Assembly (NCBI GenBank): GCA_002763895.1
Contig: NSLH01000014.1
Coordinates: 1-64,000 of the forward strand
Direction: 5' to 3'
Length of the DNA: 64,000 bases
Source: [Chlorobium] sp. 445
Lineage (GTDB): Bacteria > Bacteroidota > Chlorobiia > Chlorobiales > Thermochlorobacteraceae
The notes under the pieces are model-generated. The model saw only the letters and a list, made by a program, of their open reading frames with translations. It searched no databases and was not told where the DNA came from. Shown piece by piece: positions 1-64,000 of the stretch. Numbering within the stretch: the stretch's first letter is position 1; each line of letters starts with the position of its first letter. Both the position numbers and the translations under genes were made by a program.

Positions 1-196
1 AGAGTTTCGTGCGTCCGTCGTCGCGTGTCGTCAGAAATCCTGCTTCAGTTAGTCGATTGAGCTCAACGCGCACGGCGTTGGTGGATTCACCAAACTCTTC
101 GGCAAGTCCGCGCAAATAGGCTCGCGTCTCTTGATTGAGGAAAAACTTCAAGAGCAGTTTGATGCGCGTTTTTGATGTTACCAACGAGTCTAACAC
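1..196 (-). CDS. Winged-helix transcriptional regulator (partial, C-terminus off the left edge)
   Basis: Only the N-terminal 65 codons are in the window. Reading leftwards from a GTG at 196 gives MLDSLVTSKTRIKLLLKFFL, followed by a helix-turn-helix region (LAEEFGESTNAVRVELNRL) and a wing (GFLTTRDDGRTKL). This N-terminus is characteristic of small winged-helix regulators found near polysaccharide and transport loci in Bacteroidota/Chlorobi; that association is recalled family knowledge. A role in DNA binding is well supported, but the target is unknown. Direct and inverted repeats lie immediately upstream (202-251) and could be its own operator. It is divergent from gltX. Confidence 0.7.
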   Translation of the reverse strand, partial: MLDSLVTSKTRIKLLLKFFLNQETRAYLRGLAEEFGESTNAVRVELNRLTEAGFLTTRDDGRTKL

Positions 197-201
197 GAAA
201 G

Positions 202-251
202 CAATGATTTAGAGTAACGAATCAATGATTTATTGAGTAACAAATTTACTC
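202..251. promoter_or_regulatory. Repeat-rich candidate operator upstream of the winged-helix gene
   Basis: A 10-bp direct repeat CAATGATTTA occurs at 202-211 and 223-232, 21 bp apart (two helical turns). Each copy is followed by GAGTAAC (212-218, 235-241). The second GAGTAA forms an inverted repeat with TTACTC (235-240 and 246-251). A further GAGTAAC lies at 306-312. The placement directly before the GTG start of the regulator suggests autoregulation, which is inference. Confidence 0.35.
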
Positions 252-399
252 TAAACTATTCTCTTTTGCAAGACCCATTTCGTGTACTTATTTTCTCTTA
301 GTTTTGAGTAACTGAAGCAGGCACTTACTTGCGGACACACGATTTCCTGCCGTTTTTGTATGTTTGTATTTCTTTTCCAAGCAAATTCAACGTAACATC

Positions 400-1905
400 A
401 TGATGGTTCGCACTCGCTTTGCGCCCTCGCCTACAGGCTATGTGCATGTAGGCGGTTTGAGAACTGCACTCTATAACTATCTCTTTGCTAAGAAGCATGG
501 CGGTAAATTTATCCTACGCATTGAGGATACTGACCAGACCCGACTCGTAGAGGGCGCAACTGAAGGCATTATTCATGTCTTGGAATGGGCTGGCATTATC
601 CCTGACGAAAGTCCCGCACATGGTGGTGATTTCGGTCCTTATGTTCAATCGCAGCGCCTTCATTTCTACAAGCACTACTGCGATGAACTCATTGCTAAGG
701 GGCACGCTTACTATGCTTTTGAGACGCCCGAAGAGCTCGAGGAAATGCGCAAATTGCAAATGAAACAAGGTCTGCAGCCAAAGTATAACCGCAAGTGGCT
801 CCCTGAATCGCTGGGCGGAACCATGCCTGAAAGCAAAATCAAACAAGCTTTGGAATCAGGTATTCCGAAAGTGGTGCGCATGAAGGTTCCTGACCACATC
901 ACGATTAGAGTTAATGATGTGATTCGTGGCGTTGTTGAATTTGACTCTTCAGTTATCGATGACCAAGTTCTGCTTAAAGCTGATGGATTTCCAACCTATC
1001 ACCTTGCCGTCGTCGTTGATGATCACTTGATGCAGATCTCTCATGTCATTCGCGGCGAAGAGTGGCTCTCTTCTACACCGAAGCATGTTCTGCTCTATGA
1101 ATTCTTTGGCTGGGAAAAGCCAACCTATGCACATGTGCCGCTCTTGCTCAACCCTGACCGCACGAAACTCTCTAAACGACAGGGCGATGTGGCAGTAGAA
1201 GACTACATCAAGAAGGGATATAGCAAAGAGGCACTGGTCAATTTCGTTGCGCTGCTGGGCTGGAACCCAGGCAGCGGTTCTGAGCAAGAAATCTTTACCA
1301 TGGAAGAACTTCTAGAACAGTTTTCACTTGAGCATGTTGGCAAGTCAGGTGCCATTTTCAATTTGGAGAAACTTAGCTGGATTGAAAAGCAGCATATTCG
1401 TCGACTTTCCAACGCAGAACTTGCTCAGCGCATCAAACCTATCTTGCTTGAACATCTGCGCACAAAATCCACAGAAATGCCACTTGAGTTGATTACCAGC
1501 GACGCGTATCTCACACAAGTTGCTGAGCAAATGAAAGAGCGCGTAGATTTTATTCACGAATTCGTGACATTTAGCAGCTATTACTTCTTCGAGCCCGAGC
1601 AGTATGAGGAAGACGCTGTCAGAAAACGCTGGCAGCAGCAGACGAACACCTATCTTGCGGCTTTTGCAGAACGCTTACGCACCTTAGCGGATTTCACGGC
1701 AAGTAGCATTGAGCATGCTTTGAAGGAGTTTGCACAAACTCAAGGCATTAAAGTCTCAGACCTCGTGCATCCGATTCGTTTAGCAGTTACAGGCGTCAGT
1801 TTCGGCGCTAGTCTTTATCACATTTTGGAAACACTTGGTCGAGAGGCTGTTGTGCGTCGCCTTGAGCGTGCAATCTTGCGCATCAAACCAGAGGCCGTTG
1901 CATAA
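400..1905 (+). CDS. gltX: Glutamyl-tRNA synthetase
   Basis: Class I aminoacyl-tRNA synthetase that charges tRNA-Glu with glutamate in the cytoplasm. The N-terminus reads [20 protein letters not shown], with the HIGH-type motif as HVGG. The KMSKS motif appears as KLSKRQGD in the middle of the protein. The anticodon-binding helical domain fills the rest, and about 500 residues is normal. The open frame extends upstream to 364, but family alignment supports the ATG pair at 400/403, since [12 protein letters not shown] is the usual beginning. No clear Shine-Dalgarno is visible. A TAnnTTTG box (359-366) lies about 34 bases before the start. The gene is followed by a strong bidirectional terminator shared with clpP. 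Confidence 0.96.
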
Positions 1906-1939
1906 GAAGCAATGCAAGCGCTATGTAAGCTGTAAAATA

Positions 1940-1967
1940 AAAAAGCCACTACACTTAGTGGCTTTTT
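1940..1967. terminator. Bidirectional rho-independent terminator between gltX and clpP
   Basis: The stem GCCACTA (1945-1951) pairs with TAGTGGC (1956-1962) around a 4-base loop. Five A precede it and five T follow it, so it can stop transcription of both convergent genes. Confidence 0.9.
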
Positions 1968-1986
1968 CCGTTCATGACGATAACCC

Positions 1987-2676
1987 TTAGTTTTTCTTAT
2001 CGTTTGGCATCGGGCGTTTTTCGAAAATTTCGTCGATGATACCATATTCTTTAGCTTCCTGCGCGCTCATCCAGCGGTCACGTTCGGAATCTTGGTGCAC
2101 TTTCTCGACTGGCTGCCCTGTATGCTTTGCCAAAATTTCTTCTAGCATATGCCGTGTTCTTTCGATTTCTTTTGCCATGATAAGAATATCGGTTTCTTGA
2201 CCTTGCGCACCACCTGACGGCTGATGAATCATAATGCGCGCATGTGGCAATGAACCGCGCTTGCCTTTGGTACCTGCAGCCAAAAGAAAGGCCCCCATTG
2301 ATGCCGCCATGCCCACACAGACCGTTGAGATGTCAGGACGAATGAACTGCATGGTATCATAGACACCCAACCCTGCTGAGACACTACCGCCCGGAGAATT
2401 GATGTACATGTAGATGTCTCTTTCAGGATCTTCTGACTCTAGGAAGATCAGCTGTGCCATTACAAGGCTGGCAGAGTGATCGTCCACTACTGTTCCATAG
2501 AACACGATACGCTCGCGCAAGAGACGCGAAAAAATGTCAAAGGCTCGCTCGCCCCGTCCAGAGGTCTCGATCACCATAGGAACGAGCATGCTGCGTGTTT
2601 GATTGATGCTCTCCTCGAGTCTGGGATGATAGAGTTTTCTGAGATGATAGTCTAATCCGAAATTGATGTTTGCCAT
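1987..2676 (-). CDS. clpP: ATP-dependent Clp protease proteolytic subunit
   Basis: Serine peptidase of family S14 that forms the double-ring proteolytic chamber working with ClpX or ClpA. The catalytic triad is visible: Ser126 in GMAASMGAF, His151 in [10 protein letters not shown] and Asp200 in DSERDRWMS. The oligomerisation and substrate-strand region [11 protein letters not shown] is intact. The 229 residues include an N-terminal stretch of about 25 residues more than the mature E. coli enzyme, compatible with a propeptide. It lies 45 bases downstream of the TonB-domain lipoprotein gene on the same strand. Confidence 0.95.
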
Positions 2677-2721
2677 TGCTTGATGGGAAAGATGTTACAG
2701 AATTACAACTTAACAAAAAGC

Positions 2722-3308
2722 TTAGAACTGAATTTTGATTTTTTCGCTCTTATACTCTTTGAGTTCCGCAGCGTTCCAAGTCGGGAACTTTGTGCGATTG
2801 ATCACGGCACGCACTGCGTTAGCCGTTTGTTCATCTAAATCATTTTGCGACATATTGATTTGCTTGACCTTGCCGTCTGGTGCTACCACCACCGAAAATG
2901 CAACGGCACCGCCTGTCTTACCTAAGCGTGCTGCATTAGCTTTAACCGTTGGAATCAGTGTTTCCTGTAAGTTCTCCATCACTTCATCCAACATCGCGTA
3001 ATTAAACTTTGGTTTTGCAATTTCTGTGCCTCCTGCTTTATCCGCTTCAGGTGATGGGACATTGGTATAGGTTACTTTTTTTCAATTTGAATCTCATTAC
3101 TTCTTTGCTGTGGATCAGCAAGCGTCTTTTGATACTCTTCCATCAGTTTTTGTTGCGCAATGAGTGCGCTATCATCGGGGCGTTTTAAGCCCAAACCTTC
3201 ATCCTTTTTGCAACCAGCACAACCCGAGCAGCCTGTGTGTAGCCCTGCTGTTAGCGTCAGAATCAACGCGACTCCAAACATGGAGACAAAAGAAGTATTG
3301 CGTTTCAT
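2722..3308 (-). CDS. TonB C-terminal-domain lipoprotein, interrupted by a one-base frameshift
   Basis: Two reading frames join into one 195-residue protein. The N-terminal part (from ATG at 3308) has a lipoprotein signal ending in the lipobox LHTGC and a Cys-rich CSGCAGC stretch, then a polar linker ending EIQIEKK and a TAA at 3072-3074. The -1 frame continues without stops as VTYTNVPSPEADKAG and runs into a TonB/periplasmic energy-transducer C-terminal-like domain (GAVAFSVVVAPDGKVKQI ... FPTWNAAELK). The junction is a run of seven A on the coding strand (3076-3082), read as A AAA AAG. A one-base deletion in sequencing is the simplest explanation; programmed -1 frameshifting at a dnaX-like heptamer is possible. 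The C-terminal part begins with an in-frame ATG at 2994 but has no good ribosome site there. The function is probably an envelope lipoprotein; the partner is unknown. Confidence 0.65.
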
Positions 3309-3434
3309 ATGGCAAATGCGTGAAGAGTTTTCAAAAATTTTGATTGATAAAACCTTCAAACCCGAACATTAGCGAAATTACGACTTTCAATCAAACCAAA
3401 TACATTACGAATACATTAAACACTTCGTTGCATT

Positions 3435-3472
3435 AAAAATTGAGGGCTGACCTGCTGTTGCAAATCAGCCCT
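3435..3472 (-). terminator. Rho-independent terminator of groES-groEL
   Basis: The inverted repeat AGGGCTGA (3443-3450) and TCAGCCCT (3465-3472) is followed, on the minus strand, by CAATTTTTAA (T run opposite 3435-3439). It lies 38 bases past the groEL stop. Confidence 0.75.
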
Positions 3473-3509
3473 GCCTTTAGAGATGCGTGCCGTGCACTGC
3501 GTTGAGCGA

Positions 3510-5158
<1,649 letters not shown>

Positions 5159-5174
5159 TTAATTTTTTGAAAGT

Positions 5175-5462
5175 TTAGTTCAGAATGGCGAAGATGTCAC
5201 TTTCACGCATGATAAGGAACTCTTCACCGTCAATGGTAACTTCTGTGCCAGAATACTTGCCATACAGCACTTTCTGACCCACCTTTACTTGTGGCTTGAT
5301 CACCGTGCCGTTGTCCGAAGTTTTACCTTCGCCGACCGCCACAACTTCACCGTGCTGGGGTTTTTCTTTGCCTGTGTCAGGGATGTAAAGCCCGCCTTTT
5401 GTTTTTTCTTCTGCTGGAGCTGGACGAACAACCACACGATCTGCCAGAGGTTGCAGTTTCAT
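5175..5462 (-). CDS. groS: Co-chaperonin GroES
   Basis: 95 residues forming the heptameric lid of GroEL. It starts [20 protein letters not shown] and has the mobile-loop region [19 protein letters not shown] and the conserved [24 protein letters not shown] purine-rich GGAGG sits just before the ATG. It is the first gene of the groES-groEL operon, with a CIRCE element about 110 bases upstream of its start. Confidence 0.96.
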
Positions 5463-5572
5463 AGCTTTAGTCCTCCAAGTTTTGAGTTTGTGAAATTGTT
5501 ATCAAGATGATAAGAATCAAGAACTTTGAACTTGAGTGCTACAACGAAGAGCGTTTGGTAAAGTTTCAACTT

Positions 5573-5599
5573 TTAGCACTCACCATTGACGAGTGCTAA
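5573..5599 (-). promoter_or_regulatory. CIRCE operator (HrcA-binding heat-shock element)
   Basis: Perfect match to the CIRCE consensus: TTAGCACTC (5573-5581), nine-base spacer (5582-5590), GAGTGCTAA (5591-5599). CIRCE is the binding site of the HrcA repressor, so groES-groEL is predicted to be HrcA-repressed and heat-inducible. No hrcA is seen in the window. Confidence 0.95.
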
Positions 5600-5752
5600 A
5601 ATACAAAATCACTACAAGACCTGCAAGAGCAAGATTTAAGGTTTGTGCAAAAGTTTGTGGAAGTTTCCAAAAAATGGTACATTTGAGCTACCTCTGCTGC
5701 CCATCAAAACACCCTGTGTCGACTGCGATCACTAAAATTGGAGGTTTGCAAC

Positions 5753-5854
5753 ATGCAGAAAGCATCTCGTAAGTATCCTTCTGTCTCTCAAAAAGACATC
5801 ATAGAGTGCCTAATTCTTATTGTGCTTGTAACAGTATGGTGGATATTTAGCTAA
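5753..5854 (+). CDS. Candidate 33-residue single-span membrane peptide
   Basis: This ORF lies alone in the 587-base gap between divergent groES and the ABC ATPase gene. It has a strong Shine-Dalgarno GGAGG (5740-5744) eight bases before the ATG. The product has a basic, polar N-terminus (MQKASRKYPSVSQKD) followed by a hydrophobic helix (IIECLILIVLVTVWWIF) ending at the C-terminus, which would give an N-in single-pass topology. No family is recognised. The rest of the gap (5600-5752 and 5855-6049) shows no other gene, RNA or clear terminator. The ORF could be a chance one, but the start signal and composition argue for translation. Confidence 0.45.
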   Translation: MQKASRKYPSVSQKDIIECLILIVLVTVWWIFS

Positions 5855-6049
5855 ATTTTGCGCTCACTCTCCGTCATCTGACAACAGACCTATCACGCAC
5901 GTGCTACAGCGCTCACACTAACCTAATCGTCACATTTGCTTCTCACCTCTCTTGAGCCATAGGGCTTGCTCTCAATAGGCGCAATAATTATATTCTGACA
6001 AAGTTTTACCTGAGCAACAGAACCTTTCACTGCTTTCCGTTTTCCAACT

Positions 6050-7168
6050 ATGGCAACCGTGGTCTTAAACAATGTCGAGAAAATTTACGACGGCGGCGTG
6101 AAGGCTGTCGAACAGTTTAACTTAGAGATTGCCGACAAAGAATTCATCGTCATGGTCGGTCCCTCTGGCTGTGGCAAATCTACTACGCTGCGTATGATTG
6201 CTGGTCTAGAGAGCATTTCACGTGGCGACCTTTACATCGACAAAAAGCGCATGAATGATGTGCCACCTAAGGATCGCGACATTGCCATGGTATTTCAAAA
6301 TTATGCGCTCTACCCACACATGACTGTTTTCGAAAATATGGCGTTTGGATTAGAACTGCGCCGTATGCCAAAAGATGAAATCAAACGACGTGTTACTGAG
6401 GTTGCCAAATCCATTGGACTTCTTGAGTATCTTGATCGTAAGCCCAAAGCCTTATCTGGTGGTCAGCGTCAGCGTGTTGCCTTAGGGCGTGCCATTGTGC
6501 GCAATCCAAAAGTTTTTCTTTTCGATGAGCCGCTCTCGAACTTGGATGCTAAACTGCGTGTGCAAACCCGCACAGAAATCTCTCGCTTGCATCGACAACT
6601 GGGCGCCACGATGATTTATGTTACGCATGACCAAGTTGAAGCCATGACGATGGCAGACCGCATTGTCGTGATGAATAAGGGCAAGATTCAACAAGTTGAT
6701 ACACCGCTCAATCTTTACAACAAGCCTGCCAATAAATTTGTCGCCGGCTTCATTGGCAGTCCTGCTATGAATTTTATCAACGGCTCACTTTATCAAAACG
6801 GCACGCTTTGCTTCAGAGACAAATCAGGTATGCTTGATATGAGCTTACCACAAAAAGTGGCAGATAAACTGAAATCATACATCGGGAAAGATATCACGGT
6901 TGGCATTCGCCCGGAGGACATTCATACGGTAAACGAAACGGCACGCATTGCTGCCGCAGCGCGGGCAAAATTGCATCTTGATATTGTAGAGCCCATGGGC
7001 AATGAAATGTTCCTATATCTCCAATTACCTGCCGTGCAAGGCTCTGCACATCTTGTTGCACGCATTGATGCTCGCCAACCGCTCGAGCTTCGTGAAGATT
7101 TCGAGTGCGCTATTGATACAGAAAAAGCGCACTTTTTTGACAACGTAACAGAACAAGCACTCGTCTAA
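6050..7168 (+). CDS. ugpC: ABC transporter ATP-binding protein, UgpC/MalK/MsmX type
   Basis: ATPase subunit that powers import of sugars or glycerol-3-phosphate-like solutes by CUT1-family transporters. Visible are Walker [10 protein letters not shown] (residues 37-45), Q-loop [13 protein letters not shown], signature [15 protein letters not shown], Walker [17 protein letters not shown] and H-loop [12 protein letters not shown]-terminal TOBE/OB regulatory domain follows (GIRPEDIH), as in MalK. 372 residues is typical. No permease or binding protein gene is adjacent, so it may be a shared ATPase like MsmX. The stop overlaps the ATG of the next gene (TAATG). The substrate is not determined. Confidence 0.85.
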
Positions 7169-8225
7169 TGCAGAGACTACTTTACTTCCCCCGCTTTACA
7201 TTACTCATTCTCCCCTTCTTGTTTAACTCACTTGCCTATGGACAAATCACGCTGCATGCTGTTGGCGATGTGATGCTTGGCTCATACACCCCTCGTCAGA
7301 TTCTGCCTGCTAATGATGGTAAGTTTTTTGCTGACTCTATTGCGCGCTACCTTAAAGGTGCAGATATTGTCTTTGGTAATTTGGAAGGCACATTTGTCAA
7401 GCCAGACATGAAACCACAAAAGTGCACTGAGCCTTCACGCCGCGCTGGTCGTTGCTACGAATTTGGCATGCCCCCTACACTTGCACCCGTACTGCGCCAA
7501 ATGGGATTTAACGTGATGAGTCTGGATAACAATCATGTCAGCGACTACGGCGATGCGGCTTACCAATACTCTCAAATGCTGCTCTCCGAACAAGGCATTG
7601 CCTTTGCGCCCAAAAAAGGGCTTGCAGAGATGATTGTACGCGGGAAAAAATTGCTATTGTAGCGTTTGGATTTTCAGATGCTTCGTATCAAGTGAGTGAT
7701 CCTAAGCGTGCAGCGCAAGTTATCGATAGTGTCAAGAAACACTATGACTTAGTTATTGTCTCTTTTCACGGTGGGGCAGAAGGTAAAAACGCGCAGCATG
7801 TTGAAAATAAAACCGAAGTGTTCTACGGCGAAAATCGTGGTAACTTAATTGAGTTTGCACACAGTGTTATTGATGCTGGCGCCACGCTTGTTATTGGTCA
7901 CGGTCCGCATGTTCTACGTGCGCTGGAGCTTTACAAAAATAAGCTCATCATGTACTCGCTTGGCAATTTTCTGACCTATGGGAATATGAATATTCAAGGT
8001 ATCACAGGCATTGGTGCAATTGTGCAGGTTGAACTCGATGAGCAAACTGGGGATTTCAAGCAAGGCAGAATCATTCCAACGCAGCAGCTTGACCCTGGCT
8101 ACCCCGTCTATGACACTGAAAGACGTGCCATTGCCATCATCAAATCGCTTACTGCGTCTGATTTCCCACAAACGCCGCTTGTTATTATGGACGATGGCGT
8201 GCTCAACCCAAAACTCGTAAGGTAA
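7168..8225 (+). CDS. CapA-family (PGA_cap) metallophosphatase-like secreted protein, interrupted by a frameshift
   Basis: The protein has an N-terminal signal peptide (LLILPFLFNSLAYGQ), then the CapA/PgsA-type motifs HAVGDVMLG, FGNLEGTF and SLDNNHVSDYG. After FAPKKGLAEMIVRGKK the frame breaks at a run of six A (7645-7650). With a seventh A it reads IAIVAFGFSDASYQVSDP and continues with FHGGAEG and GHGPHVLRALELYKNKL to a normal end, 352 residues in total. In Gram-positives the family takes part in poly-gamma-glutamate capsule synthesis; in other bacteria its role is mostly undefined. It is translationally coupled to the ABC ATPase upstream, and polA starts seven bases downstream. Confidence 0.85.
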
Positions 8226-8232
8226 GTTTGCT

Positions 8233-11034
8233 ATGCCTAACAAAGCGCCCAATGTCCGCCCCACTTTATTTTTGCTTGATGGCATGGCGCTGATCTATCG
8301 TGCTTACTACGCCCTGATGCCGATGCGCATGCAAACCACAGAGGGTTTTCCCACCGGTGCGGCTTTTGGTTTTACCAACACGCTCATCAAACTCATTGAG
8401 CATTATAGCCCCGATTACATCGCTGTCGCCTTCGATAGCAAAGAGAAAACTTTCCGACATGAGAAATATCCAGACTACAAAGCCAACCGCCCACTGCCGC
8501 CCGATGATCTGTTGATGCAACTCGAGAAAATTTATGCTATCGTTGAAGGCTATGGTGTGAAAAGTCTCAAAATGCCCAGCTTTGAAGCCGATGACATTAT
8601 GGGCACGCTTGCTAAAAAGTTTGAAGCAGAATGCGATGTTTTTCTTGTTACACCCGACAAAGATTTTGCGCAACTAGTCAGCGAGCATATTCAAATTCTA
8701 AAGCCAGCTAAAGACAATGATGTTTTCGAGCGATATGGACGCAAGGAGATCAAAGAGAAGTATGGAGTTTATCCTGAGCAGTTCGTTGATATGCTTACGC
8801 TCATGGGCGATTCTTCAGACAATATCCCGGGCGTGGATGGTGTTGGACCTAAAACTGCGGCGGCACTGATCAATGAATACGGTTCGCTTGATGCGCTCTA
8901 TAAAAATCTCTCGCTCATCAAAAAGCCTAAACTGCGCGACAACCTGCTCAAAGCACAAGCGCAGCTCAAACTTAGCCGCTTTTTAGTTACCATTAAAACC
9001 GATTTGGACATCAACGAACCCTTAGAAAATTTTAGACAACAGCCGCCCGCTACAGACCTGCTCATCCCAGTTTTGGAGGAATTAGAATTCAAACAATTTC
9101 TTTTGCGGCTCAAACGCACCACGAGCCTTGCTGCAACTGATGCCAATGCAGCAGAAACCACCCTCCTTGACGATGATCTTTCATTTGACTTTGGTGCAAA
9201 TGTGAGTCAAGACTACACTAGTCAACTTCCGACGCCACAATCCGTTGGCAATTATGAGCTTATCAATACACCTGAAACCTTTTCGGACTTGTTGCAAAAA
9301 TTGAGCCGTGTCCGAGAGTTTGCACTTGACACGGAAACTACCAATCTCGACGCACTTGATGCTGAACTGGTCTGCATCTCCTTTGCACTTGCAGCCCGCG
9401 AAGCTTATGCTTTGGATTTTCGTCATACGCTCTCACTTACAGAAGCGCTGCAACGCTTGAAGCCTGTTTTGGAAAATCCAACGGTTCGTAAAGTTGGGCA
9501 GAACCTCAAGTATGATTATCTGGTGCTGAAAAATTATGGGATTACGCTTGCGCCCCCTTACTTCGACACGATGCTTGCTAGCTATGTACTTAACCCCGAT
9601 GAGCCGCACAACTTAGACGATATGGTTGAGCAGTACTTGAAGTTTCGCACCGTAAAGTATGATGAACTTGTCGGTACAGGCAAAGCACAAAAATCAATTT
9701 ATGATGTGCCACTTGACGACCTCAAAAACTATGCATGCCAAGATGCTGATATGGCACTGCAACTCAAAGCCGCTTTGCAAGAAAGACTCTTACTTGAGCC
9801 TGCCTTGCAGTACATTTGTCTAAATATTGAATTTCCATTGCTGCGCACACTTGCCGAAATGGAATACTCAGGGATTGCTATCGACACCAGCGTACTTAGC
9901 GAGATTTCTCTTGCTTTAGACACTGCAATTCAAGAAACGGCACAAGCCATCTATGCGGCTGCTGGTGAGACATTCAACATTGATTCCCCAAAGCAAATTG
10001 GTGAAGTGCTCTTCGAGAAAATGAAACTGCCTGCCAAAAAACGCACGAAAACAGGCTACTCCACCGATGTGCGCGTGCTCGAAGAACTTGCAGCAGAATT
10101 TCCAATTGCCAGCAAAATTTTGGAATACCGAAGTTTGCAGAAGTTGAAAAATACTTATGTTAATACTTTGCCTACGCTCATTCGCAAAAGGAGCGGCAAG
10201 GTGCACACCTCGTTCAATCAAAGCGTGGTGGCAACAGGGCGGCTTTCATCGTCGAATCCAAACTTGCAAAATATCCCTATTCGCACCGAACTGGGCAGAC
10301 AAATTCGTAAAGCCTTTGTGGCAAGCCGCCCAGATTACGCTTTGCTTTCGGCAGACTACTCACAAATCGAACTGCGTATTGCTGCAGAACTCTCTGGGGA
10401 TGAAACTATGCAGCGCGCATTCAAAAATGGTGAGGATATTCACAGTGCAACTGCCAAAATTATTTTCGAGACGGATCATATCACGAAAGATATGCGCCGT
10501 AAAGCCAAGGAGGTTAATTTCGGTGTGCTTTATGGGATTCAGCCGTTTGGTTTGGCGCAACGCCTCGACATTAGCCAAAGCGAAGCTAAAGCCATCATCG
10601 AGAACTACAAAGCCAAATACCCAAAGATTTTTGACTATCTCTCGCGTGTCTTGGAGCAAGCACGCACAAAAGGCTATGTAGAAACGGCTTTAGGTCGGCG
10701 GCGCTATTTTAGGGATATCAACCACAAGAATGTCTCGATTCGAAACGCTGCGGAGCGTGCTGCTATCAATGCTCCGATTCAAGGCACCGCAGCTGATATG
10801 ATTAAACTGGCAATGATTCAAATTGATGAAAGTTTGCATGCAAAGAACATGCAGTCAAAAATGGTCTTACAAGTGCATGATGAATTGCTCTTCGATGCAC
10901 CGAAGTCGGAATTAGATGCCCTCTCTACGCTTGTCAAAACTGAAATGATAGATGCAGCAGTGCGCGCTGGACTACAGCGTGTGCCTGTTGCCGTAGAAGT
11001 TGGAATTGGTGAAAATTGGTTAGCTGCACATTGA
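8233..11034 (+). CDS. polA: DNA polymerase I
   Basis: 933-residue repair and Okazaki-fragment polymerase with all three domains. The N-terminal 5'-3' exonuclease/FEN domain shows FLLDGMALIYRAYYA, PSFEADDIMGTLA and GDSSDNIPGVDGVGPKTA. The central 3'-5' exonuclease keeps its acidic residues (FALDTETTNLDALDAELV, GQNLKYDYLVL, YACQDADMAL), so proofreading looks intact. The polymerase domain has ATGRLSSSNPNLQNIPI, motif A DYSQIELRI, the O-helix region RRKAKEVNFGVLYG and motif C QVHDELLFD. It lies in a tight operon with capA-like and rsgA. Confidence 0.97.
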   Translation: MPNKAPNVRPTLFLLDGMALIYRAYYALMPMRMQTTEGFPTGAAFGFTNTLIKLIEHYSPDYIAVAFDSKEKTFRHEKYPDYKANRPLPPDDLLMQLEKIYAIVEGYGVKSLKMPSFEADDIMGTLAKKFEAECDVFLVTPDKDFAQLVSEHIQILKPAKDNDVFERYGRKEIKEKYGVYPEQFVDMLTLMGDSSDNIPGVDGVGPKTAAALINEYGSLDALYKNLSLIKKPKLRDNLLKAQAQLKLSRFLVTIKTDLDINEPLENFRQQPPATDLLIPVLEELEFKQFLLRLKRTTSLAATDANAAETTLLDDDLSFDFGANVSQDYTSQLPTPQSVGNYELINTPETFSDLLQKLSRVREFALDTETTNLDALDAELVCISFALAAREAYALDFRHTLSLTEALQRLKPVLENPTVRKVGQNLKYDYLVLKNYGITLAPPYFDTMLASYVLNPDEPHNLDDMVEQYLKFRTVKYDELVGTGKAQKSIYDVPLDDLKNYACQDADMALQLKAALQERLLLEPALQYICLNIEFPLLRTLAEMEYSGIAIDTSVLSEISLALDTAIQETAQAIYAAAGETFNIDSPKQIGEVLFEKMKLPAKKRTKTGYSTDVRVLEELAAEFPIASKILEYRSLQKLKNTYVNTLPTLIRKRSGKVHTSFNQSVVATGRLSSSNPNLQNIPIRTELGRQIRKAFVASRPDYALLSADYSQIELRIAAELSGDETMQRAFKNGEDIHSATAKIIFETDHITKDMRRKAKEVNFGVLYGIQPFGLAQRLDISQSEAKAIIENYKAKYPKIFDYLSRVLEQARTKGYVETALGRRRYFRDINHKNVSIRNAAERAAINAPIQGTAADMIKLAMIQIDESLHAKNMQSKMVLQVHDELLFDAPKSELDALSTLVKTEMIDAAVRAGLQRVPVAVEVGIGENWLAAH

Positions 11035-11038
11035 CGAT

Positions 11039-12043
11039 ATGCCAAAGAGACCAGCACCACCGCTACGTCGAAAAAACTTTGCGACGATTGATGAAAGCGA
11101 TTTGAGCGGCACCATTTTTGAGACGCGTGGCGCTTATTACCTTGTGCGTACACCTGAAGGTGAAACCTACACCTGTAAGACACTGCGCACCACACTAACT
11201 GAAAATCCAGACTCTACACTTGCTGTGGTTGGCGACCGGGTGCGCTTCCGTCCGTTAGAAGAACGAAATGATGTTGCGCTGCACAATGGCATCATTACCC
11301 TTGTGGAAAAACGCCGCACTTCGCTCTCGCGCAATCGCGAACGACGCCGCAATCGCAGTGGCGAAGTCGAGCATGTCATTGCCAGCAACATTGACCAACT
11401 TGTTATCGTTACCTCCGTCCTTGAGCCGCCATTCCGCCCGAAACTCGTTGACCGATACCTTGCTTTTGCAGAGTTCGAGCGACTCTCTGCGCTGCTTGTG
11501 CTCAATAAAATTGATTTGGATACAGAACATCTTGCACAGACGCTGCTTCAACCTTACTCTGAATTAGGGTACGATACACTTGCGCTCTCGGCACAAACGG
11601 GTGAAGGCATAGAGCACCTACGCAGCAAACTTATCGGCAAAACTTCGGTATTTAGCGGTCATTCAGGTGTTGGGAAATCCACGCTTATCAATGCGCTTAC
11701 AGGCAGCAATTTGCCGACAGGTGAGATTAGTGAAAAAACGCACAAAGGTGCACACACAACGAGCAATGCCGTGATGCTTATTGTCTCTTGTCCTGACTCA
11801 AATGAGTATGGCTATGTCATCGATACACCAGGCATTAGAGAGTTCAGTTTGGAAGGCATTGCAAAAGAAGAATTAAGACATCTTTTCGTAGAGTTCAAGA
11901 AATATGCATCAGACTGTGCGTTTGCCTCGTGCACACACACCACTGAACCTCAATGTGCTGTTCGAGCTGCTGTGCAGCGCGGTAAGATTTCAGCCTTGCG
12001 CTATGAAAGTTATCTTGCGCTCTTTGCAGAAGCACAACCCTGA
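11039..12043 (+). CDS. rsgA: Ribosome small-subunit-dependent GTPase A
   Basis: Circularly permuted GTPase that assists late 30S maturation. An N-terminal OB-fold (about residues 15-95) is followed by the permuted G-domain with VLNKIDL (G4) before the P-loop GHSGVGKSTLINAL (G1) and DTPGIRE (G3). The C-terminal zinc-finger region has Cys and His residues (SDCAFASCTHTTEPQCAV). 334 residues is slightly longer than E. coli relatives but within family range. It starts four bases after polA stops, and an SDR gene follows 66 bases on. Confidence 0.94.
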   Translation: MPKRPAPPLRRKNFATIDESDLSGTIFETRGAYYLVRTPEGETYTCKTLRTTLTENPDSTLAVVGDRVRFRPLEERNDVALHNGIITLVEKRRTSLSRNRERRRNRSGEVEHVIASNIDQLVIVTSVLEPPFRPKLVDRYLAFAEFERLSALLVLNKIDLDTEHLAQTLLQPYSELGYDTLALSAQTGEGIEHLRSKLIGKTSVFSGHSGVGKSTLINALTGSNLPTGEISEKTHKGAHTTSNAVMLIVSCPDSNEYGYVIDTPGIREFSLEGIAKEELRHLFVEFKKYASDCAFASCTHTTEPQCAVRAAVQRGKISALRYESYLALFAEAQP

Positions 12044-12109
12044 ACACGCCATCACATCAGCGCTGCGATGCCATCAGCATGCGCTCAACTTTAAGCCGAC
12101 TTCTAAAGC

Positions 12110-12937
12110 ATGAAACGTCTTGAAGGAAAAGTTGCCGTCATTACAGGCTCAACTAAAGGTATTGGAAAAGCCATTGCCCAAAAGTTTTTGGAAGAAGGCG
12201 CGCACGTGGTGATTTCCTCACGTAAGCAGGCTAATCTTGATGACGCCTTAGCTGCACTGCGCTCTTCAGATGTGCGCGGTAAGACTTGCGATGTCTCAAA
12301 GTATAATGAAGTAGAGCAACTGCTTGAGTTTGCCATAAAAGAGTTTGGCAAACTTGATGTGTGGATAAACAATGCGGGTGTGGCGGAGCCCTATCAAAAA
12401 ATTGTGGATGCACCGCTTGAGGCGTGGTATGAACCTATTGAAATCAACCTCAAAGGCACCTATCACGGATGCCGTGCAGCACTGACTTACTTTCTCAAGC
12501 AGGGTCGTGGAAAAATCATCAACATGACTGGTGCGGGGTCAAGCGAGAAAAAATTTGATAGCACTGCTTGCGTGAGCAGCTATGCAGCAACTAAAGCTGC
12601 TATTAAGCGCCTTACGTTTTCGTTAGCCGAAGAATACAAAGACACTGGCATTGAAATCATGCTGCTCAATCCGGGCATGGTGCGTACAGAAATTTTAGGC
12701 ACACGCCAGCCAACACCAGAGATGCAAAAGCGCCTTGACCAATTTCTTATCATTCAAGATATTTTTGCGCAGCCGCCAAGTGTTGCAGCGGAACTTGCAA
12801 CCAAAATGGCAAGCGATTGGAGTAACGGCAAAACCGGACTGTTTCTTTCAGCACTTAGTCCAAGCCGTGCTCGTGTATTGCTCTTTACCTATCCGTTTCG
12901 AAAATGGTTCGGCAAAATCAATCGCGAACAATACTGA
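12110..12937 (+). CDS. Short-chain dehydrogenase/reductase
   Basis: Classical SDR with a Rossmann fold: the NAD(P)-binding TGSTKGIGKAIA near residue 13, NNAG near residue 87, catalytic Ser in INMTGAGSSEK and the YAATK active-site pair. After the core there is a C-terminal extension with a hydrophobic and basic tail (ARVLLFTYPFRKWFGK) that could contact a membrane. The substrate cannot be predicted from sequence alone. It sits in the co-directional run starting with the ABC ATPase, and its 3' end overlaps the extended frame of the next gene, though not its likely start. Confidence 0.85.
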   Translation: MKRLEGKVAVITGSTKGIGKAIAQKFLEEGAHVVISSRKQANLDDALAALRSSDVRGKTCDVSKYNEVEQLLEFAIKEFGKLDVWINNAGVAEPYQKIVDAPLEAWYEPIEINLKGTYHGCRAALTYFLKQGRGKIINMTGAGSSEKKFDSTACVSSYAATKAAIKRLTFSLAEEYKDTGIEIMLLNPGMVRTEILGTRQPTPEMQKRLDQFLIIQDIFAQPPSVAAELATKMASDWSNGKTGLFLSALSPSRARVLLFTYPFRKWFGKINREQY

Positions 12938-12951
12938 ACTTGATACAGCTT

Positions 12952-13461
12952 ATGCGCATGAAACATCTGCTGCATAGCGCGCTAATTATGGCATGCTTGT
13001 GCAGCAATATCGGATGCTATTCTTTCACAGGTGCTGCTTTACCGCCACACATCAAAACCATTGCCATTCCTATTTTTAACGATGAATCGCGCAGTGGTGT
13101 GCCCAACTTGCGGGAGCGACTGACTCAGGAACTGACACGGCGCATACAAACGCAAAGCCCGCTGATTATTGAGCAGTCGCGCACCGATGCTAATTCGATT
13201 GTTGAAGCAACCGTCGTAGCTTATACTGATGTGCCTAGCATTATTGGTGGGCAAACCGAGCGCGCTACACAAAACCGCATCACCATTCGTGTCTCTGCGA
13301 CCTACCGCGATCTTGTCAAAAAGAAAATTCTCTTCAAACAAGATTTCAGTGGCGTGCAGGATTATCCTATAGGCAACTTCCCTGCACAGCAGCAAGCTAT
13401 TGAGCGTGCGATTGTTACCATCACTGACGATATGTTGAACAAAATTCTTTCAGGTTGGTAG
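12952..13461 (+). CDS. lptE: LptE-like outer-membrane assembly lipoprotein
   Basis: About 170 residues with a lipoprotein signal (MKHLLHSALIMACLCSNIGC, lipobox SNIGC), then GAALPPHIKTIAIPIFNDES and a compact domain ending MLNKILSGW. This pattern matches the LptE/LPS-assembly lipoprotein family of Bacteroidota/Chlorobi, which partners LptD in placing lipopolysaccharide in the outer membrane. Candidate starts are ATG at 12952 or 12958; the longer upstream frame would bury the signal peptide. It ends 15 bases before the convergent hemF stop. Confidence 0.75.
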   Translation: MRMKHLLHSALIMACLCSNIGCYSFTGAALPPHIKTIAIPIFNDESRSGVPNLRERLTQELTRRIQTQSPLIIEQSRTDANSIVEATVVAYTDVPSIIGGQTERATQNRITIRVSATYRDLVKKKILFKQDFSGVQDYPIGNFPAQQQAIERAIVTITDDMLNKILSGW

Positions 13462-13476
13462 AGTCGTAGCGCTTTC

Positions 13477-14389
13477 TTAAAGTGCAGTTTCATTTAACCA
13501 GTCGCGCGCCTTGAGGCAACGGTAAAGCACAGCTTCTCGTGAATCGGGCAGCGGGGCGTAGTTATATTCCCAAGCGACTTCCTTCGGCAGCGACATCAAA
13601 ATGGATTCTGTTCTGCCGCGTGTCTCTAAGCCAAAGAGCGTTCCACGATCATAGACCAAGTTAAACTCCACGTATCTTCCTCGCCGCAAGCGCTGAAAGC
13701 GTTTTTTCTTGTTCACCAAATGGCTCATGGCGTCGTCGCTCGACAATCGGCGCATAGGCTTCTGTGAAAGCATTGCCACAGGATTTCACAAAGTCAAATG
13801 TCGCCTCGAGATTATCGGTGAGATAATCGAAGAATATGCCTCCCACGCCACGTGTCTCATTGCGATGTGCAATGAAGAAGTATTCATCGCACCATGCTTT
13901 GAACTTCGGGTAAAATTCAGGATTGTGTCTATCGCATGCTTCTTTATGCACACGGTGAAAGTGTTGGATATCCTCAAGAAAGGGATAATACGGCGTAAGG
14001 TCTGCACCGCCGCCGAACCATGCGCGTTTTACATTTCCATCAGCATCGTATTGCTCAAAATATCGATAGTTGCAGTGCACCGTTGGAATCATTGGTGAGT
14101 AAGGATGAATCACGACGGAGACACCAGTTGCAAAGTAAGGCGTTACATCAGTATTCATCTTGGCTGCCATTTTTTCTGGCAGCAGTCCGCTGACGGCAGA
14201 AAAATTCACGCCGCCTTTTTCGAAAACTGCACCATCTTGAATGACACGCGTTTTGCCGCCGCCACCGGTTTGATGTTGCCATGTCTCTTCCACAAACTTG
14301 CCTTTGCCGTCAAGGGCTTCCAGCACTGAAGTAATATGCTGCTGTAAAGATTCTAAATAAGTTTGAACTTGCTCTTTGAATAAACTCAT
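13477..14389 (-). CDS. hemF: Oxygen-dependent coproporphyrinogen III oxidase, interrupted by a frameshift
   Basis: Converts coproporphyrinogen III to protoporphyrinogen IX with O2, in haem and bacteriochlorophyll synthesis. The first part has [24 protein letters not shown], the substrate-contact [13 protein letters not shown] and [11 protein letters not shown]. The frame breaks after EPFGEQEK at a run of six T on the plus strand (13702-13707). With five, it continues [20 protein letters not shown] and [11 protein letters not shown] to a normal C-terminus, 303 residues in total. Length and spacing match the family, so the break is probably an insertion error. An O2-requiring enzyme implies an oxygen-exposed lifestyle. 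Confidence 0.93.
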
Positions 14390-14562
14390 GCTGCACCGTT
14401 AGGGTGAAGTTTTCAGAGTGTAGATAGCTTAGGAGTTTTCTCTGTTAGGGCTTCGAGTTCTTTCAGAAAGAAAAAGGGCATACCATCAGACATGTCCAAA
14501 GCCTGACAACTTACCATGAGGTTTGATGCATCCTATAAAGTTGTCGTCTGTCATAGCGTCCG

Positions 14563-15969
14563 TTACGACACCACCAGACCCTCGAGACGATCTTCTAAAT
14601 CGGCGTAGAGATCACGCAGTTTATCGAGCATCTCTGCATCGGCTTGCCAGAGCCCGCGTCCTGCAGCCTCAAGCAAGCGTCCAGTGATATTTTTAAGTGC
14701 TGCAGGATTCAGTTTCATCAGCCGCTCACGCATGGCATCGTCAAAGACATAGGTCTTTGCGGATTCATCAAATACCCATTTATCGACAGCTTTAGCTGTA
14801 GCCGACCAGCCCAGCAAATAGGTAAATCGACTTGAGATTTCTGCAGCCCCGCTGGCTTCATTTTTGAGCATCATCTCGTACCACTTTGGGTTGAGCAATT
14901 TTGTGCGCGCTTCCAATCGCAGCGTCGACTCTAAACTACGCACGGTCGTCTCCGCCGTGAAGGACTCAATGTAACTGACCTGCACCTGCTGACCTGTACG
15001 TTTTGCCACAGCCTGACGCATTGCCCCTGATTCAGCAAAGTAGTGTTGATGATCAGTAATGCCATACTCCACAGAATCAATTTCTTGCGAGATGCGCTCA
15101 ACTTTTGCCATTAAGGCATCCAAAACCGCTGCACAGAGTTTGCCTTGCTTAGCCCCGCCATAGGCATAGGCATTACGCTTGACAAACATATCGCCAAGTT
15201 CTGATTCATCTTGCCAAGCACTGCTTTCAATCATATCGTCGACATAATTGCCATAATCGCCTGGGCGCTGGGTAAAGACACGTGCAGTTGCTTCTTCAAA
15301 ACTCACGTGCTTTTCTGCCATAATCTCTTGCACGTGTTTCTTGATGAAGTTCATGTCTGTGCTTTCGTCAGCCTGTGCGGCATCTTTGACCAGCCGATCC
15401 AGAAAATCGATTTGCATGGCAAATGTATCGCGGAAGATACCAGATGCCGTCATCAGCACATCAATACGTGGGCGCCCTAGTTCAGAGAGCGGGATAAGTT
15501 TGTAGGCTGAGATTTTGCCATGTGCATCTCGTTCTGGACGCGCCCCCATCAACGCCAGCGCAATTGCCACAGGTTCACCTTTGGTTTTGATTGTATCCAT
15601 TCCCCAGAGCACTTGCGCAATTGTTTCAGGATACTTTCCTGATTCCGCGCAGTGCATCTCCAGCAATTTTTGCGCGATGAGCTCGCCGCGCTGCATTGCT
15701 AATTCTGACGGAATACGCCAGGGGTCCATAGCATGAATGTTGCGACCTGTAGGTAAAACGCGTGCACCGTCACGGATGACATCGCCGCCAAACTGCGGTG
15801 CAACATAGCCACCGTTTAGACCGTTGAGCAGTGAGCGAAGTTCTTCTTCATTGGTGAGTAATTTGCCCAGCAAATCCTTGCCTGATTGCACAATACGCAT
15901 CAGGTGTTTTTGTTCCTCAGCTGACAATGCACGCTTTGCGTGCCCGACATGTTCAAGGCGCTGATTCAT
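14563..15969 (-). CDS. Stand-alone C-terminal third of magnesium/cobalt chelatase subunit H
   Basis: 468 residues equivalent to the end of BchH/CobN, which is normally about 1250 residues. Family landmarks are LNGGYVAPQFGGDVIRDG, VLPTGRNIHAMDPWRIP, GMDTIKTKGEPVA, ALALMGARPE, the VFTQRPGDYGNYVDDMI region and the C-terminal NITGRLLEAAGRGLWQAD. The ATG at 15969 has AAGGAG seven bases upstream, so translation as a separate gene looks real. Nothing upstream encodes the missing N-terminal 800 residues; a DUF971 gene lies there instead. Full H subunits bind porphyrin and receive Mg with the I and D subunits. Whether this fragment works with another H subunit or is a remnant is unknown. Confidence 0.8.
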   Translation of the reverse strand: MNQRLEHVGHAKRALSAEEQKHLMRIVQSGKDLLGKLLTNEEELRSLLNGLNGGYVAPQFGGDVIRDGARVLPTGRNIHAMDPWRIPSELAMQRGELIAQKLLEMHCAESGKYPETIAQVLWGMDTIKTKGEPVAIALALMGARPERDAHGKISAYKLIPLSELGRPRIDVLMTASGIFRDTFAMQIDFLDRLVKDAAQADESTDMNFIKKHVQEIMAEKHVSFEEATARVFTQRPGDYGNYVDDMIESSAWQDESELGDMFVKRNAYAYGGAKQGKLCAAVLDALMAKVERISQEIDSVEYGITDHQHYFAESGAMRQAVAKRTGQQVQVSYIESFTAETTVRSLESTLRLEARTKLLNPKWYEMMLKNEASGAAEISSRFTYLLGWSATAKAVDKWVFDESAKTYVFDDAMRERLMKLNPAALKNITGRLLEAAGRGLWQADAEMLDKLRDLYADLEDRLEGLVVS

Positions 15970-16088
15970 AGCCAAACTCCTTTTTCAAATGTTGTAAAAC
16001 TGTACTTACTGCATTGGCATTATAGCCATTGCACCAAGGAAAATAACAAGAAGTTCTGAAAGCTCGCAATGCATATGCTTTTGCCACT

Positions 16089-16403
16089 TTATTCAGGTAC
16101 AGTAGGTGAGGAGATTGCACGCAAGTAGTCGAAGGTGTATAGACCCGTTTGATGTCCGTCGCCCCAGTGCGGCTGAATGGAATAATTGCCGACCACATCA
16201 ATTTTTTTCAGGTCATACATCCCGGGCACAAAGACTGGCAACTTAGTTGGCCGGTGGCTCTCAAACAAAACGGTTTCACCTTTGCAGCTTGCGCACGGGC
16301 ACTCATCACGCAGTTTCTGCAATGTGATGTATGTTGTCTGCCCATCGCTCCATGTCAAAGCCAAGATATTTTCTCCATGACGTTTTAATTTCGTAAGGGT
16401 CAT
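16089..16403 (-). CDS. DUF971 domain protein
   Basis: 104 residues with the DUF971 (gamma-butyrobetaine hydroxylase N-terminal-like) pattern: WSDGQTTYITLQKLRDECPC, CPCASCKGE and the end GNYSIQPHWGDGHQTGLYTF. The conserved Cys residues and the C-terminal HxxG/GLYT segment are typical of the zinc-binding fold. In some bacteria these domains occur next to Fe-S cluster or Mrp-type proteins, but no such neighbour is seen here. It is on the same strand as the chelatase-like gene, with about 120 bases between them. Confidence 0.8.
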   Translation of the reverse strand: MTLTKLKRHGENILALTWSDGQTTYITLQKLRDECPCASCKGETVLFESHRPTKLPVFVPGMYDLKKIDVVGNYSIQPHWGDGHQTGLYTFDYLRAISSPTVPE

Positions 16404-16534
16404 TTGTTTGAGCGTTGAGATTTAGTTGCAGATGTTGTAAAGGTTTGATTGTCGTAACACAGCGGCACAATTATGCGTTGCAATTGTGCTGAGCGGGCGA
16501 TAGAGTTTTCTTATATTCAGTGTTATGCAGTGTT

Positions 16535-18826
16535 ATGCAAAATTCATCGCGCCTCATATACTCTTTTGTTGCGCTTGCGATTATCTCCGAAGTCTTCCTG
16601 CTTTTTATTGACATCGGTCTTTTCTATGCGCAGCGCGCGCGTATGCTCTCAGGTGGATTGTATTTCCTCAAGGATTTGTTTGCATCCGTTGCAGTTGCGG
16701 TCATGTATTTTGTTATCCGCGATCGTTTGAGACGCAGCGCGCCGCTGGATTCTCCAGTCTGGATAGAACCCGTCAATGCCCTTTGGAAAGGTTTTATGCT
16801 GCTTGGATTGCTGATGCTCTCAAACCTCCTAATTTACTGGATACTACCGCATTCTAAATACGAAGTTGTACCGCCTACGGGTATTCTGCGTCCACAGTCT
16901 CTGCACACCGTCTTCAAGACGCACTTTATCGCTGTCAGTCTCGGAATCATTTTGCTTATGGCGCTGGTGATCTTGGAGCGATTGATACTCTTTCGTCGCA
17001 CGAAAAATACACAGTTCAACTTTCTAGTGATGATAGCGTTGTTTGTGCTTATATCACTCTCTGAGTTTGGCTCATTTCCAAGTGAATCACGCTTTGACCT
17101 TGATAACCTTTTCATGCTGCTTGTTGGTACAGCTACTGTCATTATGATGTTGATTAACTCGTTTCGACTCTCGTGGATATTGCCCCTGAGCCGCAACCAT
17201 AAACTTCAAGCTCTGCTTTTTGTTATCCTTACTATAGCTGAACTGATTATTCTGCAATTGCTGGATGTTGATGCTCATCTTTCAGCTTATAGCAGCGTCG
17301 CTGGCTCGTTTCTTATAAGTCTGAAGGGTTTTTTGTCTCTGTATCTCATCTTTACACTGATTACCCTGCTTTTGTATTTACCTACATCAGAAGCACTGGA
17401 ACGCAAGACTTCGGAGGTCAGGAATCTCAACGCTATGAGCCGTTTTGCTGCAGCAGTCCTCGATGAAGAAAAAATTTATTCGTCTTTGGTAGACTATGCG
17501 TGCGGTGCTGCAGGGGCTTCAGCGTGTGCTTGGTTTGATCTCTACCAACCCTTTGGGGAGAAAACGATTGATGCCACTACGGCAAGTCGCCTGCCAAACT
17601 TGCAATGGCAAACCAGTGCAGGATTTTTCAAAACCATCATTCGGAAGAATGTCTCAGAGCAGCAGTTGCATCGCTTTGCTGAGAAAGCCCAGTTTTTGTG
17701 GGAAGAAATGGTGCATCAGCCACGCCAGATTAGTATCAACGATGTTGCAACAGATAAACGCATTGTGAAAAAAGATATCACACCGCTTAAAGCATGGGTG
17801 CGCCGTTTCCGAAGTAAAGGCAGCAAGGAACCTGAAAAGATTGTCTCTACGCTCTCTGTGCCGCTGATTTCGCGCGCTTCGCTCATTGGCGTTTTGACTG
17901 TTGCCAAAGATGTTGAGTATGGCTTTGTCAAAGATGATATCGATTTGATTACTTCATTTGCCGACCAAGCTGCGATTGCCGTTCAGAACTCTCGCCTTAT
18001 CCATGAAGTTATTGACAAAGAACGCATGCAGCAGGAGCTTTCTGTGGCACAAAAAATTCAGTTGCAACTTCTACCTGCTGAGCCACTTACCGTACGCAGC
18101 TATGAAATGGATAGTGTCTCTTATCCAGCCTTTGAAGTCGGCGGTGATTTCTACGACTACATGCTGCTAAATACGCCAAATGGTCATGCTCACAAATTCG
18201 GGGTTATTGTCGCAGATGTCTCGGGTAAAGGTGTATCCGCAGCGTTTTACATGGCTGAACTTAAAGGCATCTTTCAGTCGCTGTGCACACTCTATCCCGA
18301 TCATCCTACTGACTTGCTGCAGCGCGCTAACCAAACACTCTGGCGTAGTCTGGATAAAAAGTCCTTTGTTAGTGCATTCTATGCCATTTTTGACGCCGAA
18401 CATCATACCCTGCGCTTCTCAAACGCTGGACATTGCCCTATGATCTTGCTAAATGAGCATGGTGCACAGATGATTAAAATGCGTGGTCTTGCATTGGGCT
18501 TGGACAAGGGGCCGCTCTTCAACAGCGTAATTACTGAAGCAGAACTCTCGTTGCAGCCGGGCGATGCCGTGGTGCTCTATACCGATGGGCTTGTCGAAGC
18601 CGTGAATGCAAGTGATGAACAGTTCGGGTTTGAACGACTTTTGCATACACTGAGTTCATTGCGATGTCATTCCGCTACCGAAATTAAAAATGCAGTCGTC
18701 AATGCAGTCAACCTCTTTGCTGGTGACGGCGGCAGTATCAAAGATGACCTGACGATTCTAGTTGTTAAACGCTGTGCAGACACGCAAGGCCATCAACATG
18801 AAACCTTTTTGGAGAGCAAAATGTAA
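16535..18826 (+). CDS. Membrane-anchored GAF/PP2C serine phosphatase (SpoIIE/RsbU family)
   Basis: About 763 residues. The N-terminal 290 residues contain roughly eight hydrophobic segments (for example FVALAIISEVFLLFIDIGLF and ALLFVILTIAELIILQLL), resembling a membrane sensory module. A GAF-like region follows (about 300-500, with AVLDEEKIYSSLVDYACG and FADQAAIAVQNSRL), then a linker and a PP2C-type SpoIIE domain with the metal-binding VGGDFYDY, VADVSGKGVSAAFYMAEL, NAGHCPMIL and LYTDGLVEA. Such phosphatases dephosphorylate STAS anti-anti-sigma factors, and one is encoded immediately downstream. The open frame begins at 16520; ATG at 16535 is an equally good start. Confidence 0.9.
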   Translation: MQNSSRLIYSFVALAIISEVFLLFIDIGLFYAQRARMLSGGLYFLKDLFASVAVAVMYFVIRDRLRRSAPLDSPVWIEPVNALWKGFMLLGLLMLSNLLIYWILPHSKYEVVPPTGILRPQSLHTVFKTHFIAVSLGIILLMALVILERLILFRRTKNTQFNFLVMIALFVLISLSEFGSFPSESRFDLDNLFMLLVGTATVIMMLINSFRLSWILPLSRNHKLQALLFVILTIAELIILQLLDVDAHLSAYSSVAGSFLISLKGFLSLYLIFTLITLLLYLPTSEALERKTSEVRNLNAMSRFAAAVLDEEKIYSSLVDYACGAAGASACAWFDLYQPFGEKTIDATTASRLPNLQWQTSAGFFKTIIRKNVSEQQLHRFAEKAQFLWEEMVHQPRQISINDVATDKRIVKKDITPLKAWVRRFRSKGSKEPEKIVSTLSVPLISRASLIGVLTVAKDVEYGFVKDDIDLITSFADQAAIAVQNSRLIHEVIDKERMQQELSVAQKIQLQLLPAEPLTVRSYEMDSVSYPAFEVGGDFYDYMLLNTPNGHAHKFGVIVADVSGKGVSAAFYMAELKGIFQSLCTLYPDHPTDLLQRANQTLWRSLDKKSFVSAFYAIFDAEHHTLRFSNAGHCPMILLNEHGAQMIKMRGLALGLDKGPLFNSVITEAELSLQPGDAVVLYTDGLVEAVNASDEQFGFERLLHTLSSLRCHSATEIKNAVVNAVNLFAGDGGSIKDDLTILVVKRCADTQGHQHETFLESKM

Positions 18827-18866
18827 AAAAGTTAGTTCAACTTAAACTTCAATTTGATGAACCAAT

Positions 18867-19226
18867 ATGACATCATTTGTAGCTACCGTTCGCCCCAGTG
18901 AATATGTTACTATTCTCGATCTTTCGGGTGATCTCGATGCGCATACTTCAGTTCAACTTGAGCGCACTATTCAAGATCTTATCCAAAAGCAGCACTACAA
19001 CCTCATTATTAACTTCTCCAAACTTAACTACATTTCTAGCGCAGGACTTGGTGTCTTCATGGCATTTATTGATGATATTCGTGCAAAAGGTGGTGATATC
19101 AAGTTCTCGAATATGCCCGAGAAAATTTATCAGATATTTGACCTTTTAGGATTCCCGATGCTCTATGAAATCTATGCCGATGAGAAAGAAGCCATTGAGA
19201 AATTTAAAACATCAGCAGCCTCTTAA
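18867..19226 (+). CDS. STAS-domain anti-anti-sigma factor (antagonist)
   Basis: 119-residue single STAS domain of the SpoIIAA/RsbV type. It shows ILDLSGDLDAHTSVQLERTI and the phosphorylatable serine region INFSKLNYISSAGLGVFMAF, followed by GGDIKFSNMPEKIYQIFDLL. The unphosphorylated form would bind the kinase encoded downstream. It is flanked by a PP2C phosphatase (41 bases upstream) and an RsbW-type kinase (14 bases downstream), which supports a complete partner-switching module. No sigma factor gene is present, so the output could be another target. Confidence 0.93.
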   Translation: MTSFVATVRPSEYVTILDLSGDLDAHTSVQLERTIQDLIQKQHYNLIINFSKLNYISSAGLGVFMAFIDDIRAKGGDIKFSNMPEKIYQIFDLLGFPMLYEIYADEKEAIEKFKTSAAS

Positions 19227-19240
19227 CTTTTCGTGGAGCA

Positions 19241-19675
19241 ATGTCGGATAAGACTCGAGCGACGCTGACCATACATAGTCAAACAGATGAGCTTGAACGC
19301 GTGCGCCAATTTGTGCGTGATGCAGCTCTTCGTTTTGGCTTCTCTAGGAACGACGCTGAGAAAATTGTTACGGCTACTGATGAAGCCTGCGCAAATGTCA
19401 TTCTTCACGGGTACAATAGCGACCCATCACGCCATATCAATATAGGAATTGAAACCAATGGGAAGTCTTTTGCGGTCACAATTGATGATGACGGCAAAAG
19501 CTATGATCTGCGCAAGCATGTTGCACCAGATATGAAGGTCTATCTTGCAGAACGAAGACGCGGCGGCTTGGGTATTAAACTCATTCACATGCTGGTCGAT
19601 GACATTGAGTATGTTGTGCATGGCTCCCACAACCGTCTTACGCTCACGAAACGCCTGCCTGATTCAAGCCAGTAG
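19241..19675 (+). CDS. Anti-sigma regulatory factor, serine/threonine kinase (RsbW/SpoIIAB type)
   Basis: 144-residue GHKL ATPase domain. The N-box lies in ATDEACANVILHGYN, the G1 box is VTIDDDGKSYDL and the G2 box is RRGGLGIKLIHMLVDD. These proteins phosphorylate STAS antagonists on serine and sequester a sigma factor or another partner. It starts 14 bases after the STAS gene, and the second phosphatase gene follows 36-57 bases later. Confidence 0.93.
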   Translation: MSDKTRATLTIHSQTDELERVRQFVRDAALRFGFSRNDAEKIVTATDEACANVILHGYNSDPSRHINIGIETNGKSFAVTIDDDGKSYDLRKHVAPDMKVYLAERRRGGLGIKLIHMLVDDIEYVVHGSHNRLTLTKRLPDSSQ

Positions 19676-19732
19676 GTTTCACAGCACGATTTTTACACAT
19701 TTACGTCTATCTTGACCGAAAGTATCCAAAAG

Positions 19733-21433
19733 ATGTCAGACGCACACACTCAACCCGCAGTAGGGTCTGCCGCAAATCCTGACGGCTCGGCGGTCTTTCA
19801 GCTCGACTTAAACTCGCTTTTGGAGACGAGTCAGATTCTCAATTCATCTGACGAGTTAGAATTCATCTTGTCGCACATTTTAAGAACTGTGATGGGTAAA
19901 CTCTTGCTCACGCGCGCATGCATTATTACCGAGTCGTATCAAGAGAATTTGGAGAAAGTCTATCGCTTAGAGCAGGCACGAGGTCTTACTGACGCCCCCT
20001 ACACTTTTTCAGATAAAGATGCTTTTGCGGCACAATTTCATCTCACGCTCTTTCCGATCATTTCACCCAAACGTGAAATTGGATATTTAGGGCTTGGAGA
20101 AAAACTTAATAAAGCGCCCTTCTCATCGACTGAGCAAAAGTTCATTGAGTCGCTTGTCTCACTGGCTGCTACAGCCATTGAAAATGCATACACGTTGCTT
20201 GAACTGCGCCAGCAACGCCGCTCCTTGGACCAATCGGTGCAGAAATTGCGTACGCTGCTCGAGCTTGCTAAGGAGTATAATGTTGCCATGAGCCGCGAGG
20301 AGATTCTGCGCCTGATGCTGCGATCTATCGCTGGGCAAATGTTCATCAAAAGTTGTGCGGTGTATGCAAAGCAAGGTAGCACGATTCATGTAGAAGCCTA
20401 TCAAGGCTTTGATACCCCACCGCTTGCACAAGCCGACTTGCAGCGACTCTTCGACATTAGTGCACCTGTCAAATTACAGCGCGAAATCTATCCCGAACTT
20501 TATGCCGCTGATGTGCGTGTTGCCGTGCCCTTGCGCACTGGCGATGAGACACTCGGCTTGCTGCTCACCAGTGCACGATACAGCGAAACTCCCTTTTCCG
20601 ACTCCGACTTGAATTTTATGGCTCTTGCTGCTTCACAAGCCGCAAACGCTTTGGAGCAACGACGGCTCTTTGAAGAAACGCTCAAGAAGCAAGCCATTGA
20701 AAAGGAAATGCAAGTTGCGCGCGAAATTCAAGCCGCGCTCCTACCTAAGGCTTTGCCTGTGGGTTCAAGCTATGAGGTTGCTGCAGTGAATATCCCTACC
20801 CTGCAAGTTGGTGGCGACTATTACGATGTCATGCGGTTGGATGATGAACATCTTTTCGTTGCCATTGCTGATGTTACAGGCAAAGGCATGCCCGCAGCAC
20901 TGCTGATGGCAAATCTACAAGCCTCCATCAAAGCTTACTTGCTCTCCTATCAGCCTGCCACGTTCGACCTTGCTAAGGTAGTTGGAAAAATCAACACGAT
21001 TATGTATGAAAACACGCCTGACGATAAGTTTGCTACATGCTTTTGCGGTATCTTAAACCTTAAGACACGCGAATTTGTCTCTGTTAATGCTGGGCACAAT
21101 CCGCCCTATCTCATTCACGCTGATGGTTCGTTCAACACGCTGAAAAAAGGCGGCATCATTCTCGGTGTGATTCCTACGCTTTCACCATATCAAACTGAAC
21201 AGCATACTTTGCAATCGGGCGATGTACTCTTTCTCTATACGGATGGGATTACTGAAGCTATGGACAGCGAGCGCAGAGAGTTCGGTGAAGCACGCCTCGA
21301 AGCCTTGCTTACCGCACACCGAAATGACAGTGCATCATGTATTCTTCAAAGCGTTATTCAAGAGCTTCAAGCCTTTCAGCCAGAAGGGCAACAGTATGAT
21401 GATATCACAGCTGTATGCCTTAAACTCAAGTAA
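19733..21433 (+). CDS. Cytoplasmic tandem-GAF PP2C serine phosphatase (RsbU/SpoIIE family)
   Basis: About 566 residues with no membrane segments. Two GAF-like domains occupy roughly residues 30-165 and 185-320 (LEFILSHILRTVMGKLL; EILRLMLRSIAGQMFIKSC; LNFMALAASQAANALEQ). A helical linker with MQVAREIQAALLPKALP leads into the PP2C domain: VGGDYYDVMRL, IADVTGKGMPAALLMANL, VNAGHNPPYLI and LYTDGITEAMD. With the membrane phosphatase at the other end of the cassette, it would feed a second, soluble signal into the same STAS protein. The open frame extends to 19712; ATG at 19733 is chosen. Confidence 0.92.
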   Translation: MSDAHTQPAVGSAANPDGSAVFQLDLNSLLETSQILNSSDELEFILSHILRTVMGKLLLTRACIITESYQENLEKVYRLEQARGLTDAPYTFSDKDAFAAQFHLTLFPIISPKREIGYLGLGEKLNKAPFSSTEQKFIESLVSLAATAIENAYTLLELRQQRRSLDQSVQKLRTLLELAKEYNVAMSREEILRLMLRSIAGQMFIKSCAVYAKQGSTIHVEAYQGFDTPPLAQADLQRLFDISAPVKLQREIYPELYAADVRVAVPLRTGDETLGLLLTSARYSETPFSDSDLNFMALAASQAANALEQRRLFEETLKKQAIEKEMQVAREIQAALLPKALPVGSSYEVAAVNIPTLQVGGDYYDVMRLDDEHLFVAIADVTGKGMPAALLMANLQASIKAYLLSYQPATFDLAKVVGKINTIMYENTPDDKFATCFCGILNLKTREFVSVNAGHNPPYLIHADGSFNTLKKGGIILGVIPTLSPYQTEQHTLQSGDVLFLYTDGITEAMDSERREFGEARLEALLTAHRNDSASCILQSVIQELQAFQPEGQQYDDITAVCLKLK

Positions 21434-21454
21434 ATACATAACCCTTTGTCAACA

Positions 21455-21940
21455 ATGCGTCTGATGCCTTATGCTCTGCTGCTTACTCTTACGACCTTCA
21501 CTATCGCACCACAAGTATCAGCGCAGTCGGGTATGCCGTCTAAAAAACACCTCAGGAACGCCCCAACGCAACTTACCCTGAACGGTACGAAAGTTTCACT
21601 TTCGGCTCAACTGTGGTATGACCTAATGCCTACCGTCGGCGATGCGCCCAAGAAACACTTGCTTGGCAACTTGCAACTTCGAAGCAGTGGTAACCAACTG
21701 CCCGACATCAGCCTTTGTCAAGCTTGGATTTTGCATCTCAATCGGCTATGGGCTTGCAAAGCTGAACGGCAAGAGTCTAGCTCATCTGACAATGTTATTG
21801 AGTTTCGCTTGACGAATACCCCAACGCTCAAAGAGCTTCCTGCAGGCTCGGAGGTTATAGTTGTTGCTCGTCTATGCCCAAAAAATCGCCGTGCGCAACT
21901 TCTCAGAGCGCCACTGCAAACTGTGCAGCGCGTCTATTGA
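21455..21940 (+). CDS. Small secreted protein of unknown function
   Basis: About 161 residues with a signal peptide (MRLMPYALLLTLTTFTIAPQVSAQ, likely cleavage after SAQ). The mature part contains LTLNGTKVSLSAQLWYDLMPTV, one Cys in the middle (SLCQAW), one in WACKAE and one in RLCPKN, and ends LQTVQRVY. I recognise no family, and the predicted location is periplasm or outer surface. It lies just 21 bases after the GAF-PP2C phosphatase and may be cotranscribed with the signalling cassette. Confidence 0.6.
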   Translation: MRLMPYALLLTLTTFTIAPQVSAQSGMPSKKHLRNAPTQLTLNGTKVSLSAQLWYDLMPTVGDAPKKHLLGNLQLRSSGNQLPDISLCQAWILHLNRLWACKAERQESSSSDNVIEFRLTNTPTLKELPAGSEVIVVARLCPKNRRAQLLRAPLQTVQRVY

Positions 21941-22083
21941 GCAACCTTGTCCTAAAAATTTCACTTCCTACGAAAATCGTCCAAATCGTCTGCTTCAGAG
22001 TAGAATTCTGCACATTTCCTGCGCACGCATAGTGTAACTTCTTTTTGCTATAAACTTGAAACATTGAAGTAAGGAGTTCATTT

Positions 22084-23235
22084 ATGAAGTGTGATGTTGC
22101 AGTTATCGGTGGCGGTCCAGCTGGTGCAACTGCTGCCAACGAACTTGCCAAAGCCGGGCTCGATGTAGTAGTGCTAGAACGCAATTTGAACAATGCAAAG
22201 CCATGCGGCGGCGCAATTCCATTAGGACTTGTCGAAGAGTTCGAGATTGCAGAAGACCTCATTGAGCGCAAGGTAACGCATATGGCGGTTCGTTCTCCGA
22301 AAGGGCGCGTGATTGAAATGTCTATGCCAAACGGCTATGTCGGCATGGTACGCCGTGAGCGCTTCGATAAGTTCTTGCGTGAACGCGCCGCACATTCAGG
22401 CGCCACACTCATTGAAGCTAAAATGCGTGCCATCAAACCGCTTGCCGATGGCTACCACATTTTTGCAGATAGCACAGGTGCTGGCGTAACTGAACTTCAA
22501 GCAAAGTATGTCATCGGTGCAGATGGTGCAAATTCCAAAACTGCACATGAGCTTGAGTTTCCTCCTAATGAGTTCAAAGCCGTGGCAATGCAACAACGCT
22601 TCCACTATGTGCCTGAACTTGAACGGTATCATAACCTTGTCGAGATTTGGTTCGACGGCGAAGTCTCACCTGACTTTTATGCCTGGGTCTTTCCAAAAGC
22701 CGACCACATCGCTGTCGGCACTGGCACAGAGGACATCAACGGCAATATCAAACAGTTGCAGAAGCGTTTTCGTGAAAAGTTAGGTCTGACAGTAGAGCCG
22801 TATTACGAAGAGGCTGCAAAGATTCCTATGCACCCGCGTAAGTCGTTTGTCAAAGGCAATGCCGCACTTGTCGGGGATGCCGCTGGATTGGTTACTGCCT
22901 CAAACGGCGAAGGCATTTTCTTTGCTATGAAAAGTGGGAAAATGGCTGCGCACACTTTACTTGATGTGATGGCAGGACGCACCAAATCTTTTGCAAGTTA
23001 CGAGAAAACCTTTCGCAAAACATACTTCCCGATTTATGCCGGCTTAGCCCTCTTGCAGTGGCTCTACTACCGCAACGATCGCTTGCGTGAAAGTTTCGTT
23101 GCAATCTGTCAGGATAAGCACGTGCAGCAAATCACCTTCGATTCATATCTCTACAAAAAAATGGTACCTGCGCCGCTTTGGGTACAAGCCAAAATTATGG
23201 CAAAGAATATCTACCACCTTGCTATCGGGCACTGA
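22084..23235 (+). CDS. bchP: Geranylgeranyl reductase (bacteriochlorophyll BchP/ChlP family)
   Basis: 383-residue FAD-dependent oxidoreductase that reduces the geranylgeranyl group to phytyl on (bacterio)chlorophyll or geranylgeranyl diphosphate. The N-terminal dinucleotide fold is [20 protein letters not shown] and the family motif is [18 protein letters not shown] contacts include [10 protein letters not shown] and [17 protein letters not shown]. An AAGGAG lies just before the ATG. GGR-family enzymes also act on archaeal and menaquinone lipids, but the length and CGGAIP segment match the phototroph branch, and a chelatase H fragment nearby fits pigment synthesis. Confidence 0.88.
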
Positions 23236-23436
23236 TAGATCAAACAGCACGAAAGCATGCAAGCTTTCAAGCTTGAGCTTTTCTGCGCCTCATCAGGGCA
23301 TGTGTGCTAATACTCCGCACTCAATTACGCTTATCTACCCACTGCTTCCTCGGTTATAGTTCCTCAGTTATAGAGCGATTTTGTTTTTGCAAAACTTGTG
23401 TAATTTGTCGTCTCAAATAAGCGTATCCAATCAACT

Positions 23437-25122
23437 TTGACAATGACACACTCTATGTTTGGTGCAACTGATTTTGAGCAATTAGAAGCCAGTTATCAAA
23501 AGTGGCTGGAAAAGAACCGTCAGACAAAAGAACTGCCTGGCAAATATGAAAACCTTAGCTGGGAGAAAATCAAGCCGCTTTACACGCCACTTGACATCAA
23601 AGACATTGACTACAACACTGAAATCGGTCATAGTGGTGATTTTCCCTACACGCGCTCGATTCACAACAACCTTTATCGGGGCAAACTCTGGACCATGCGC
23701 CTTTTTTCGGGCTTTGCCACGCCCGAGGAAACCAATGCTCGCTATCACTTTCTCTTAGAGCGCGGTCAAACAGGCCTTTCTGTTGCGTTCGACCTGCCAG
23801 CACTTATGGGCTATGACTGTGATTCGGATTTTGCTAAAGGTGAGGTCGGGGTCTGTGGCGTTTCATTTTCATCACTTGCCGATATGGAGATTATCTTCAA
23901 GGGCATCAATTTGGAAGAGATCTCTACCTCAATGACGATTAACTCCACCGCCATGGTTGCGCTTGCTGGGTATATCGCTACGGCACAGCGTCAAGGTCGC
24001 GACATTCGTAAATTACGCGGCACTATTCAGAACGACATTCTTAAAGAATACATTGCACAGAAAGAATACATCTATCCGCCACGTCAGTCGATGCGCATCA
24101 TCACGGATATGTTTGTGTATTGTGCAAGAGAAATGCCGAAGTTTAACCCCGTGTCGGTAAGTGGCTATCATATTCGTGAGGCTGGCTCTACAGCGGTGCA
24201 AGAACTGGCTTTCACGCTTGCTGATGGCTTTTGCTATCTTGAGCATGCCCTTGCTGCTGGACTTGATGTCGATGAGATTGCGCCGCGCATTTCATTTTTC
24301 TTCAATTCACACAACGACTTCTTTGAAGAAATTGCCAAGTTTAGAGCTGCACGTAAAATTTGGGCAAAACGTTTGCGCTACAAATACGGTGCCAAAGACG
24401 AGCGCTCATGGCAATTGCGTTTTCACACCCAAACTGCTGGGTGCACGCTCACAGTTCAGCAGCCCGAGAATAACATCGTGCGTGTGGCGATTCAAGCCCT
24501 TGCAGCTGTGCTTGGCGGCACCCAATCACTGCATACAAATTCCATGGACGAAGCACTTGCCTTGCCTAGCGATAAAGCCGTCAAAATTGCGCTGCGAACG
24601 CAACAAATTATCGCGTATGAAACTGGCGTTACGAACACGGTTGACCCACTCGGCGGCAGCTACTACCTTGAAGCGCTGACACTGAAAATGGAACAGGAAG
24701 TCGAAAAGTACTTTGAGCGTATTGACCAACTTGGCGGCGTCATTGAAGCAATTGAGCAAGGCTATATGCAAAAAGAAATTGCTGATGCTGCTTATCGCTA
24801 TCAACAAGAACTCGATCGCAAGGAGCGCATTATTGTCGGTGTGAATGCATTTCAAGAACCTGATGAGCAGATTGAAATTCCAATTCTGACGATTACGCCC
24901 GAAGTCGAAGAGAAGCAAATTGCGCGCCTTCGTGAAGTTAAAGCTTCACGCAATCAAGATGCTGTCAATGAATCGCTTGCGCATATTCGTCAAGCTGCAC
25001 AAGATGGCTCAAACCTTATGCCTCATCTTGTTGAAGCCATGCATCGCTATGTAACGCTTGGTGAAATCTGCGATGTTCTGCGTGAAGTATTTGGTATTTA
25101 CGAAGAAACACCTGTCTTTTGA
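23437..25122 (+). CDS. mcmA: Methylmalonyl-CoA mutase, large (catalytic) subunit
   Basis: Adenosylcobalamin-dependent isomerase that interconverts methylmalonyl-CoA and succinyl-CoA. The protein has 561 residues and contains the TIM-barrel substrate domain only: [87 protein letters not shown] and [16 protein letters not shown]. The DXHXXG cobalamin-binding domain of fused enzymes is absent, so a separate small subunit must be encoded elsewhere, as in several archaea and thermophiles. No such gene or chaperone lies nearby. It stands alone between bchP and a convergent DUF1015 gene. Confidence 0.92.
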
Positions 25123-25239
25123 CATCACAGCGATTTTGCAGAGAAGTAAGAATAGTAAGAATTGAGATGCACGGTGCAAGCCTGAACATGCTCTGCGCCG
25201 CGCGTCTCAGTTCTTGCTCTATCGCTTTGTGTGCCTGCG

Positions 25240-26513
25240 CTATTCAAGGCTATGAATCACAACACCTGTAAGCACCTTCGGGAAAAAGAAGGTAGATTTC
25301 TGCGGCATCACCTCGCCAATTTTTGAGACAGCTTCTACTTCGGCAACACTTGTAGGATTCATCACAAAACCCAGCTGTGCCTTGCCTGATTGCACACTCT
25401 CAAAGACTTCATCCATATCTTTTGAATAATTCAAATTGCTCTGTAAGGCTTGTGCGTCTGCGGAAATGCCTAGCATTTTGCCGATGATAAGATGATGTAG
25501 TAGTGTCACGTCGAGCGCTTTAAGTTCATGCGGCATCGGTTCTGGAATCGCTTTGTCTAAATCGCAGGCAAGATGAATACCGAAAATTTTTGAGGGCGTT
25601 ACAAGCCCAAAGGCACTGCGTGGATACAGCGCAAGAAATTCCTTAAGTCTCTGCTTATCCGAGAGCTCTTGCACACCGAAAAATAGATTGAGATTTTCAA
25701 GCAGTCCTACCAGATCGAAATTGGGCAAACTATGCACCAAGCGATGCGTTGGAAAAACTACGAGTCCTTCATCAAACATATTCGTCATAAATGCCATGAT
25801 GAAGTTGTAGGCTTCTTTGCCTGTGTGATTTGGATTTTCCGCCATTCGTAAGTTGCGGTAGTTAATTGCGGTTTCATAGCGGTGATGCCCGTCAGCAATA
25901 AACATTTGTTTCTCGCGCAGTACTTGGCAGACATGCTCTATGATACTTCTGTCCGTGCATCGCCAGACTTGATTGCGCGCCTGTTGATAATCCATAGCGT
26001 CTATGAATGGTGTTGCACGCTGTGTGAAATCGTTAAGTGCCACATCGGTCAGTTTTTCTTTGTCGCTGTACAGTCCGAAGATTGGGCTGATGTTGGCTTT
26101 CGTTTTGATGAAAAGTTGCAGGCGATCTTTTTTTGGACCAGAGAGTGTTTTTTCGTGTGGTAAGACAACTCCCTTATCAAACTCATACAACCCGCATCGT
26201 GCAATAAAGCCTTTGCGTGTGTAGGTCTTCCCGTCTTTTGTAGTAAATGTTTGGTAGTAGGGATAAATCGCCTCGTCTGGATCTTGCTGCAAGACACCCT
26301 GATGCAGCCAGGTCTGCAGGCGCTCAGCTGCCACATCGTATTTGTTTTCTTCTTTTGGCAACTCGAGCCGCACAGCATTGTACTCCGATTTAGCGTAGAG
26401 CATTTCTTGCTGCTCTGGCGAAATGACATCGTAAGGCGGGCACAGCACATCGTCAAATGCGCTGATTTTTGAGGATTGTAAGTCAGTCCTCTAAACGCAG
26501 TGATTTCAGGCAT
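25240..26513 (-). CDS. DUF1015 family protein, interrupted by a frameshift near its N-terminus
   Basis: Begins MPEITAFRGLTYNPQ at 26513, then the frame breaks at a run of five T on the plus strand (26466-26470). With one more base it reads KISAFDDVLCPPYDVISPEQQ and continues through YQTFTTKDGKTYTRKGFIAR, VLPHEKTLSGPKKDRLQL and FIADGHHRYETAINYR. The joined length is 424 residues, normal for DUF1015 (SpsC-like) proteins. The His-His-Arg segment GHHRYETA is the most conserved family motif. The family is widespread, but its biochemical role is not established. It is on the same strand as scpA, 48 bases downstream of it. Confidence 0.9.
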
Positions 26514-26561
26514 GGTGTTGAGACAAGCATCAATTGAACTGTTTGTGCGGCTTAAGCAACT

Positions 26562-27275
26562 TTAAGCAACTTTAGATATCCAGAAGTCATTGCAATCCTC
26601 GCGCACAAGAATGGTAATCAAGTGCGCTTTTGCCATTTCCAAGATGGCAAGAAATGTTACAACGACCACAATGCGCTCTTGTGCATCTCGCACGAATTCG
26701 AAGAACGAGAGTTGCAAACTGGTTTCAAGTCGTGCTAAAATTTTTTCTGACTGTTGCTCAATCGTTACAGGAATGCGTTTGATTTCATGCACTGTTTTTT
26801 TAGGCATATGGGTCAGTGCATATTGATAGGCTTGAATCAAGTCAAAGAGTGTAGGGCGTTTGAGCAAGGGTTCTTCGGCAAGTGGGGCTTCAATGCTCTC
26901 GAAGTGTAGGCGTGGGAAGTGTTTGCGACGCTGCTCTTCAAGCTGTTGGATGGTGTGTGCCATTTCTTTGTAGCGTTTGTATTCTAAGAGCCGCTGCACA
27001 AGTTCTGTACGTGGATCGAATTCGTCCAGCTCACCTTCAGTTACCTCTGGGCGCGGCAAGAGCATTTTCGCCTTGATGCTCATGAGTACCGATGCCATAT
27101 AGATGAAATCTGCAGCGACTTCCAGATTAAGTGTCTGCAGCGCTTCTAAATACTCAAGAAAATCGTTTGTGATTTTGGAAATGGGAATGTCGTAGATATT
27201 GAGTTCGTCGCGCTTGATAAAAAAGAGTAGCAAATCAAGCGGTCCCTCAAACTCCGAGAGTGCAACACGATACAT
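26562..27275 (-). CDS. scpA: Segregation and condensation protein A
   Basis: 237-residue kleisin that bridges the SMC dimer in chromosome condensation. The N-terminal signature is FEGPLDLLLFFIKRDELNIYDIPI, and ADFIYMASVLMSIKAKMLLP is the classic ScpA segment. The C-terminal winged helix includes LSFFEFVRDAQERIVVVVTFLAILEMAKAHLI. scpB is not next to it. It is followed on the same strand by the DUF1015 gene, and the upstream response regulator is separated by a strong terminator. Confidence 0.93.
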   Translation of the reverse strand: MYRVALSEFEGPLDLLLFFIKRDELNIYDIPISKITNDFLEYLEALQTLNLEVAADFIYMASVLMSIKAKMLLPRPEVTEGELDEFDPRTELVQRLLEYKRYKEMAHTIQQLEEQRRKHFPRLHFESIEAPLAEEPLLKRPTLFDLIQAYQYALTHMPKKTVHEIKRIPVTIEQQSEKILARLETSLQLSFFEFVRDAQERIVVVVTFLAILEMAKAHLITILVREDCNDFWISKVA

Positions 27276-27313
27276 GATGTGAGGTGCAGATTTTTGAAGA
27301 CTTGCAGATATGC

Positions 27314-27350
27314 TTAAAAATAAAAAGTCACCCGATTTACGAGCGACTTT
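27314..27350 (-). terminator. Rho-independent terminator after the response regulator gene
   Basis: On the minus strand an 11-bp stem (27350-27340 with 27334-27324, two G-U pairs) encloses a 5-base loop and is followed by a long T-rich tail opposite 27314-27323. It separates the two-component genes from scpA. Confidence 0.8.
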
Positions 27351-27375
27351 AATTTACTGACTTTTTGTGCTGATT

Positions 27376-28374
27376 TTAGCCCACGCCGAAGAGTTTCTTT
27401 GCTGCACGTAGTTTGTCGCGCCACCAATTGCCTTTTTCTGTTGCTTGCTGCTCAATAATTTTTGGCGTAACTTGCTGAGCGATGGCATGAATATTGCGTG
27501 ACGGCTGTGTTTTGTAAGTTCTTGCGCGTTCAAATGCAGCTTGTATGGTCTTATCCAAATCTTCTACCGAGCATGGCTTTACATGATAACGAAAGACTTG
27601 GAACTCGTTAATGGATTTAATTGCAAGTAAAGCATCACGTACTTGCGTGAGCAGAATTGTAACAATGTCAGGATATTCTTGTTTAACTGCATAGAGAAAA
27701 TCCATTCCATCTTCGCTGTTAAGATTGAGGTCAGTAACCATCACAGCCACAGGATTTTTTGAGAGCACTTCAAAGGCTTCTTGAATTGAGCCAGCAGGCA
27801 AGACCTTATACTTTTTCTCGAAGACTTTTATCATCGTGTTCAGCTGCTCACGGTTGAATTCTACGATTAGCAAGTAGCCTTGCTGTTCAGCAGGTATTGG
27901 TGGTGGCGGCTCTTCCTCGGCAATCTCTTCGATGGGGACATTTGCTTTGTTCTTCATGATGTCCGCGCGGTCAGGATAGACCTGACTTACCTTCATTGCA
28001 ATTTCAGCTGCTGCGCTTACTGTCTCACGCAGTTGGTCGACTTTCCATGGCTTTGTGAGGTAGCGGAACACCTCGCCCGAGTTTACAGAATTCATAATTG
28101 CGTCCAGATCGCTGTATCCTGTCAGCAAAATGCGAATCGTAGCTGGACTAATCGTTTTGATGATTCGCAGCACTTCATGCCCCAGCATTCCGGGCATACG
28201 CTGGTCGCTCAGCACAACATGAATTTGGTTTTGGCGGACGATCTCAATCGCGTCCTTACCATTTGTGGCAGTGAAGATATTGTACTGACGGCGAAACGTA
28301 GCAGAGAGCGACTGCAATACTAGCGGCTCATCATCAACCAGTAGAATATTGATGTTCGACTGACCTGTAGACAT
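27376..28374 (-). CDS. Response regulator with two receiver domains
   Basis: About 332 residues with no DNA-binding or enzymatic output domain. Receiver 1 keeps the acidic pair (LLVDDEPLVLQS), the phospho-acceptor Asp (VVLSDQRMPGMLG) and the Lys in YLTKPWKV. After an acidic, proline-rich linker, receiver 2 has an acceptor-like Asp (VMVTDLNLNSEDG) and Lys (HVKPCS), but its N-terminal strand reads LLIVEFNRE, lacking the usual acidic pair. It may therefore be a non-phosphorylated pseudo-receiver. The sensor kinase is encoded just upstream on the same strand, 68 bases away, and is the likely partner. ATG at 28374 is preferred over the longer frame from 28425. Confidence 0.9.
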   Translation of the reverse strand: MSTGQSNINILLVDDEPLVLQSLSATFRRQYNIFTATNGKDAIEIVRQNQIHVVLSDQRMPGMLGHEVLRIIKTISPATIRILLTGYSDLDAIMNSVNSGEVFRYLTKPWKVDQLRETVSAAAEIAMKVSQVYPDRADIMKNKANVPIEEIAEEEPPPPIPAEQQGYLLIVEFNREQLNTMIKVFEKKYKVLPAGSIQEAFEVLSKNPVAVMVTDLNLNSEDGMDFLYAVKQEYPDIVTILLTQVRDALLAIKSINEFQVFRYHVKPCSVEDLDKTIQAAFERARTYKTQPSRNIHAIAQQVTPKIIEQQATEKGNWWRDKLRAAKKLFGVG

Positions 28375-28442
28375 AGTAGATTCACTCTGTTTGAAATCAT
28401 TTTCAAAGATACGGTTTTTCAGCAAAATTTAGAATGTTCTTT

Positions 28443-30053
28443 TTAGTTTAGTGCTGGCACATTTTCGAAGACTTTTTCTTCTTTTATTTCTGTCTTCATG
28501 GGCAAGTAAATGAAGAAATCTGTGCCTTTACCTACGGTGCTTTTCACTTCAATTCGTCCTTTATGACCCTCTTCAACGATTTTCTTTGAGATAGAGAGCC
28601 CCATTCCTGTGCCTTGACCTACGGGTTTAGTGGTAAAGAACGGGTCAAAGATTTTGTTCAAAATCTCTTTCGGGATACCTGTGCCATCATCGGAGATCTG
28701 CACCACCACTTCATCGGCTTTTGATGACATGTAAGTCTTAATCCAAAGGTTACCTTGACCTTTCTTCTCCATAGCGTGAGCCGCATTGGTAATGAGGTTC
28801 AGGAACACTTGGTTAAGCTGAGCAGGGGCGCAGAGAATGTTTGGCAATTGTCCATATTCTTTATGCACAGTCACATGGCGTTTGAGGATGTGGTTTGCAA
28901 TAACTAATGTAGAATCTAAGCACTCATTGACGCTTGCTGACTGCATCATTGATTGATCGAGGCGCGAGAAGTTCTTGAGATTTACAATCAGTTCCTGAAT
29001 GCGGTCAATACCTTGCAATGCGCTCTCAAGCATCATACTATTTTCATCCACAACACCGATCTTCTCAAGCTCATCAAGTTTTTTGATGGTCTCAGGAATT
29101 GTTTTCTCGACTTCAGCATAGTTGCCCTTTACAAGATCCTTGAGCACCGCATTGGCGCTATGGAAAGCAGCCTGTATTTCCTTTTCGTTTTCGCGGATGA
29201 TTTCCACATTATTGCGTACGAAGCCTAATGGGGTATTCATCTCGTGTGCAAGACCAGCGACCATTTGACCAAGTGACGCCATTTTCTCGGACTGTACCAA
29301 TTGACCTTGCGACTCTTGAATGATTTTGGCTTGCTTACGCAGTGAAATCGTCAGACGCACCGCCATCACGGCGAAGACGACGATGCTGGCAATCAAGGCG
29401 ATGATTTGAATTGTCTGCAGCCTTGTTTGACGCTCAGCGGCTAATTCGCCGAGCTTGACGATAAAGTCGCGGTTATCAGCAAGGATCAGTTCATCATTCT
29501 GCACTGCAAAATCAATAGCGGCAAGCAGCATATCTGAATTGAGTTTACGCGTGCCTTCATATTGATGCGCAATACCAATAAGCGAATCAGCGCGTGGATA
29601 CCAGCGGTTTGCAATATCCAAGATATACTTGCGAGCGCGGTCGTCTTTTACCGCCTCAATTTCATACTGCGCGCCTTCTAGCATAATCTTTCCGCCTTTG
29701 TCGAGCGCCTTGACTGTTCCATCAAAAATTTCAATGGAGCGGCGATAGAGACGGAAACTTGTGTCGATTGTTGCGCGCTTTTGTTCAGCTAGGGCAAGTT
29801 GGGTGCTATCGTCTATCACTAATTCGTATTCTGCCAGTGTAGTTTGTGTCTTGAGCAAATTGCGGTAAGCGCGCCCCCAGTATTCTTGCTGCTTCGTAGC
29901 GCAAAAGATTTGTTCAGTATCACGGCGGCTCTCGTTAGAGAGATTGATATTGAGCACAAAGACAGCAGCCACCAACAGTAGAAAAAGCACACCGTAAATG
30001 ACAAGTTCGGTGTATTGAAACGTGAGTTGTTGATTGTCTTTCTTGTCAGCCAT
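28443..30053 (-). CDS. Membrane sensor histidine kinase
   Basis: About 536 residues. The first transmembrane helix is near residues 15-35 (VIYGVLFLLLVAAVFVLNI), followed by a helical, probably periplasmic 170-residue sensor region resembling four-helix-bundle ligand domains. The second helix is IIALIASIVVFAVMAVRL. The HisKA box has the phospho-His in LGQMVAGLAHEMNTPLGFV, and the ATPase domain has ISDDGTGIPKEILNKIFDPF and GTGMGLSISKKIVEEG. It is upstream of the dual-receiver regulator in the same direction. The stimulus is unknown. Confidence 0.92.
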   Translation of the reverse strand: MADKKDNQQLTFQYTELVIYGVLFLLLVAAVFVLNINLSNESRRDTEQIFCATKQQEYWGRAYRNLLKTQTTLAEYELVIDDSTQLALAEQKRATIDTSFRLYRRSIEIFDGTVKALDKGGKIMLEGAQYEIEAVKDDRARKYILDIANRWYPRADSLIGIAHQYEGTRKLNSDMLLAAIDFAVQNDELILADNRDFIVKLGELAAERQTRLQTIQIIALIASIVVFAVMAVRLTISLRKQAKIIQESQGQLVQSEKMASLGQMVAGLAHEMNTPLGFVRNNVEIIRENEKEIQAAFHSANAVLKDLVKGNYAEVEKTIPETIKKLDELEKIGVVDENSMMLESALQGIDRIQELIVNLKNFSRLDQSMMQSASVNECLDSTLVIANHILKRHVTVHKEYGQLPNILCAPAQLNQVFLNLITNAAHAMEKKGQGNLWIKTYMSSKADEVVVQISDDGTGIPKEILNKIFDPFFTTKPVGQGTGMGLSISKKIVEEGHKGRIEVKSTVGKGTDFFIYLPMKTEIKEEKVFENVPALN

Positions 30054-30145
30054 AGCAAGCAAAATAATTAGTTGTTCAGGATGTTCAGGAACGTCTTGTT
30101 GTCAAAAACTCCAAGTTTCAAATCTGATGCTCCTTTGCCTGCAGG

Positions 30146-31084
30146 TTATCGCCCGCGCTGCAGAATGTCTCTCAAAGCAACTTCTAAGTGCGGATACTTG
30201 AATGTGAATCCTAAACTCTGCAAGCGTTTTGGCACAACGCGCTGCCCCTCTGCAATTACATCCGCTGCTTCACCAAAGAGCGCTTGCAACGCTGCTTTTG
30301 GCACAGCAAAGAACGACGGGCGTGACATCACTTTACCTAACGTATCTGCAAACGTCGACATCATCACAGGTTCAGGCGCCGTCGCATTGAGCACGCCTCG
30401 TACATCTTTTCGCTCTAAAGCAAAGAGAAAAATCTCCACCTCGTCGTCCAGATGTATCCACGACACCCACTGCTTTCCAGAGCCAATCGGACCGCCCGCA
30501 AAGAATTTGAACGGCGTCAGCATTTTTTCTAGCGCGCCACTCTTTGTAGAAAGCACCACACCAGTTCGTACAGCTACCGTTCTTACGCCAAAAGTTTCTG
30601 CTTCAAAGGCTTCACGTTCCCAATCCACGCAAACTTTAGCAAGAAAGTCATTCGCTGCTGGCGACTCTTCCGTCAATTCCACGACACTCTCACCATATCC
30701 TTGAATACCGTAGTACCCAATTGCTGACCCACAGATAAAGACCTCAGGCTTCTTTGTAGCTTTGGATAGTGCTTGCACAAGGCTTCGCGTGCTTAGGACT
30801 CGTGAGTCATAAATCTGCTTCTTATACTCGTCATTCCACCGTGCTGCAACAGGCGTGCCTGCAAGGTGAATTACAGCATCTACGCCTTCAAGTTCTTCTT
30901 GCCACGCGCCTTCACTTTTCAGTGCATCCCACTTCACATACTCCTTCGCCCCTTGCAACATGCGCTTTGCCTTTTCTGTGTCGCGCACGAACAGCTTAAC
31001 TTCGTAGCCTTTTGTTTTTAATTGCTTAAAGATTTCTGAGCCGATAAGTCCTGTGCCGCCGGTCAGAACTACGGATTTTGTCAT
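30146..31084 (-). CDS. TIGR01777 family epimerase (NAD(P)-binding SDR extended)
   Basis: About 312 residues. The NAD(P)-binding motif is VVLTGGTGLIGSEIFKQL, followed by VIHLAGTPVAARWNDEYKKQ, the STRSLVQAL segment and a SAIGYYG active-site-like stretch. The C-terminal DUF1731-type domain has LQALFGEAADVIAEGQRV and a final LQSLGFTFKYPHLEVALRD. This family includes the cell-division inhibitor SulA homologue YfcH, but its reaction is undefined. ATG at 31084 is chosen because the seven residues before it are not conserved in this family. Confidence 0.9.
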   Translation of the reverse strand: MTKSVVLTGGTGLIGSEIFKQLKTKGYEVKLFVRDTEKAKRMLQGAKEYVKWDALKSEGAWQEELEGVDAVIHLAGTPVAARWNDEYKKQIYDSRVLSTRSLVQALSKATKKPEVFICGSAIGYYGIQGYGESVVELTEESPAANDFLAKVCVDWEREAFEAETFGVRTVAVRTGVVLSTKSGALEKMLTPFKFFAGGPIGSGKQWVSWIHLDDEVEIFLFALERKDVRGVLNATAPEPVMMSTFADTLGKVMSRPSFFAVPKAALQALFGEAADVIAEGQRVVPKRLQSLGFTFKYPHLEVALRDILQRGR

Positions 31085-31283
31085 TTGAGAAAGGTTTGCA
31101 TACAAGTGCGAAACCTACAAAAAAAAGAATCGTTCTCAAACTTTCAAAAACTTAACAGAAACAAAATATTCGGATGCTGCGGTTTTGCTTAATAACTTGT
31201 TGTTTTGTTGAAAGAGTTCTTTTGGTAGAACGAATGGCGAATAGACTCTTTACGAATAAAACTTTGACAAAATACTAAGAGCA

Positions 31284-33170
31284 ATGGCAATAATCAAGAA
31301 ACTGCCTGATGTCATCGCTAACAAAATTGCTGCTGGCGAGGTGGTGCAACGTCCAGCCTCTGTTGTCAAGGAACTTTTAGAAAATGCGATTGACGCAGGT
31401 GCTGATGAGATTTTAATCAATATCAAAGACTCTGGCAAGACCCTAATTCAAGTTGTCGATAACGGTTGTGGCATGGCTGCCGACGACGCGGTGCTTGCCT
31501 TTGAGCGCTTTGCGACAAGCAAAATTTCAGATGTGGCAGATTTAGAAAACCTGCATACTCTTGGCTTCCGTGGTGAAGCCCTTGCAAGTATCGCTGCTGT
31601 CGCACAAGTCGAGCTCAAAACCAAACGCCGTGAGGATACACTTGCCACGCTGGTTCGCGTCGATGGGGGAATCTTTCAAGAAACAACCTTCTCACAAGGT
31701 GCAGATGGCACATCAGTCAGTGTGCGTAATCTCTTCTTCAATGTCCCTGCACGACGCAAGTTTCTCAAGTCTCATGCAACGGAGTTCAAGCATATCTACG
31801 AAACCATTCAAGCCCAAGCTTTGATTCATACTGACATTGCCTTTACATTCATTTCCGACGGCGAAGATGTTTTTCGTCTCAAAGATGAAGCACTACTGGC
31901 GCGGCTCGATTTCTTTTTCGGCAAAGATTTTTCGCAAGGCTTGCTTGAAGTCTCTGAGCACAACGCTGTGCTGTCACTGAAAGGCTACTTAGGCAAGCCA
32001 GCGATGACCAAGCGCAGCAAGCACGAGCAATTTCTTTTCATTAACCACCGTGTGGTACAAAGCCGCTTGATTTCACATGCTGTTGCGCAAGCCTACGGCG
32101 AACTGCTTGGTGAACGCGAACAGCCTTTTTACTTACTGCATCTTACGCTCGACCCAAAGCGCATTGATGTTAATGTGCATCCCTCAAAACTCGAAGTCAA
32201 GTTCGACGATGAGCGACATGTCTATCAAATGGTACATGCTATTGTGCGTAGCGCCATTCATCGCTTGGACTTTTCTCCTGCTGTGAAAATTGAAGATAAG
32301 TCAAGTACAGACCCACCAATTTTTCTTTCATCGCCTACCCCAATGACACAGTCGCCCACAGAGCCAAATTTTGTGGGCATTTCCAAACGCCTAAGCTATG
32401 AGACACGCGAGCGTGAGGTTCGTGCAACAGAGGCACTTTACCGCGATTACAAAGACTTGCTCAAGATGCAAGAGCGCAGTGCCTCCAAGCACTTTTCGGA
32501 CGACGAATTTTCTCGCATAGCTCCATCATCTGCTTTGCCTGTTGAGCCTGCCTCACAGCAAGTTATCTTCCCATCCGATACTACCGCTCCCCAAGAGAAG
32601 ACAAGTGAAAACTTTGTGTGGCAAATCCACAACAAATACATTCTGACACAAATCAAATCTGGCATCATGATTATCGACCAGCATGTTGCACACGAACGCA
32701 TCCTATACGAGCGTGCCCTCTCCGTAATGAACTCAGGCGTGCCTAACTCACAACAATTGCTCTTTCCACAACGCCTCGAGCTCAAACCTTGGGAAGCTGA
32801 AATTTTAGAAGAGATTCAAGACGATCTGGTGCGGCTTGGCTTTTCTTTCCGACTTTTTGGCAACCGCACCATTCTAATTGAAGGCATACCGCCAGATGTG
32901 CGTGCAGGCTCCGAAGAGCATATCCTGCGCGATATCTTAGAGCAATATCAAACCTACAAAACCACACTTTCTTTAGATCATCGGCATACGCTTGCCGCCT
33001 CATACGCTTGTCGCAGTGCAATTATGGCTGGCGACAAACTCTCGCAGCATGAAATGAAAGTCTTGATTGATCAACTTTTTGCTACATCTATGCCCTATGT
33101 GTGCCCACACGGTCGACCGATTATCATCAAACTGTCGTTGGAAGAGCTTGACAAAATGTTTGGTCGCTGA
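31284..33170 (+). CDS. mutL: DNA mismatch repair protein MutL (endonuclease type)
   Basis: 628 residues. The N-terminal GHKL ATPase has motif I VKELLENAIDAGADEI, motif II DNGCGM and motif III TSKISDVADLENLHTLGFRG. The C-terminal dimerisation domain carries the metal-dependent nicking motif DQHVAHERILYE, a close version of DQHA-X2-E-X4-E, plus the ACRSAI and CPHGRP segments. It is therefore predicted to be a nicking MutL, as in organisms lacking MutH. A Pro/Ser-rich linker joins the two halves. It is convergent with the flippase gene downstream. Confidence 0.96.
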   Translation: MAIIKKLPDVIANKIAAGEVVQRPASVVKELLENAIDAGADEILINIKDSGKTLIQVVDNGCGMAADDAVLAFERFATSKISDVADLENLHTLGFRGEALASIAAVAQVELKTKRREDTLATLVRVDGGIFQETTFSQGADGTSVSVRNLFFNVPARRKFLKSHATEFKHIYETIQAQALIHTDIAFTFISDGEDVFRLKDEALLARLDFFFGKDFSQGLLEVSEHNAVLSLKGYLGKPAMTKRSKHEQFLFINHRVVQSRLISHAVAQAYGELLGEREQPFYLLHLTLDPKRIDVNVHPSKLEVKFDDERHVYQMVHAIVRSAIHRLDFSPAVKIEDKSSTDPPIFLSSPTPMTQSPTEPNFVGISKRLSYETREREVRATEALYRDYKDLLKMQERSASKHFSDDEFSRIAPSSALPVEPASQQVIFPSDTTAPQEKTSENFVWQIHNKYILTQIKSGIMIIDQHVAHERILYERALSVMNSGVPNSQQLLFPQRLELKPWEAEILEEIQDDLVRLGFSFRLFGNRTILIEGIPPDVRAGSEEHILRDILEQYQTYKTTLSLDHRHTLAASYACRSAIMAGDKLSQHEMKVLIDQLFATSMPYVCPHGRPIIIKLSLEELDKMFGR

Positions 33171-33205
33171 ATTTGCCTGATGCACTCTGAACGTGATGCT
33201 CTTGC

Positions 33206-34720
33206 TCATTCAGATCCGCTCGGCTTTTCCAGCGCTGTCTGACGCACCAGCATGCGTTTTGCGAGCATACGGATTTCGCGCCGAAAGAATATCGATAAGA
33301 TTCCAACAAACACGACGACACCGACAGCTTGCCACAGCAGACTCACTAAGACCTGTGTTGAGACCCACCAGAGCAGCACTGCCGATGCAAACGCAAGCCC
33401 AATTTTACCCCACTCAAATGCGTTAGGATACACGCGCTGCGAAAAGACATATGTGCCTATCGTCATTGCCAGCGATCCCGCTACGCTCGAAATAGCAGCA
33501 CCCATCATGCCAAGTTGTGGAATTAAAACAAGGCAAAGCACAAAAGTTATCGCTGCACCAATTGCAGTTACAATCGGCAAGGCTTCGGTCTTTTTTTCTA
33601 TCATTAACCCAGCAGCAAGATTAGTATTCATCATTTCAAACACAGGCGCAAGAAATAGCACAGGGACAAGCGGTAAGCCTATCCAAAACGGTGGCGGCAG
33701 AATGTAAAATCGCCCAAACCAGTGTGTTTGAATCAGAGGCGGTACAAAGACTGCCGCCACAAATGCAATAAAGATCATGCTGATAGATGAGAGCGTCATC
33801 ACGCGACTGAACAGCACTTTGGCATCGCTATCTGAAGCATGTTGCAAAAAAAATGGCTGCCACGCAAAGCGGAACATCTGAATGACAAGTTGAAGCAGTG
33901 TCGAAAAAGCATAGATGCGCATATAGATACCGACCAATGCTTCAGCGGTCATAGCTTGACCGTAGATGCGTAAAATATCCTCTGGTGAGAGGCGAATGAG
34001 CAGATTTCTATCAATGAAGTGAATGAGCGCCGCTGCCAGTCCATTCGGCACAAAGGGCAACGCGTAGCGCAAGAGTTCTTTGAGTAACGCGTGCGAAAAT
34101 GCCACACGCGGCAAGCGCATGGTAGGCAATAGCCAAACCACCGAAACTAGCGACCCGACAATGTTGCCCAAGAATGCACCTAACAACCCCAGTTTGAGCG
34201 GTATCAGGAAGAGCAAACTACATACGACCGTTGCAGCGACATTTGACAGGCGAATCAAGGCGAATTTTGCTGCACGGCGTTCTTGGCGCAGGCGCGTCAT
34301 CGGAATCGTAATCAGCGTATCGAGAAAGAGAATTAAGGCGCCAAGTCGTACATAGATAGCTGCTGAACGATCAAGGCTCATTGCATCGCACAGTGATTCA
34401 GCAAAGAGTGCAATGCCCGTTGAAAACAGTGTGGATGTAAAAAGTAGAGAGAGAAATGGTGTAGCAAATACTGTATCAGTCGGCTCATTTCTCTTAGCAG
34501 CATCTGCAGCAAATTTCAGGTAGGCTTGCTCCATGCCGTAGGTGTAGAAAATCATGGCGAAAGCCATGTTTGTGTAAATCAGACCTTGAATCCCATTGTC
34601 GTCCGCCGAGAGCAAATTCGCATAGAAAGGCACCAGCAGATAATTCAAGCCTCGTGCCAGAATGGTGCTTACGCCATAGATGGAGGTATCCTTGAGCAGT
34701 GCCTGCAGTTTAGAGAACAT
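33206..34720 (-). CDS. Polysaccharide (Wzx-type) flippase
   Basis: 504-residue MOP-superfamily membrane protein with roughly 12-14 hydrophobic segments, beginning LLKDTSIYGVSTILARGLNYLLVP, the typical Wzx/RfbX start. Positively charged loops alternate with helices such as TVVCSLLFLIPLKLGLLGAFLG and VTAIGAAITFVLCLVLIPQLG. It is predicted to flip lipid-linked oligosaccharide across the inner membrane for O-antigen or exopolysaccharide. No glycosyltransferases are adjacent. It is the only gene on the minus strand between mutL and the FecA-like receptor. Confidence 0.87.
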   Translation of the reverse strand: MFSKLQALLKDTSIYGVSTILARGLNYLLVPFYANLLSADDNGIQGLIYTNMAFAMIFYTYGMEQAYLKFAADAAKRNEPTDTVFATPFLSLLFTSTLFSTGIALFAESLCDAMSLDRSAAIYVRLGALILFLDTLITIPMTRLRQERRAAKFALIRLSNVAATVVCSLLFLIPLKLGLLGAFLGNIVGSLVSVVWLLPTMRLPRVAFSHALLKELLRYALPFVPNGLAAALIHFIDRNLLIRLSPEDILRIYGQAMTAEALVGIYMRIYAFSTLLQLVIQMFRFAWQPFFLQHASDSDAKVLFSRVMTLSSISMIFIAFVAAVFVPPLIQTHWFGRFYILPPPFWIGLPLVPVLFLAPVFEMMNTNLAAGLMIEKKTEALPIVTAIGAAITFVLCLVLIPQLGMMGAAISSVAGSLAMTIGTYVFSQRVYPNAFEWGKIGLAFASAVLLWWVSTQVLVSLLWQAVGVVVFVGILSIFFRREIRMLAKRMLVRQTALEKPSGSE

Positions 34721-34877
34721 GCGCGTGCTTGTGCTTCATCTGTTTTCGGTCTTCCAAACGCACAAGATAAAACCTTCTTCGGCAACTTAACGCCCCATGC
34801 TTGCATGCTATGTACCACCGACAGTTCCCACCCGTGTGGATAACCTAAGTTCCACATTTGGATTTCTCTCCTTTTAT

Positions 34878-34899
34878 ATCTAATTTAGATTAAGTCTAA
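34878..34899. promoter_or_regulatory. Tandem palindromic half-sites before the FecA-like receptor gene
   Basis: ATCTAA-T-TTAGAT is a perfect palindrome (34878-34890). TTAGA-N5-TCTAA (34885-34899) is a second one sharing its middle arm, giving three half-sites in 22 bases. It lies 46 bases before the ATG of an iron-receptor gene. A metal-responsive repressor (DtxR/MntR or Fur type) is a reasonable guess but not proven. Confidence 0.4.
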
Positions 34900-34944
34900 G
34901 TAAGTAAAAAAAGATGAACTCTCAATTTCATCTTCACTACTACT

Positions 34945-37176
34945 ATGCTGTTCAAATTATCTCTTTTCTTACTCTTCTTGTTCTTACCTTGTGCTATGAT
35001 GGGTCAGGATGCCAAGTTATCTGAGGCGCAGCTCGATAGTATCAAGTCTTTTGAGCTCAAAGAGGTTGAAGTTACAGGCATTCGCGCTCCGAAGCGTTTC
35101 TTACGCGACATTGAAGGTACAGGCATTTTCAGCGGCAAAAAGACTGAGGTCATTCAAATTCAAGGGTCAAATGGCAACTTTGCCTTGAACAACACTCGTC
35201 AGGCTTTTGTGCGTGCACCTGGCGTTTTTGTCTGGGAGCAAGACGGTGGCGGTCTTCAAGCTGGTGTGGCGGTGCGTGGTCTTAGCCCAAACCGCTCGTG
35301 GGAGTTTAACACACGAAAAGATGGCTATGACATCTCATCCGATATTTTTGGCTATCCTGAAGCCTACTACACGCCACCTTACGAATCACTTGAGCGCATT
35401 GAACTCGTGCGCGGCTCTGCTTCCTTGCAGTATGGTCCTCAATTCGGCGGGTTGCTCAACTACATTACGAAATCCGCTCCGTGCGACAAGCCTTTCACGC
35501 TGGAGACTTCTCAACTCTTGGGTTCAACAGGATTTTATTCAACCTACACAGCTGCTGGCGGCACGGTCGATAAGTTTGACTACTACACTTATCTCAACTT
35601 TCGCACGGGTTTAGCTTGGCGCGAAAATAACCGCTTTACGCAAGGGACTTTCTATGCGCGTGCCGGCTACCAACTCTCTGACGCAGGCAAACTGGGGTTC
35701 TCCCTGACCTACATGAACTATCTTTTGCAGCAACCGGGTGGGCTAACTGAAGCACAGTATGCTGCTAATGCACGACAAGCCACGCGCGCACGTGACTGGT
35801 TTAGCACACCTTGGGCAATTCCCACATTAAGTTATGACCATATTTTTTCAGACTACACACGCCTTAGTGTGAAAGCCTTTGCCCTCCTTGCACAGCGCAA
35901 TAGCATCGGGCTAATTACTGCGCCAACTGTTATTGATAGCCTTGTCAATCCACGGCGCGCTGATCAAGACCTTTACACCAATTTTGGCACCGAAGCTCGC
36001 CTTTTGCATGAGTTTGACTTTTTGGGATACCGCAGTGCATTCGTCACGGGTGTGCGCTACTATCGGGGCAATACAGAGCGCCGCCGTGCACGTGGCGCTG
36101 ATGGCGAGGGCTACGATATGACCTTTCGTGGTGAGCACTCGTTAGATCTGAACTTCACGGTTCAGAATCTTGCCGCGTTTGCAGAGTTCAAACTTGCGCT
36201 GTCTCCAATTTTTTCGCTCACGCCCGGTGCACGCCTGGACTACATCACAACAGTTGGCAGCGGGCAGTTCAGTCGTGGTACAAATGCTTTTTTTGAACCT
36301 ATCGGCGGTTTTATCAGTGTGAACAAAACAACCCGTGAAGCCATACCGCTGCTCGGTCTTGGTGCTTTGCTGCGTCCACTTGATGAACTCGAGGTGTATG
36401 CCAACATTGCGCAAGCCTATCGCCCGGCTTTATTTAGCGATCAATTTCAGAATTCACTGATTGATGTCGATGAGAACCTGCGTGCGTCATCAGGCTGGTC
36501 GTCTGATGTAGGATTTCGCGGTTTCATTGACGAGTTTCTGACATACGATATTGGTGCATTCTTCATGATTTATGGCGACCGTGTTGGCACACTCAACCGT
36601 GCACAACTCGGCGCTGACTCTGCACGCTTCCCCAACGGTCTGCGTACTAATGTAGGCACAAGTCGTCATTTTGGGATAGAAGCCTTTGTAGAGTTTGATG
36701 CGATTGCTGCCTTTGGGGGTAAATCAGCAGCACAAACCTTTGGTTCACTCGACCTCTTTAGCGCGTTGAGCTATATCAACGCCACATACATTGCTGATAG
36801 TCGCTCTCCCCTTTCAGGATCAATTCAGGGTAACCGTGTAGAATTTGCGCCGGAATGGATTGCGCGCGCCGGGCTTACTTACCGTTATCGCTCTATTTTT
36901 TCACTAACCTTTCAAGGTAGCTATGTTGGCAAGTCGTTCAGTGATGCCAACAATACGCTTTTTCAAGCTAACGGTATTCAAGGCGTGATTCCTGAATACA
37001 CGGTTTTTGACCTCAGCGCGCAGGCACGCGTATTGAGTTTTGCTACATTAGAAGCCAATGTCAATAACATTTTTGACCGACGCTATTTTACGCGCCGTGC
37101 TGGTGGCTATCCAGGACCGGGCATTATTCCTGCAGAGGGACGCGTGGCGACACTTGGCGTACGCCTTACGCTCTAA
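34945..37176 (+). CDS. TonB-dependent outer membrane receptor, FecA-like
   Basis: 743 residues. The signal peptide is LFLLFLFLPCAMMGQ. A TonB-box-like region is followed by the plug domain (GSNGNFALNNTRQAFVRAPG, VAVRGLSPNRSWEFNTRKDG, LERIELVRGSASLQYGPQ). The 22-strand barrel ends with NVNNIFDRRYFTRRAGGYPG and the terminal beta strand VATLGVRLTL. The plug resembles Fe(3+)-dicitrate receptors; the ligand is inferred as a ferric chelate only. Palindromic half-sites upstream suggest metal control. A DUF6686-like gene follows 42 bases downstream. Confidence 0.9.
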   Translation: MLFKLSLFLLFLFLPCAMMGQDAKLSEAQLDSIKSFELKEVEVTGIRAPKRFLRDIEGTGIFSGKKTEVIQIQGSNGNFALNNTRQAFVRAPGVFVWEQDGGGLQAGVAVRGLSPNRSWEFNTRKDGYDISSDIFGYPEAYYTPPYESLERIELVRGSASLQYGPQFGGLLNYITKSAPCDKPFTLETSQLLGSTGFYSTYTAAGGTVDKFDYYTYLNFRTGLAWRENNRFTQGTFYARAGYQLSDAGKLGFSLTYMNYLLQQPGGLTEAQYAANARQATRARDWFSTPWAIPTLSYDHIFSDYTRLSVKAFALLAQRNSIGLITAPTVIDSLVNPRRADQDLYTNFGTEARLLHEFDFLGYRSAFVTGVRYYRGNTERRRARGADGEGYDMTFRGEHSLDLNFTVQNLAAFAEFKLALSPIFSLTPGARLDYITTVGSGQFSRGTNAFFEPIGGFISVNKTTREAIPLLGLGALLRPLDELEVYANIAQAYRPALFSDQFQNSLIDVDENLRASSGWSSDVGFRGFIDEFLTYDIGAFFMIYGDRVGTLNRAQLGADSARFPNGLRTNVGTSRHFGIEAFVEFDAIAAFGGKSAAQTFGSLDLFSALSYINATYIADSRSPLSGSIQGNRVEFAPEWIARAGLTYRYRSIFSLTFQGSYVGKSFSDANNTLFQANGIQGVIPEYTVFDLSAQARVLSFATLEANVNNIFDRRYFTRRAGGYPGPGIIPAEGRVATLGVRLTL

Positions 37177-37218
37177 GTCAATTTCACTTATCATTATCCT
37201 TGAAAGGAGCAATCAACG

Positions 37219-37578
37219 ATGCAAAAGCAGAGACAAATCAAGACGACGATTCACAAGACCAGCCATGGGTGCATGATTAGCGATGCTAGCTGCAATGTCA
37301 TTCAACTCGAGTTCGGCAACCTTTTTTTGCGCTTTGATGCAAAAGGGCTTGCAGGATTCAAGCAATGCATTGATCAACTTGACCTTGATCGCTATGAAAT
37401 TGCTAATGAATCCAAGCCTTATCATCGCAAGGTGTTTGTGGCACTGCAACCGACAGGTGTTACTATGGCTTTCACGCGTGAAGAGGTCTTGGAACTGCGC
37501 GAACTGCTTCAAGTCGCTGAAGCTATTTTAATGCTCAAAAAGCTATCGTATGATGCACTGAATTACCCAAAGAATTAA
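37219..37578 (+). CDS. Small cytoplasmic protein, DUF6686-like
   Basis: 119 residues with no signal or membrane segment, and a good AAAGGAG (37203-37209) before the ATG. It has a Cys pair at CMISDASC, then NVIQLEFGNLFLRFDAKGLAGFK and VALQPTGVTMAFTREEVLEL. This layout resembles a short domain of unknown function (DUF6686) common in Bacteroidota; the assignment is by eye and not certain. Its position after a TonB receptor suggests cotranscription. Confidence 0.6.
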   Translation: MQKQRQIKTTIHKTSHGCMISDASCNVIQLEFGNLFLRFDAKGLAGFKQCIDQLDLDRYEIANESKPYHRKVFVALQPTGVTMAFTREEVLELRELLQVAEAILMLKKLSYDALNYPKN

Positions 37579-37602
37579 CGCGGTGCAGTTTGCTAAGATG
37601 GA

Positions 37603-38745
37603 TCATGCCGTTGTACTTGCCATAGACGGCAATTCCACGGGCAAGCCATGCAATGTTTCTTTGATGAGAAAATCTACAACGGCTTTGATATCGCCACCAG
37701 TTTCTTCATAGACTTGCAATTGTTTGCGTGCGCTGGTGCCGTGCTCTAAAATTTTGTAGATGGTGTTGATTTCGCGTCGTGAGCCGAGTTCTTCGACGGC
37801 ATCATCAACAAAGCGCAGAAATTCTAAAATCAAGTCGGTGGTTGGAATTTTTTGTTTCTTACTAAAGTCAATAAGTTGTCCTGTTAGGCCATAGCGTGCG
37901 GCAAGGAACTTGTTTTCTTCAATCAAGGCGCGGCTGTAGTGGCGAAATTGCATGTTACGTTTGTAGAGGTCGTAGAGTGTTTTCGCTGTCGCTTGAATCA
38001 GTGCAGCTACAGCCAGCGATTCATCGACACGCGTAGGAATGTCGCAGATGCGAATTTCAATGGTCTCAAAAAATGGATGTGGTCGCACATCCCACCAAAT
38101 TTTCTTGCCGTTGTCGATGCAGCCTGTTTGTACCAGCAGTTTGACATAGTCATCGAACTCTGTGTAAGAATCAAAAATGTCAGGAATACCTGTGCGCGGG
38201 AAACTTTTGAAGACTTGAGTGCGCCACGAAAAGAGTCCTGTTGGTCTACCGAGCCAAAATGGTGAACTGGTTGTAAGTGCCAAAATATGCGGCAGAAGAT
38301 AGCGAATCTGGTTCATGACCTCAATTTGTGCCTCACGGTCTTTGATGCCAATGTGGACATGCAAGCCGAAAATCAGATTGGCACGTGCAATATCCTGCAA
38401 GTCATTGACCAATCCATGGTAACGCTCATGCTGAGTGATTTCTTGATACTTCCAGTCAGAGAAGGGATGAGTAGATGCAGCAACGATGCGCAAGCCTTTT
38501 GAAATTGCCAGTTTTGCAATTTCCGTGCGCAACCCCATCAGGTCTTTACGTGCCTCTTCTATATTAGCGCAAATGCCCGTGCCAACTTCTACAACGGACT
38601 GATGCATTTCAGGTTTGATGTGCTCCTTCAAGACGCGTGTCCCATCCTCCAAAATTTGCTGAATATGGCTTTTTAGCTCGCGCGTATGTGGGTCGACAAT
38701 TTGGTATTCTTCCTCAATGCCAATCGTGAATTTTTCTTTTTCCAT
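37603..38745 (-). CDS. Carboxylate-amine ligase, YbdK/GCS2 family
   Basis: About 380 residues of the glutamate-cysteine ligase type 2 fold. It starts MEKEKFTIGIEEEYQIVDP, where the acidic IEEEYQ segment binds metal/ATP. Other family landmarks are EVGTGICANIEEARKDL, FGLHVHIGI, SSPFWLGRPTGLFSWRTQVF and IEIRICDIPTRVDE. YbdK of E. coli has weak gamma-glutamylcysteine ligase activity; the substrate in this lineage is unknown. AAAGGAG lies about ten bases before the ATG at 38745, supporting that start over the frame beginning at 38769. Confidence 0.9.
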   Translation of the reverse strand: MEKEKFTIGIEEEYQIVDPHTRELKSHIQQILEDGTRVLKEHIKPEMHQSVVEVGTGICANIEEARKDLMGLRTEIAKLAISKGLRIVAASTHPFSDWKYQEITQHERYHGLVNDLQDIARANLIFGLHVHIGIKDREAQIEVMNQIRYLLPHILALTTSSPFWLGRPTGLFSWRTQVFKSFPRTGIPDIFDSYTEFDDYVKLLVQTGCIDNGKKIWWDVRPHPFFETIEIRICDIPTRVDESLAVAALIQATAKTLYDLYKRNMQFRHYSRALIEENKFLAARYGLTGQLIDFSKKQKIPTTDLILEFLRFVDDAVEELGSRREINTIYKILEHGTSARKQLQVYEETGGDIKAVVDFLIKETLHGLPVELPSMASTTA

Positions 38746-38912
38746 CGCTTCATTGCTCCTTTGTTGCAAATGCAGTTAGTGCGGATAGAGCTTTTCGGGA
38801 AGATACTAACTTTTTACCAAAGTTGCATCGTGCTCCTCGGCTTGCGCTGCGCCTTAGCTTTTCTTGTCAGAAATGACTATTCTTTCTGCACAAACACTCA
38901 TGCAACACAACT

Positions 38913-39610
38913 ATGAGCAGCGTTTCACTCAACGGGGGGACCCTGACCGTTAGCACGATTTACTGTGTCGGCAAAAACTATGAAGCCCATGCCAAAGAAA
39001 TGCGTGAAAAACTTGGGCTAAATTTTGCTGAGGCGCCGCTTGATGAGCCCATTCTTTTCTCAAAACCTGCCAGTTCGCTGGTGCACTCTGGCGCGTGCAT
39101 TAGCATTCCGCAGTTTAAAGGTCAGCCCATTTCGCATGATATGCATCACGAACTTGAACTTGTCGTCCTGATTGGCAAGCGTGCTATTGCGATTAGTGAA
39201 ACTGAAGCAGCTGATTATGTTGCAGGCTTTGGTGTCGGGCTTGATATGACACTGCGCGACCGGCAAACTCGCGCTAAGCAAAATGGTCAGCCTTGGCTTG
39301 TCTCAAAGGGCTTTCGCACGGCAGCTGCTGTCTCGGAGTTTGTTGCACATCCTTTGCAAGCTGTAGAGACCTTCAAGATCACGCTTCAAAAAATGGTGCA
39401 CTCGTGCAACAAGGCTATCCACGCAAGATGACATTTACTATCCCCTTTTTAATCTCCTACCTTTCGCACATTTTCGGCTTAGAGGCAGGTGATTTGATTT
39501 TTACTGGTACTCCCGAAGGCGTTGGCAAAGTTAATTCTGGTGATACACTCACAGCTACACTCTACGGTGGAGACCGTGTGCTAACAACCCTACAGGCGCA
39601 CGTAAAGTGA
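38913..39610 (+). CDS. Fumarylacetoacetate hydrolase family protein, interrupted by a frameshift
   Basis: First part: IYCVGKNYEAHAKEM, DEPILFSKPASSLV, HHELELVVLIGKRAIAI, VGLDMTLRDRQTRAKQNGQP. The frame breaks in a run of six A (39388-39393). With seven it reads LQKNGALVQQGYPRKMTFTI and continues IFGLEAGDLIFTGTPEGVGKVNSGD to a normal end at 39610, 232 residues in total. FAH-family enzymes cleave or decarboxylate 2,4-dioxo acids such as acylpyruvates, with metal bound by the Glu and Asp motifs seen here. The specific substrate is not determined. Confidence 0.9.
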
Positions 39611-39639
39611 TCGCGCCTAATCAAATTGCAGTAGGCAAT

Positions 39640-39666
39640 AAAAAAGGCGTCCTTTTCAGGACGCCT
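39640..39666 (-). terminator. Rho-independent terminator of the Oar-like receptor gene
   Basis: A perfect 9-bp stem AGGCGTCCT (39645-39653) and AGGACGCCT (39658-39666) has a 4-base loop. The A run at 39640-39645 becomes the U tract on the minus strand, downstream of the stop at 39703. Confidence 0.9.
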
Positions 39667-39702
39667 CTATGGTTTCTGCAAGCGTATTTACGACAAGGCT
39701 TT

Positions 39703-42700
39703 TTAATTAAAAGTGTAACGGATGCTGAACTGCGCAGACCACAGGTCGGCAATGCTTGCTGTACGTTGGAAGGAAGAGTTCAAAAGCTGTGGGCCACTCG
39801 GTGTCGTGACTGTTGCCATTCTGAATTGTGGTCTGCCATCTGCCGAGACTCCTGCAGCTGTCAGTGGGAATGGCGCTGTACGCTGCCAGCCGACTCCCCA
39901 CTCACTATTGAGCAAGTTTCCGACATTAAAGATATCGAGGCGCAGTTGCAATCCATTGCGTTGACCGCCGAGTTCAAGGTAGAAGTCTTGAATAACCGCT
40001 AGGTCTGCACGGAAGACCCAAGGGAAGACCGCGCCATTACGTTCAGCATATTGACCACGGCGCGTACGCAAATAGTCGTCTTGCTCAATGAAAGCATCAA
40101 AGGCGGCTGCTTGTTCATCTGGCGTAAAGGTGCGACCTCCAGTGGTTAGCGGGAGAAATAACAAATCACTGGCGCGGTTAGGCACGAAGATTAGGTCGTT
40201 GTTGACAACCCCATCTTGATTCATATCGCCGCCGTATGTATAACTGAAGCGACCTTGAGGCGCGCCTGACCAGAAGAGAGAGATTGTGGTTGCACCAATT
40301 CCATACTCAAAGCGGTAACTGCCGCTTGCCAGCACTCGATGCGGTACGGCTGCTGCAGAGAAACCCAACTCTGGCAGGTTTGGATTGTTAGCGACCGGAT
40401 TGTTTGCCCAAGAGCCAAATGCGATTGAGCCGGGGTTGTTGTTGTTGCGTGCATCTGTGTAAGTGTACGCTATAAGTCCAAACCAATTGTCGCCAAATGA
40501 CTTTTGCAATTGCGCAGTCAGCGAGATGGCATAGTCATCACCAGAGTTTTGCAGTACCACATTGCTTGTTACATTGGGGTTCAAGCGGTTGGCATTACCA
40601 GCCGTCCCATCATAGCGCAAACGCTGATCGGGTCCTGCAAATGTGCGTGTCGCTGGACGCAAATTTGCGTTGATATAAGAAATACCAGCCAAGGTTTTGG
40701 TGTAGATACCGTCAAATGTAGCTACAATACCGAGTGGTAGTAAGTAATCTACACCGAGGTTAGTACGCCAGACCTGTGGGAAGCGGAAGTTCGGGTCAGT
40801 CGTGGCCAGTTCAATTGAGGTTGGCAATTGTGGGTTGGCAGGGCGATAAGCTGTTGTGCTTGGATTGAAAGGACGGATACGGGTGTTATCAAGTTGTTCG
40901 AACCCTGTAAGCACACCATTGTTACCAATTTGGTTAGAGATCCACACGAAGGCAGGCTGACCTGTGAAAACGCCCGTGCCACCGCGTACTTGCAGCGAAT
41001 TATCTTCTAACACATTCCAGTTAAATCCTAAGCGTGGCGAGAAGAGCGGCGTCGCTTTCGGCAAGCGATCAGTACGCGATTCGATTCGATTGCCATTGCC
41101 ATCACGGAATTCCAGCGTTGGCACAATTGGGTTTTCAAACGCTGTATTTTCAAAGAAAGGAATATCGACGCGAAGGCCGCCTGTTACACGCAGGTTGCTC
41201 AGGACTTGCCATTCATCTTGCACATAAATTCCGGGATTCCATGCACGAGTTGGTTGTACAGGCTCAGCACCACCGGGTAGAGCCGAATAACGATATTGGA
41301 AGCGACGCAGCGTAACAGGTGACTGCGTACGGTTGGGGTTGCGGAGGTAGTCGTTAGCATCTGTGTACCAGTCTTCAAGAGAGGAATATACATACACGCT
41401 TTGTGAGCCCGGAAAGAAGACATTGCGGAAGCTATAGTAGACTAAGTTCAACCCAGCGGTGATAGTATGTGCCCCTGCAAAGTAGGAGAAGTTATCTTGA
41501 AACTGGAGAGTTGAGTAGCTAAGCTGGTTAGATGGTGTAAAAGGCTCAAAACCAAATGAGATCAGTGTGGTTCCAGCCTCTTGAATTTCCACAAGCGGGA
41601 AGAGTTCACCACGTGAACCACGGTCTTCATTTTGGTAAGTGTAGCCTGCAATAATCTGATTGGAGAACTTGCCACCGAAGGTAGAGTTCAATTCAGCAAT
41701 TACAGATTGAAAGCGGTCAAACTGAATATAGTTTGAGTTTTGGTAGCTCAGTGCATTGATGCCCTGACGCGCACCGAAACCCAGCGATGAGCTGAGGCTA
41801 ATAGGCACATCCTGACGTGCATCTAAGGCATTGTAGCGTATGCTCAATTTGTTATTGTCGTCGATATTGTAGTTTATTTTAGCCAGCCAGTTGAGCATAC
41901 TAGGACGCTGCTGCGTATAGTCCTGAAAAGGTCCTGTTTCGTAGCCAAAGTTTTGGCGTAAAAACCGGCTTAAAGAATCCATCTGTTGAAATGTTGGACG
42001 AGAGATGTTGCCCCCTGGTGATTCTCCGGGCTGGCGAGGACGAAGCGTAAAAGGCGTGGAGTTCTGTTCAGTTTCTGCTGCTACGAAGAAGAAGAGCTTG
42101 TCTTGAATGATTGGACCGCCAAAGCGAAATCCGCCTTGCAGGTTGTTAAAATTATTTGCGGCAGCTCCGACTTCAACGCCTGCGGCTTTGCGACCTAAGA
42201 ACGCTTGATTGCGCAGGTTGAAAAATGCAGAACCTTGGAAGTTATTGGTGCCACTGCGTGTTACCAGATTCACACCTGCACCTACAAAGAGTCCTTGACG
42301 CACATCATAGGGTGCAAGCGAGACTGCCACTTCTTCAATGGCTTCTAAACTCACTGGTGCAACGTTGGCGCGTCCACCCGGCAAGCCAGAAAGACCAAAG
42401 CTGTTGTTCAGGTATGATCCATCAACCGTAATGTTATTCAAGCGGTTGTCTTGCCCAGCAAATGATGTGCCGTTCGCCTGCGGCGTGAGACGGGTAAAAT
42501 CCGTAAAGTTACGACTAATGGTAGGCAATGAGGTAATTGCTTCTCTTGGCACAACTGTGTTCGCTCCTGTACGATCAGGGCTGATGGCGGCATTGCGCGC
42601 AGCCGTAACAGTAACCTCCTGTGTGGTAGCCGATTCTTCAGCTAATTTGAAGTTGGCACTACTTGCTGTACCTAAGTTGAGAAAAATGTTTTCAATGGTC

Positions 42701-42978
42701 TGTGTCTGGTAACCAACATAGCTTGCTGTAACGCGATAGGGACCTCCGACGCGCATACCGAGAATGGTATAGCGCCCGTCAGCTTGGGTAATTGCCCCAT
42801 AGCGCGAACCTGACGGCACATGCGTTGCAATTACGCTTGCGCCAATCAAGGGCTCACCTTTTGTATCTGTAACGAGACCAATCATAGATGAAGTACTCAC
42901 ACCCTGTGCCCATAGGCTGCTACAGACCAGCAGCATAGCAAAGAGTGCAAGCCAAGAGATAAAGTATCTGGGCTTCAT
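39703..42978 (-). CDS. TonB-dependent receptor with N-terminal carboxypeptidase-regulatory-like domain (Oar-like)
   Basis: About 1091 residues. The signal peptide MKPRYFISWLALFAMLLVCS ends near LWAQG, a beta-sandwich regulatory domain follows (GLVTDTKGEPLIGASVIATH, GGPYRVTASYVGYQTQTIEN), then a plug (TVVPREAITSLPTISRNFTD, NRLNNITVDGSYLNNSFGLS) and a large barrel ending SIADLWSAQFSIRYTFN. This is the Oar-type architecture, common in Bacteroidota and Myxococcota for large or proteinaceous substrates. ATG at 42978 fits the signal peptide; the longer frame to 43119 does not. A TAnnTTTG box is at 43021-43028 (minus), 43 bases upstream. The intergenic stretch to folB (42979-43234) shows nothing else convincing. 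Confidence 0.9.
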   Translation of the reverse strand: MKPRYFISWLALFAMLLVCSSLWAQGVSTSSMIGLVTDTKGEPLIGASVIATHVPSGSRYGAITQADGRYTILGMRVGGPYRVTASYVGYQTQTIENIFLNLGTASSANFKLAEESATTQEVTVTAARNAAISPDRTGANTVVPREAITSLPTISRNFTDFTRLTPQANGTSFAGQDNRLNNITVDGSYLNNSFGLSGLPGGRANVAPVSLEAIEEVAVSLAPYDVRQGLFVGAGVNLVTRSGTNNFQGSAFFNLRNQAFLGRKAAGVEVGAAANNFNNLQGGFRFGGPIIQDKLFFFVAAETEQNSTPFTLRPRQPGESPGGNISRPTFQQMDSLSRFLRQNFGYETGPFQDYTQQRPSMLNWLAKINYNIDDNNKLSIRYNALDARQDVPISLSSSLGFGARQGINALSYQNSNYIQFDRFQSVIAELNSTFGGKFSNQIIAGYTYQNEDRGSRGELFPLVEIQEAGTTLISFGFEPFTPSNQLSYSTLQFQDNFSYFAGAHTITAGLNLVYYSFRNVFFPGSQSVYVYSSLEDWYTDANDYLRNPNRTQSPVTLRRFQYRYSALPGGAEPVQPTRAWNPGIYVQDEWQVLSNLRVTGGLRVDIPFFENTAFENPIVPTLEFRDGNGNRIESRTDRLPKATPLFSPRLGFNWNVLEDNSLQVRGGTGVFTGQPAFVWISNQIGNNGVLTGFEQLDNTRIRPFNPSTTAYRPANPQLPTSIELATTDPNFRFPQVWRTNLGVDYLLPLGIVATFDGIYTKTLAGISYINANLRPATRTFAGPDQRLRYDGTAGNANRLNPNVTSNVVLQNSGDDYAISLTAQLQKSFGDNWFGLIAYTYTDARNNNNPGSIAFGSWANNPVANNPNLPELGFSAAAVPHRVLASGSYRFEYGIGATTISLFWSGAPQGRFSYTYGGDMNQDGVVNNDLIFVPNRASDLLFLPLTTGGRTFTPDEQAAAFDAFIEQDDYLRTRRGQYAERNGAVFPWVFRADLAVIQDFYLELGGQRNGLQLRLDIFNVGNLLNSEWGVGWQRTAPFPLTAAGVSADGRPQFRMATVTTPSGPQLLNSSFQRTASIADLWSAQFSIRYTFN

Positions 42979-43234
42979 TATTTTCCTAATTTGGTTAGAG
43001 AGACAGTAAAAAATCGGTTGCAAATATAGAGGGCGTGCTTCAAAATAAGATATTAAGTTTTTGTTATGAAAGATTAAGACGCCACCTCTGCGTTTTGGAT
43101 ATGGCAGAATGGCTATCATCTCTTGCTGGTGTAGGAAGTTTGCATGAGGATACTGCAGCAGGGCGCATTTTCTACAGTATGGACAGGTATGGGTTTAACT
43201 GTGTGGTTACAACACAGAGGCATAGCACTGCTAG

Positions 43235-43627
43235 CTACGGTGTGTGTTTCGGGCGTTCCAAAAAGTAGTCAGCTTCAGCAAAGTCGCAGACGCCACCCAC
43301 GGGCGGGTTGCGTTTGCGCACCTTGATATGCACAGATTCCAAGATTGGAAAATCAAGCATCAATTCATCTGCAATTTTTTTAGCGACAGCTTCAATAAGA
43401 TAAAACTTGCGCGAGGTAATCACTTTTGAGATGCGCGCATAGACTTGCTCATAATCTACGGTCTGACGCAGTGAGTCGGTTTGTCCTGCCACTGAAAAAT
43501 CAAAATAGAGTTCCGCATCAACTTCATAGCGTGCGCCGACCTTGTGTTCGGCTTCTCCAACACCATGATACGCATAAAAAATCGCGTTCTTGAGCCTGAC
43601 GCAACTGCGAGAGTATTGAGCATTCAT
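43235..43627 (-). CDS. folB: Dihydroneopterin aldolase
   Basis: 130 residues; retro-aldol cleavage of dihydroneopterin in folate synthesis. Family landmarks are VRLKNAIFYAYHGVGEAEHKVG, the substrate Glu in that segment, LRQTVDYEQVYARISKVITS, the KFYLIEAVAKKIADELML helix with its Glu, and VKVRKRNPP-like VHIKVRKRNPPVGG at the C-terminus. It sits upstream of the Oar-like receptor and downstream of murA on the same strand; the rest of the folate pathway is not nearby. Confidence 0.92.
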   Translation of the reverse strand: MNAQYSRSCVRLKNAIFYAYHGVGEAEHKVGARYEVDAELYFDFSVAGQTDSLRQTVDYEQVYARISKVITSRKFYLIEAVAKKIADELMLDFPILESVHIKVRKRNPPVGGVCDFAEADYFLERPKHTP

Positions 43628-43690
43628 TTTTTGTGGACCATTTACTGATAGGCTATTTACGGCATCTGGTGGATGCAGTCTACCTTACCG

Positions 43691-44988
43691 TTATTCCTCA
43701 TCGGCAGGCTTTGGCGTTGCAAATTCATCATACTGTTCGCGGCGGATCTGGGCGCCCAATTTGCGCAGTTTTTGCTCAATTTTTTCGTAGCCTCTATCGA
43801 GGTGATAGACACGCAGCACTTCGGTTTTACCAGAGGCAGCTAATCCTGCCAAAATCAGGCTTGCCGATGCACGCAAATCCGTTGACATGACCTTTGCACC
43901 ACGCAGCGCTTTGATACCACGCACGATAGCCGTGTTTTTCTTGATTTCAATATCTGCACCTAAGCGATTGAGTTCGGGAATGTGTTTGAATCGCTCAAAG
44001 TAAATGTGATCTGTGATGCGGCTCGTGCCCTTTGCTTGAGTCATCAAAGCAGACCACTGCGCTTGCATGTCGGTTGGAAACTTTGGGTACGGTTTTGCTT
44101 CAACATGCGTTGGACGCAGTTCCTCAGGGGCTTGCAGTGAGATACAAGTGTCTCCCAGCGTGATGTGGCAGCCTGCAGATTCAAATTTTTTGAGCACGGC
44201 TTTCATCTCTCGCGTGTCAATGTTTGTGAGCGTGATACTGCCATGCGTAATTGCAGCAGCAGCAAGAAGTGTGCCTGCCTCGATACGATCGCTGATGTTG
44301 TTTTCACGTACGGCATACAGTTCATCGACGCCCTCAATGTGCAATTTTGGCGTGCCAATGCCTTCAATTTTCGCTCCCATCTTAACAAGCAAGCGTGCCA
44401 GTGCTGTGATTTCAGGCTCAATAGCTGCGTTGCTAATCTCGGTTATGCCTTTAGCCAGCACCGCCGCCATTAGCGCATTACCTGTTGCTCCAACCGAGAC
44501 CAGCGGGAAGTCAATTTTTGCTCCAACTAGGCGTTTACGCTTGGCTTTGGCTACGATGTAGCCTTCGTCAAGGTCAATCGAGGCACCGAGTTTTTTCATT
44601 GCTTCAATGTGCAAATCCACCGGTCGCGGTCCAAAGGCGCAGCTCCTGGCAGCGAGACGCGTGCTCGACCAAACCGCCCGAGCAAGGGTCCGAGCACATA
44701 AATCGAGGCGCGCATTTTTTTGACCAATTCGTAAGGCGCTTCAAAATGTGAGATATTTGCAGCGGAAATCGTGAGTGTGTGGTGTTCATACTCAACGCGT
44801 GCGCCGATGATGCGCAGTAGATTAGCTAGCGTATGCACATCGCGCAAGTCGGGCACGCGCTGAATGATGGTTTTGCCTGAGGCTGGGAGCAACGAGGCTG
44901 CCATCAGCGCCAGCGCCGCATTTTTTGACCCTGAGACTTCAACTTCACCCGAGAGCGGTCGACCGCCTTGAATCACCAGTTTGTCCAT
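43691..44988 (-). CDS. murA: UDP-N-acetylglucosamine 1-carboxyvinyltransferase, interrupted by a frameshift
   Basis: First committed step of peptidoglycan synthesis (PEP transfer to UDP-GlcNAc). The N-terminal part has [20 protein letters not shown] and [15 protein letters not shown]. The frame is lost at PGA around 44643, exactly at the active-site loop. Inserting one G restores [18 protein letters not shown], including the catalytic Cys (position 115 in E. coli). The rest ([51 protein letters not shown]) is intact, and the joined length is 432 residues. A one-base deletion in the data is the likely cause, as the gene is essential. Confidence 0.94.
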
Positions 44989-45011
44989 TGTGTCGTTGCC
45001 GTAAAAGCCTG

Positions 45012-47245
45012 TTATCGGCGTGTTCCGCTGTGTTGCGGTCTGCGCGAACTACCTTGTGGCGGTGCCGGCGGACGAGTCTCCATGCCTTCGGGCGGCGGCA
45101 TCAAGGCTTTCATAGAGAGACTGTATTTGGTCTTGCCTGTCTTCGGGTCTTGCTGGACACGAATGAGTTTGACGGAGACTTTCTCACCTGCTTTGAGCGC
45201 TTCGCTGGCTTTGGTAATGCGCTTGTGCGAGATTTCAGAGATGTGCAAGAGCCCTGTGATCTTAGGCAAAAACTCCACAATTGCACCAAGCTCATCGCGC
45301 ACTTCTTTCACTTCACCGCTATAGACGGTACCTTCTTCAGGTTCAGCGGTTAAGCCTTTGATAATGGCAATTGCACGCTCCGCCGACTCGCTGTCTGTTG
45401 CTGCAATTGTGATTGTGCCATCGTCAGCAATGTCAATTTCTGTGTTGGTCTGCGATGTAATGTTGCGAATGGTTTCACCGCCTTTGCCAATTACTGTACC
45501 AATAGCCTCTACTGGAATTTGTATGGTCGTCAGACGTGGAGCGTATTTAGAGAGCGTCGGACGTGGCTCCGCAATCGCTTCTTTCATAATCTTCAAGATG
45601 TGCATCCGTCCTTCTTTAGCTTGGGCTAACGCTGCTTCAAGAATGCCATAATCCAATCCGTCGATTTTGATATCCATCTGACACGCCGTAATGCCTTCAG
45701 TTGTCCCTGCAACCTTGAAGTCCATATCGCCCAAGTGATCTTCATTGCCGAGAATGTCGGAGAGTACCGCATAGCGCTCACCTTCTTTAATTAAGCCCAT
45801 TGCAATGCCTGCAACAGGTCGTTTCATCGGCACGCCTCCGTCCATAATTGCTAGCGTGCCGCCGCAGACCGAAGCCATTGACGACGAGCCGTTTGATTCC
45901 AAGATATCCGAGACCACACGCATGGTGTAAGGGAATGTCACTTCATCGGGAATCATATTTTTAGGGCACGCTCAGCTAAGTTACCATGCCCAATCTCGCG
46001 TCGACCGACGCCAGTCATCCGCCCGACTTCACCGACCGAGAATGGAGGAAAGTTGTAATGCAGCATAAATCGCTTTTCAGGATCTTCAGTCAGCGTATCG
46101 ATCAACTGCACGTCCTTTTTTGTACCCAGTGTAAGGAAAACCAGGGCTTGTGTTTCACCTCGCGTGAAGAGTGCCGAGCCATGCGAGCGCGGAATCAAAC
46201 CCAGTTCAATCGAAATGGGACGAATGTCTGTGAGCGAGCGCCCATCAAGGCGTACGCGGTCGTTGAGAATGGTCTGGCGCATGGCATCACGCTCAAGGTC
46301 GTGAATCACTTGCTTGATTAGTTTTTCATTGAGATACAAGGCTTTTTCAGGCGCCGCAGCCAAGACTTCTTCCGTGATCTCCGCCTTGTATTTTTCAAGT
46401 GTAGCTTTAATGGTCTCTTCGTAGAGTAATTTGGTTTTCTCTGCACGCACGTCTTTGGCGAGGGCTTCATGCGCTAACGCATAGAGTTTGTCGTAGCAGA
46501 GCGATTTGATGTATTCTTTCAAGTCAGCAGGTGGTAAAATCGGATTGAAGGGGCGCTTGGGTTTTCCGACTTCACGCGCTAGTTCCTCTTGCACTATGCA
46601 AATTTTCTTGATGACTTCATGTCCGAACTTAATTGCTTCAAGCATGTCTTGCTCTGAAATCTCATGCATTTCACCTTCAAGCATACAAATCGTATCCTTT
46701 GTGCCACCGATACAAATATCCATATCACTCTTCTCAAGCTCTTCAGTATGCGGATTGATGATGAACTCACCATTGATTCTGCCGACACGCACCTCGGCCA
46801 TTGGCGTGTAGAAGGGAATGTCAGAGAGCATAAGCGCCACTGACGCCGCCACGCCACCCAGTACATCACCATCATTGATTTGGTCAGAAGAAATTACAGT
46901 AACCACAACTTGCGTCTCACTGGTATAGCCATCAGGGAAAAGCGGGCGCAAGGCACGATCGATAAGACGAGCGGAGAGAATTTCTTTTTCACTTGGTCGC
47001 CCCTCGCGCTTGACAAAGCCGCCCGGAAATTTTCCTGCCGCAGAATACTTTTCACGAAATTCAACTTGAAGTGGCACAAAGTCCTGTCCGGGCACAGGAT
47101 CATCTTTTTTGGCAACAGCCGTAGCTAATACCATTGTCTCCTCAAGCCCGACAACCGCTGCGCCATCGGCTTGCTTTGCCATCTTGCCTGTCTCAATACG
47201 CAGAATTTTGCCTCGTCCTAAATCGACTTCTTTTGTGATGACCAT
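45012..47245 (-). CDS. pnp: Polyribonucleotide nucleotidyltransferase (PNPase), interrupted by a frameshift
   Basis: Phosphorolytic 3'-5' exoribonuclease of the degradosome. The first RNase PH core ([53 protein letters not shown]), the alpha-helical linker and the second core ([30 protein letters not shown]) run to ERALK. A run of five T on the plus strand (45958-45962) should be six to give [20 protein letters not shown]. It continues through KH ([20 protein letters not shown]) and S1 domains ([20 protein letters not shown]). Joined length 744 residues. It has a Pro/Arg-rich tail. Confidence 0.95.
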
Positions 47246-47607
47246 TTGTTGGAATGCGATTATGAGGTTTTGTTGCTTTATGTTCTGACTTGCGTCTTCC
47301 TTGTTGCTGCTTAAACTAAACTACTAATATAGGGAATTTTCACTTCAATGTTGAAAGCACAGCTCGTGCTTACAACTGCGATTTTACTTTTACCCAATAA
47401 TTTTCCCTACAATTGCTTACCATGATATAACGAACTTAGTAAAATTGCCCGAGGTACAGTAATGCCTCTACACACGCAAAGTGCAAGTGTATTGAGTAAA
47501 CTTTGTAACTTTATCTCTACATCTGCAATCGCTATGCGCAATCTTGCGCCTTAAAACCAAAGAACTAACCACTCAACTATCAACCAAGCCAAAAGGAGTA
47601 ATTAGAC
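47246..47607. other. 362-base intergenic region between divergent pnp and a lipoprotein gene
   Basis: AT-rich stretch presumably holding the promoters of both flanking genes. No ORF with a good start, no tRNA-like or rRNA-like fold and no strong hairpin is visible. The only clear signal is AAAAGGAG (47591-47598), the ribosome binding site of the downstream lipoprotein. Confidence 0.5.
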
Positions 47608-48300
47608 ATGCTACACCCAAAAACTTTCACTCGATTTTTGCTCAGCATTATGCTGTCTACACTCTTGCTTAGCGTAGGCTGCAGCAAGAAAGAACTCTTC
47701 ATTGAAGGCGAGATTATTATGAGTTATGCTAACGCAAACGATAAAGCCCTCATTGATCACCCTGTATTTTTGATGGCTGATAGCGTTGTCTCACGCAGTT
47801 TGGAGAAATGGCGCGAAGGCTTCAGAGCAGAAATGAAAATCATTGATAGTGTCGAAAATCGAATCAATTTCATCATAGATAGCCTGCGCAAAACTATTGC
47901 CACCGCTGGTAAAAATACAGACTCGCTCGAGAAAGTCTTTATGGCTTACAATGACACGCTTAATCTCTTCTACAAAGAAAAAAACAGGTATAGAGCCGAT
48001 GTTCTCAAGACCCTGATTATTCAAATCCCTAAACTCAAGGGCATCAAGACCAATCAACAAGGTAAGTTTCGCTTTGATGCCGCCACGTTGGGCACCGAAC
48101 TTAAGCCCGGAAAATACGTGCTCATGAGCGGCTATGATGCCGAGCGACAAAGCGGCATACTTTTTCAAACAATTGAATTAGGCGATAAACCGGTCGTTAC
48201 ACAGCTTACTGTCCGAGATATTGATCCTGTGCTGAATTTCTATGTTGAGCGTGGCAAAGAAGGTGTCATGCTCGATAGCACTGCGCTTCGCTCAAAATGA
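47608..48300 (+). CDS. Lipoprotein of unknown function
   Basis: 230 residues. A lipoprotein signal (FLLSIMLSTLLLSVGC, lipobox SVGC) is followed by a polar, mostly helical region (EKWREGFRAEMKIIDSVENR, coiled-coil-like) and a C-terminal part, QGKFRFDAATLGTELKPGKYVLMSGYD, resembling a surface-exposed beta domain that might be carboxypeptidase-regulatory-like. I recognise no specific family. AAAAGGAG nine bases before the ATG supports the start, and a strong terminator follows 26 bases after the stop. Confidence 0.75.
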   Translation: MLHPKTFTRFLLSIMLSTLLLSVGCSKKELFIEGEIIMSYANANDKALIDHPVFLMADSVVSRSLEKWREGFRAEMKIIDSVENRINFIIDSLRKTIATAGKNTDSLEKVFMAYNDTLNLFYKEKNRYRADVLKTLIIQIPKLKGIKTNQQGKFRFDAATLGTELKPGKYVLMSGYDAERQSGILFQTIELGDKPVVTQLTVRDIDPVLNFYVERGKEGVMLDSTALRSK

Positions 48301-48320
48301 AAACCATCTCTGAGCCCCAA

Positions 48321-48349
48321 AAAGAAGGGACGCCGTAGCGTCCCTTTTT
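48321..48349 (+). terminator. Rho-independent terminator after the lipoprotein gene
   Basis: The stem GGGACGC (48327-48333) and GCGTCCC (48338-48344), extended by AA/TT, has a 4-base loop and five T (48345-48349). A-rich sequence on the other side could help stop the convergent cysteine-rich genes. Confidence 0.88.
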
Positions 48350-48378
48350 GCTTTGCCTCTGTTAAGCTACTTTGTGCA

Positions 48379-48591
48379 TTAGTCACAGCAGCATGCCATG
48401 GGCGTGTCGCAGCAAGTGTTCGTTGTGCAGGCCACAGTGCAGCAGTCTGTGCACACCTCACATGTACATGCTGAACAGCAGCAAGCTGCAGAGGCACTGT
48501 TGTTATCCGCAGCCTTAACTTGTGGCAAAGCGCAAACACCAGCTACTGCAAATAGCGTGATTGCTACGAAAGAAAAAATTTTCTTACGCAT
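48379..48591 (-). CDS. Very cysteine-rich small exported protein
   Basis: 70 residues: a signal peptide (MRKKIFSFVAITLFAVAGVC, probable cleavage after QVKA-A) then a mature part of about 43 residues with 14 cysteines arranged as CCC, C-X2-C, C-X-C, CC and similar (ACCCSACTCEVCTDCC). The remainder is mostly Ala, Thr, Ser and Asn. Such density points to metal binding or multiple disulphides, like an exported metallothionein; that is inference. It is the last of three same-strand genes encoding Cys-rich envelope proteins. The exact family is unknown. Confidence 0.7.
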   Translation of the reverse strand: MRKKIFSFVAITLFAVAGVCALPQVKAADNNSASAACCCSACTCEVCTDCCTVACTTNTCCDTPMACCCD

Positions 48592-48604
48592 ATCCTTTTT
48601 ATCC

Positions 48605-48880
48605 TCAAAATTTTTGGTGTACGGTTGATTCTTTTTGTCCGATAAATTCCTTGCCGTCTGCGCTTAGGTTTGCAGCGTATCGTGCTGGCTCAGCGGCAAA
48701 TTTCTTGTCGCAGCCATTGCAGCAGAAGCCATAAGTTTTGCCCTCGTATTGGACGGTTCTTGCCCTCGGATTGACCTTTTCGCCCATCACAGGACAAACT
48801 TCATTGAATGGCTTTTCAGTGCTGCCTGATGAACATCCTACAAAACCCAGTAGCAGCAAGGAAAACAGAAGTGCTTTCAT
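48605..48880 (-). CDS. YHS/TRASH-like metal-binding lipoprotein
   Basis: 91 residues with a lipoprotein signal (MKALLFSLLLLGFVGC). The mature part has a YHS/TRASH-type arrangement: EVCPVMGEKVNPRARTVQYE, then YEGKTYGFCCNGCDKKFAAE and PARYAANL, with Cys residues suited to binding Cu, Zn or other soft metals. YHS domains are linked to heavy-metal sensing and transport, often copper. It is the middle member of the Cys-rich trio, 13 bases upstream of the smallest gene. Confidence 0.8.
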   Translation of the reverse strand: MKALLFSLLLLGFVGCSSGSTEKPFNEVCPVMGEKVNPRARTVQYEGKTYGFCCNGCDKKFAAEPARYAANLSADGKEFIGQKESTVHQKF

Positions 48881-48966
48881 GTCTCAGAAAGTTAAAACCC
48901 ATAATTGTGCACGCTCGGCACGAGCCATAGCGCGCGTTCAGAACAAGATTTGAACAGCGGTCGGTA

Positions 48967-49338
48967 TCAAATGAGCAGAATCTCGCAGCGCAGGTAAATT
49001 GGCGGTTGCGACGAGAATGACTTGCAGGGTTCTATGATGCGGTCTTGAAAACTGGAATCACTGATTAGCGGATAGGTCAGCAGTTCGGGGAAAAGCGCAA
49101 GTGCGCGCAAAAATTGGCATTTCCCTTCGGGCTGAAGCGCATCGTAAGGGGAGACTTCGCTTGCAGCAAGGTCGCACTGTTCGCAGCAGGGTGGCGCAGA
49201 GAAGGACATAGCACAGGCATTATCTTGTGCAGTACAGCACGGGCAGAGCGTATGCTCGCACTTTGTGAAGACCACACTCAGGTTACTGAACAGTAAAGTT
49301 GCTGTTAGCAAAAAGATGTAAAGCCGTCGAATCTGCAT
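48967..49338 (-). CDS. Cysteine-rich secreted protein of unknown function
   Basis: 123 residues with a signal-peptide-like N-terminus (MQIRRLYIFLLTATLLFSNL, cleavage near VFTKC). The mature part has 11 cysteines, clustered in CEHTLCPCCTAQDNAC and PPCCEQCDL, then a less Cys-rich C-terminus ending LRCEILLI. It is found first in the same-strand trio with the YHS lipoprotein and the 14-Cys protein. I do not recognise a family, but the arrangement resembles small envelope proteins near heavy-metal efflux genes. An inverted repeat lies 37-77 bases upstream. Confidence 0.65.
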   Translation of the reverse strand: MQIRRLYIFLLTATLLFSNLSVVFTKCEHTLCPCCTAQDNACAMSFSAPPCCEQCDLAASEVSPYDALQPEGKCQFLRALALFPELLTYPLISDSSFQDRIIEPCKSFSSQPPIYLRCEILLI

Positions 49339-49374
49339 TTTACTTTGCCACTTTGCCTATGCTTTGCTTTTTTT

Positions 49375-49415
49375 ATGCTTGGAGTATACAAAAAATCGCC
49401 GCAAATACCAAGCAT
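49375..49415. promoter_or_regulatory. Inverted repeat between the Cys-rich trio and cinA
   Basis: ATGCTTGG (49375-49382) and CCAAGCAT (49408-49415) form a perfect 8-bp inverted repeat 25 bases apart, in the divergent promoter region. The arms are too far apart for a usual terminator; a dimeric regulator site or two half-operators is possible. Confidence 0.35.
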
Positions 49416-49508
49416 CTCTATCCCTAAATTAGACCTCTGAATACGATACTTACTATTACATGTGCTATCTTTGTATATTAGCAATGCTCCTTTTTTCATA
49501 TCATGTTC

Positions 49509-50775
49509 ATGCAACTGGAAATTCTCTCGATTGGCGACGAATTGCTTATCGGTCAGGTCGTCAATACCAATGCCACTTTTATCTCAAAGGAATTTGATCG
49601 CATTGGCATTGCCACGCGGCGCATTGTTACAATTGGCGATGATAAGCTTGCCATTCAGCAGGAACTTGAACGCGCCTTGGGTGCAGCTGATATCGTAGCA
49701 ATAACGGGCGGCTTAGGTCCAACACATGACGATGTTACCAAAGATGCCCTCGCTGAATTCTTCGGTTTAGAATATGAGTTCAACGAAGAAGCCTATCAAA
49801 ATTGCCTGAAAATCTTTGAGCAGCGTGGCTTGCATATGCCTGATAGCAACCGCTCGCAGGCCATGGTGTTCAAAGGCTGCATGGTCTTGCAGAATTCGTG
49901 CGGCACTGCGCCGGGTATGATTTTGCACCATCTTCCAAATTACGATGGTAAATATGTCGTTATTATGCCTGGTGTGCCAAGTGAGATGCAAGAGATGATG
50001 CACCGCTCTGTGATTCCTTATTTTGCACCGCTTTCAAAGACCTACATTAAGCACACACATCTAATGACGAGCGGCGCTGGCGAGTCACATCTTGCTGAGC
50101 TTATTGGTGATGAAAAAGCTTTTCTTACGCCTAGCTCTACCTTGGCTTACCTGCCACAGACTTCTAGCGTCAATTTGCGCGTAACGACTCGGGGCACAAA
50201 CCGTGAGCAAGTCGAGCGTGAAAATGCCGCAATTGTTGCCACCATCGCAGCACGAATCCAGAAGTATCTTTATGCAACAGACGAGCAATCGCTTGAAGCC
50301 TTTCTTGGCGCCCTGCTCAAACAGCGTGGCTTGAGCATAGCTACAGCAGAATCTTGCACTGGCGGACTTATCGCCCATCGCCTTACGAATGTGCCCGGCT
50401 CTTCTGATTACTTCATTCAAAGCTATGTGGTCTATAACAATCTGGCAAAAGAACGTACATTAGGTGTGCGGCATGAGACGCTGGAGCAATTTGGTGCCGT
50501 GAGCCAAGAAGTTGCGCTCGAAATGGCAAGAGGTTGCTTGCAGCGTTCCGGTGCAGACATTGCCTTAGCGACAACAGGCATTGCCGGACCTACAGGCGGC
50601 ACAGAGACCAAACCTGTTGGTATGCTGTGTCTTGCACTTGCTACTAACGCAAAACTTGGAAACCAAGAAAAAGCTAAAAACGCTTTACTTTGCTAAAGAT
50701 CGACTGCGCAACAAAGAACTCTTTGCACAAGCGGCGTTAGACTGGCTACGCCAAACCCTTGTCAGTGCAGACTAG
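49509..50775 (+). CDS. cinA: CinA-family nicotinamide-nucleotide amidohydrolase, interrupted by a frameshift
   Basis: The N-terminal molybdopterin-binding-like (COG1058) domain is EILSIGDELLIGQVVNTNAT, ITGGLGPTHDDVTKDALAE and VVIMPGVPSEMQEMM. The C-terminal amidohydrolase (PncC) domain is ATAESCTGGLIAHRLTNVPG, SYVVYNNLAKERTLGV and ATTGIAGPTGGTETKPVGM. Near the end a run of five A (50676-50680) throws the frame; with four it reads AKTLYFAKDRLRNKELFAQA to the stop at 50775, 421 residues in total. Bifunctional CinA recycles pyridine nucleotides (NMN deamidation). A TAnnTTTG box (49466-49473) is 36 bases before the ATG. The extended frame starts at 49503. Confidence 0.92.
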
Positions 50776-50813
50776 GACTTGAGAGTTTGACTTTTTTCAA
50801 CTTTAACCTTTTA

Positions 50814-51658
50814 ATGGCTATGCAAATCGGAGACTATCAGATTTTTGCGGTAGAGTGCGAGCGCTTCGCACTTGATGGAGGTGCGATGTTTGGTACTGTG
50901 CCAAAAGCGCTATGGGAAAAAGCAATCCAGCTGATGAAAAAAATCGCATTGAGATGTCCGCCCGCGCCATGCTGATTGTGGGCAATGGCAGAAAAATTTT
51001 AGTCGATACAGGTATGGGGCAAAAGTGGGAGCCCAAATACCGTGAGATGTATAAAATTTCGGATTCCTTTCTTGAGGCAAATTTGCGTCGTGCTGGCGTC
51101 TCTGCTGAAGAGATTACCGATGTGATTCTCACGCACTTGCATTTCGATCATGCTGGCGGCGCAACAAAACTTGTCGATGGCAAACTTGTGCCCACTTTCC
51201 CGAATGCCACCTACTATGTGCAAGAAGCCAACTACAAGTGGGCAATGAATCCGAATGCCCGTGAAAAAGCTAGTTACCTCAAAGAAAATTTTGTACCGCT
51301 CTTAGAGCACAATAAACTTCGCTTTACAAGTGGTGAAGAGGAGCTCTTTCCGGGCGTGCATCTGATGCTCTCTCATGCGCATACTCACGCGCAGCAACTG
51401 GTGCGTGTTACCGACGGCAGCACTTCGGTTTGTTACTGTGGCGATCTTATTCCAACATCATCCCATATTCCACTGCCTTGGGTGATGGGCTATGATCTTT
51501 ATCCGCTTGAGATTATGGAGGAGAAACGCAAACTCTTGGAGCGCGCCGCCGATGAGCATTGGACGCTTTTCTTTGAGCACGACCCGTTCAAAGATGCAGC
51601 AGATGTTATTAGAGGCGAGAGAGGTATCACAAAAAATACGACCTTTTTCATTAACTGA
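50814..51658 (+). CDS. MBL-fold metallo-hydrolase, interrupted by a frameshift
   Basis: Starts MAMQIGDYQIFAVECERFAL with DGGAMFGTVPKALWEK, breaks in a run of five A (50917-50921; six expected) and continues SNPADEKNRIEMSARAMLIV. The metal-binding HxHxDH is THLHFDHAGG, with further ligands in LSHAHTHAQQLV, CGDLIPTS and FFEHDPF. Joined length 281 residues. It resembles lactonase/phosphodiesterase-like MBL proteins without a specific assignment. It starts 38 bases downstream of cinA and may be cotranscribed. Confidence 0.88.
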
Positions 51659-51836
51659 CATGAGCCTGATGATGCTCATCGTTGCTTCTAAAAGTGTGCC
51701 GAGGCTGCGCAAACTTCTTTGAGATGTCTCTCTTTTGCAGACCTTGCACTCATGTTAGGCATCGTGTCTGGAGAATTTTGGTCGGAGCTTGCGGAGTTTT
51801 CGCCAAAATCGCGCCCAAAATTCTTGCTGTGATATA

Positions 51837-51852
51837 TGGCACAAATGTTGTA
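51837..51852 (+). promoter_or_regulatory. Possible sigma-54-like -24/-12 element upstream of gvpA
   Basis: TGGCAC-N5-TTGTA matches the -24 half of the RpoN consensus (TGGCAC-N5-TTGCW) and all but one base of the -12 half. It is 100 bases before gvpA in the 293-base gap that follows the MBL gene. A TAnnTTTG box (51862-51869) nearby is an alternative promoter element. One mismatch in the critical GC makes this uncertain. Confidence 0.25.
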
Positions 51853-51951
51853 GGTTTAATATAGATTTGCTGCGCATTGTTGCCGCCGCAATGCAACGGC
51901 ACGACACAATGACACAGACTTTGGCGGAAACCAAAATCAAACGGAGAGCAC

Positions 51952-52158
51952 ATGGCAATTGAAAAATCCACAGGCTCATCGAGCTTAGCCGAGGTGGTAG
52001 ACCGCATTTTGGACAAAGGTATCGTGATTGATGCGTTTGCCCGCGTCTCGCTGGTCGGCATTGAGCTGGTGTCGGTAGAAGCGCGCGTTGTGATCGCCTC
52101 TGTCGAAACCTACCTCAAGTATGCCGAAGCGATTGGTCTGACAGCAACGGCTGCCTAA
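51952..52158 (+). CDS. gvpA: Gas vesicle structural protein GvpA
   Basis: 68 residues, the main rib-forming shell protein. Typical GvpA sequence: [23 protein letters not shown], then [29 protein letters not shown]. The order helix-strand-strand-helix and the length fit the family. GGAGAG lies just before the ATG. It is the first gene of a plus-strand cluster and is followed by a 154-base gap before the coiled-coil genes; no terminator-like hairpin was seen there. Confidence 0.97.
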
Positions 52159-52312
52159 AGGGGAGAAAGGACGGCTTGCTGATATGCCCTTGCCAGAGTG
52201 CATAGTGCATTTCACCAAGTGCGTTGTTCAGTCCACAGGATTTGAATGCTATTTTGCTCTAACAAAAAGATGTGTGTGATGCACACGTGTCTAAATTAAG
52301 TCTGCAACCATC

Positions 52313-53023
52313 ATGAGCCAGTCTGCCACAACACTCTCAGAATCGCGCCTCTTGCAGATTGAAAAGACCGCGCTCTATGAAGAAGCGCTGCGTGCACTGT
52401 ATCGCGCACTTGACGCTGCCGGTCTTGTCGTCAAAGAGTTGCAAGAGAGCACAAGTTCCTCCATGCTAAGTGAGTATGATGAGGCGCTACGCAAATCGCT
52501 TGCGCAGCATCGTTCTGTGCGCTACAAGGATTTTGAGGCCATCTTCAAGCACGCTTTGCAGACTCAAAAACGCCGTGAAACAGAACTTTCTCTATCTGTG
52601 CGTCAATTCTTATCGGAGCAAACCGAGTTCAGCCAAGAAGTCTTGCGTGAGATTGCCCAGCTACCTGAAACTGAGTCTGCTGAACCCTCTGAACAAGCCC
52701 GCCGCACGGCTGAAGTTACTGCGCTGATGAAGCACTTTGCAGAGTTGCAACAAAAACGCCGTGAGGAATTGCTCCAACTCCTGCGTGAGTTTAGAGCCGA
52801 ACAAGAAGCCTTTTCAGTACAACTGCGTGCCTGTCTTGCACAGGCTAAGGAATTACGGCTCAAGGACCTGAAAACCATGTTTCAGACCTTCCAAGCCGCT
52901 GCTGAAACACGCATTCAGCAAACCCAAGCACGGCGCAAAGAAGTCGCCGAAATGCTTCAACGCTTCAAACTTCAACGCCTAAACCAGTTCAAGGATCGCT
53001 ATGCCAGAAAAAATGATGAGTAG
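52313..53023 (+). CDS. Coiled-coil GvpC-like gas vesicle protein 1
   Basis: 236 residues, nearly all helical, rich in Gln, Arg, Glu and Leu, without membrane segments. An internal repeat is visible: residues 59-78 (LRKSLAQHRSVRYKDFEAIF) and 171-190 (LRACLAQAKELRLKDLKTMF) share LR-LAQ-R-KD-F, 112 residues apart. Between and after them come similar 30-odd-residue amphipathic units (VRQFLSEQTEF, LLREFRAEQEAF, MLQRFKLQ). This resembles GvpC, which wraps the outside of the shell and strengthens it, but sequence identity to known GvpC was not tested. It overlaps the next gene by 23 bases. Confidence 0.65.
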   Translation: MSQSATTLSESRLLQIEKTALYEEALRALYRALDAAGLVVKELQESTSSSMLSEYDEALRKSLAQHRSVRYKDFEAIFKHALQTQKRRETELSLSVRQFLSEQTEFSQEVLREIAQLPETESAEPSEQARRTAEVTALMKHFAELQQKRREELLQLLREFRAEQEAFSVQLRACLAQAKELRLKDLKTMFQTFQAAAETRIQQTQARRKEVAEMLQRFKLQRLNQFKDRYARKNDE

Positions 53024-53669
53024 TTCCAGCGGCGCCTCGATGCGCACGATCGTAGAAAATATCAAGTCCGCTCGTCAAGAGCGCGCGCGCCGTGCCCTTG
53101 AACGCACAGAATCCGTCAAGCATATCAAGAGTGACACCAAGTTGCTTTTGCAAGACATTAATGACTTGCGTGAGCAGATACGCAAAGACAATGCGCGACG
53201 CAAAAAGCAAATGGAAACTATGCTGGCGCAACATCAATCTGAACTGCGCGCCACAGTGCAGCAACTTATGCGCGTCTACCAGCAGTTTATCTTGCGCCTG
53301 CAGGCTGAGCATCAGCAGCTCAAGCAGGACTTAGACCAGAAAGCCCGGCAAGTGCGCGCAACTCTCAAGGCCAACGAAGAAAAACGCATGAACGTGCAAC
53401 AGGCTTTGATGCAAGAGATTCACCGCCTTATTCAAGCAAAACAGCAAGATGTGCGCCGTATCAAAGCCGATGTGCAAACACTCAAAAATCAGACGACTGC
53501 GATGATGTTGGCTTATGCCAATGAACACAAAGAAAACCAAGCAATCTGGGCAGAACTCTCCTCAAGTGCACCTAAACGAAAGCCCTCTCTGCCGAACGTT
53601 GCAGCAGAGCCAAGTGAGGCAGAAAAACAATTTGCTATCAGCATTCCTTTCGCTAAGCAAAAACGATAA
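53001..53669 (+). CDS. Coiled-coil gas vesicle-associated protein 2
   Basis: 222 residues. A Ser-rich start is followed by a long heptad-like helix (about residues 20-190; SARQERARRALERTESVKHI, LLLQDINDLREQIRKDNARR, LRLQAEHQQLKQDLDQKARQ) and a Pro/Ala-rich tail. It has no membrane segment and no recognised catalytic motif. It starts inside the end of the GvpC-like gene, so the two are translationally coupled. It may be a second shell-associated GvpC-like protein or an assembly scaffold. gvpN follows 66 bases downstream. Confidence 0.6.
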   Translation: MPEKMMSSSSGASMRTIVENIKSARQERARRALERTESVKHIKSDTKLLLQDINDLREQIRKDNARRKKQMETMLAQHQSELRATVQQLMRVYQQFILRLQAEHQQLKQDLDQKARQVRATLKANEEKRMNVQQALMQEIHRLIQAKQQDVRRIKADVQTLKNQTTAMMLAYANEHKENQAIWAELSSSAPKRKPSLPNVAAEPSEAEKQFAISIPFAKQKR

Positions 53670-53735
53670 GTTTACTGCTGAAATTGGCGATATGGTAACT
53701 CTACTACTTAAACTTGAAACAAGGACTCGTGAGCG

Positions 53736-54743
53736 ATGAATGAAGATATTAGCACGGTCATAGAAGCCTCGCCCCTACCTGATTTTGTTGAGACCAAGTA
53801 TGTCAAAGATTTGACCTACCGCGCCTTGACTTACATTGAAGCGGGGTTTCCGATTCACTTGCGTGGTGCTAGCGGCACAGGCAAAACCACGCTTGCGATG
53901 CACATTGCAAGCAAAATCGGCAGACCTATCGTGATGCTGCATGGTGATGCCGAGTATAAAACCAGCGACCTTGTCGGCGGTGAGTTTGGCTATCACAGCC
54001 GCAGGGTCGTCGACCGCTTTCAATCGCGTGTGCTCAAAGTCGAGGAAGATTTTGCTAAACGTTGGGTCGATAGCCGCCTGACGATTGCCTGCAAATACGG
54101 CTTTACCTTGCTCTATGATGAATTTACACGCTCACGTGCCGAAGCCAACAACGTCCTGCTCTCTGTCTTGCAAGAAAAAATCTTGGATATTCCTGCAGGC
54201 AGAACAGGTGAAGATGGCTATCTGAAAGTGCATCCGAATTTCGTAGGCATTTTCACGAGCAATCCTGAAGAATACGCTGGGGTGCACAAAGCCGCTGATG
54301 CGCTGCGCGACCGCATGGTTACAATCGACTTAGACTACCCAGATTTTGAGACCGAAGTGGCTATTGTTATTGCCAAGTCAAAAATTCCTCAGCCTGATGC
54401 TGAAGAGATCGTTGGTATTGTCCGTGCTTTGCGCGAGAGCGGTCGCTGCGAGTTTGCACCGACGGTGCGCGCTGCAATTATGATTTCTAAGACGCTGATG
54501 GTGCAGCGTACCAAAATTTATCAACCGCCGAACTTCTTTATGAGCGTCTGCCAAGATGTCTTGGCTTCAGAGACAAGTCGGATCGGCTCTCGCACCAATC
54601 AAGAGGAAATTCGCATCCTTGTCAAAAAGTTAGTAGAGCGCTCGCGTCTCTATTTGGAGTCCTCACTCAGTGGCAAGGTCGGTCTTAGTCGAAATGCTGA
54701 AGCCAATTTACATATCTTACGCTCTGAAAAACTGGCAAAGTAA
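53736..54743 (+). CDS. gvpN: Gas vesicle protein GvpN (AAA+ ATPase)
   Basis: 335 residues of the MoxR-like AAA+ group. The Walker A is RGASGTGKTTLAMHIA, followed by VMLHGDAEYKTSDLVGGEFG. The Walker B-like segment is LLYDEFTRSRAEANNVLLSVL, sensor 1 is GIFTSNPEEYAGVHKAADALRD, and a lid domain follows. GvpN is needed for normal gas vesicle enlargement. It is close to the coiled-coil gene upstream and gvpO downstream (nine bases). Confidence 0.95.
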   Translation: MNEDISTVIEASPLPDFVETKYVKDLTYRALTYIEAGFPIHLRGASGTGKTTLAMHIASKIGRPIVMLHGDAEYKTSDLVGGEFGYHSRRVVDRFQSRVLKVEEDFAKRWVDSRLTIACKYGFTLLYDEFTRSRAEANNVLLSVLQEKILDIPAGRTGEDGYLKVHPNFVGIFTSNPEEYAGVHKAADALRDRMVTIDLDYPDFETEVAIVIAKSKIPQPDAEEIVGIVRALRESGRCEFAPTVRAAIMISKTLMVQRTKIYQPPNFFMSVCQDVLASETSRIGSRTNQEEIRILVKKLVERSRLYLESSLSGKVGLSRNAEANLHILRSEKLAK

Positions 54744-54752
54744 AAGTCAGCG

Positions 54753-55004
54753 ATGGGTTTTGAAGAAGCAGCTAAAAAGTTAGTCTCTTTCGTTAGCACC
54801 ATGACCGGCAACACAGCAAAACTTGTCAAGCTCGAAAAAGTCCCTGAGGGCTGGTTGGGCTATGCAGAAGTCTATGAAGAAAGCGCGTTTATTAAGTCTG
54901 TCGGTCTGCCAAGTAAGGTGATGGATCGAAACATCTACGAAGTCAAAATGAATGCCTCGCTGGAAGTCACTGCCTTTGCACGCAAAACGAATTTTGAGCC
55001 CTGA
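54753..55004 (+). CDS. gvpO: Gas vesicle protein GvpO
   Basis: 83 residues. The family pattern GW-(V)EV-E followed by YEV and a final AR is seen as PEGWLGYAEVYEESAFIKSV and NIYEVKMNASLEVTAFARKT. GvpO is a minor accessory protein required for vesicle formation in haloarchaea. Its stop overlaps the next start (TGATG). Confidence 0.83.
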   Translation: MGFEEAAKKLVSFVSTMTGNTAKLVKLEKVPEGWLGYAEVYEESAFIKSVGLPSKVMDRNIYEVKMNASLEVTAFARKTNFEP

Positions 55005-55327
55005 TGAGCAAGGACATTACTTATTCCACAAGCAGCAGCACCCTTGCTGAAATTTTGGAGCGCGTTTTAGACAAAGGCGTTGTTATTGCAGGTGATATCA
55101 AAGTAAATTTGGCTGATGTTGAACTGCTCAACATTAAGATTCGCTTGATTGTCTGCTCCGTTGATAAAGCCTTACAAATGGGAATCAATTGGTGGCAAAG
55201 TGACCCGATGCTCTCGACAGAGGCAAGAACAAAGGAACTTGAAGCAGAAAACAGCGCGCTGAAAGCGCGGCTCGATGCACTCGAAAAACAACTTGCTGCA
55301 CTTTTGCCACCCAGCGCACAAAAATGA
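55004..55327 (+). CDS. gvpJ: Gas vesicle protein GvpJ (GvpA-family minor shell protein)
   Basis: 107 residues. The first 70 are a GvpA-like domain (SSTLAEILERVLDKGVVIAG, VNLADVELLNIKIRLIVCSV) and the remainder is a hydrophilic, helical tail (ELEAENSALKARLDALEKQL) not found in GvpA. GvpA-related minor proteins J, M and S start or cap the vesicle. J is the best guess from the tail and position, but S or M cannot be excluded. It overlaps gvpO by one base. Confidence 0.85.
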   Translation: MSKDITYSTSSSTLAEILERVLDKGVVIAGDIKVNLADVELLNIKIRLIVCSVDKALQMGINWWQSDPMLSTEARTKELEAENSALKARLDALEKQLAALLPPSAQK

Positions 55328-55347
55328 ACTCTTAACTCTGACCGACT

Positions 55348-55647
55348 ATGGCAACCATCAAGACCGTCAGCGCGATTAAATCAGCGCGAAGCCTCAAACG
55401 CATTCCACGCTCCAAGACTGCCAGACCTATCGGCACCAGTGGAAACTACCTCAATCTCTATGTGCTCTCCACAGAAAAAGAACGTCTCGAAAAAGAACTT
55501 GCGACAATTGAGCGTCGGCGCAGTGAAATCGTCAAGCAACTTGCCAACGTCATGAAAGAAATCGAAGATATCACAAAAAAGCACTTCAAAGACACCGAGA
55601 AAAAGCAACCAGACAAGCCGTTCAAAACGGTTTCGCTGAACTACTAA
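55348..55647 (+). CDS. Small gas vesicle cluster protein, GvpV-like
   Basis: 99 residues. A basic N-terminus (SARSLKRIPRSKTARP) leads to a pattern YLNLYVLSTEKERLEKELAT and IERRRSEIVKQLANVMKEIE that resembles cyanobacterial GvpV (Tyr-Leu-X-Leu-Tyr, then EKxRLxxEL and ERRR). Match is by eye only. It sits between gvpJ and the Hsp20-like gene and is likely part of the same operon. GvpV function is not well defined. Confidence 0.65.
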   Translation: MATIKTVSAIKSARSLKRIPRSKTARPIGTSGNYLNLYVLSTEKERLEKELATIERRRSEIVKQLANVMKEIEDITKKHFKDTEKKQPDKPFKTVSLNY

Positions 55648-55666
55648 TCCAAGACTTTCAAGCGCT

Positions 55667-56182
55667 ATGGCACAGGAAAAATCAAACTCGAACGATCCGA
55701 TTGGCAGCATCTTGGAGAGCATTGAGCGCCTGGCTAAACTTGCTGAGAATTTGCAGCAAAAGGCCGAGACATTCTCCAAAGCAGGTGAAATTGACTTAAG
55801 TCGCATCAAAGAAGGACTGAAAGCAAGTTACAATATCTCTTTCAAGACAGCCAGGGGCAGCGTGCAGCGCACCGCCTCAAGCGCATTTGCTAAAACTGCA
55901 TCTCAGAAAAAAAGCGATGCGAACCCCATGCCCGCGCGACTTGAGCCCGAAGTAGACTTGTTCGTAGAAGACACAACAATCAAAATCTATGCACAACTGC
56001 CCGGCGTTTCCGAAAAGGATATTCATCTTGCGCTCCGTGATGATATGCTTGAACTTGAAGCCAAAGGCATAGATCGCATATTTTACAAAGAACTTTTGCT
56101 CCCCAAACCAGTTCAGCCTGATTCTCTTCAAACCCGCTTTCACAATGGGATTTTGGAAATCACGCTAATCCTTGAGGTCTGA
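55667..56182 (+). CDS. gvpH: Gas vesicle protein GvpH-like (Hsp20/alpha-crystallin domain)
   Basis: 171 residues. The N-terminal part (ILESIERLAKLAENLQQKAE) is amphipathic and resembles GvpH leaders. The C-terminal 85 residues form an Hsp20-like beta-sandwich: EVDLFVEDTTIKIYAQLPGV, SEKDIHLALRDDMLELEA and FHNGILEITLILEV. GvpH-type proteins are thought to act as chaperones for the hydrophobic shell subunits. It is the last recognisable gene of the cluster; no gvpF/L, gvpG or gvpK follows. Confidence 0.78.
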   Translation: MAQEKSNSNDPIGSILESIERLAKLAENLQQKAETFSKAGEIDLSRIKEGLKASYNISFKTARGSVQRTASSAFAKTASQKKSDANPMPARLEPEVDLFVEDTTIKIYAQLPGVSEKDIHLALRDDMLELEAKGIDRIFYKELLLPKPVQPDSLQTRFHNGILEITLILEV

Positions 56183-56348
56183 ACCGACATAGAGCACCAT
56201 ACTCCCAAACGCCTCCTTGAAGTTGATAAAATGACCTCTTAGATATTTAGGGCGGTTCTGTAAATTTGTGTTTCCTTGAGGTCCACGTACAGTAGCAATT
56301 TCTTGGACATGCGCCCGTGTAGAAAAAACACAACTTCACAATACATGC

Positions 56349-57170
56349 ATGAAGAAATTTGGCAAATTACTTCTTCTGATGATCATCTTGCAGCTCTTAC
56401 AGTCAAGTTTTCCACACTCCACAGACGCTCAAACCGCCTCACAAACGGTATTAGAGGAAACGGGACTTTGGAATGGCTTGTATATTAAAGCAAAGTTCTC
56501 CAAAACATTCGGCTACTATGCTGAACACCACTATCGGCTGAGAAATCGCGCTGATAATGTCTCGTCTTTTATTGGACGCACGCGCCAGCTGTACAACAGA
56601 GCTGGTATCAACATTTTTTTTAACGACAACTTCGAGGCAGTTATAGGTCCTACACTTGTGCTTAACTTTACGCCTGAACCGGGCAATGCACGTTTTGAGA
56701 ATGTTACGCTGGAACCTCGTATCTGGCATCAGTGGCTCTTTATCATGCCTATGGGTCGCGTGAAAATTTTCCATCAATTTAGGTTTGAGCACCGCTGGCG
56801 AAGAAGCAACGTGATTGGTTCAGAGTATGACTTTACCAATCGCTATCGCTACAAATTTTTTGCCTACATTCCACTCAACAAAGAAACCATTGAAGAAAAC
56901 ACCCTGTTCTTTTCACCGAGTGCAGAGATCTTCTTACAGTCCGGAGCATCTATTGTCCAAAATCCATTTGAAGATTTCAGAACCTACAATGGCTTTGGCT
57001 ATGTGCTGAATTCTAGCCTTACATTTTTTGTTGGACATATGTGGACAATCGGTCAAAGTACATCAGGCTTTGAGTATAAGACGACGCATATCATTAGGCT
57101 CAATCTTTTTTGGGGTCTCGATTTGAGAGACTTGGATAGCAAAGTTCCACCTATTAACCTAGGATACTAA
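56349..57170 (+). CDS. DUF2490 outer membrane protein
   Basis: 273 residues with a signal peptide (LLLLMIILQLLQSSFPHSTD, cleavage near DAQ). The mature part is beta-rich and matches the DUF2490 layout: FSKTFGYYAEHHYRLRNRAD, EPRIWHQWLFIMPMGRVKIF, QFRFEHRWRRSNVIGSEYDF and a Phe/Tyr-rich C-terminus ending LGY. The family is common in Bacteroidota, predicted to form a small outer-membrane barrel, with no known function. The MORN gene starts six bases after its stop. Confidence 0.82.
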   Translation: MKKFGKLLLLMIILQLLQSSFPHSTDAQTASQTVLEETGLWNGLYIKAKFSKTFGYYAEHHYRLRNRADNVSSFIGRTRQLYNRAGINIFFNDNFEAVIGPTLVLNFTPEPGNARFENVTLEPRIWHQWLFIMPMGRVKIFHQFRFEHRWRRSNVIGSEYDFTNRYRYKFFAYIPLNKETIEENTLFFSPSAEIFLQSGASIVQNPFEDFRTYNGFGYVLNSSLTFFVGHMWTIGQSTSGFEYKTTHIIRLNLFWGLDLRDLDSKVPPINLGY

Positions 57171-57176
57171 ACTCTG

Positions 57177-58025
57177 ATGCATCGAATCACAAAATGGTTT
57201 TTACCTGTTGCAACTGCCCTTGCTTTTCTGCTTGCTGGCTATCTCTATCTAGATCGGGCAAGTCTAAAAACTCAAATAGCTCACAAAACCAAAGAAGCCG
57301 AGCAACAACAAGGTGAGTTGGAACAATATAGGGCGCTCAAAACTTCACTTAGGGACCTACTAAAACTAAAGACAAATCGTACCCTTTCAGATGACAGTTT
57401 GGACGATGCACAATTGCTTGCAGAATTACGCCATGCACTGGCAAACTTCAAACGTACAAATGACTCTTTGGGGAAAAATTTAGCGGAGAAAGTAAGCCAA
57501 ACGGCTTTGCTCAGCATGCAAGTACAGCACTTGCAGAGCACCTTGCATGGGCTTCAGGCTGAGAAGGCTTTCATTTTACACCAACTTGATGCGACACATC
57601 ATGAAGTGGATAGCCTGTATCAGGCCTTAACCAGAACCAAGAAGATGCTCGATGACATGAAGCTCGACAGTCTCACTTTCATCTCTCCAAAAGGTGCAAC
57701 TGTATCGTACTATGGGAAAGTCTTGAATGGTAAGCCTTTTGGTTTCGGCATTGGTTTTTACAAAGGTAAAGGCTATTACATTGGAGAGTGGAACAACAAC
57801 ATGCGCCACGGTCAAGGCAAACATGTTTATCTCAATGGCGATATCTACGAAGGTGAGTTTGTCAACGACCAGCGAGAAGGCTATGGCGTCTACCGTTATG
57901 CTTCTGGTGAGCTTTATGAAGGCGAATGGAAAGCGGATTTGATGAATGGCATGGGCAAGTTTACGTTCAAAGATGGTGATGTGCAAAGCGGGATTTGGCA
58001 AGAAGGCAAGATGAAGAATAACTAA
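57177..58025 (+). CDS. MORN-repeat protein with N-terminal membrane anchor and coiled coil
   Basis: 282 residues. A membrane helix (WFLPVATALAFLLAGYLYL) is followed by a coiled coil (about residues 30-165), then three or four MORN repeats: YYIGEWNNNMRHGQGKHVYL, YEGEFVNDQREGYGVYRYAS and YEGEWKADLMNGMGKFTFKD. MORN repeats often bind lipids or act as scaffolds. The topology is probably N-in with the repeats outside the cytoplasm. It is tightly linked to the DUF2490 gene, suggesting an envelope pair. Confidence 0.88.
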   Translation: MHRITKWFLPVATALAFLLAGYLYLDRASLKTQIAHKTKEAEQQQGELEQYRALKTSLRDLLKLKTNRTLSDDSLDDAQLLAELRHALANFKRTNDSLGKNLAEKVSQTALLSMQVQHLQSTLHGLQAEKAFILHQLDATHHEVDSLYQALTRTKKMLDDMKLDSLTFISPKGATVSYYGKVLNGKPFGFGIGFYKGKGYYIGEWNNNMRHGQGKHVYLNGDIYEGEFVNDQREGYGVYRYASGELYEGEWKADLMNGMGKFTFKDGDVQSGIWQEGKMKNN

Positions 58026-58040
58026 CGCAATAAACCTAAC

Positions 58041-58253
58041 ATGATGCTTTACTCTACACTTACCTGCCCAAATTGTGGCTACCAAACACAGGAAGCTATG
58101 CCTGAAGCAGCATGCTTGTATTTTTACGTGTGCGAAAACTGCAAAGTGCTTCTCAAACCCAAGCCCGGTGATTGTTGCGTCTTTTGTAGCTATGGCAGTG
58201 TAAAGTGCCCACCAAAGCAAGCCCAATCGTCAAACTGCCACCCGCTTTCCTAA
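58041..58253 (+). CDS. GDCCVxC-domain small protein
   Basis: 70 residues with nine or so Cys residues. It has a zinc-ribbon-like CPNCGYQTQE and YVCENCKVLL, then the signature KPGDCCVFCSYGSVKCPP. The GDCCVxC family, some members of which are selenoproteins, often occurs near metal or mercury genes. Here Cys, not selenocysteine, is encoded. Its 3' end overlaps the longer reading frame of the next gene but not its likely start at 58265. Confidence 0.85.
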   Translation: MMLYSTLTCPNCGYQTQEAMPEAACLYFYVCENCKVLLKPKPGDCCVFCSYGSVKCPPKQAQSSNCHPLS

Positions 58254-58264
58254 CCGGTGCTTGC

Positions 58265-58999
58265 ATGCTGCGTCGTAAGAAAACCTACTTCAACTGGAGT
58301 AGTGGGAAAGATTCTGCCCGTGCGCTGTATGAACTCTTCAAAGATGAGCGCTTCAGCGTAGAGTATTTGCTCACTTCGGTTAACTCGAGTTATGACCGTG
58401 TCAGCCTGCATGGGCTGCGTCGCGCGTTATTAGAGGCACAACTCCAATCGATTGGTCTGCCCAGCGGTACAATCGAACTGCCCGAACAGCCAACTAATGC
58501 CCAATACGATGCTATTGTGCGCCAAAAAGTGGAAGCTCTGAAACAGAGTGGCTTTGACTGTGCCGCATTTGGCGACATTTTTCTCGAAGATCTTCGTGCC
58601 TATCGTCAGCAACAATTAGAACCGCTTGGCTTTGAAGTTGTGTTTCCTATATGGAAAAGAAATACCAGGCAGCTCATTGAGGAATTTATCAATTTAGGCT
58701 TTAAGGCAATTATCATCTGTGCTAATGCCGATGTGCTCGGGCGTGATTTTCTCGGTCGCCTGATTGATAGAGATTTTTTGAACGATTTACCCAAAGGCAT
58801 TGACCCATGCGGTGAAAATGGGGAGTATCACACCTTTTGTTTTGATGCACCTTACTTCAAGTTTCCAATCTCGTTTTCAGTCGGTGAGATTGTCCTGCGC
58901 GAATACACTTACAACGGCACAAAAAGCCGATTTTGGTTCTGCGACTTACTTCCAGTAGAAACATCAATAAGACCCGAACCTGAACAGAATTATGTCTGA
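58265..58999 (+). CDS. Dph6-related ATP pyrophosphatase (adenine nucleotide alpha-hydrolase superfamily)
   Basis: About 244 residues. The PP-loop is seen as YFNWSSGKDSARALYELF, then LLTSVNSSYDRVSLHGLRRA, CAAFGDIFLEDLRAYR, FKAIIICANADVLGRDFLGR and GENGEYHTFCFDAP, all landmarks of the diphthine-ammonia ligase-like family. Bacteria lack diphthamide, so the substrate is unknown. ATG at 58265 is chosen since the sequence before it (back to 58205) overlaps the previous gene and lacks family similarity. It overlaps the desaturase gene by eight bases. Confidence 0.88.
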   Translation: MLRRKKTYFNWSSGKDSARALYELFKDERFSVEYLLTSVNSSYDRVSLHGLRRALLEAQLQSIGLPSGTIELPEQPTNAQYDAIVRQKVEALKQSGFDCAAFGDIFLEDLRAYRQQQLEPLGFEVVFPIWKRNTRQLIEEFINLGFKAIIICANADVLGRDFLGRLIDRDFLNDLPKGIDPCGENGEYHTFCFDAPYFKFPISFSVGEIVLREYTYNGTKSRFWFCDLLPVETSIRPEPEQNYV

Positions 59000-59717
59000 G
59001 AATGCGTTAAGTCAAACTGTGCTAATTGTTAGCGTACTCTCTGGTGGCGCCCTGTGGCTTCTGGAAGGTATTGTGCCATTTTTTCAGAACCGTCAAGGGC
59101 GACTGCAACACGCACTCCCAAACCTTGCTATTGCGCTTCTCAATACTGCACTTAGCTCCATTTTGATGGCTGGCTCACTCACTGCACTCAGATACATTTA
59201 CCCCTACTGGCAAGGATTGAAGGCTTTAGGCATCGGAGACATTCCAACTTCAGCCTTGATTGTCCTTTGCTATGACTTCTGGATGTACCTTTGGCACCGC
59301 CTCAATCACCAACTTTCGTTTTTCTGGCAATTTCATCGCTTTCACCACGCCGATGCCGCCATGGATGTAACTACAGGGTTTCGCTTTCACCCGTTAGAAA
59401 TCCTGCTATCAGAACTGATTCGCCTGCCCGTGCTTGCTCTGCTGGGCATGGGTGCCACAGAAATTTTGCTCTACAACCTGCTCTCGTTTCCCGTCATCTT
59501 GCTGCACCATAGCAATGTTGCACTCCCAGCATCTTTGGAAAACGCCCTGGCTTACCTCATTCCCACACCAAACTTGCACCGTGTGCATCATTCAGTCAAA
59601 AAAGTGGAAGCCGATATGAACTATGGCTCACTACTTTCGCTGTGGGATAGGCTCTTCGGCACGCTGCTGCGCCACAACAATCCCTCTACCTTGCAACTTG
59701 GCATCATCGAAAAGTGA
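58992..59717 (+). CDS. Sterol desaturase/fatty acid hydroxylase family membrane protein
   Basis: 241 residues with four to five hydrophobic segments. The diiron histidine clusters are HRLNH, FHRFHH and HRVHH, with HPLE and HHSN between them, as in the family. Such enzymes hydroxylate or desaturate lipids using O2. Known bacterial members act on carotenoids, sterols or fatty acids; the specific substrate here cannot be told. It follows the ATPase gene with an eight-base overlap. Nothing convincing was seen in the 244 bases downstream (59718-59961). Confidence 0.88.
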   Translation: MSENALSQTVLIVSVLSGGALWLLEGIVPFFQNRQGRLQHALPNLAIALLNTALSSILMAGSLTALRYIYPYWQGLKALGIGDIPTSALIVLCYDFWMYLWHRLNHQLSFFWQFHRFHHADAAMDVTTGFRFHPLEILLSELIRLPVLALLGMGATEILLYNLLSFPVILLHHSNVALPASLENALAYLIPTPNLHRVHHSVKKVEADMNYGSLLSLWDRLFGTLLRHNNPSTLQLGIIEK

Positions 59718-59961
59718 TGGGAAAACCTTTCCTGACACTTCACAGCAAGGATTCCTGACAGTCAGACACTCCCTTCAACTTCAATTTTGCCTCAAAATTC
59801 TCTAAAAACGCCATGTCCACTGTCCAATGAAATTGGCACGATGTTTGACTAACTCTCTGATGAGCAATGCAAGTACAAATGCAAAATTTTGGTTTGGTAT
59901 TGCGATCTCTCCAAGAGAAAAAAGTTAGAGCGCGCGAAAATACTTGTGGGTTAGCGTGAGT

Positions 59962-60462
59962 ATGCAAGATCTCAACACGTCTGGTCAGCGATTTAGCATT
60001 TTTCTGGCCGTGCTGGTTATCGTGCTCCTACTTTTTTCCTTCATGACAGGATGTGAGCGCTTTGAGACGCCGGTCAGCAATTCTGGAGTCATCACAAGGG
60101 GGGGCGTAGATTTTTCGCTTACTCTACGCCGAAGTGAGTTATCGCCAGGCGATACGCTTAGTGGTTCTTTTACGGTTACGAATCGTTCAAGTGCAACACA
60201 GCGCTTCAACTTTCGGACTTCTTGTCAGTTAGGTGTGCGCCTAAGTTCAAATGAACGAATCTGGGTAGAACTTCCTGAGGTCTGTGCGCGAGTTCTAACG
60301 AACTTTGAATTGCGTCCAAGTGAAAGTCGAGCCATTGTCTTTCAGTTCCCGCTGCGTCGGCCACACACAGGCGAATTGCTGCCACGCGGAGAGTATGTGG
60401 TAGAAGCGTTTTTGTTAGATAACAATTCGCCCGTGCTGCACCACAGCGTGCGTGTGCAGTAA
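59962..60462 (+). CDS. BsuPI-domain lipoprotein-like protein
   Basis: About 166 residues. An N-terminal hydrophobic segment (FSIFLAVLVIVLLLFSFMTGC, possible lipobox FMTGC) is followed by an immunoglobulin-like domain: DFSLTLRRSELSPGDTLSGS, TVTNRSSATQRFNFRTSCQL and LLPRGEYVVEAFLLDNN. This matches the BsuPI (intracellular protease inhibitor) fold. No functional evidence for protease inhibition here. ATG at 59962 is the first ATG; a TTG at 59944 extends the frame. Confidence 0.75.
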   Translation: MQDLNTSGQRFSIFLAVLVIVLLLFSFMTGCERFETPVSNSGVITRGGVDFSLTLRRSELSPGDTLSGSFTVTNRSSATQRFNFRTSCQLGVRLSSNERIWVELPEVCARVLTNFELRPSESRAIVFQFPLRRPHTGELLPRGEYVVEAFLLDNNSPVLHHSVRVQ

Positions 60463-60551
60463 TGCAGTGCTGTTAGCACAGTAAGTTTTGCTGTTCTTTG
60501 TGCTTTTGTTCTTTGCATGTGGAAACACTCTGATACAAAGGAGTGTGCTTT

Positions 60552-60605
60552 ATGAAACCAAGCAAACCCTGCTGTACAGCGTCTTGCGCCTCCGCTGTGC
60601 AGTAG
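60552..60605 (+). CDS. Candidate 17-residue Cys-containing peptide ORF
   Basis: MKPSKPCCTASCASAVQ, preceded by AAAGGAG (60537-60543) with an 8-base spacer. It coincides almost entirely with the hairpin at 60564-60610, so it may be a chance ORF in a terminator, a leader peptide or a tiny gene. Convergent genes on both sides leave no obvious downstream gene for attenuation on this strand. Confidence 0.2.
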   Translation: MKPSKPCCTASCASAVQ

Positions 60606-60610
60606 GGTTT
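60564..60610. terminator. Long 18-bp hairpin between convergent genes
   Basis: Left arm 60564-60581 and right arm 60593-60610 pair over 18 bp with two G-U pairs; the loop is 11 bases. It lies between convergent genes and is followed by CCTTATTTTC. A terminator is likely, although the T tract is interrupted. Confidence 0.55.
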
Positions 60611-60640
60611 CCTTATTTTCACACTTACTGCTTTGCCAAG

Positions 60641-63014
60641 TTAAAGCAGGAGTCCTAACCCCATTGCCCATCGCCATCGTGGGGCTTGGTTTTGCAAAAA
60701 CCCGACGACACCATCGACTCGAATGAGCCCCAAAATGCCACCGATACCTAACCCCGCTTCGCCATACAGCTTTGACGCTTCGCCTTGCCAAATGCTGGCG
60801 ATGCCACTGCGCACAATCAGTTGAATATTCTCTTTCTCGAGAAACTCTATCCCTAAAATCTCAAACGGCACAGATTGAAAATTATGCTCTACAATAAGTG
60901 AGGCTATACTTGTGCCAATATATTCTTTTTCTGCGACCCCAATCAGCACATTTGAAAATGCAAGTCCACCTACTGGGGCTTCAACGGAGAAATATCGCTG
61001 TGGCGGCAATCTGGGTCCGAAAAATGTGCCTGCCTCGAGCTGAAAGGCAAAGTAAGGCGAGAGAAATCGTTCTGTAAAGAAACTGCGAACGCGCAGCGTG
61101 CCTATCACCCACACCCGCGTAAAATCAAATGCACTGCCCAGGGCCGACGATGTGTGCTCAATTTGCGCAAACAGTGTAGGTTGCCCAAAGAAAGCGGAAA
61201 ATGGCGTGCCGTAGTTGAACTCAAAGAGCAGACTGCGCATCAAGCCATCTTGAATGGGCGGATTCTCTCTGAAAGTTTGCGATGCCAACCAATTAAACCA
61301 GCGATGCCCGGGGGGCACAATAGGCATCGTGCGTTGCATTTCATTGAGAAAACTTAGCATATAGCGAAAGCGTGAATTCGGCGCATAGCGCGCTGAGAGT
61401 TTGAAGCCTTCTGCGCTGAAATAATTGTGATAATCGCGTCGTTCAAATAGTCCAAGCAGCGCATTTGCAAGTGGGAATATTCCGTTGTGCTCCGGTGTGA
61501 AGGCGGTCGTGCGGTAGAGTTCTAGCCCAAGACTCCATCGGCGATCTTTATCAAACCATTGTTCTGCACCCAGCGTCCAGAGCCACTCTTGTCGCTCTGT
61601 CCCGTAGCCAAGCGAACCTTTGAGTGCGGTGAGCGCTGTCAGCGAATCGAGTTGCAATTTGCCGCCCACAAAGAAGCCTTCAACACGATTGAAGCGAATG
61701 TCGGGCAAATTTGCAAGATGTCCCAGCCAGCCGCTTGGAGGCGCCGATGCCGCGCCAAGACGGGCACCGAGCCCTCTGGGCTGAAACTGCGACTGCAAGG
61801 TCTTTGAGCTATCGAGGGTTTGATAGGCCCGTACTTCTTCGTCAGTTAGGGCTACAAACTCGCGGGCTTGCCAAAATGTGGAATCAAACTTTTCCGCTTC
61901 AGCCGCCTTCGTGACAAGCCGCTTTTCAAACACCGTGTCTGGCACAGGCTCATTGATGATGTAGCGGTAAATCGCCGTCGTTTGCGTAAACGAAATGCGC
62001 GGCAGTTCAACAAAGCCGCTTGCAATTGAGACCTTCAAGCTGCCTTCCAAAAATTGTGTAGCAGGCAACCAAAATGCATTGCCTGCACGATCGTGATACA
62101 ATTCTTGCGTTTGCTTGTAGGAGAGTTTGATGTCTTTGACATAGGGTAATTTGAATCCTGAGCGATTCGGCACAAGGTCAGCCGCAACGAGCGCATAAGT
62201 ATTTGCTGCAATTTTAATCGTACCTGCAAAAAGCGGAATGAAGTTGTTCTTGGCGTTGAGTTTGATTGTGAATATCTCGCCGATGTCACTTTGCGTTGTC
62301 TCCACAAGCTCAAAGCTGTAGCAAGAAAATGCATCATTAGCCAGCGGACTAACGAAGCGATTGCCGACAATTGAGATGCGTTCTTCGGAAAAGTCCAGAA
62401 TCCCGCGAATACCTGCCGCAATGGTTACACCTGCTTGCAGTTGCGCCTTGATATTCTCTGTGATGCGCTCTTGCACAACCACTTCACGCAGCGTATCACC
62501 TCTGCGCCAGTAGCCTTTAGCAAATGTTTCTGTGATACCAGCAATGCTCGTGTCGCTGCGTGTGAGGCGTTTGGTGTAGGCTTCAAGCTCGTAGGTAAAG
62601 AGCGAATCGCGCTGCCGTTTCTTTTCACGAATCGCACGCTTCATAATCGTGGTCACAAGGTCTTCGCCTGCATCGACTACAATTTCTGCAGTGCGTACTT
62701 CACCTTCCGACAGTGCAAAATTTTTCTCGAGCGGCAGTGCAATGGCTACTTGCTCAACCTGCGTTTTGTAGCCCAAGTAACTGACTTCCACCACATAACG
62801 TCCCATCGGCAATGCGATTCGATATCGCCCCTCACTGTTGGATTTTGCACCACGAATAACATTGCCATTTGCATCTTTGACCTTGATTGTTGCACCTGCA
62901 AGTGCTTCGCCTGTCTTTTTTATCTGTAATTCGTCCATACAGTGCCGGTTCAGTCTGAGCAAACAGCGGAAGTGTAATGAGCCAGAAGACACAGGCAAGC
63001 GCAAAATAGTTCAT
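60641..63014 (-). CDS. DUF5686 and carboxypeptidase-regulatory-like domain outer membrane protein, interrupted near its N-terminus
   Basis: Begins MNYFALACVFWLITLPLFAQ at 63014 (signal peptide), then ALYGRITDKK; a run of six T on the plus strand (62916-62921) should be five to continue TGEALAGATIKVKDANGNVI and EGRYRIALPMGRYVVEVSYL. The remainder is the DUF5686 region (TTIMKRAIREKKRQRDSLFT; YELEAYTKRLTRSDTSIAG) and a beta-rich C-terminal barrel ending RWRWAMGLGLLL. Joined length 790 residues. The family is predicted to be an outer-membrane protein in Bacteroidota/Chlorobi, function unknown. It begins nine bases after the VanX-type gene stops. Confidence 0.85.
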
Positions 63015-63023
63015 AGCAGCAGG

Positions 63024-63651
63024 TTATGGGATTTTATCGAAGTCAAGATCAAGGATTGGAAATTTTTTCCAGTCAGGGTCATCAAAGTGCCACCATTCGC
63101 TCGGGTTTGGAATAAAGCCTTCAGCGGTCATGGCATCATGCAAAAATTTTGCGGTTGCGCAGTTGATGTTCAGGCAAGTTCATGTAATCGCTGCGCGCTT
63201 CTTTGACGAAAGCATCGTACTCGGTTGGCATTTCTAATTCGTTACCGTCTTTATCGACCAGTGTTACATCTACGGCAGAGCCACGGTTGTGTTTGGAGCC
63301 TTTGCGTGGGTCAGCCACGAAGGTTGGATTCGGCACAACTTTCCAGAGTTCCCACTGCGCTGAGAGTGGTCGATACGCATCATAGATTTTGAGCCCGTAG
63401 CCTTGTCTTTCTAGGCGCTCTTGCACACGCGAGAGCCGCTCAGCAACACTGCGCTGCAAGAGACATCGCGCTGATGTATAGACAGCTTTTTTCATGAAGT
63501 TATTCGTTGTAGCATAGCGCATCTCTACCAAAATGCGCGGGTTGATTTTCTGCACATCAACCAAATCGTGCCTGACATTTTGTGCAAGAGCAGAGACAGA
63601 GTACGAGATAACAAATAGGCTTGTCACGAGCGTTAAGTGAGTTTTGAGCAT
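63024..63651 (-). CDS. ddpX: D-alanyl-D-alanine dipeptidase (VanX/DdpX family), interrupted near its C-terminus
   Basis: Zn peptidase that cleaves D-Ala-D-Ala. A signal peptide (LTLVTSLFVISYSVSALAQ) is followed by VEMRYATTNNFMKKAVY, IYDAYRPLSAQWELW and the zinc motif SKHNRGSAVDVTLVD. A run of five A on the plus strand (63142-63146) should be four; the C-terminus then reads HDAMTAEGFIPNPSEWWHFD, with the catalytic Glu and third metal-ligand His, and stops at 63024. Joined length 208 residues, the usual size. The location is periplasm, for cell-wall peptide recycling. The DUF5686 gene follows in the same operon. Confidence 0.92.
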
Positions 63652-63790
63652 AACAATGCTTTTCAGTTTCAGGTTTCAGACATTTGTTTTATTTTCGCCC
63701 GCATTTTTCTCAAAAAACTTTCAGTGTAGAGAAACGCAAAGAGAGATTTAGTTTAACCATCTTGTCAAACACAATCGTTCAAACAAAACC

Positions 63791-64000
63791 ATGGAGCGCA
63801 CCTTAGCGATTATCAAGCCTGATAGCGTCCGCAAAAAAGTGGTCGGCGCAATTATTGACAAAATTGAGCGCGCTGGCTTCGAAGTTATAGCAATGAAATA
63901 CACACGCCTTACGAAAGCTACTGCTGGAGAGTTCTATGCTGTGCATAAAGAGCGTGGATTTTACAACGATTGGTAGAGTTTATGGCATCAGGTGTGTGCG
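63791..64000 (+). CDS. ndk: Nucleoside diphosphate kinase (partial at the right edge, with a frameshift)
   Basis: The first 70 codons are seen. [20 protein letters not shown] and [20 protein letters not shown] are typical of NDK, which transfers phosphate between NTPs and NDPs. After HKERGFYND a stop appears because a T is missing at 63970-63971; with TTT restored it reads [10 protein letters not shown] to the window end. The catalytic His region (NITHGSD) lies outside. Confidence 0.93.

Follow-up and report, generated by a model that had tools for sequence, protein, structure and literature searches.

A conserved set of three small, putatively exported cysteine-rich proteins in Thermochlorobacteraceae and its probable link to envelope metal handling

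Several described systems resemble the locus analysed here. The bacterial metallothioneins SmtA and MymT and the periplasmic copper storage protein Csp1 are small, cysteine-dense proteins almost devoid of aromatic residues; SmtA is not exported. Csp1 is exported (PMC7558416) and is a long four-helix protein. YHS/TRASH domains occur in various proteins including copper-transporting ATPases, and it is through its YHS domain that an adenylyl cyclase of Mycobacterium phlei is activated by copper, alone of the metals tried (PMC4626032). The HYC_CC_PP proteins (NF047658), of which our literature search found no mention in any paper, have a signal-like N-terminus, an HYC motif, cysteine pairs, a Pro-Pro motif and a hydrophobic C-terminus. 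Finally, in the copper/silver efflux operon cusCFBA a small envelope carrier, the periplasmic chaperone CusF, is encoded together with the CusCBA pump, and the mercury transport system MerT/MerP combines an HMA domain with a small membrane domain.

The window, that is, the whole stretch of 64,000 nucleotides analysed, lies on contig C14 of the genome G000, from a hot-spring relative of the green sulphur bacteria (Thermochlorobacteraceae, order Chlorobiales). Its minus strand carries, from 49338 down to 48379, three consecutive genes for cysteine-rich proteins with apparent export signals, and the ORFs are as given in the preliminary description of this DNA. In the order of transcription, they encode P3, a YHS lipoprotein and P1. 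P3 (48967..49338, minus strand; 123 aa) is HYC_CC_PP-like with a signal-like N-terminus, as judged from its ORF, its conserved columns and a phylum profile search; the YHS-domain lipoprotein (48605..48880, minus strand; 91 aa) was recognised by Pfam PF04945, its invariant cysteines and its predicted model; and P1 (48379..48591, minus strand; 70 aa), a putatively exported metallothionein-like protein, by its cysteine counts and its conservation at the trio. For P1 and P3, the signal peptides were assigned by visual inspection. Both of these proteins are probably disordered. The genes are separated by 86 bp (P3-YHS) and 13 bp (YHS-P1), and we infer that they form a single transcript. A consensus scan placed a weak candidate sigma-70-like promoter, agreeing at 9 of 12 positions, upstream of P3 (49383..49411, minus strand), to which we give low weight as sites of this type are rarer in the sequence than in shuffles. 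The scan also placed a 9-bp terminator-like hairpin 3' of P1 (48325..48346, minus strand), well positioned, in a region common to the convergent gene, although sites of this type are no more numerous there than the average of shuffles. No operator motif common to the regions upstream of P3 was seen in G000-G003.

The preliminary description had pointed to relatives as the place to look for the trio, and there it is indeed conserved. Among 61 relatives searched with the YHS protein, matches were confined to eight of the nine family genomes, and the order's 52 remaining genomes gave none; the sole family genome without a match, G008, is just 81% complete. P3, YHS and P1 occur together in seven of the nine family genomes (G000-G004, G006 and G007), and G005 has P3-YHS without P1, plus a second, lone YHS gene. 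The nearest named genomes with the set are Candidatus Thermochlorobacter aerophilum and Thermochlorobacteriaceae bacterium GBChlB. In the window, the trio is flanked by a divergent cinA on one side and by a convergent 230-aa gene without family on the other, with polynucleotide phosphorylase also among its neighbours; different neighbours are found in G001 and G003, and an M1 peptidase in one genus. Since the flanking genes vary between genera, the set keeps together while its surroundings change. In G001 and G003, a small protein of ~77 aa, apparently membrane-bound and without Pfam match, is encoded directly upstream of P3 (L027:10958-11191 and L029, within 8308-8835); in the window, no such protein was seen at this position.

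All three genes are under protein-level constraint, strongest on YHS, as pN between relatives is 0.16-0.30 versus a pS of 0.60-0.89 for YHS, 0.29-0.42 versus 0.56-0.87 for P1, and 0.40-0.56 versus 0.70-0.79 for P3; P1 keeps 10-13 of its 15-16 cysteine positions. The cysteine richness of the trio is not due to chance, because cysteine makes up ~1.1% of the window proteins against 41% of the P1 cysteine core, and because the same three genes recur in relatives. From the evidence set out below we infer metal binding, copper as the metal and its hand-over, and we consider it fairly probable that the trio acts as one unit for the capture and hand-over of copper, or of a soft metal with similar chemistry, in the envelope.

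P1 has 14 cysteines in its 43-aa mature part and P3 has 11 after its signal-like segment, in agreement with the counts reported previously for the two outer proteins. In the seven genomes, the P1 cores contain 35-42% cysteine, zero or one aromatic residue and zero or one histidine (absent in six of the seven), and P1 therefore has the composition by which metallothioneins are recognised, being small and cysteine-dense with aromatics and histidine largely absent. It had no Pfam match and no usable NCBIfam match, and matched no known metallothionein family in these databases. Because a profile built from the seven copies and run against 394 genomes of the phylum finds those copies alone, one per genome and each at the trio, P1 appears to be a new, family-restricted exported protein of metallothionein composition. 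It shares its size, cysteine density and scarcity of aromatics with SmtA, MymT and Csp1, and its apparent export with Csp1, from which it differs in not being a long four-helix protein. The earlier view of a metallothionein-like set can thus be maintained, on composition, for P1 alone of the three, and not for the HYC_CC_PP-like P3 or for the YHS protein with its known domain.

The envelope is usually oxidising and the number of cysteines in the P1 cores is even in all seven genomes, as would suit disulphide-rich envelope or surface proteins. That P1 and P3 are of this type, with metal not involved, seems to us very improbable, as the dense adjacent cysteines and few aromatics of P1 are ill-suited to a folded disulphide protein and genes of the P3 type are associated with metal transport. 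As part of a metal-handling unit, P1 would instead act as an exported metallothionein-like buffer, its thiolates buffering the metal.

The middle gene was previously taken for a YHS/TRASH-like lipoprotein, and its match to Pfam PF04945 (E 1.5e-11, 44.5 bits, gathering cut-off 30.3) and its lipobox (LLLGFVGC, lipobox Cys16) confirm this; in G002 and G003, the gene as called lacks the lipobox cysteine. Cys29, Cys53, Cys54 and Cys57 are invariant in the nine family sequences, presenting the TRASH-type cysteine spacing with Met or Ser as the second of the four usual ligands. Set against the YHS domains of P-type metal ATPases, the protein has Cys29 in place of the customary Asp, and Met or Ser in place of the next Cys. 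The predicted model is moderate (mean pLDDT 75 overall, about 90 across the domain), and its fold search retrieved the YHS domains of toluene/phenol monooxygenases and ribosomal proteins of the eL24 type; several of these have a high Foldseek probability, but in no case is E below 0.001. Whereas it shares its domain and cysteine spacing with the known YHS/TRASH proteins, including copper-transporting ATPases, the trio protein is a stand-alone lipoprotein. It is a probable single-site metal carrier, which would be tethered to the membrane and would bind the metal via Cys29, Cys53, Cys57 and perhaps Cys54.

The relatives of this YHS protein adjoin CusB, are fused to CusB, or adjoin P-type-ATPase-like genes. 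The proteobacterial ones are the N-terminal parts of long P-type-ATPase-like frames, and plasmids searched with the YHS protein gave a single match, which carries the annotation heavy-metal P-type ATPase. At two loci, CusB-like adaptors with a fused C-terminal YHS are followed by a separate YHS gene (L107:13-1308 and L108:235-1713). Genes for GDCCVxC-domain (seleno)proteins adjoin YHS genes in two distant genomes (L030:9217-9441 and L123:2556-2777), and this adjacency suggests that the GDCCVxC family is linked to metal handling.

Searches with P3 returned nothing usable in Pfam and NCBIfam. In particular, we do not file P3 as a member of HYC_CC_PP because the window protein has no match to the NCBIfam model (NF047658), and the best family copy (E 0.006, 17 bits) is below the cut-off of 28. 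Profile comparison of P3 with NF047658 gave a probability of 96% across the N-terminal half only, a match that may be helped by the signal segment. The conserved columns of P3 comprise the cysteine pairs C33-C34 and C50-C51, a Pro-Pro and a hydrophobic ILLI C-terminus ending in Ile. P3 shares with HYC_CC_PP the signal-like N-terminus, the CC pairs, the PP and the hydrophobic C-terminus, and differs from it by the absence of the HYC motif and by its linkage to YHS and P1. The P3 profile found relatives in other families of the phylum, and the tail is common to some of them (e.g. SPPPVYLSCKVFLI versus QPPIYLRCEILLI in the window). P3 may work like an HYC_CC_PP protein: it would be a cysteine-pair accessory of the sort that accompanies CusA pumps and some TonB receptors, acting beside a transporter.

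In several genomes outside the family, a P3-like gene immediately precedes OEP-CusB-CusA; in others, such genes are found close to Cu-ATPase or HMA genes. Among the best 30 HYC_CC_PP loci (L129-L158), the gene immediately 3' encodes a CusA-type pump in 19 and a TonB receptor in 8; of the rest, one has a TonB receptor after HMA-MauE, one HMA/CopA, and one none of these. At 28 of these 30 loci, HYC_CC_PP is thus followed by a CusA-type pump or by a TonB receptor of a particular type, in one case with HMA-MauE in between. The TonB-receptor linkage of P3 relatives counts against the main reading given above, as it would fit uptake too. Since P3-like genes head TonB-receptor operons as well, the main rival explanation is that the set supplies copper, collected via an outer-membrane TonB receptor, to the assembly of cuproproteins such as cytochrome c oxidase. 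In agreement with this, a TonB receptor is found 3' in 9 of the best 30 HYC_CC_PP loci, an Ignavibacteria genome carries genes for a P3-like protein, a double YHS protein and a TonB receptor side by side, and cytochrome oxidase subunit II is present in all eight family genomes with the set, where copper is therefore probably used. However, the set heads an efflux operon in G005, most HYC_CC_PP loci have CusA, and within the family the trio has no linked TonB receptor, so that we regard supply as unlikely.

Linked efflux or copper genes had also been proposed as a point to check, and in relatives the components of the trio are attached to HMA proteins, CusCBA, Cu-ATPases and TonB receptors. Within the family, the transport partner of the unit would be an HMA-DUF4396 or HMA-MauE protein or, in G005, a Cu/Ag-type CusABC pump. 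In G004, G006 and G007, which form one genus, an HMA-DUF4396 protein comes after the trio, from which a GDCCVxC protein separates it in G004. P1 and HMA-DUF4396 occur in exactly the same seven of the 12 genomes tested, but as these seven form one clade their co-occurrence gives support that is not independent. DUF4396, to which no function is assigned, has one passing mention in the literature searched, beside a heavy-metal gene cluster. These partners are like MerT/MerP in joining an HMA domain to a small membrane domain, and differ in that this domain is DUF4396 or MauE. A mercury operon was rejected, as no MerA was found over the cut-off in the eight family genomes.

In G005, P3-YHS heads an operon with HMA-MauE, a CusA-type pump, an outer-membrane factor (OEP, CusC) and CusB. 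The pump resembles E. coli CusA (E 1e-287) more than ZneA (E 4e-164) and has Met at all three triad positions, which we take to be M573, M623 and M672. The role of the Met triad in binding Cu(I) or Ag(I) has been reviewed (PMC7558416). As in cusCFBA, small envelope carriers are here encoded with a CusCBA pump; the carriers of the trio, however, use Cys, are unrelated to CusF, and have no linked pump in the window genome. Because of the Met triad of this CusA, the YHS relatives in P-type metal ATPases and the lack of MerA, copper or silver is, judged from the genes, the most likely metal of the trio. Of the binding of copper, zinc or mercury in the envelope once envisaged, the copper part is thereby favoured, and zinc and mercury are less so.

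Metallothioneins and TRASH domains also bind Zn and Cd. Cadmium in L24e is cited in a passage of PMC4626032, and in one family the P3-like genes adjoin arsenic-type genes, as read from sequence, in addition to CusCBA. That the element handled is not copper but a different soft or divalent metal (Zn, Cd, Hg, Ag), or arsenic, is nevertheless improbable in view of the Met triad in the linked G005 pump, the missing MerA and the fact that the ZneA-type pump of the window genome is not linked to the trio.

This ZneA-type protein, which in the alignment has Glu where the triad lies, is the best CusA relative in the window genome. Neither a CusA with the Met triad nor a heavy-metal P-type ATPase (CopA) over the cut-off was found there, absences that are provisional as the genome is 96.6% complete, and in the genus of the window the trio has no metal gene linked to it. 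The HMA search of the genome retrieved only HMA-DUF4396, located away from the trio (G000:C10, L068:8995-9807), and one small lipoprotein-like HMA protein. With HMA-DUF4396 unlinked and neither CusA nor CopA detected, the trio probably serves mainly for capture and sequestration in this genome. A tentative and rather doubtful extension would be that, in this genus, the trio and the unlinked HMA-DUF4396 constitute a pump-less copper defence of the envelope, with an extracytoplasmic metallothionein and DUF4396 as a copper membrane carrier.

Altogether, the trio is, as far as can be judged from its genes and their neighbours, a real and conserved metal-handling set of partly known kinds, in which YHS and P3 are accessories of known kinds and P1 is a new, family-specific member. 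Three poorly described small proteins are tied in this way to copper handling through gene linkage, and with P1 comes an exported metallothionein-like protein, of a type that has seldom been described from bacteria. The set also opens to testing the roles of HMA-DUF4396 and of the HYC_CC_PP-like proteins, which are common in Bacteroidota by metal pumps and TonB receptors.
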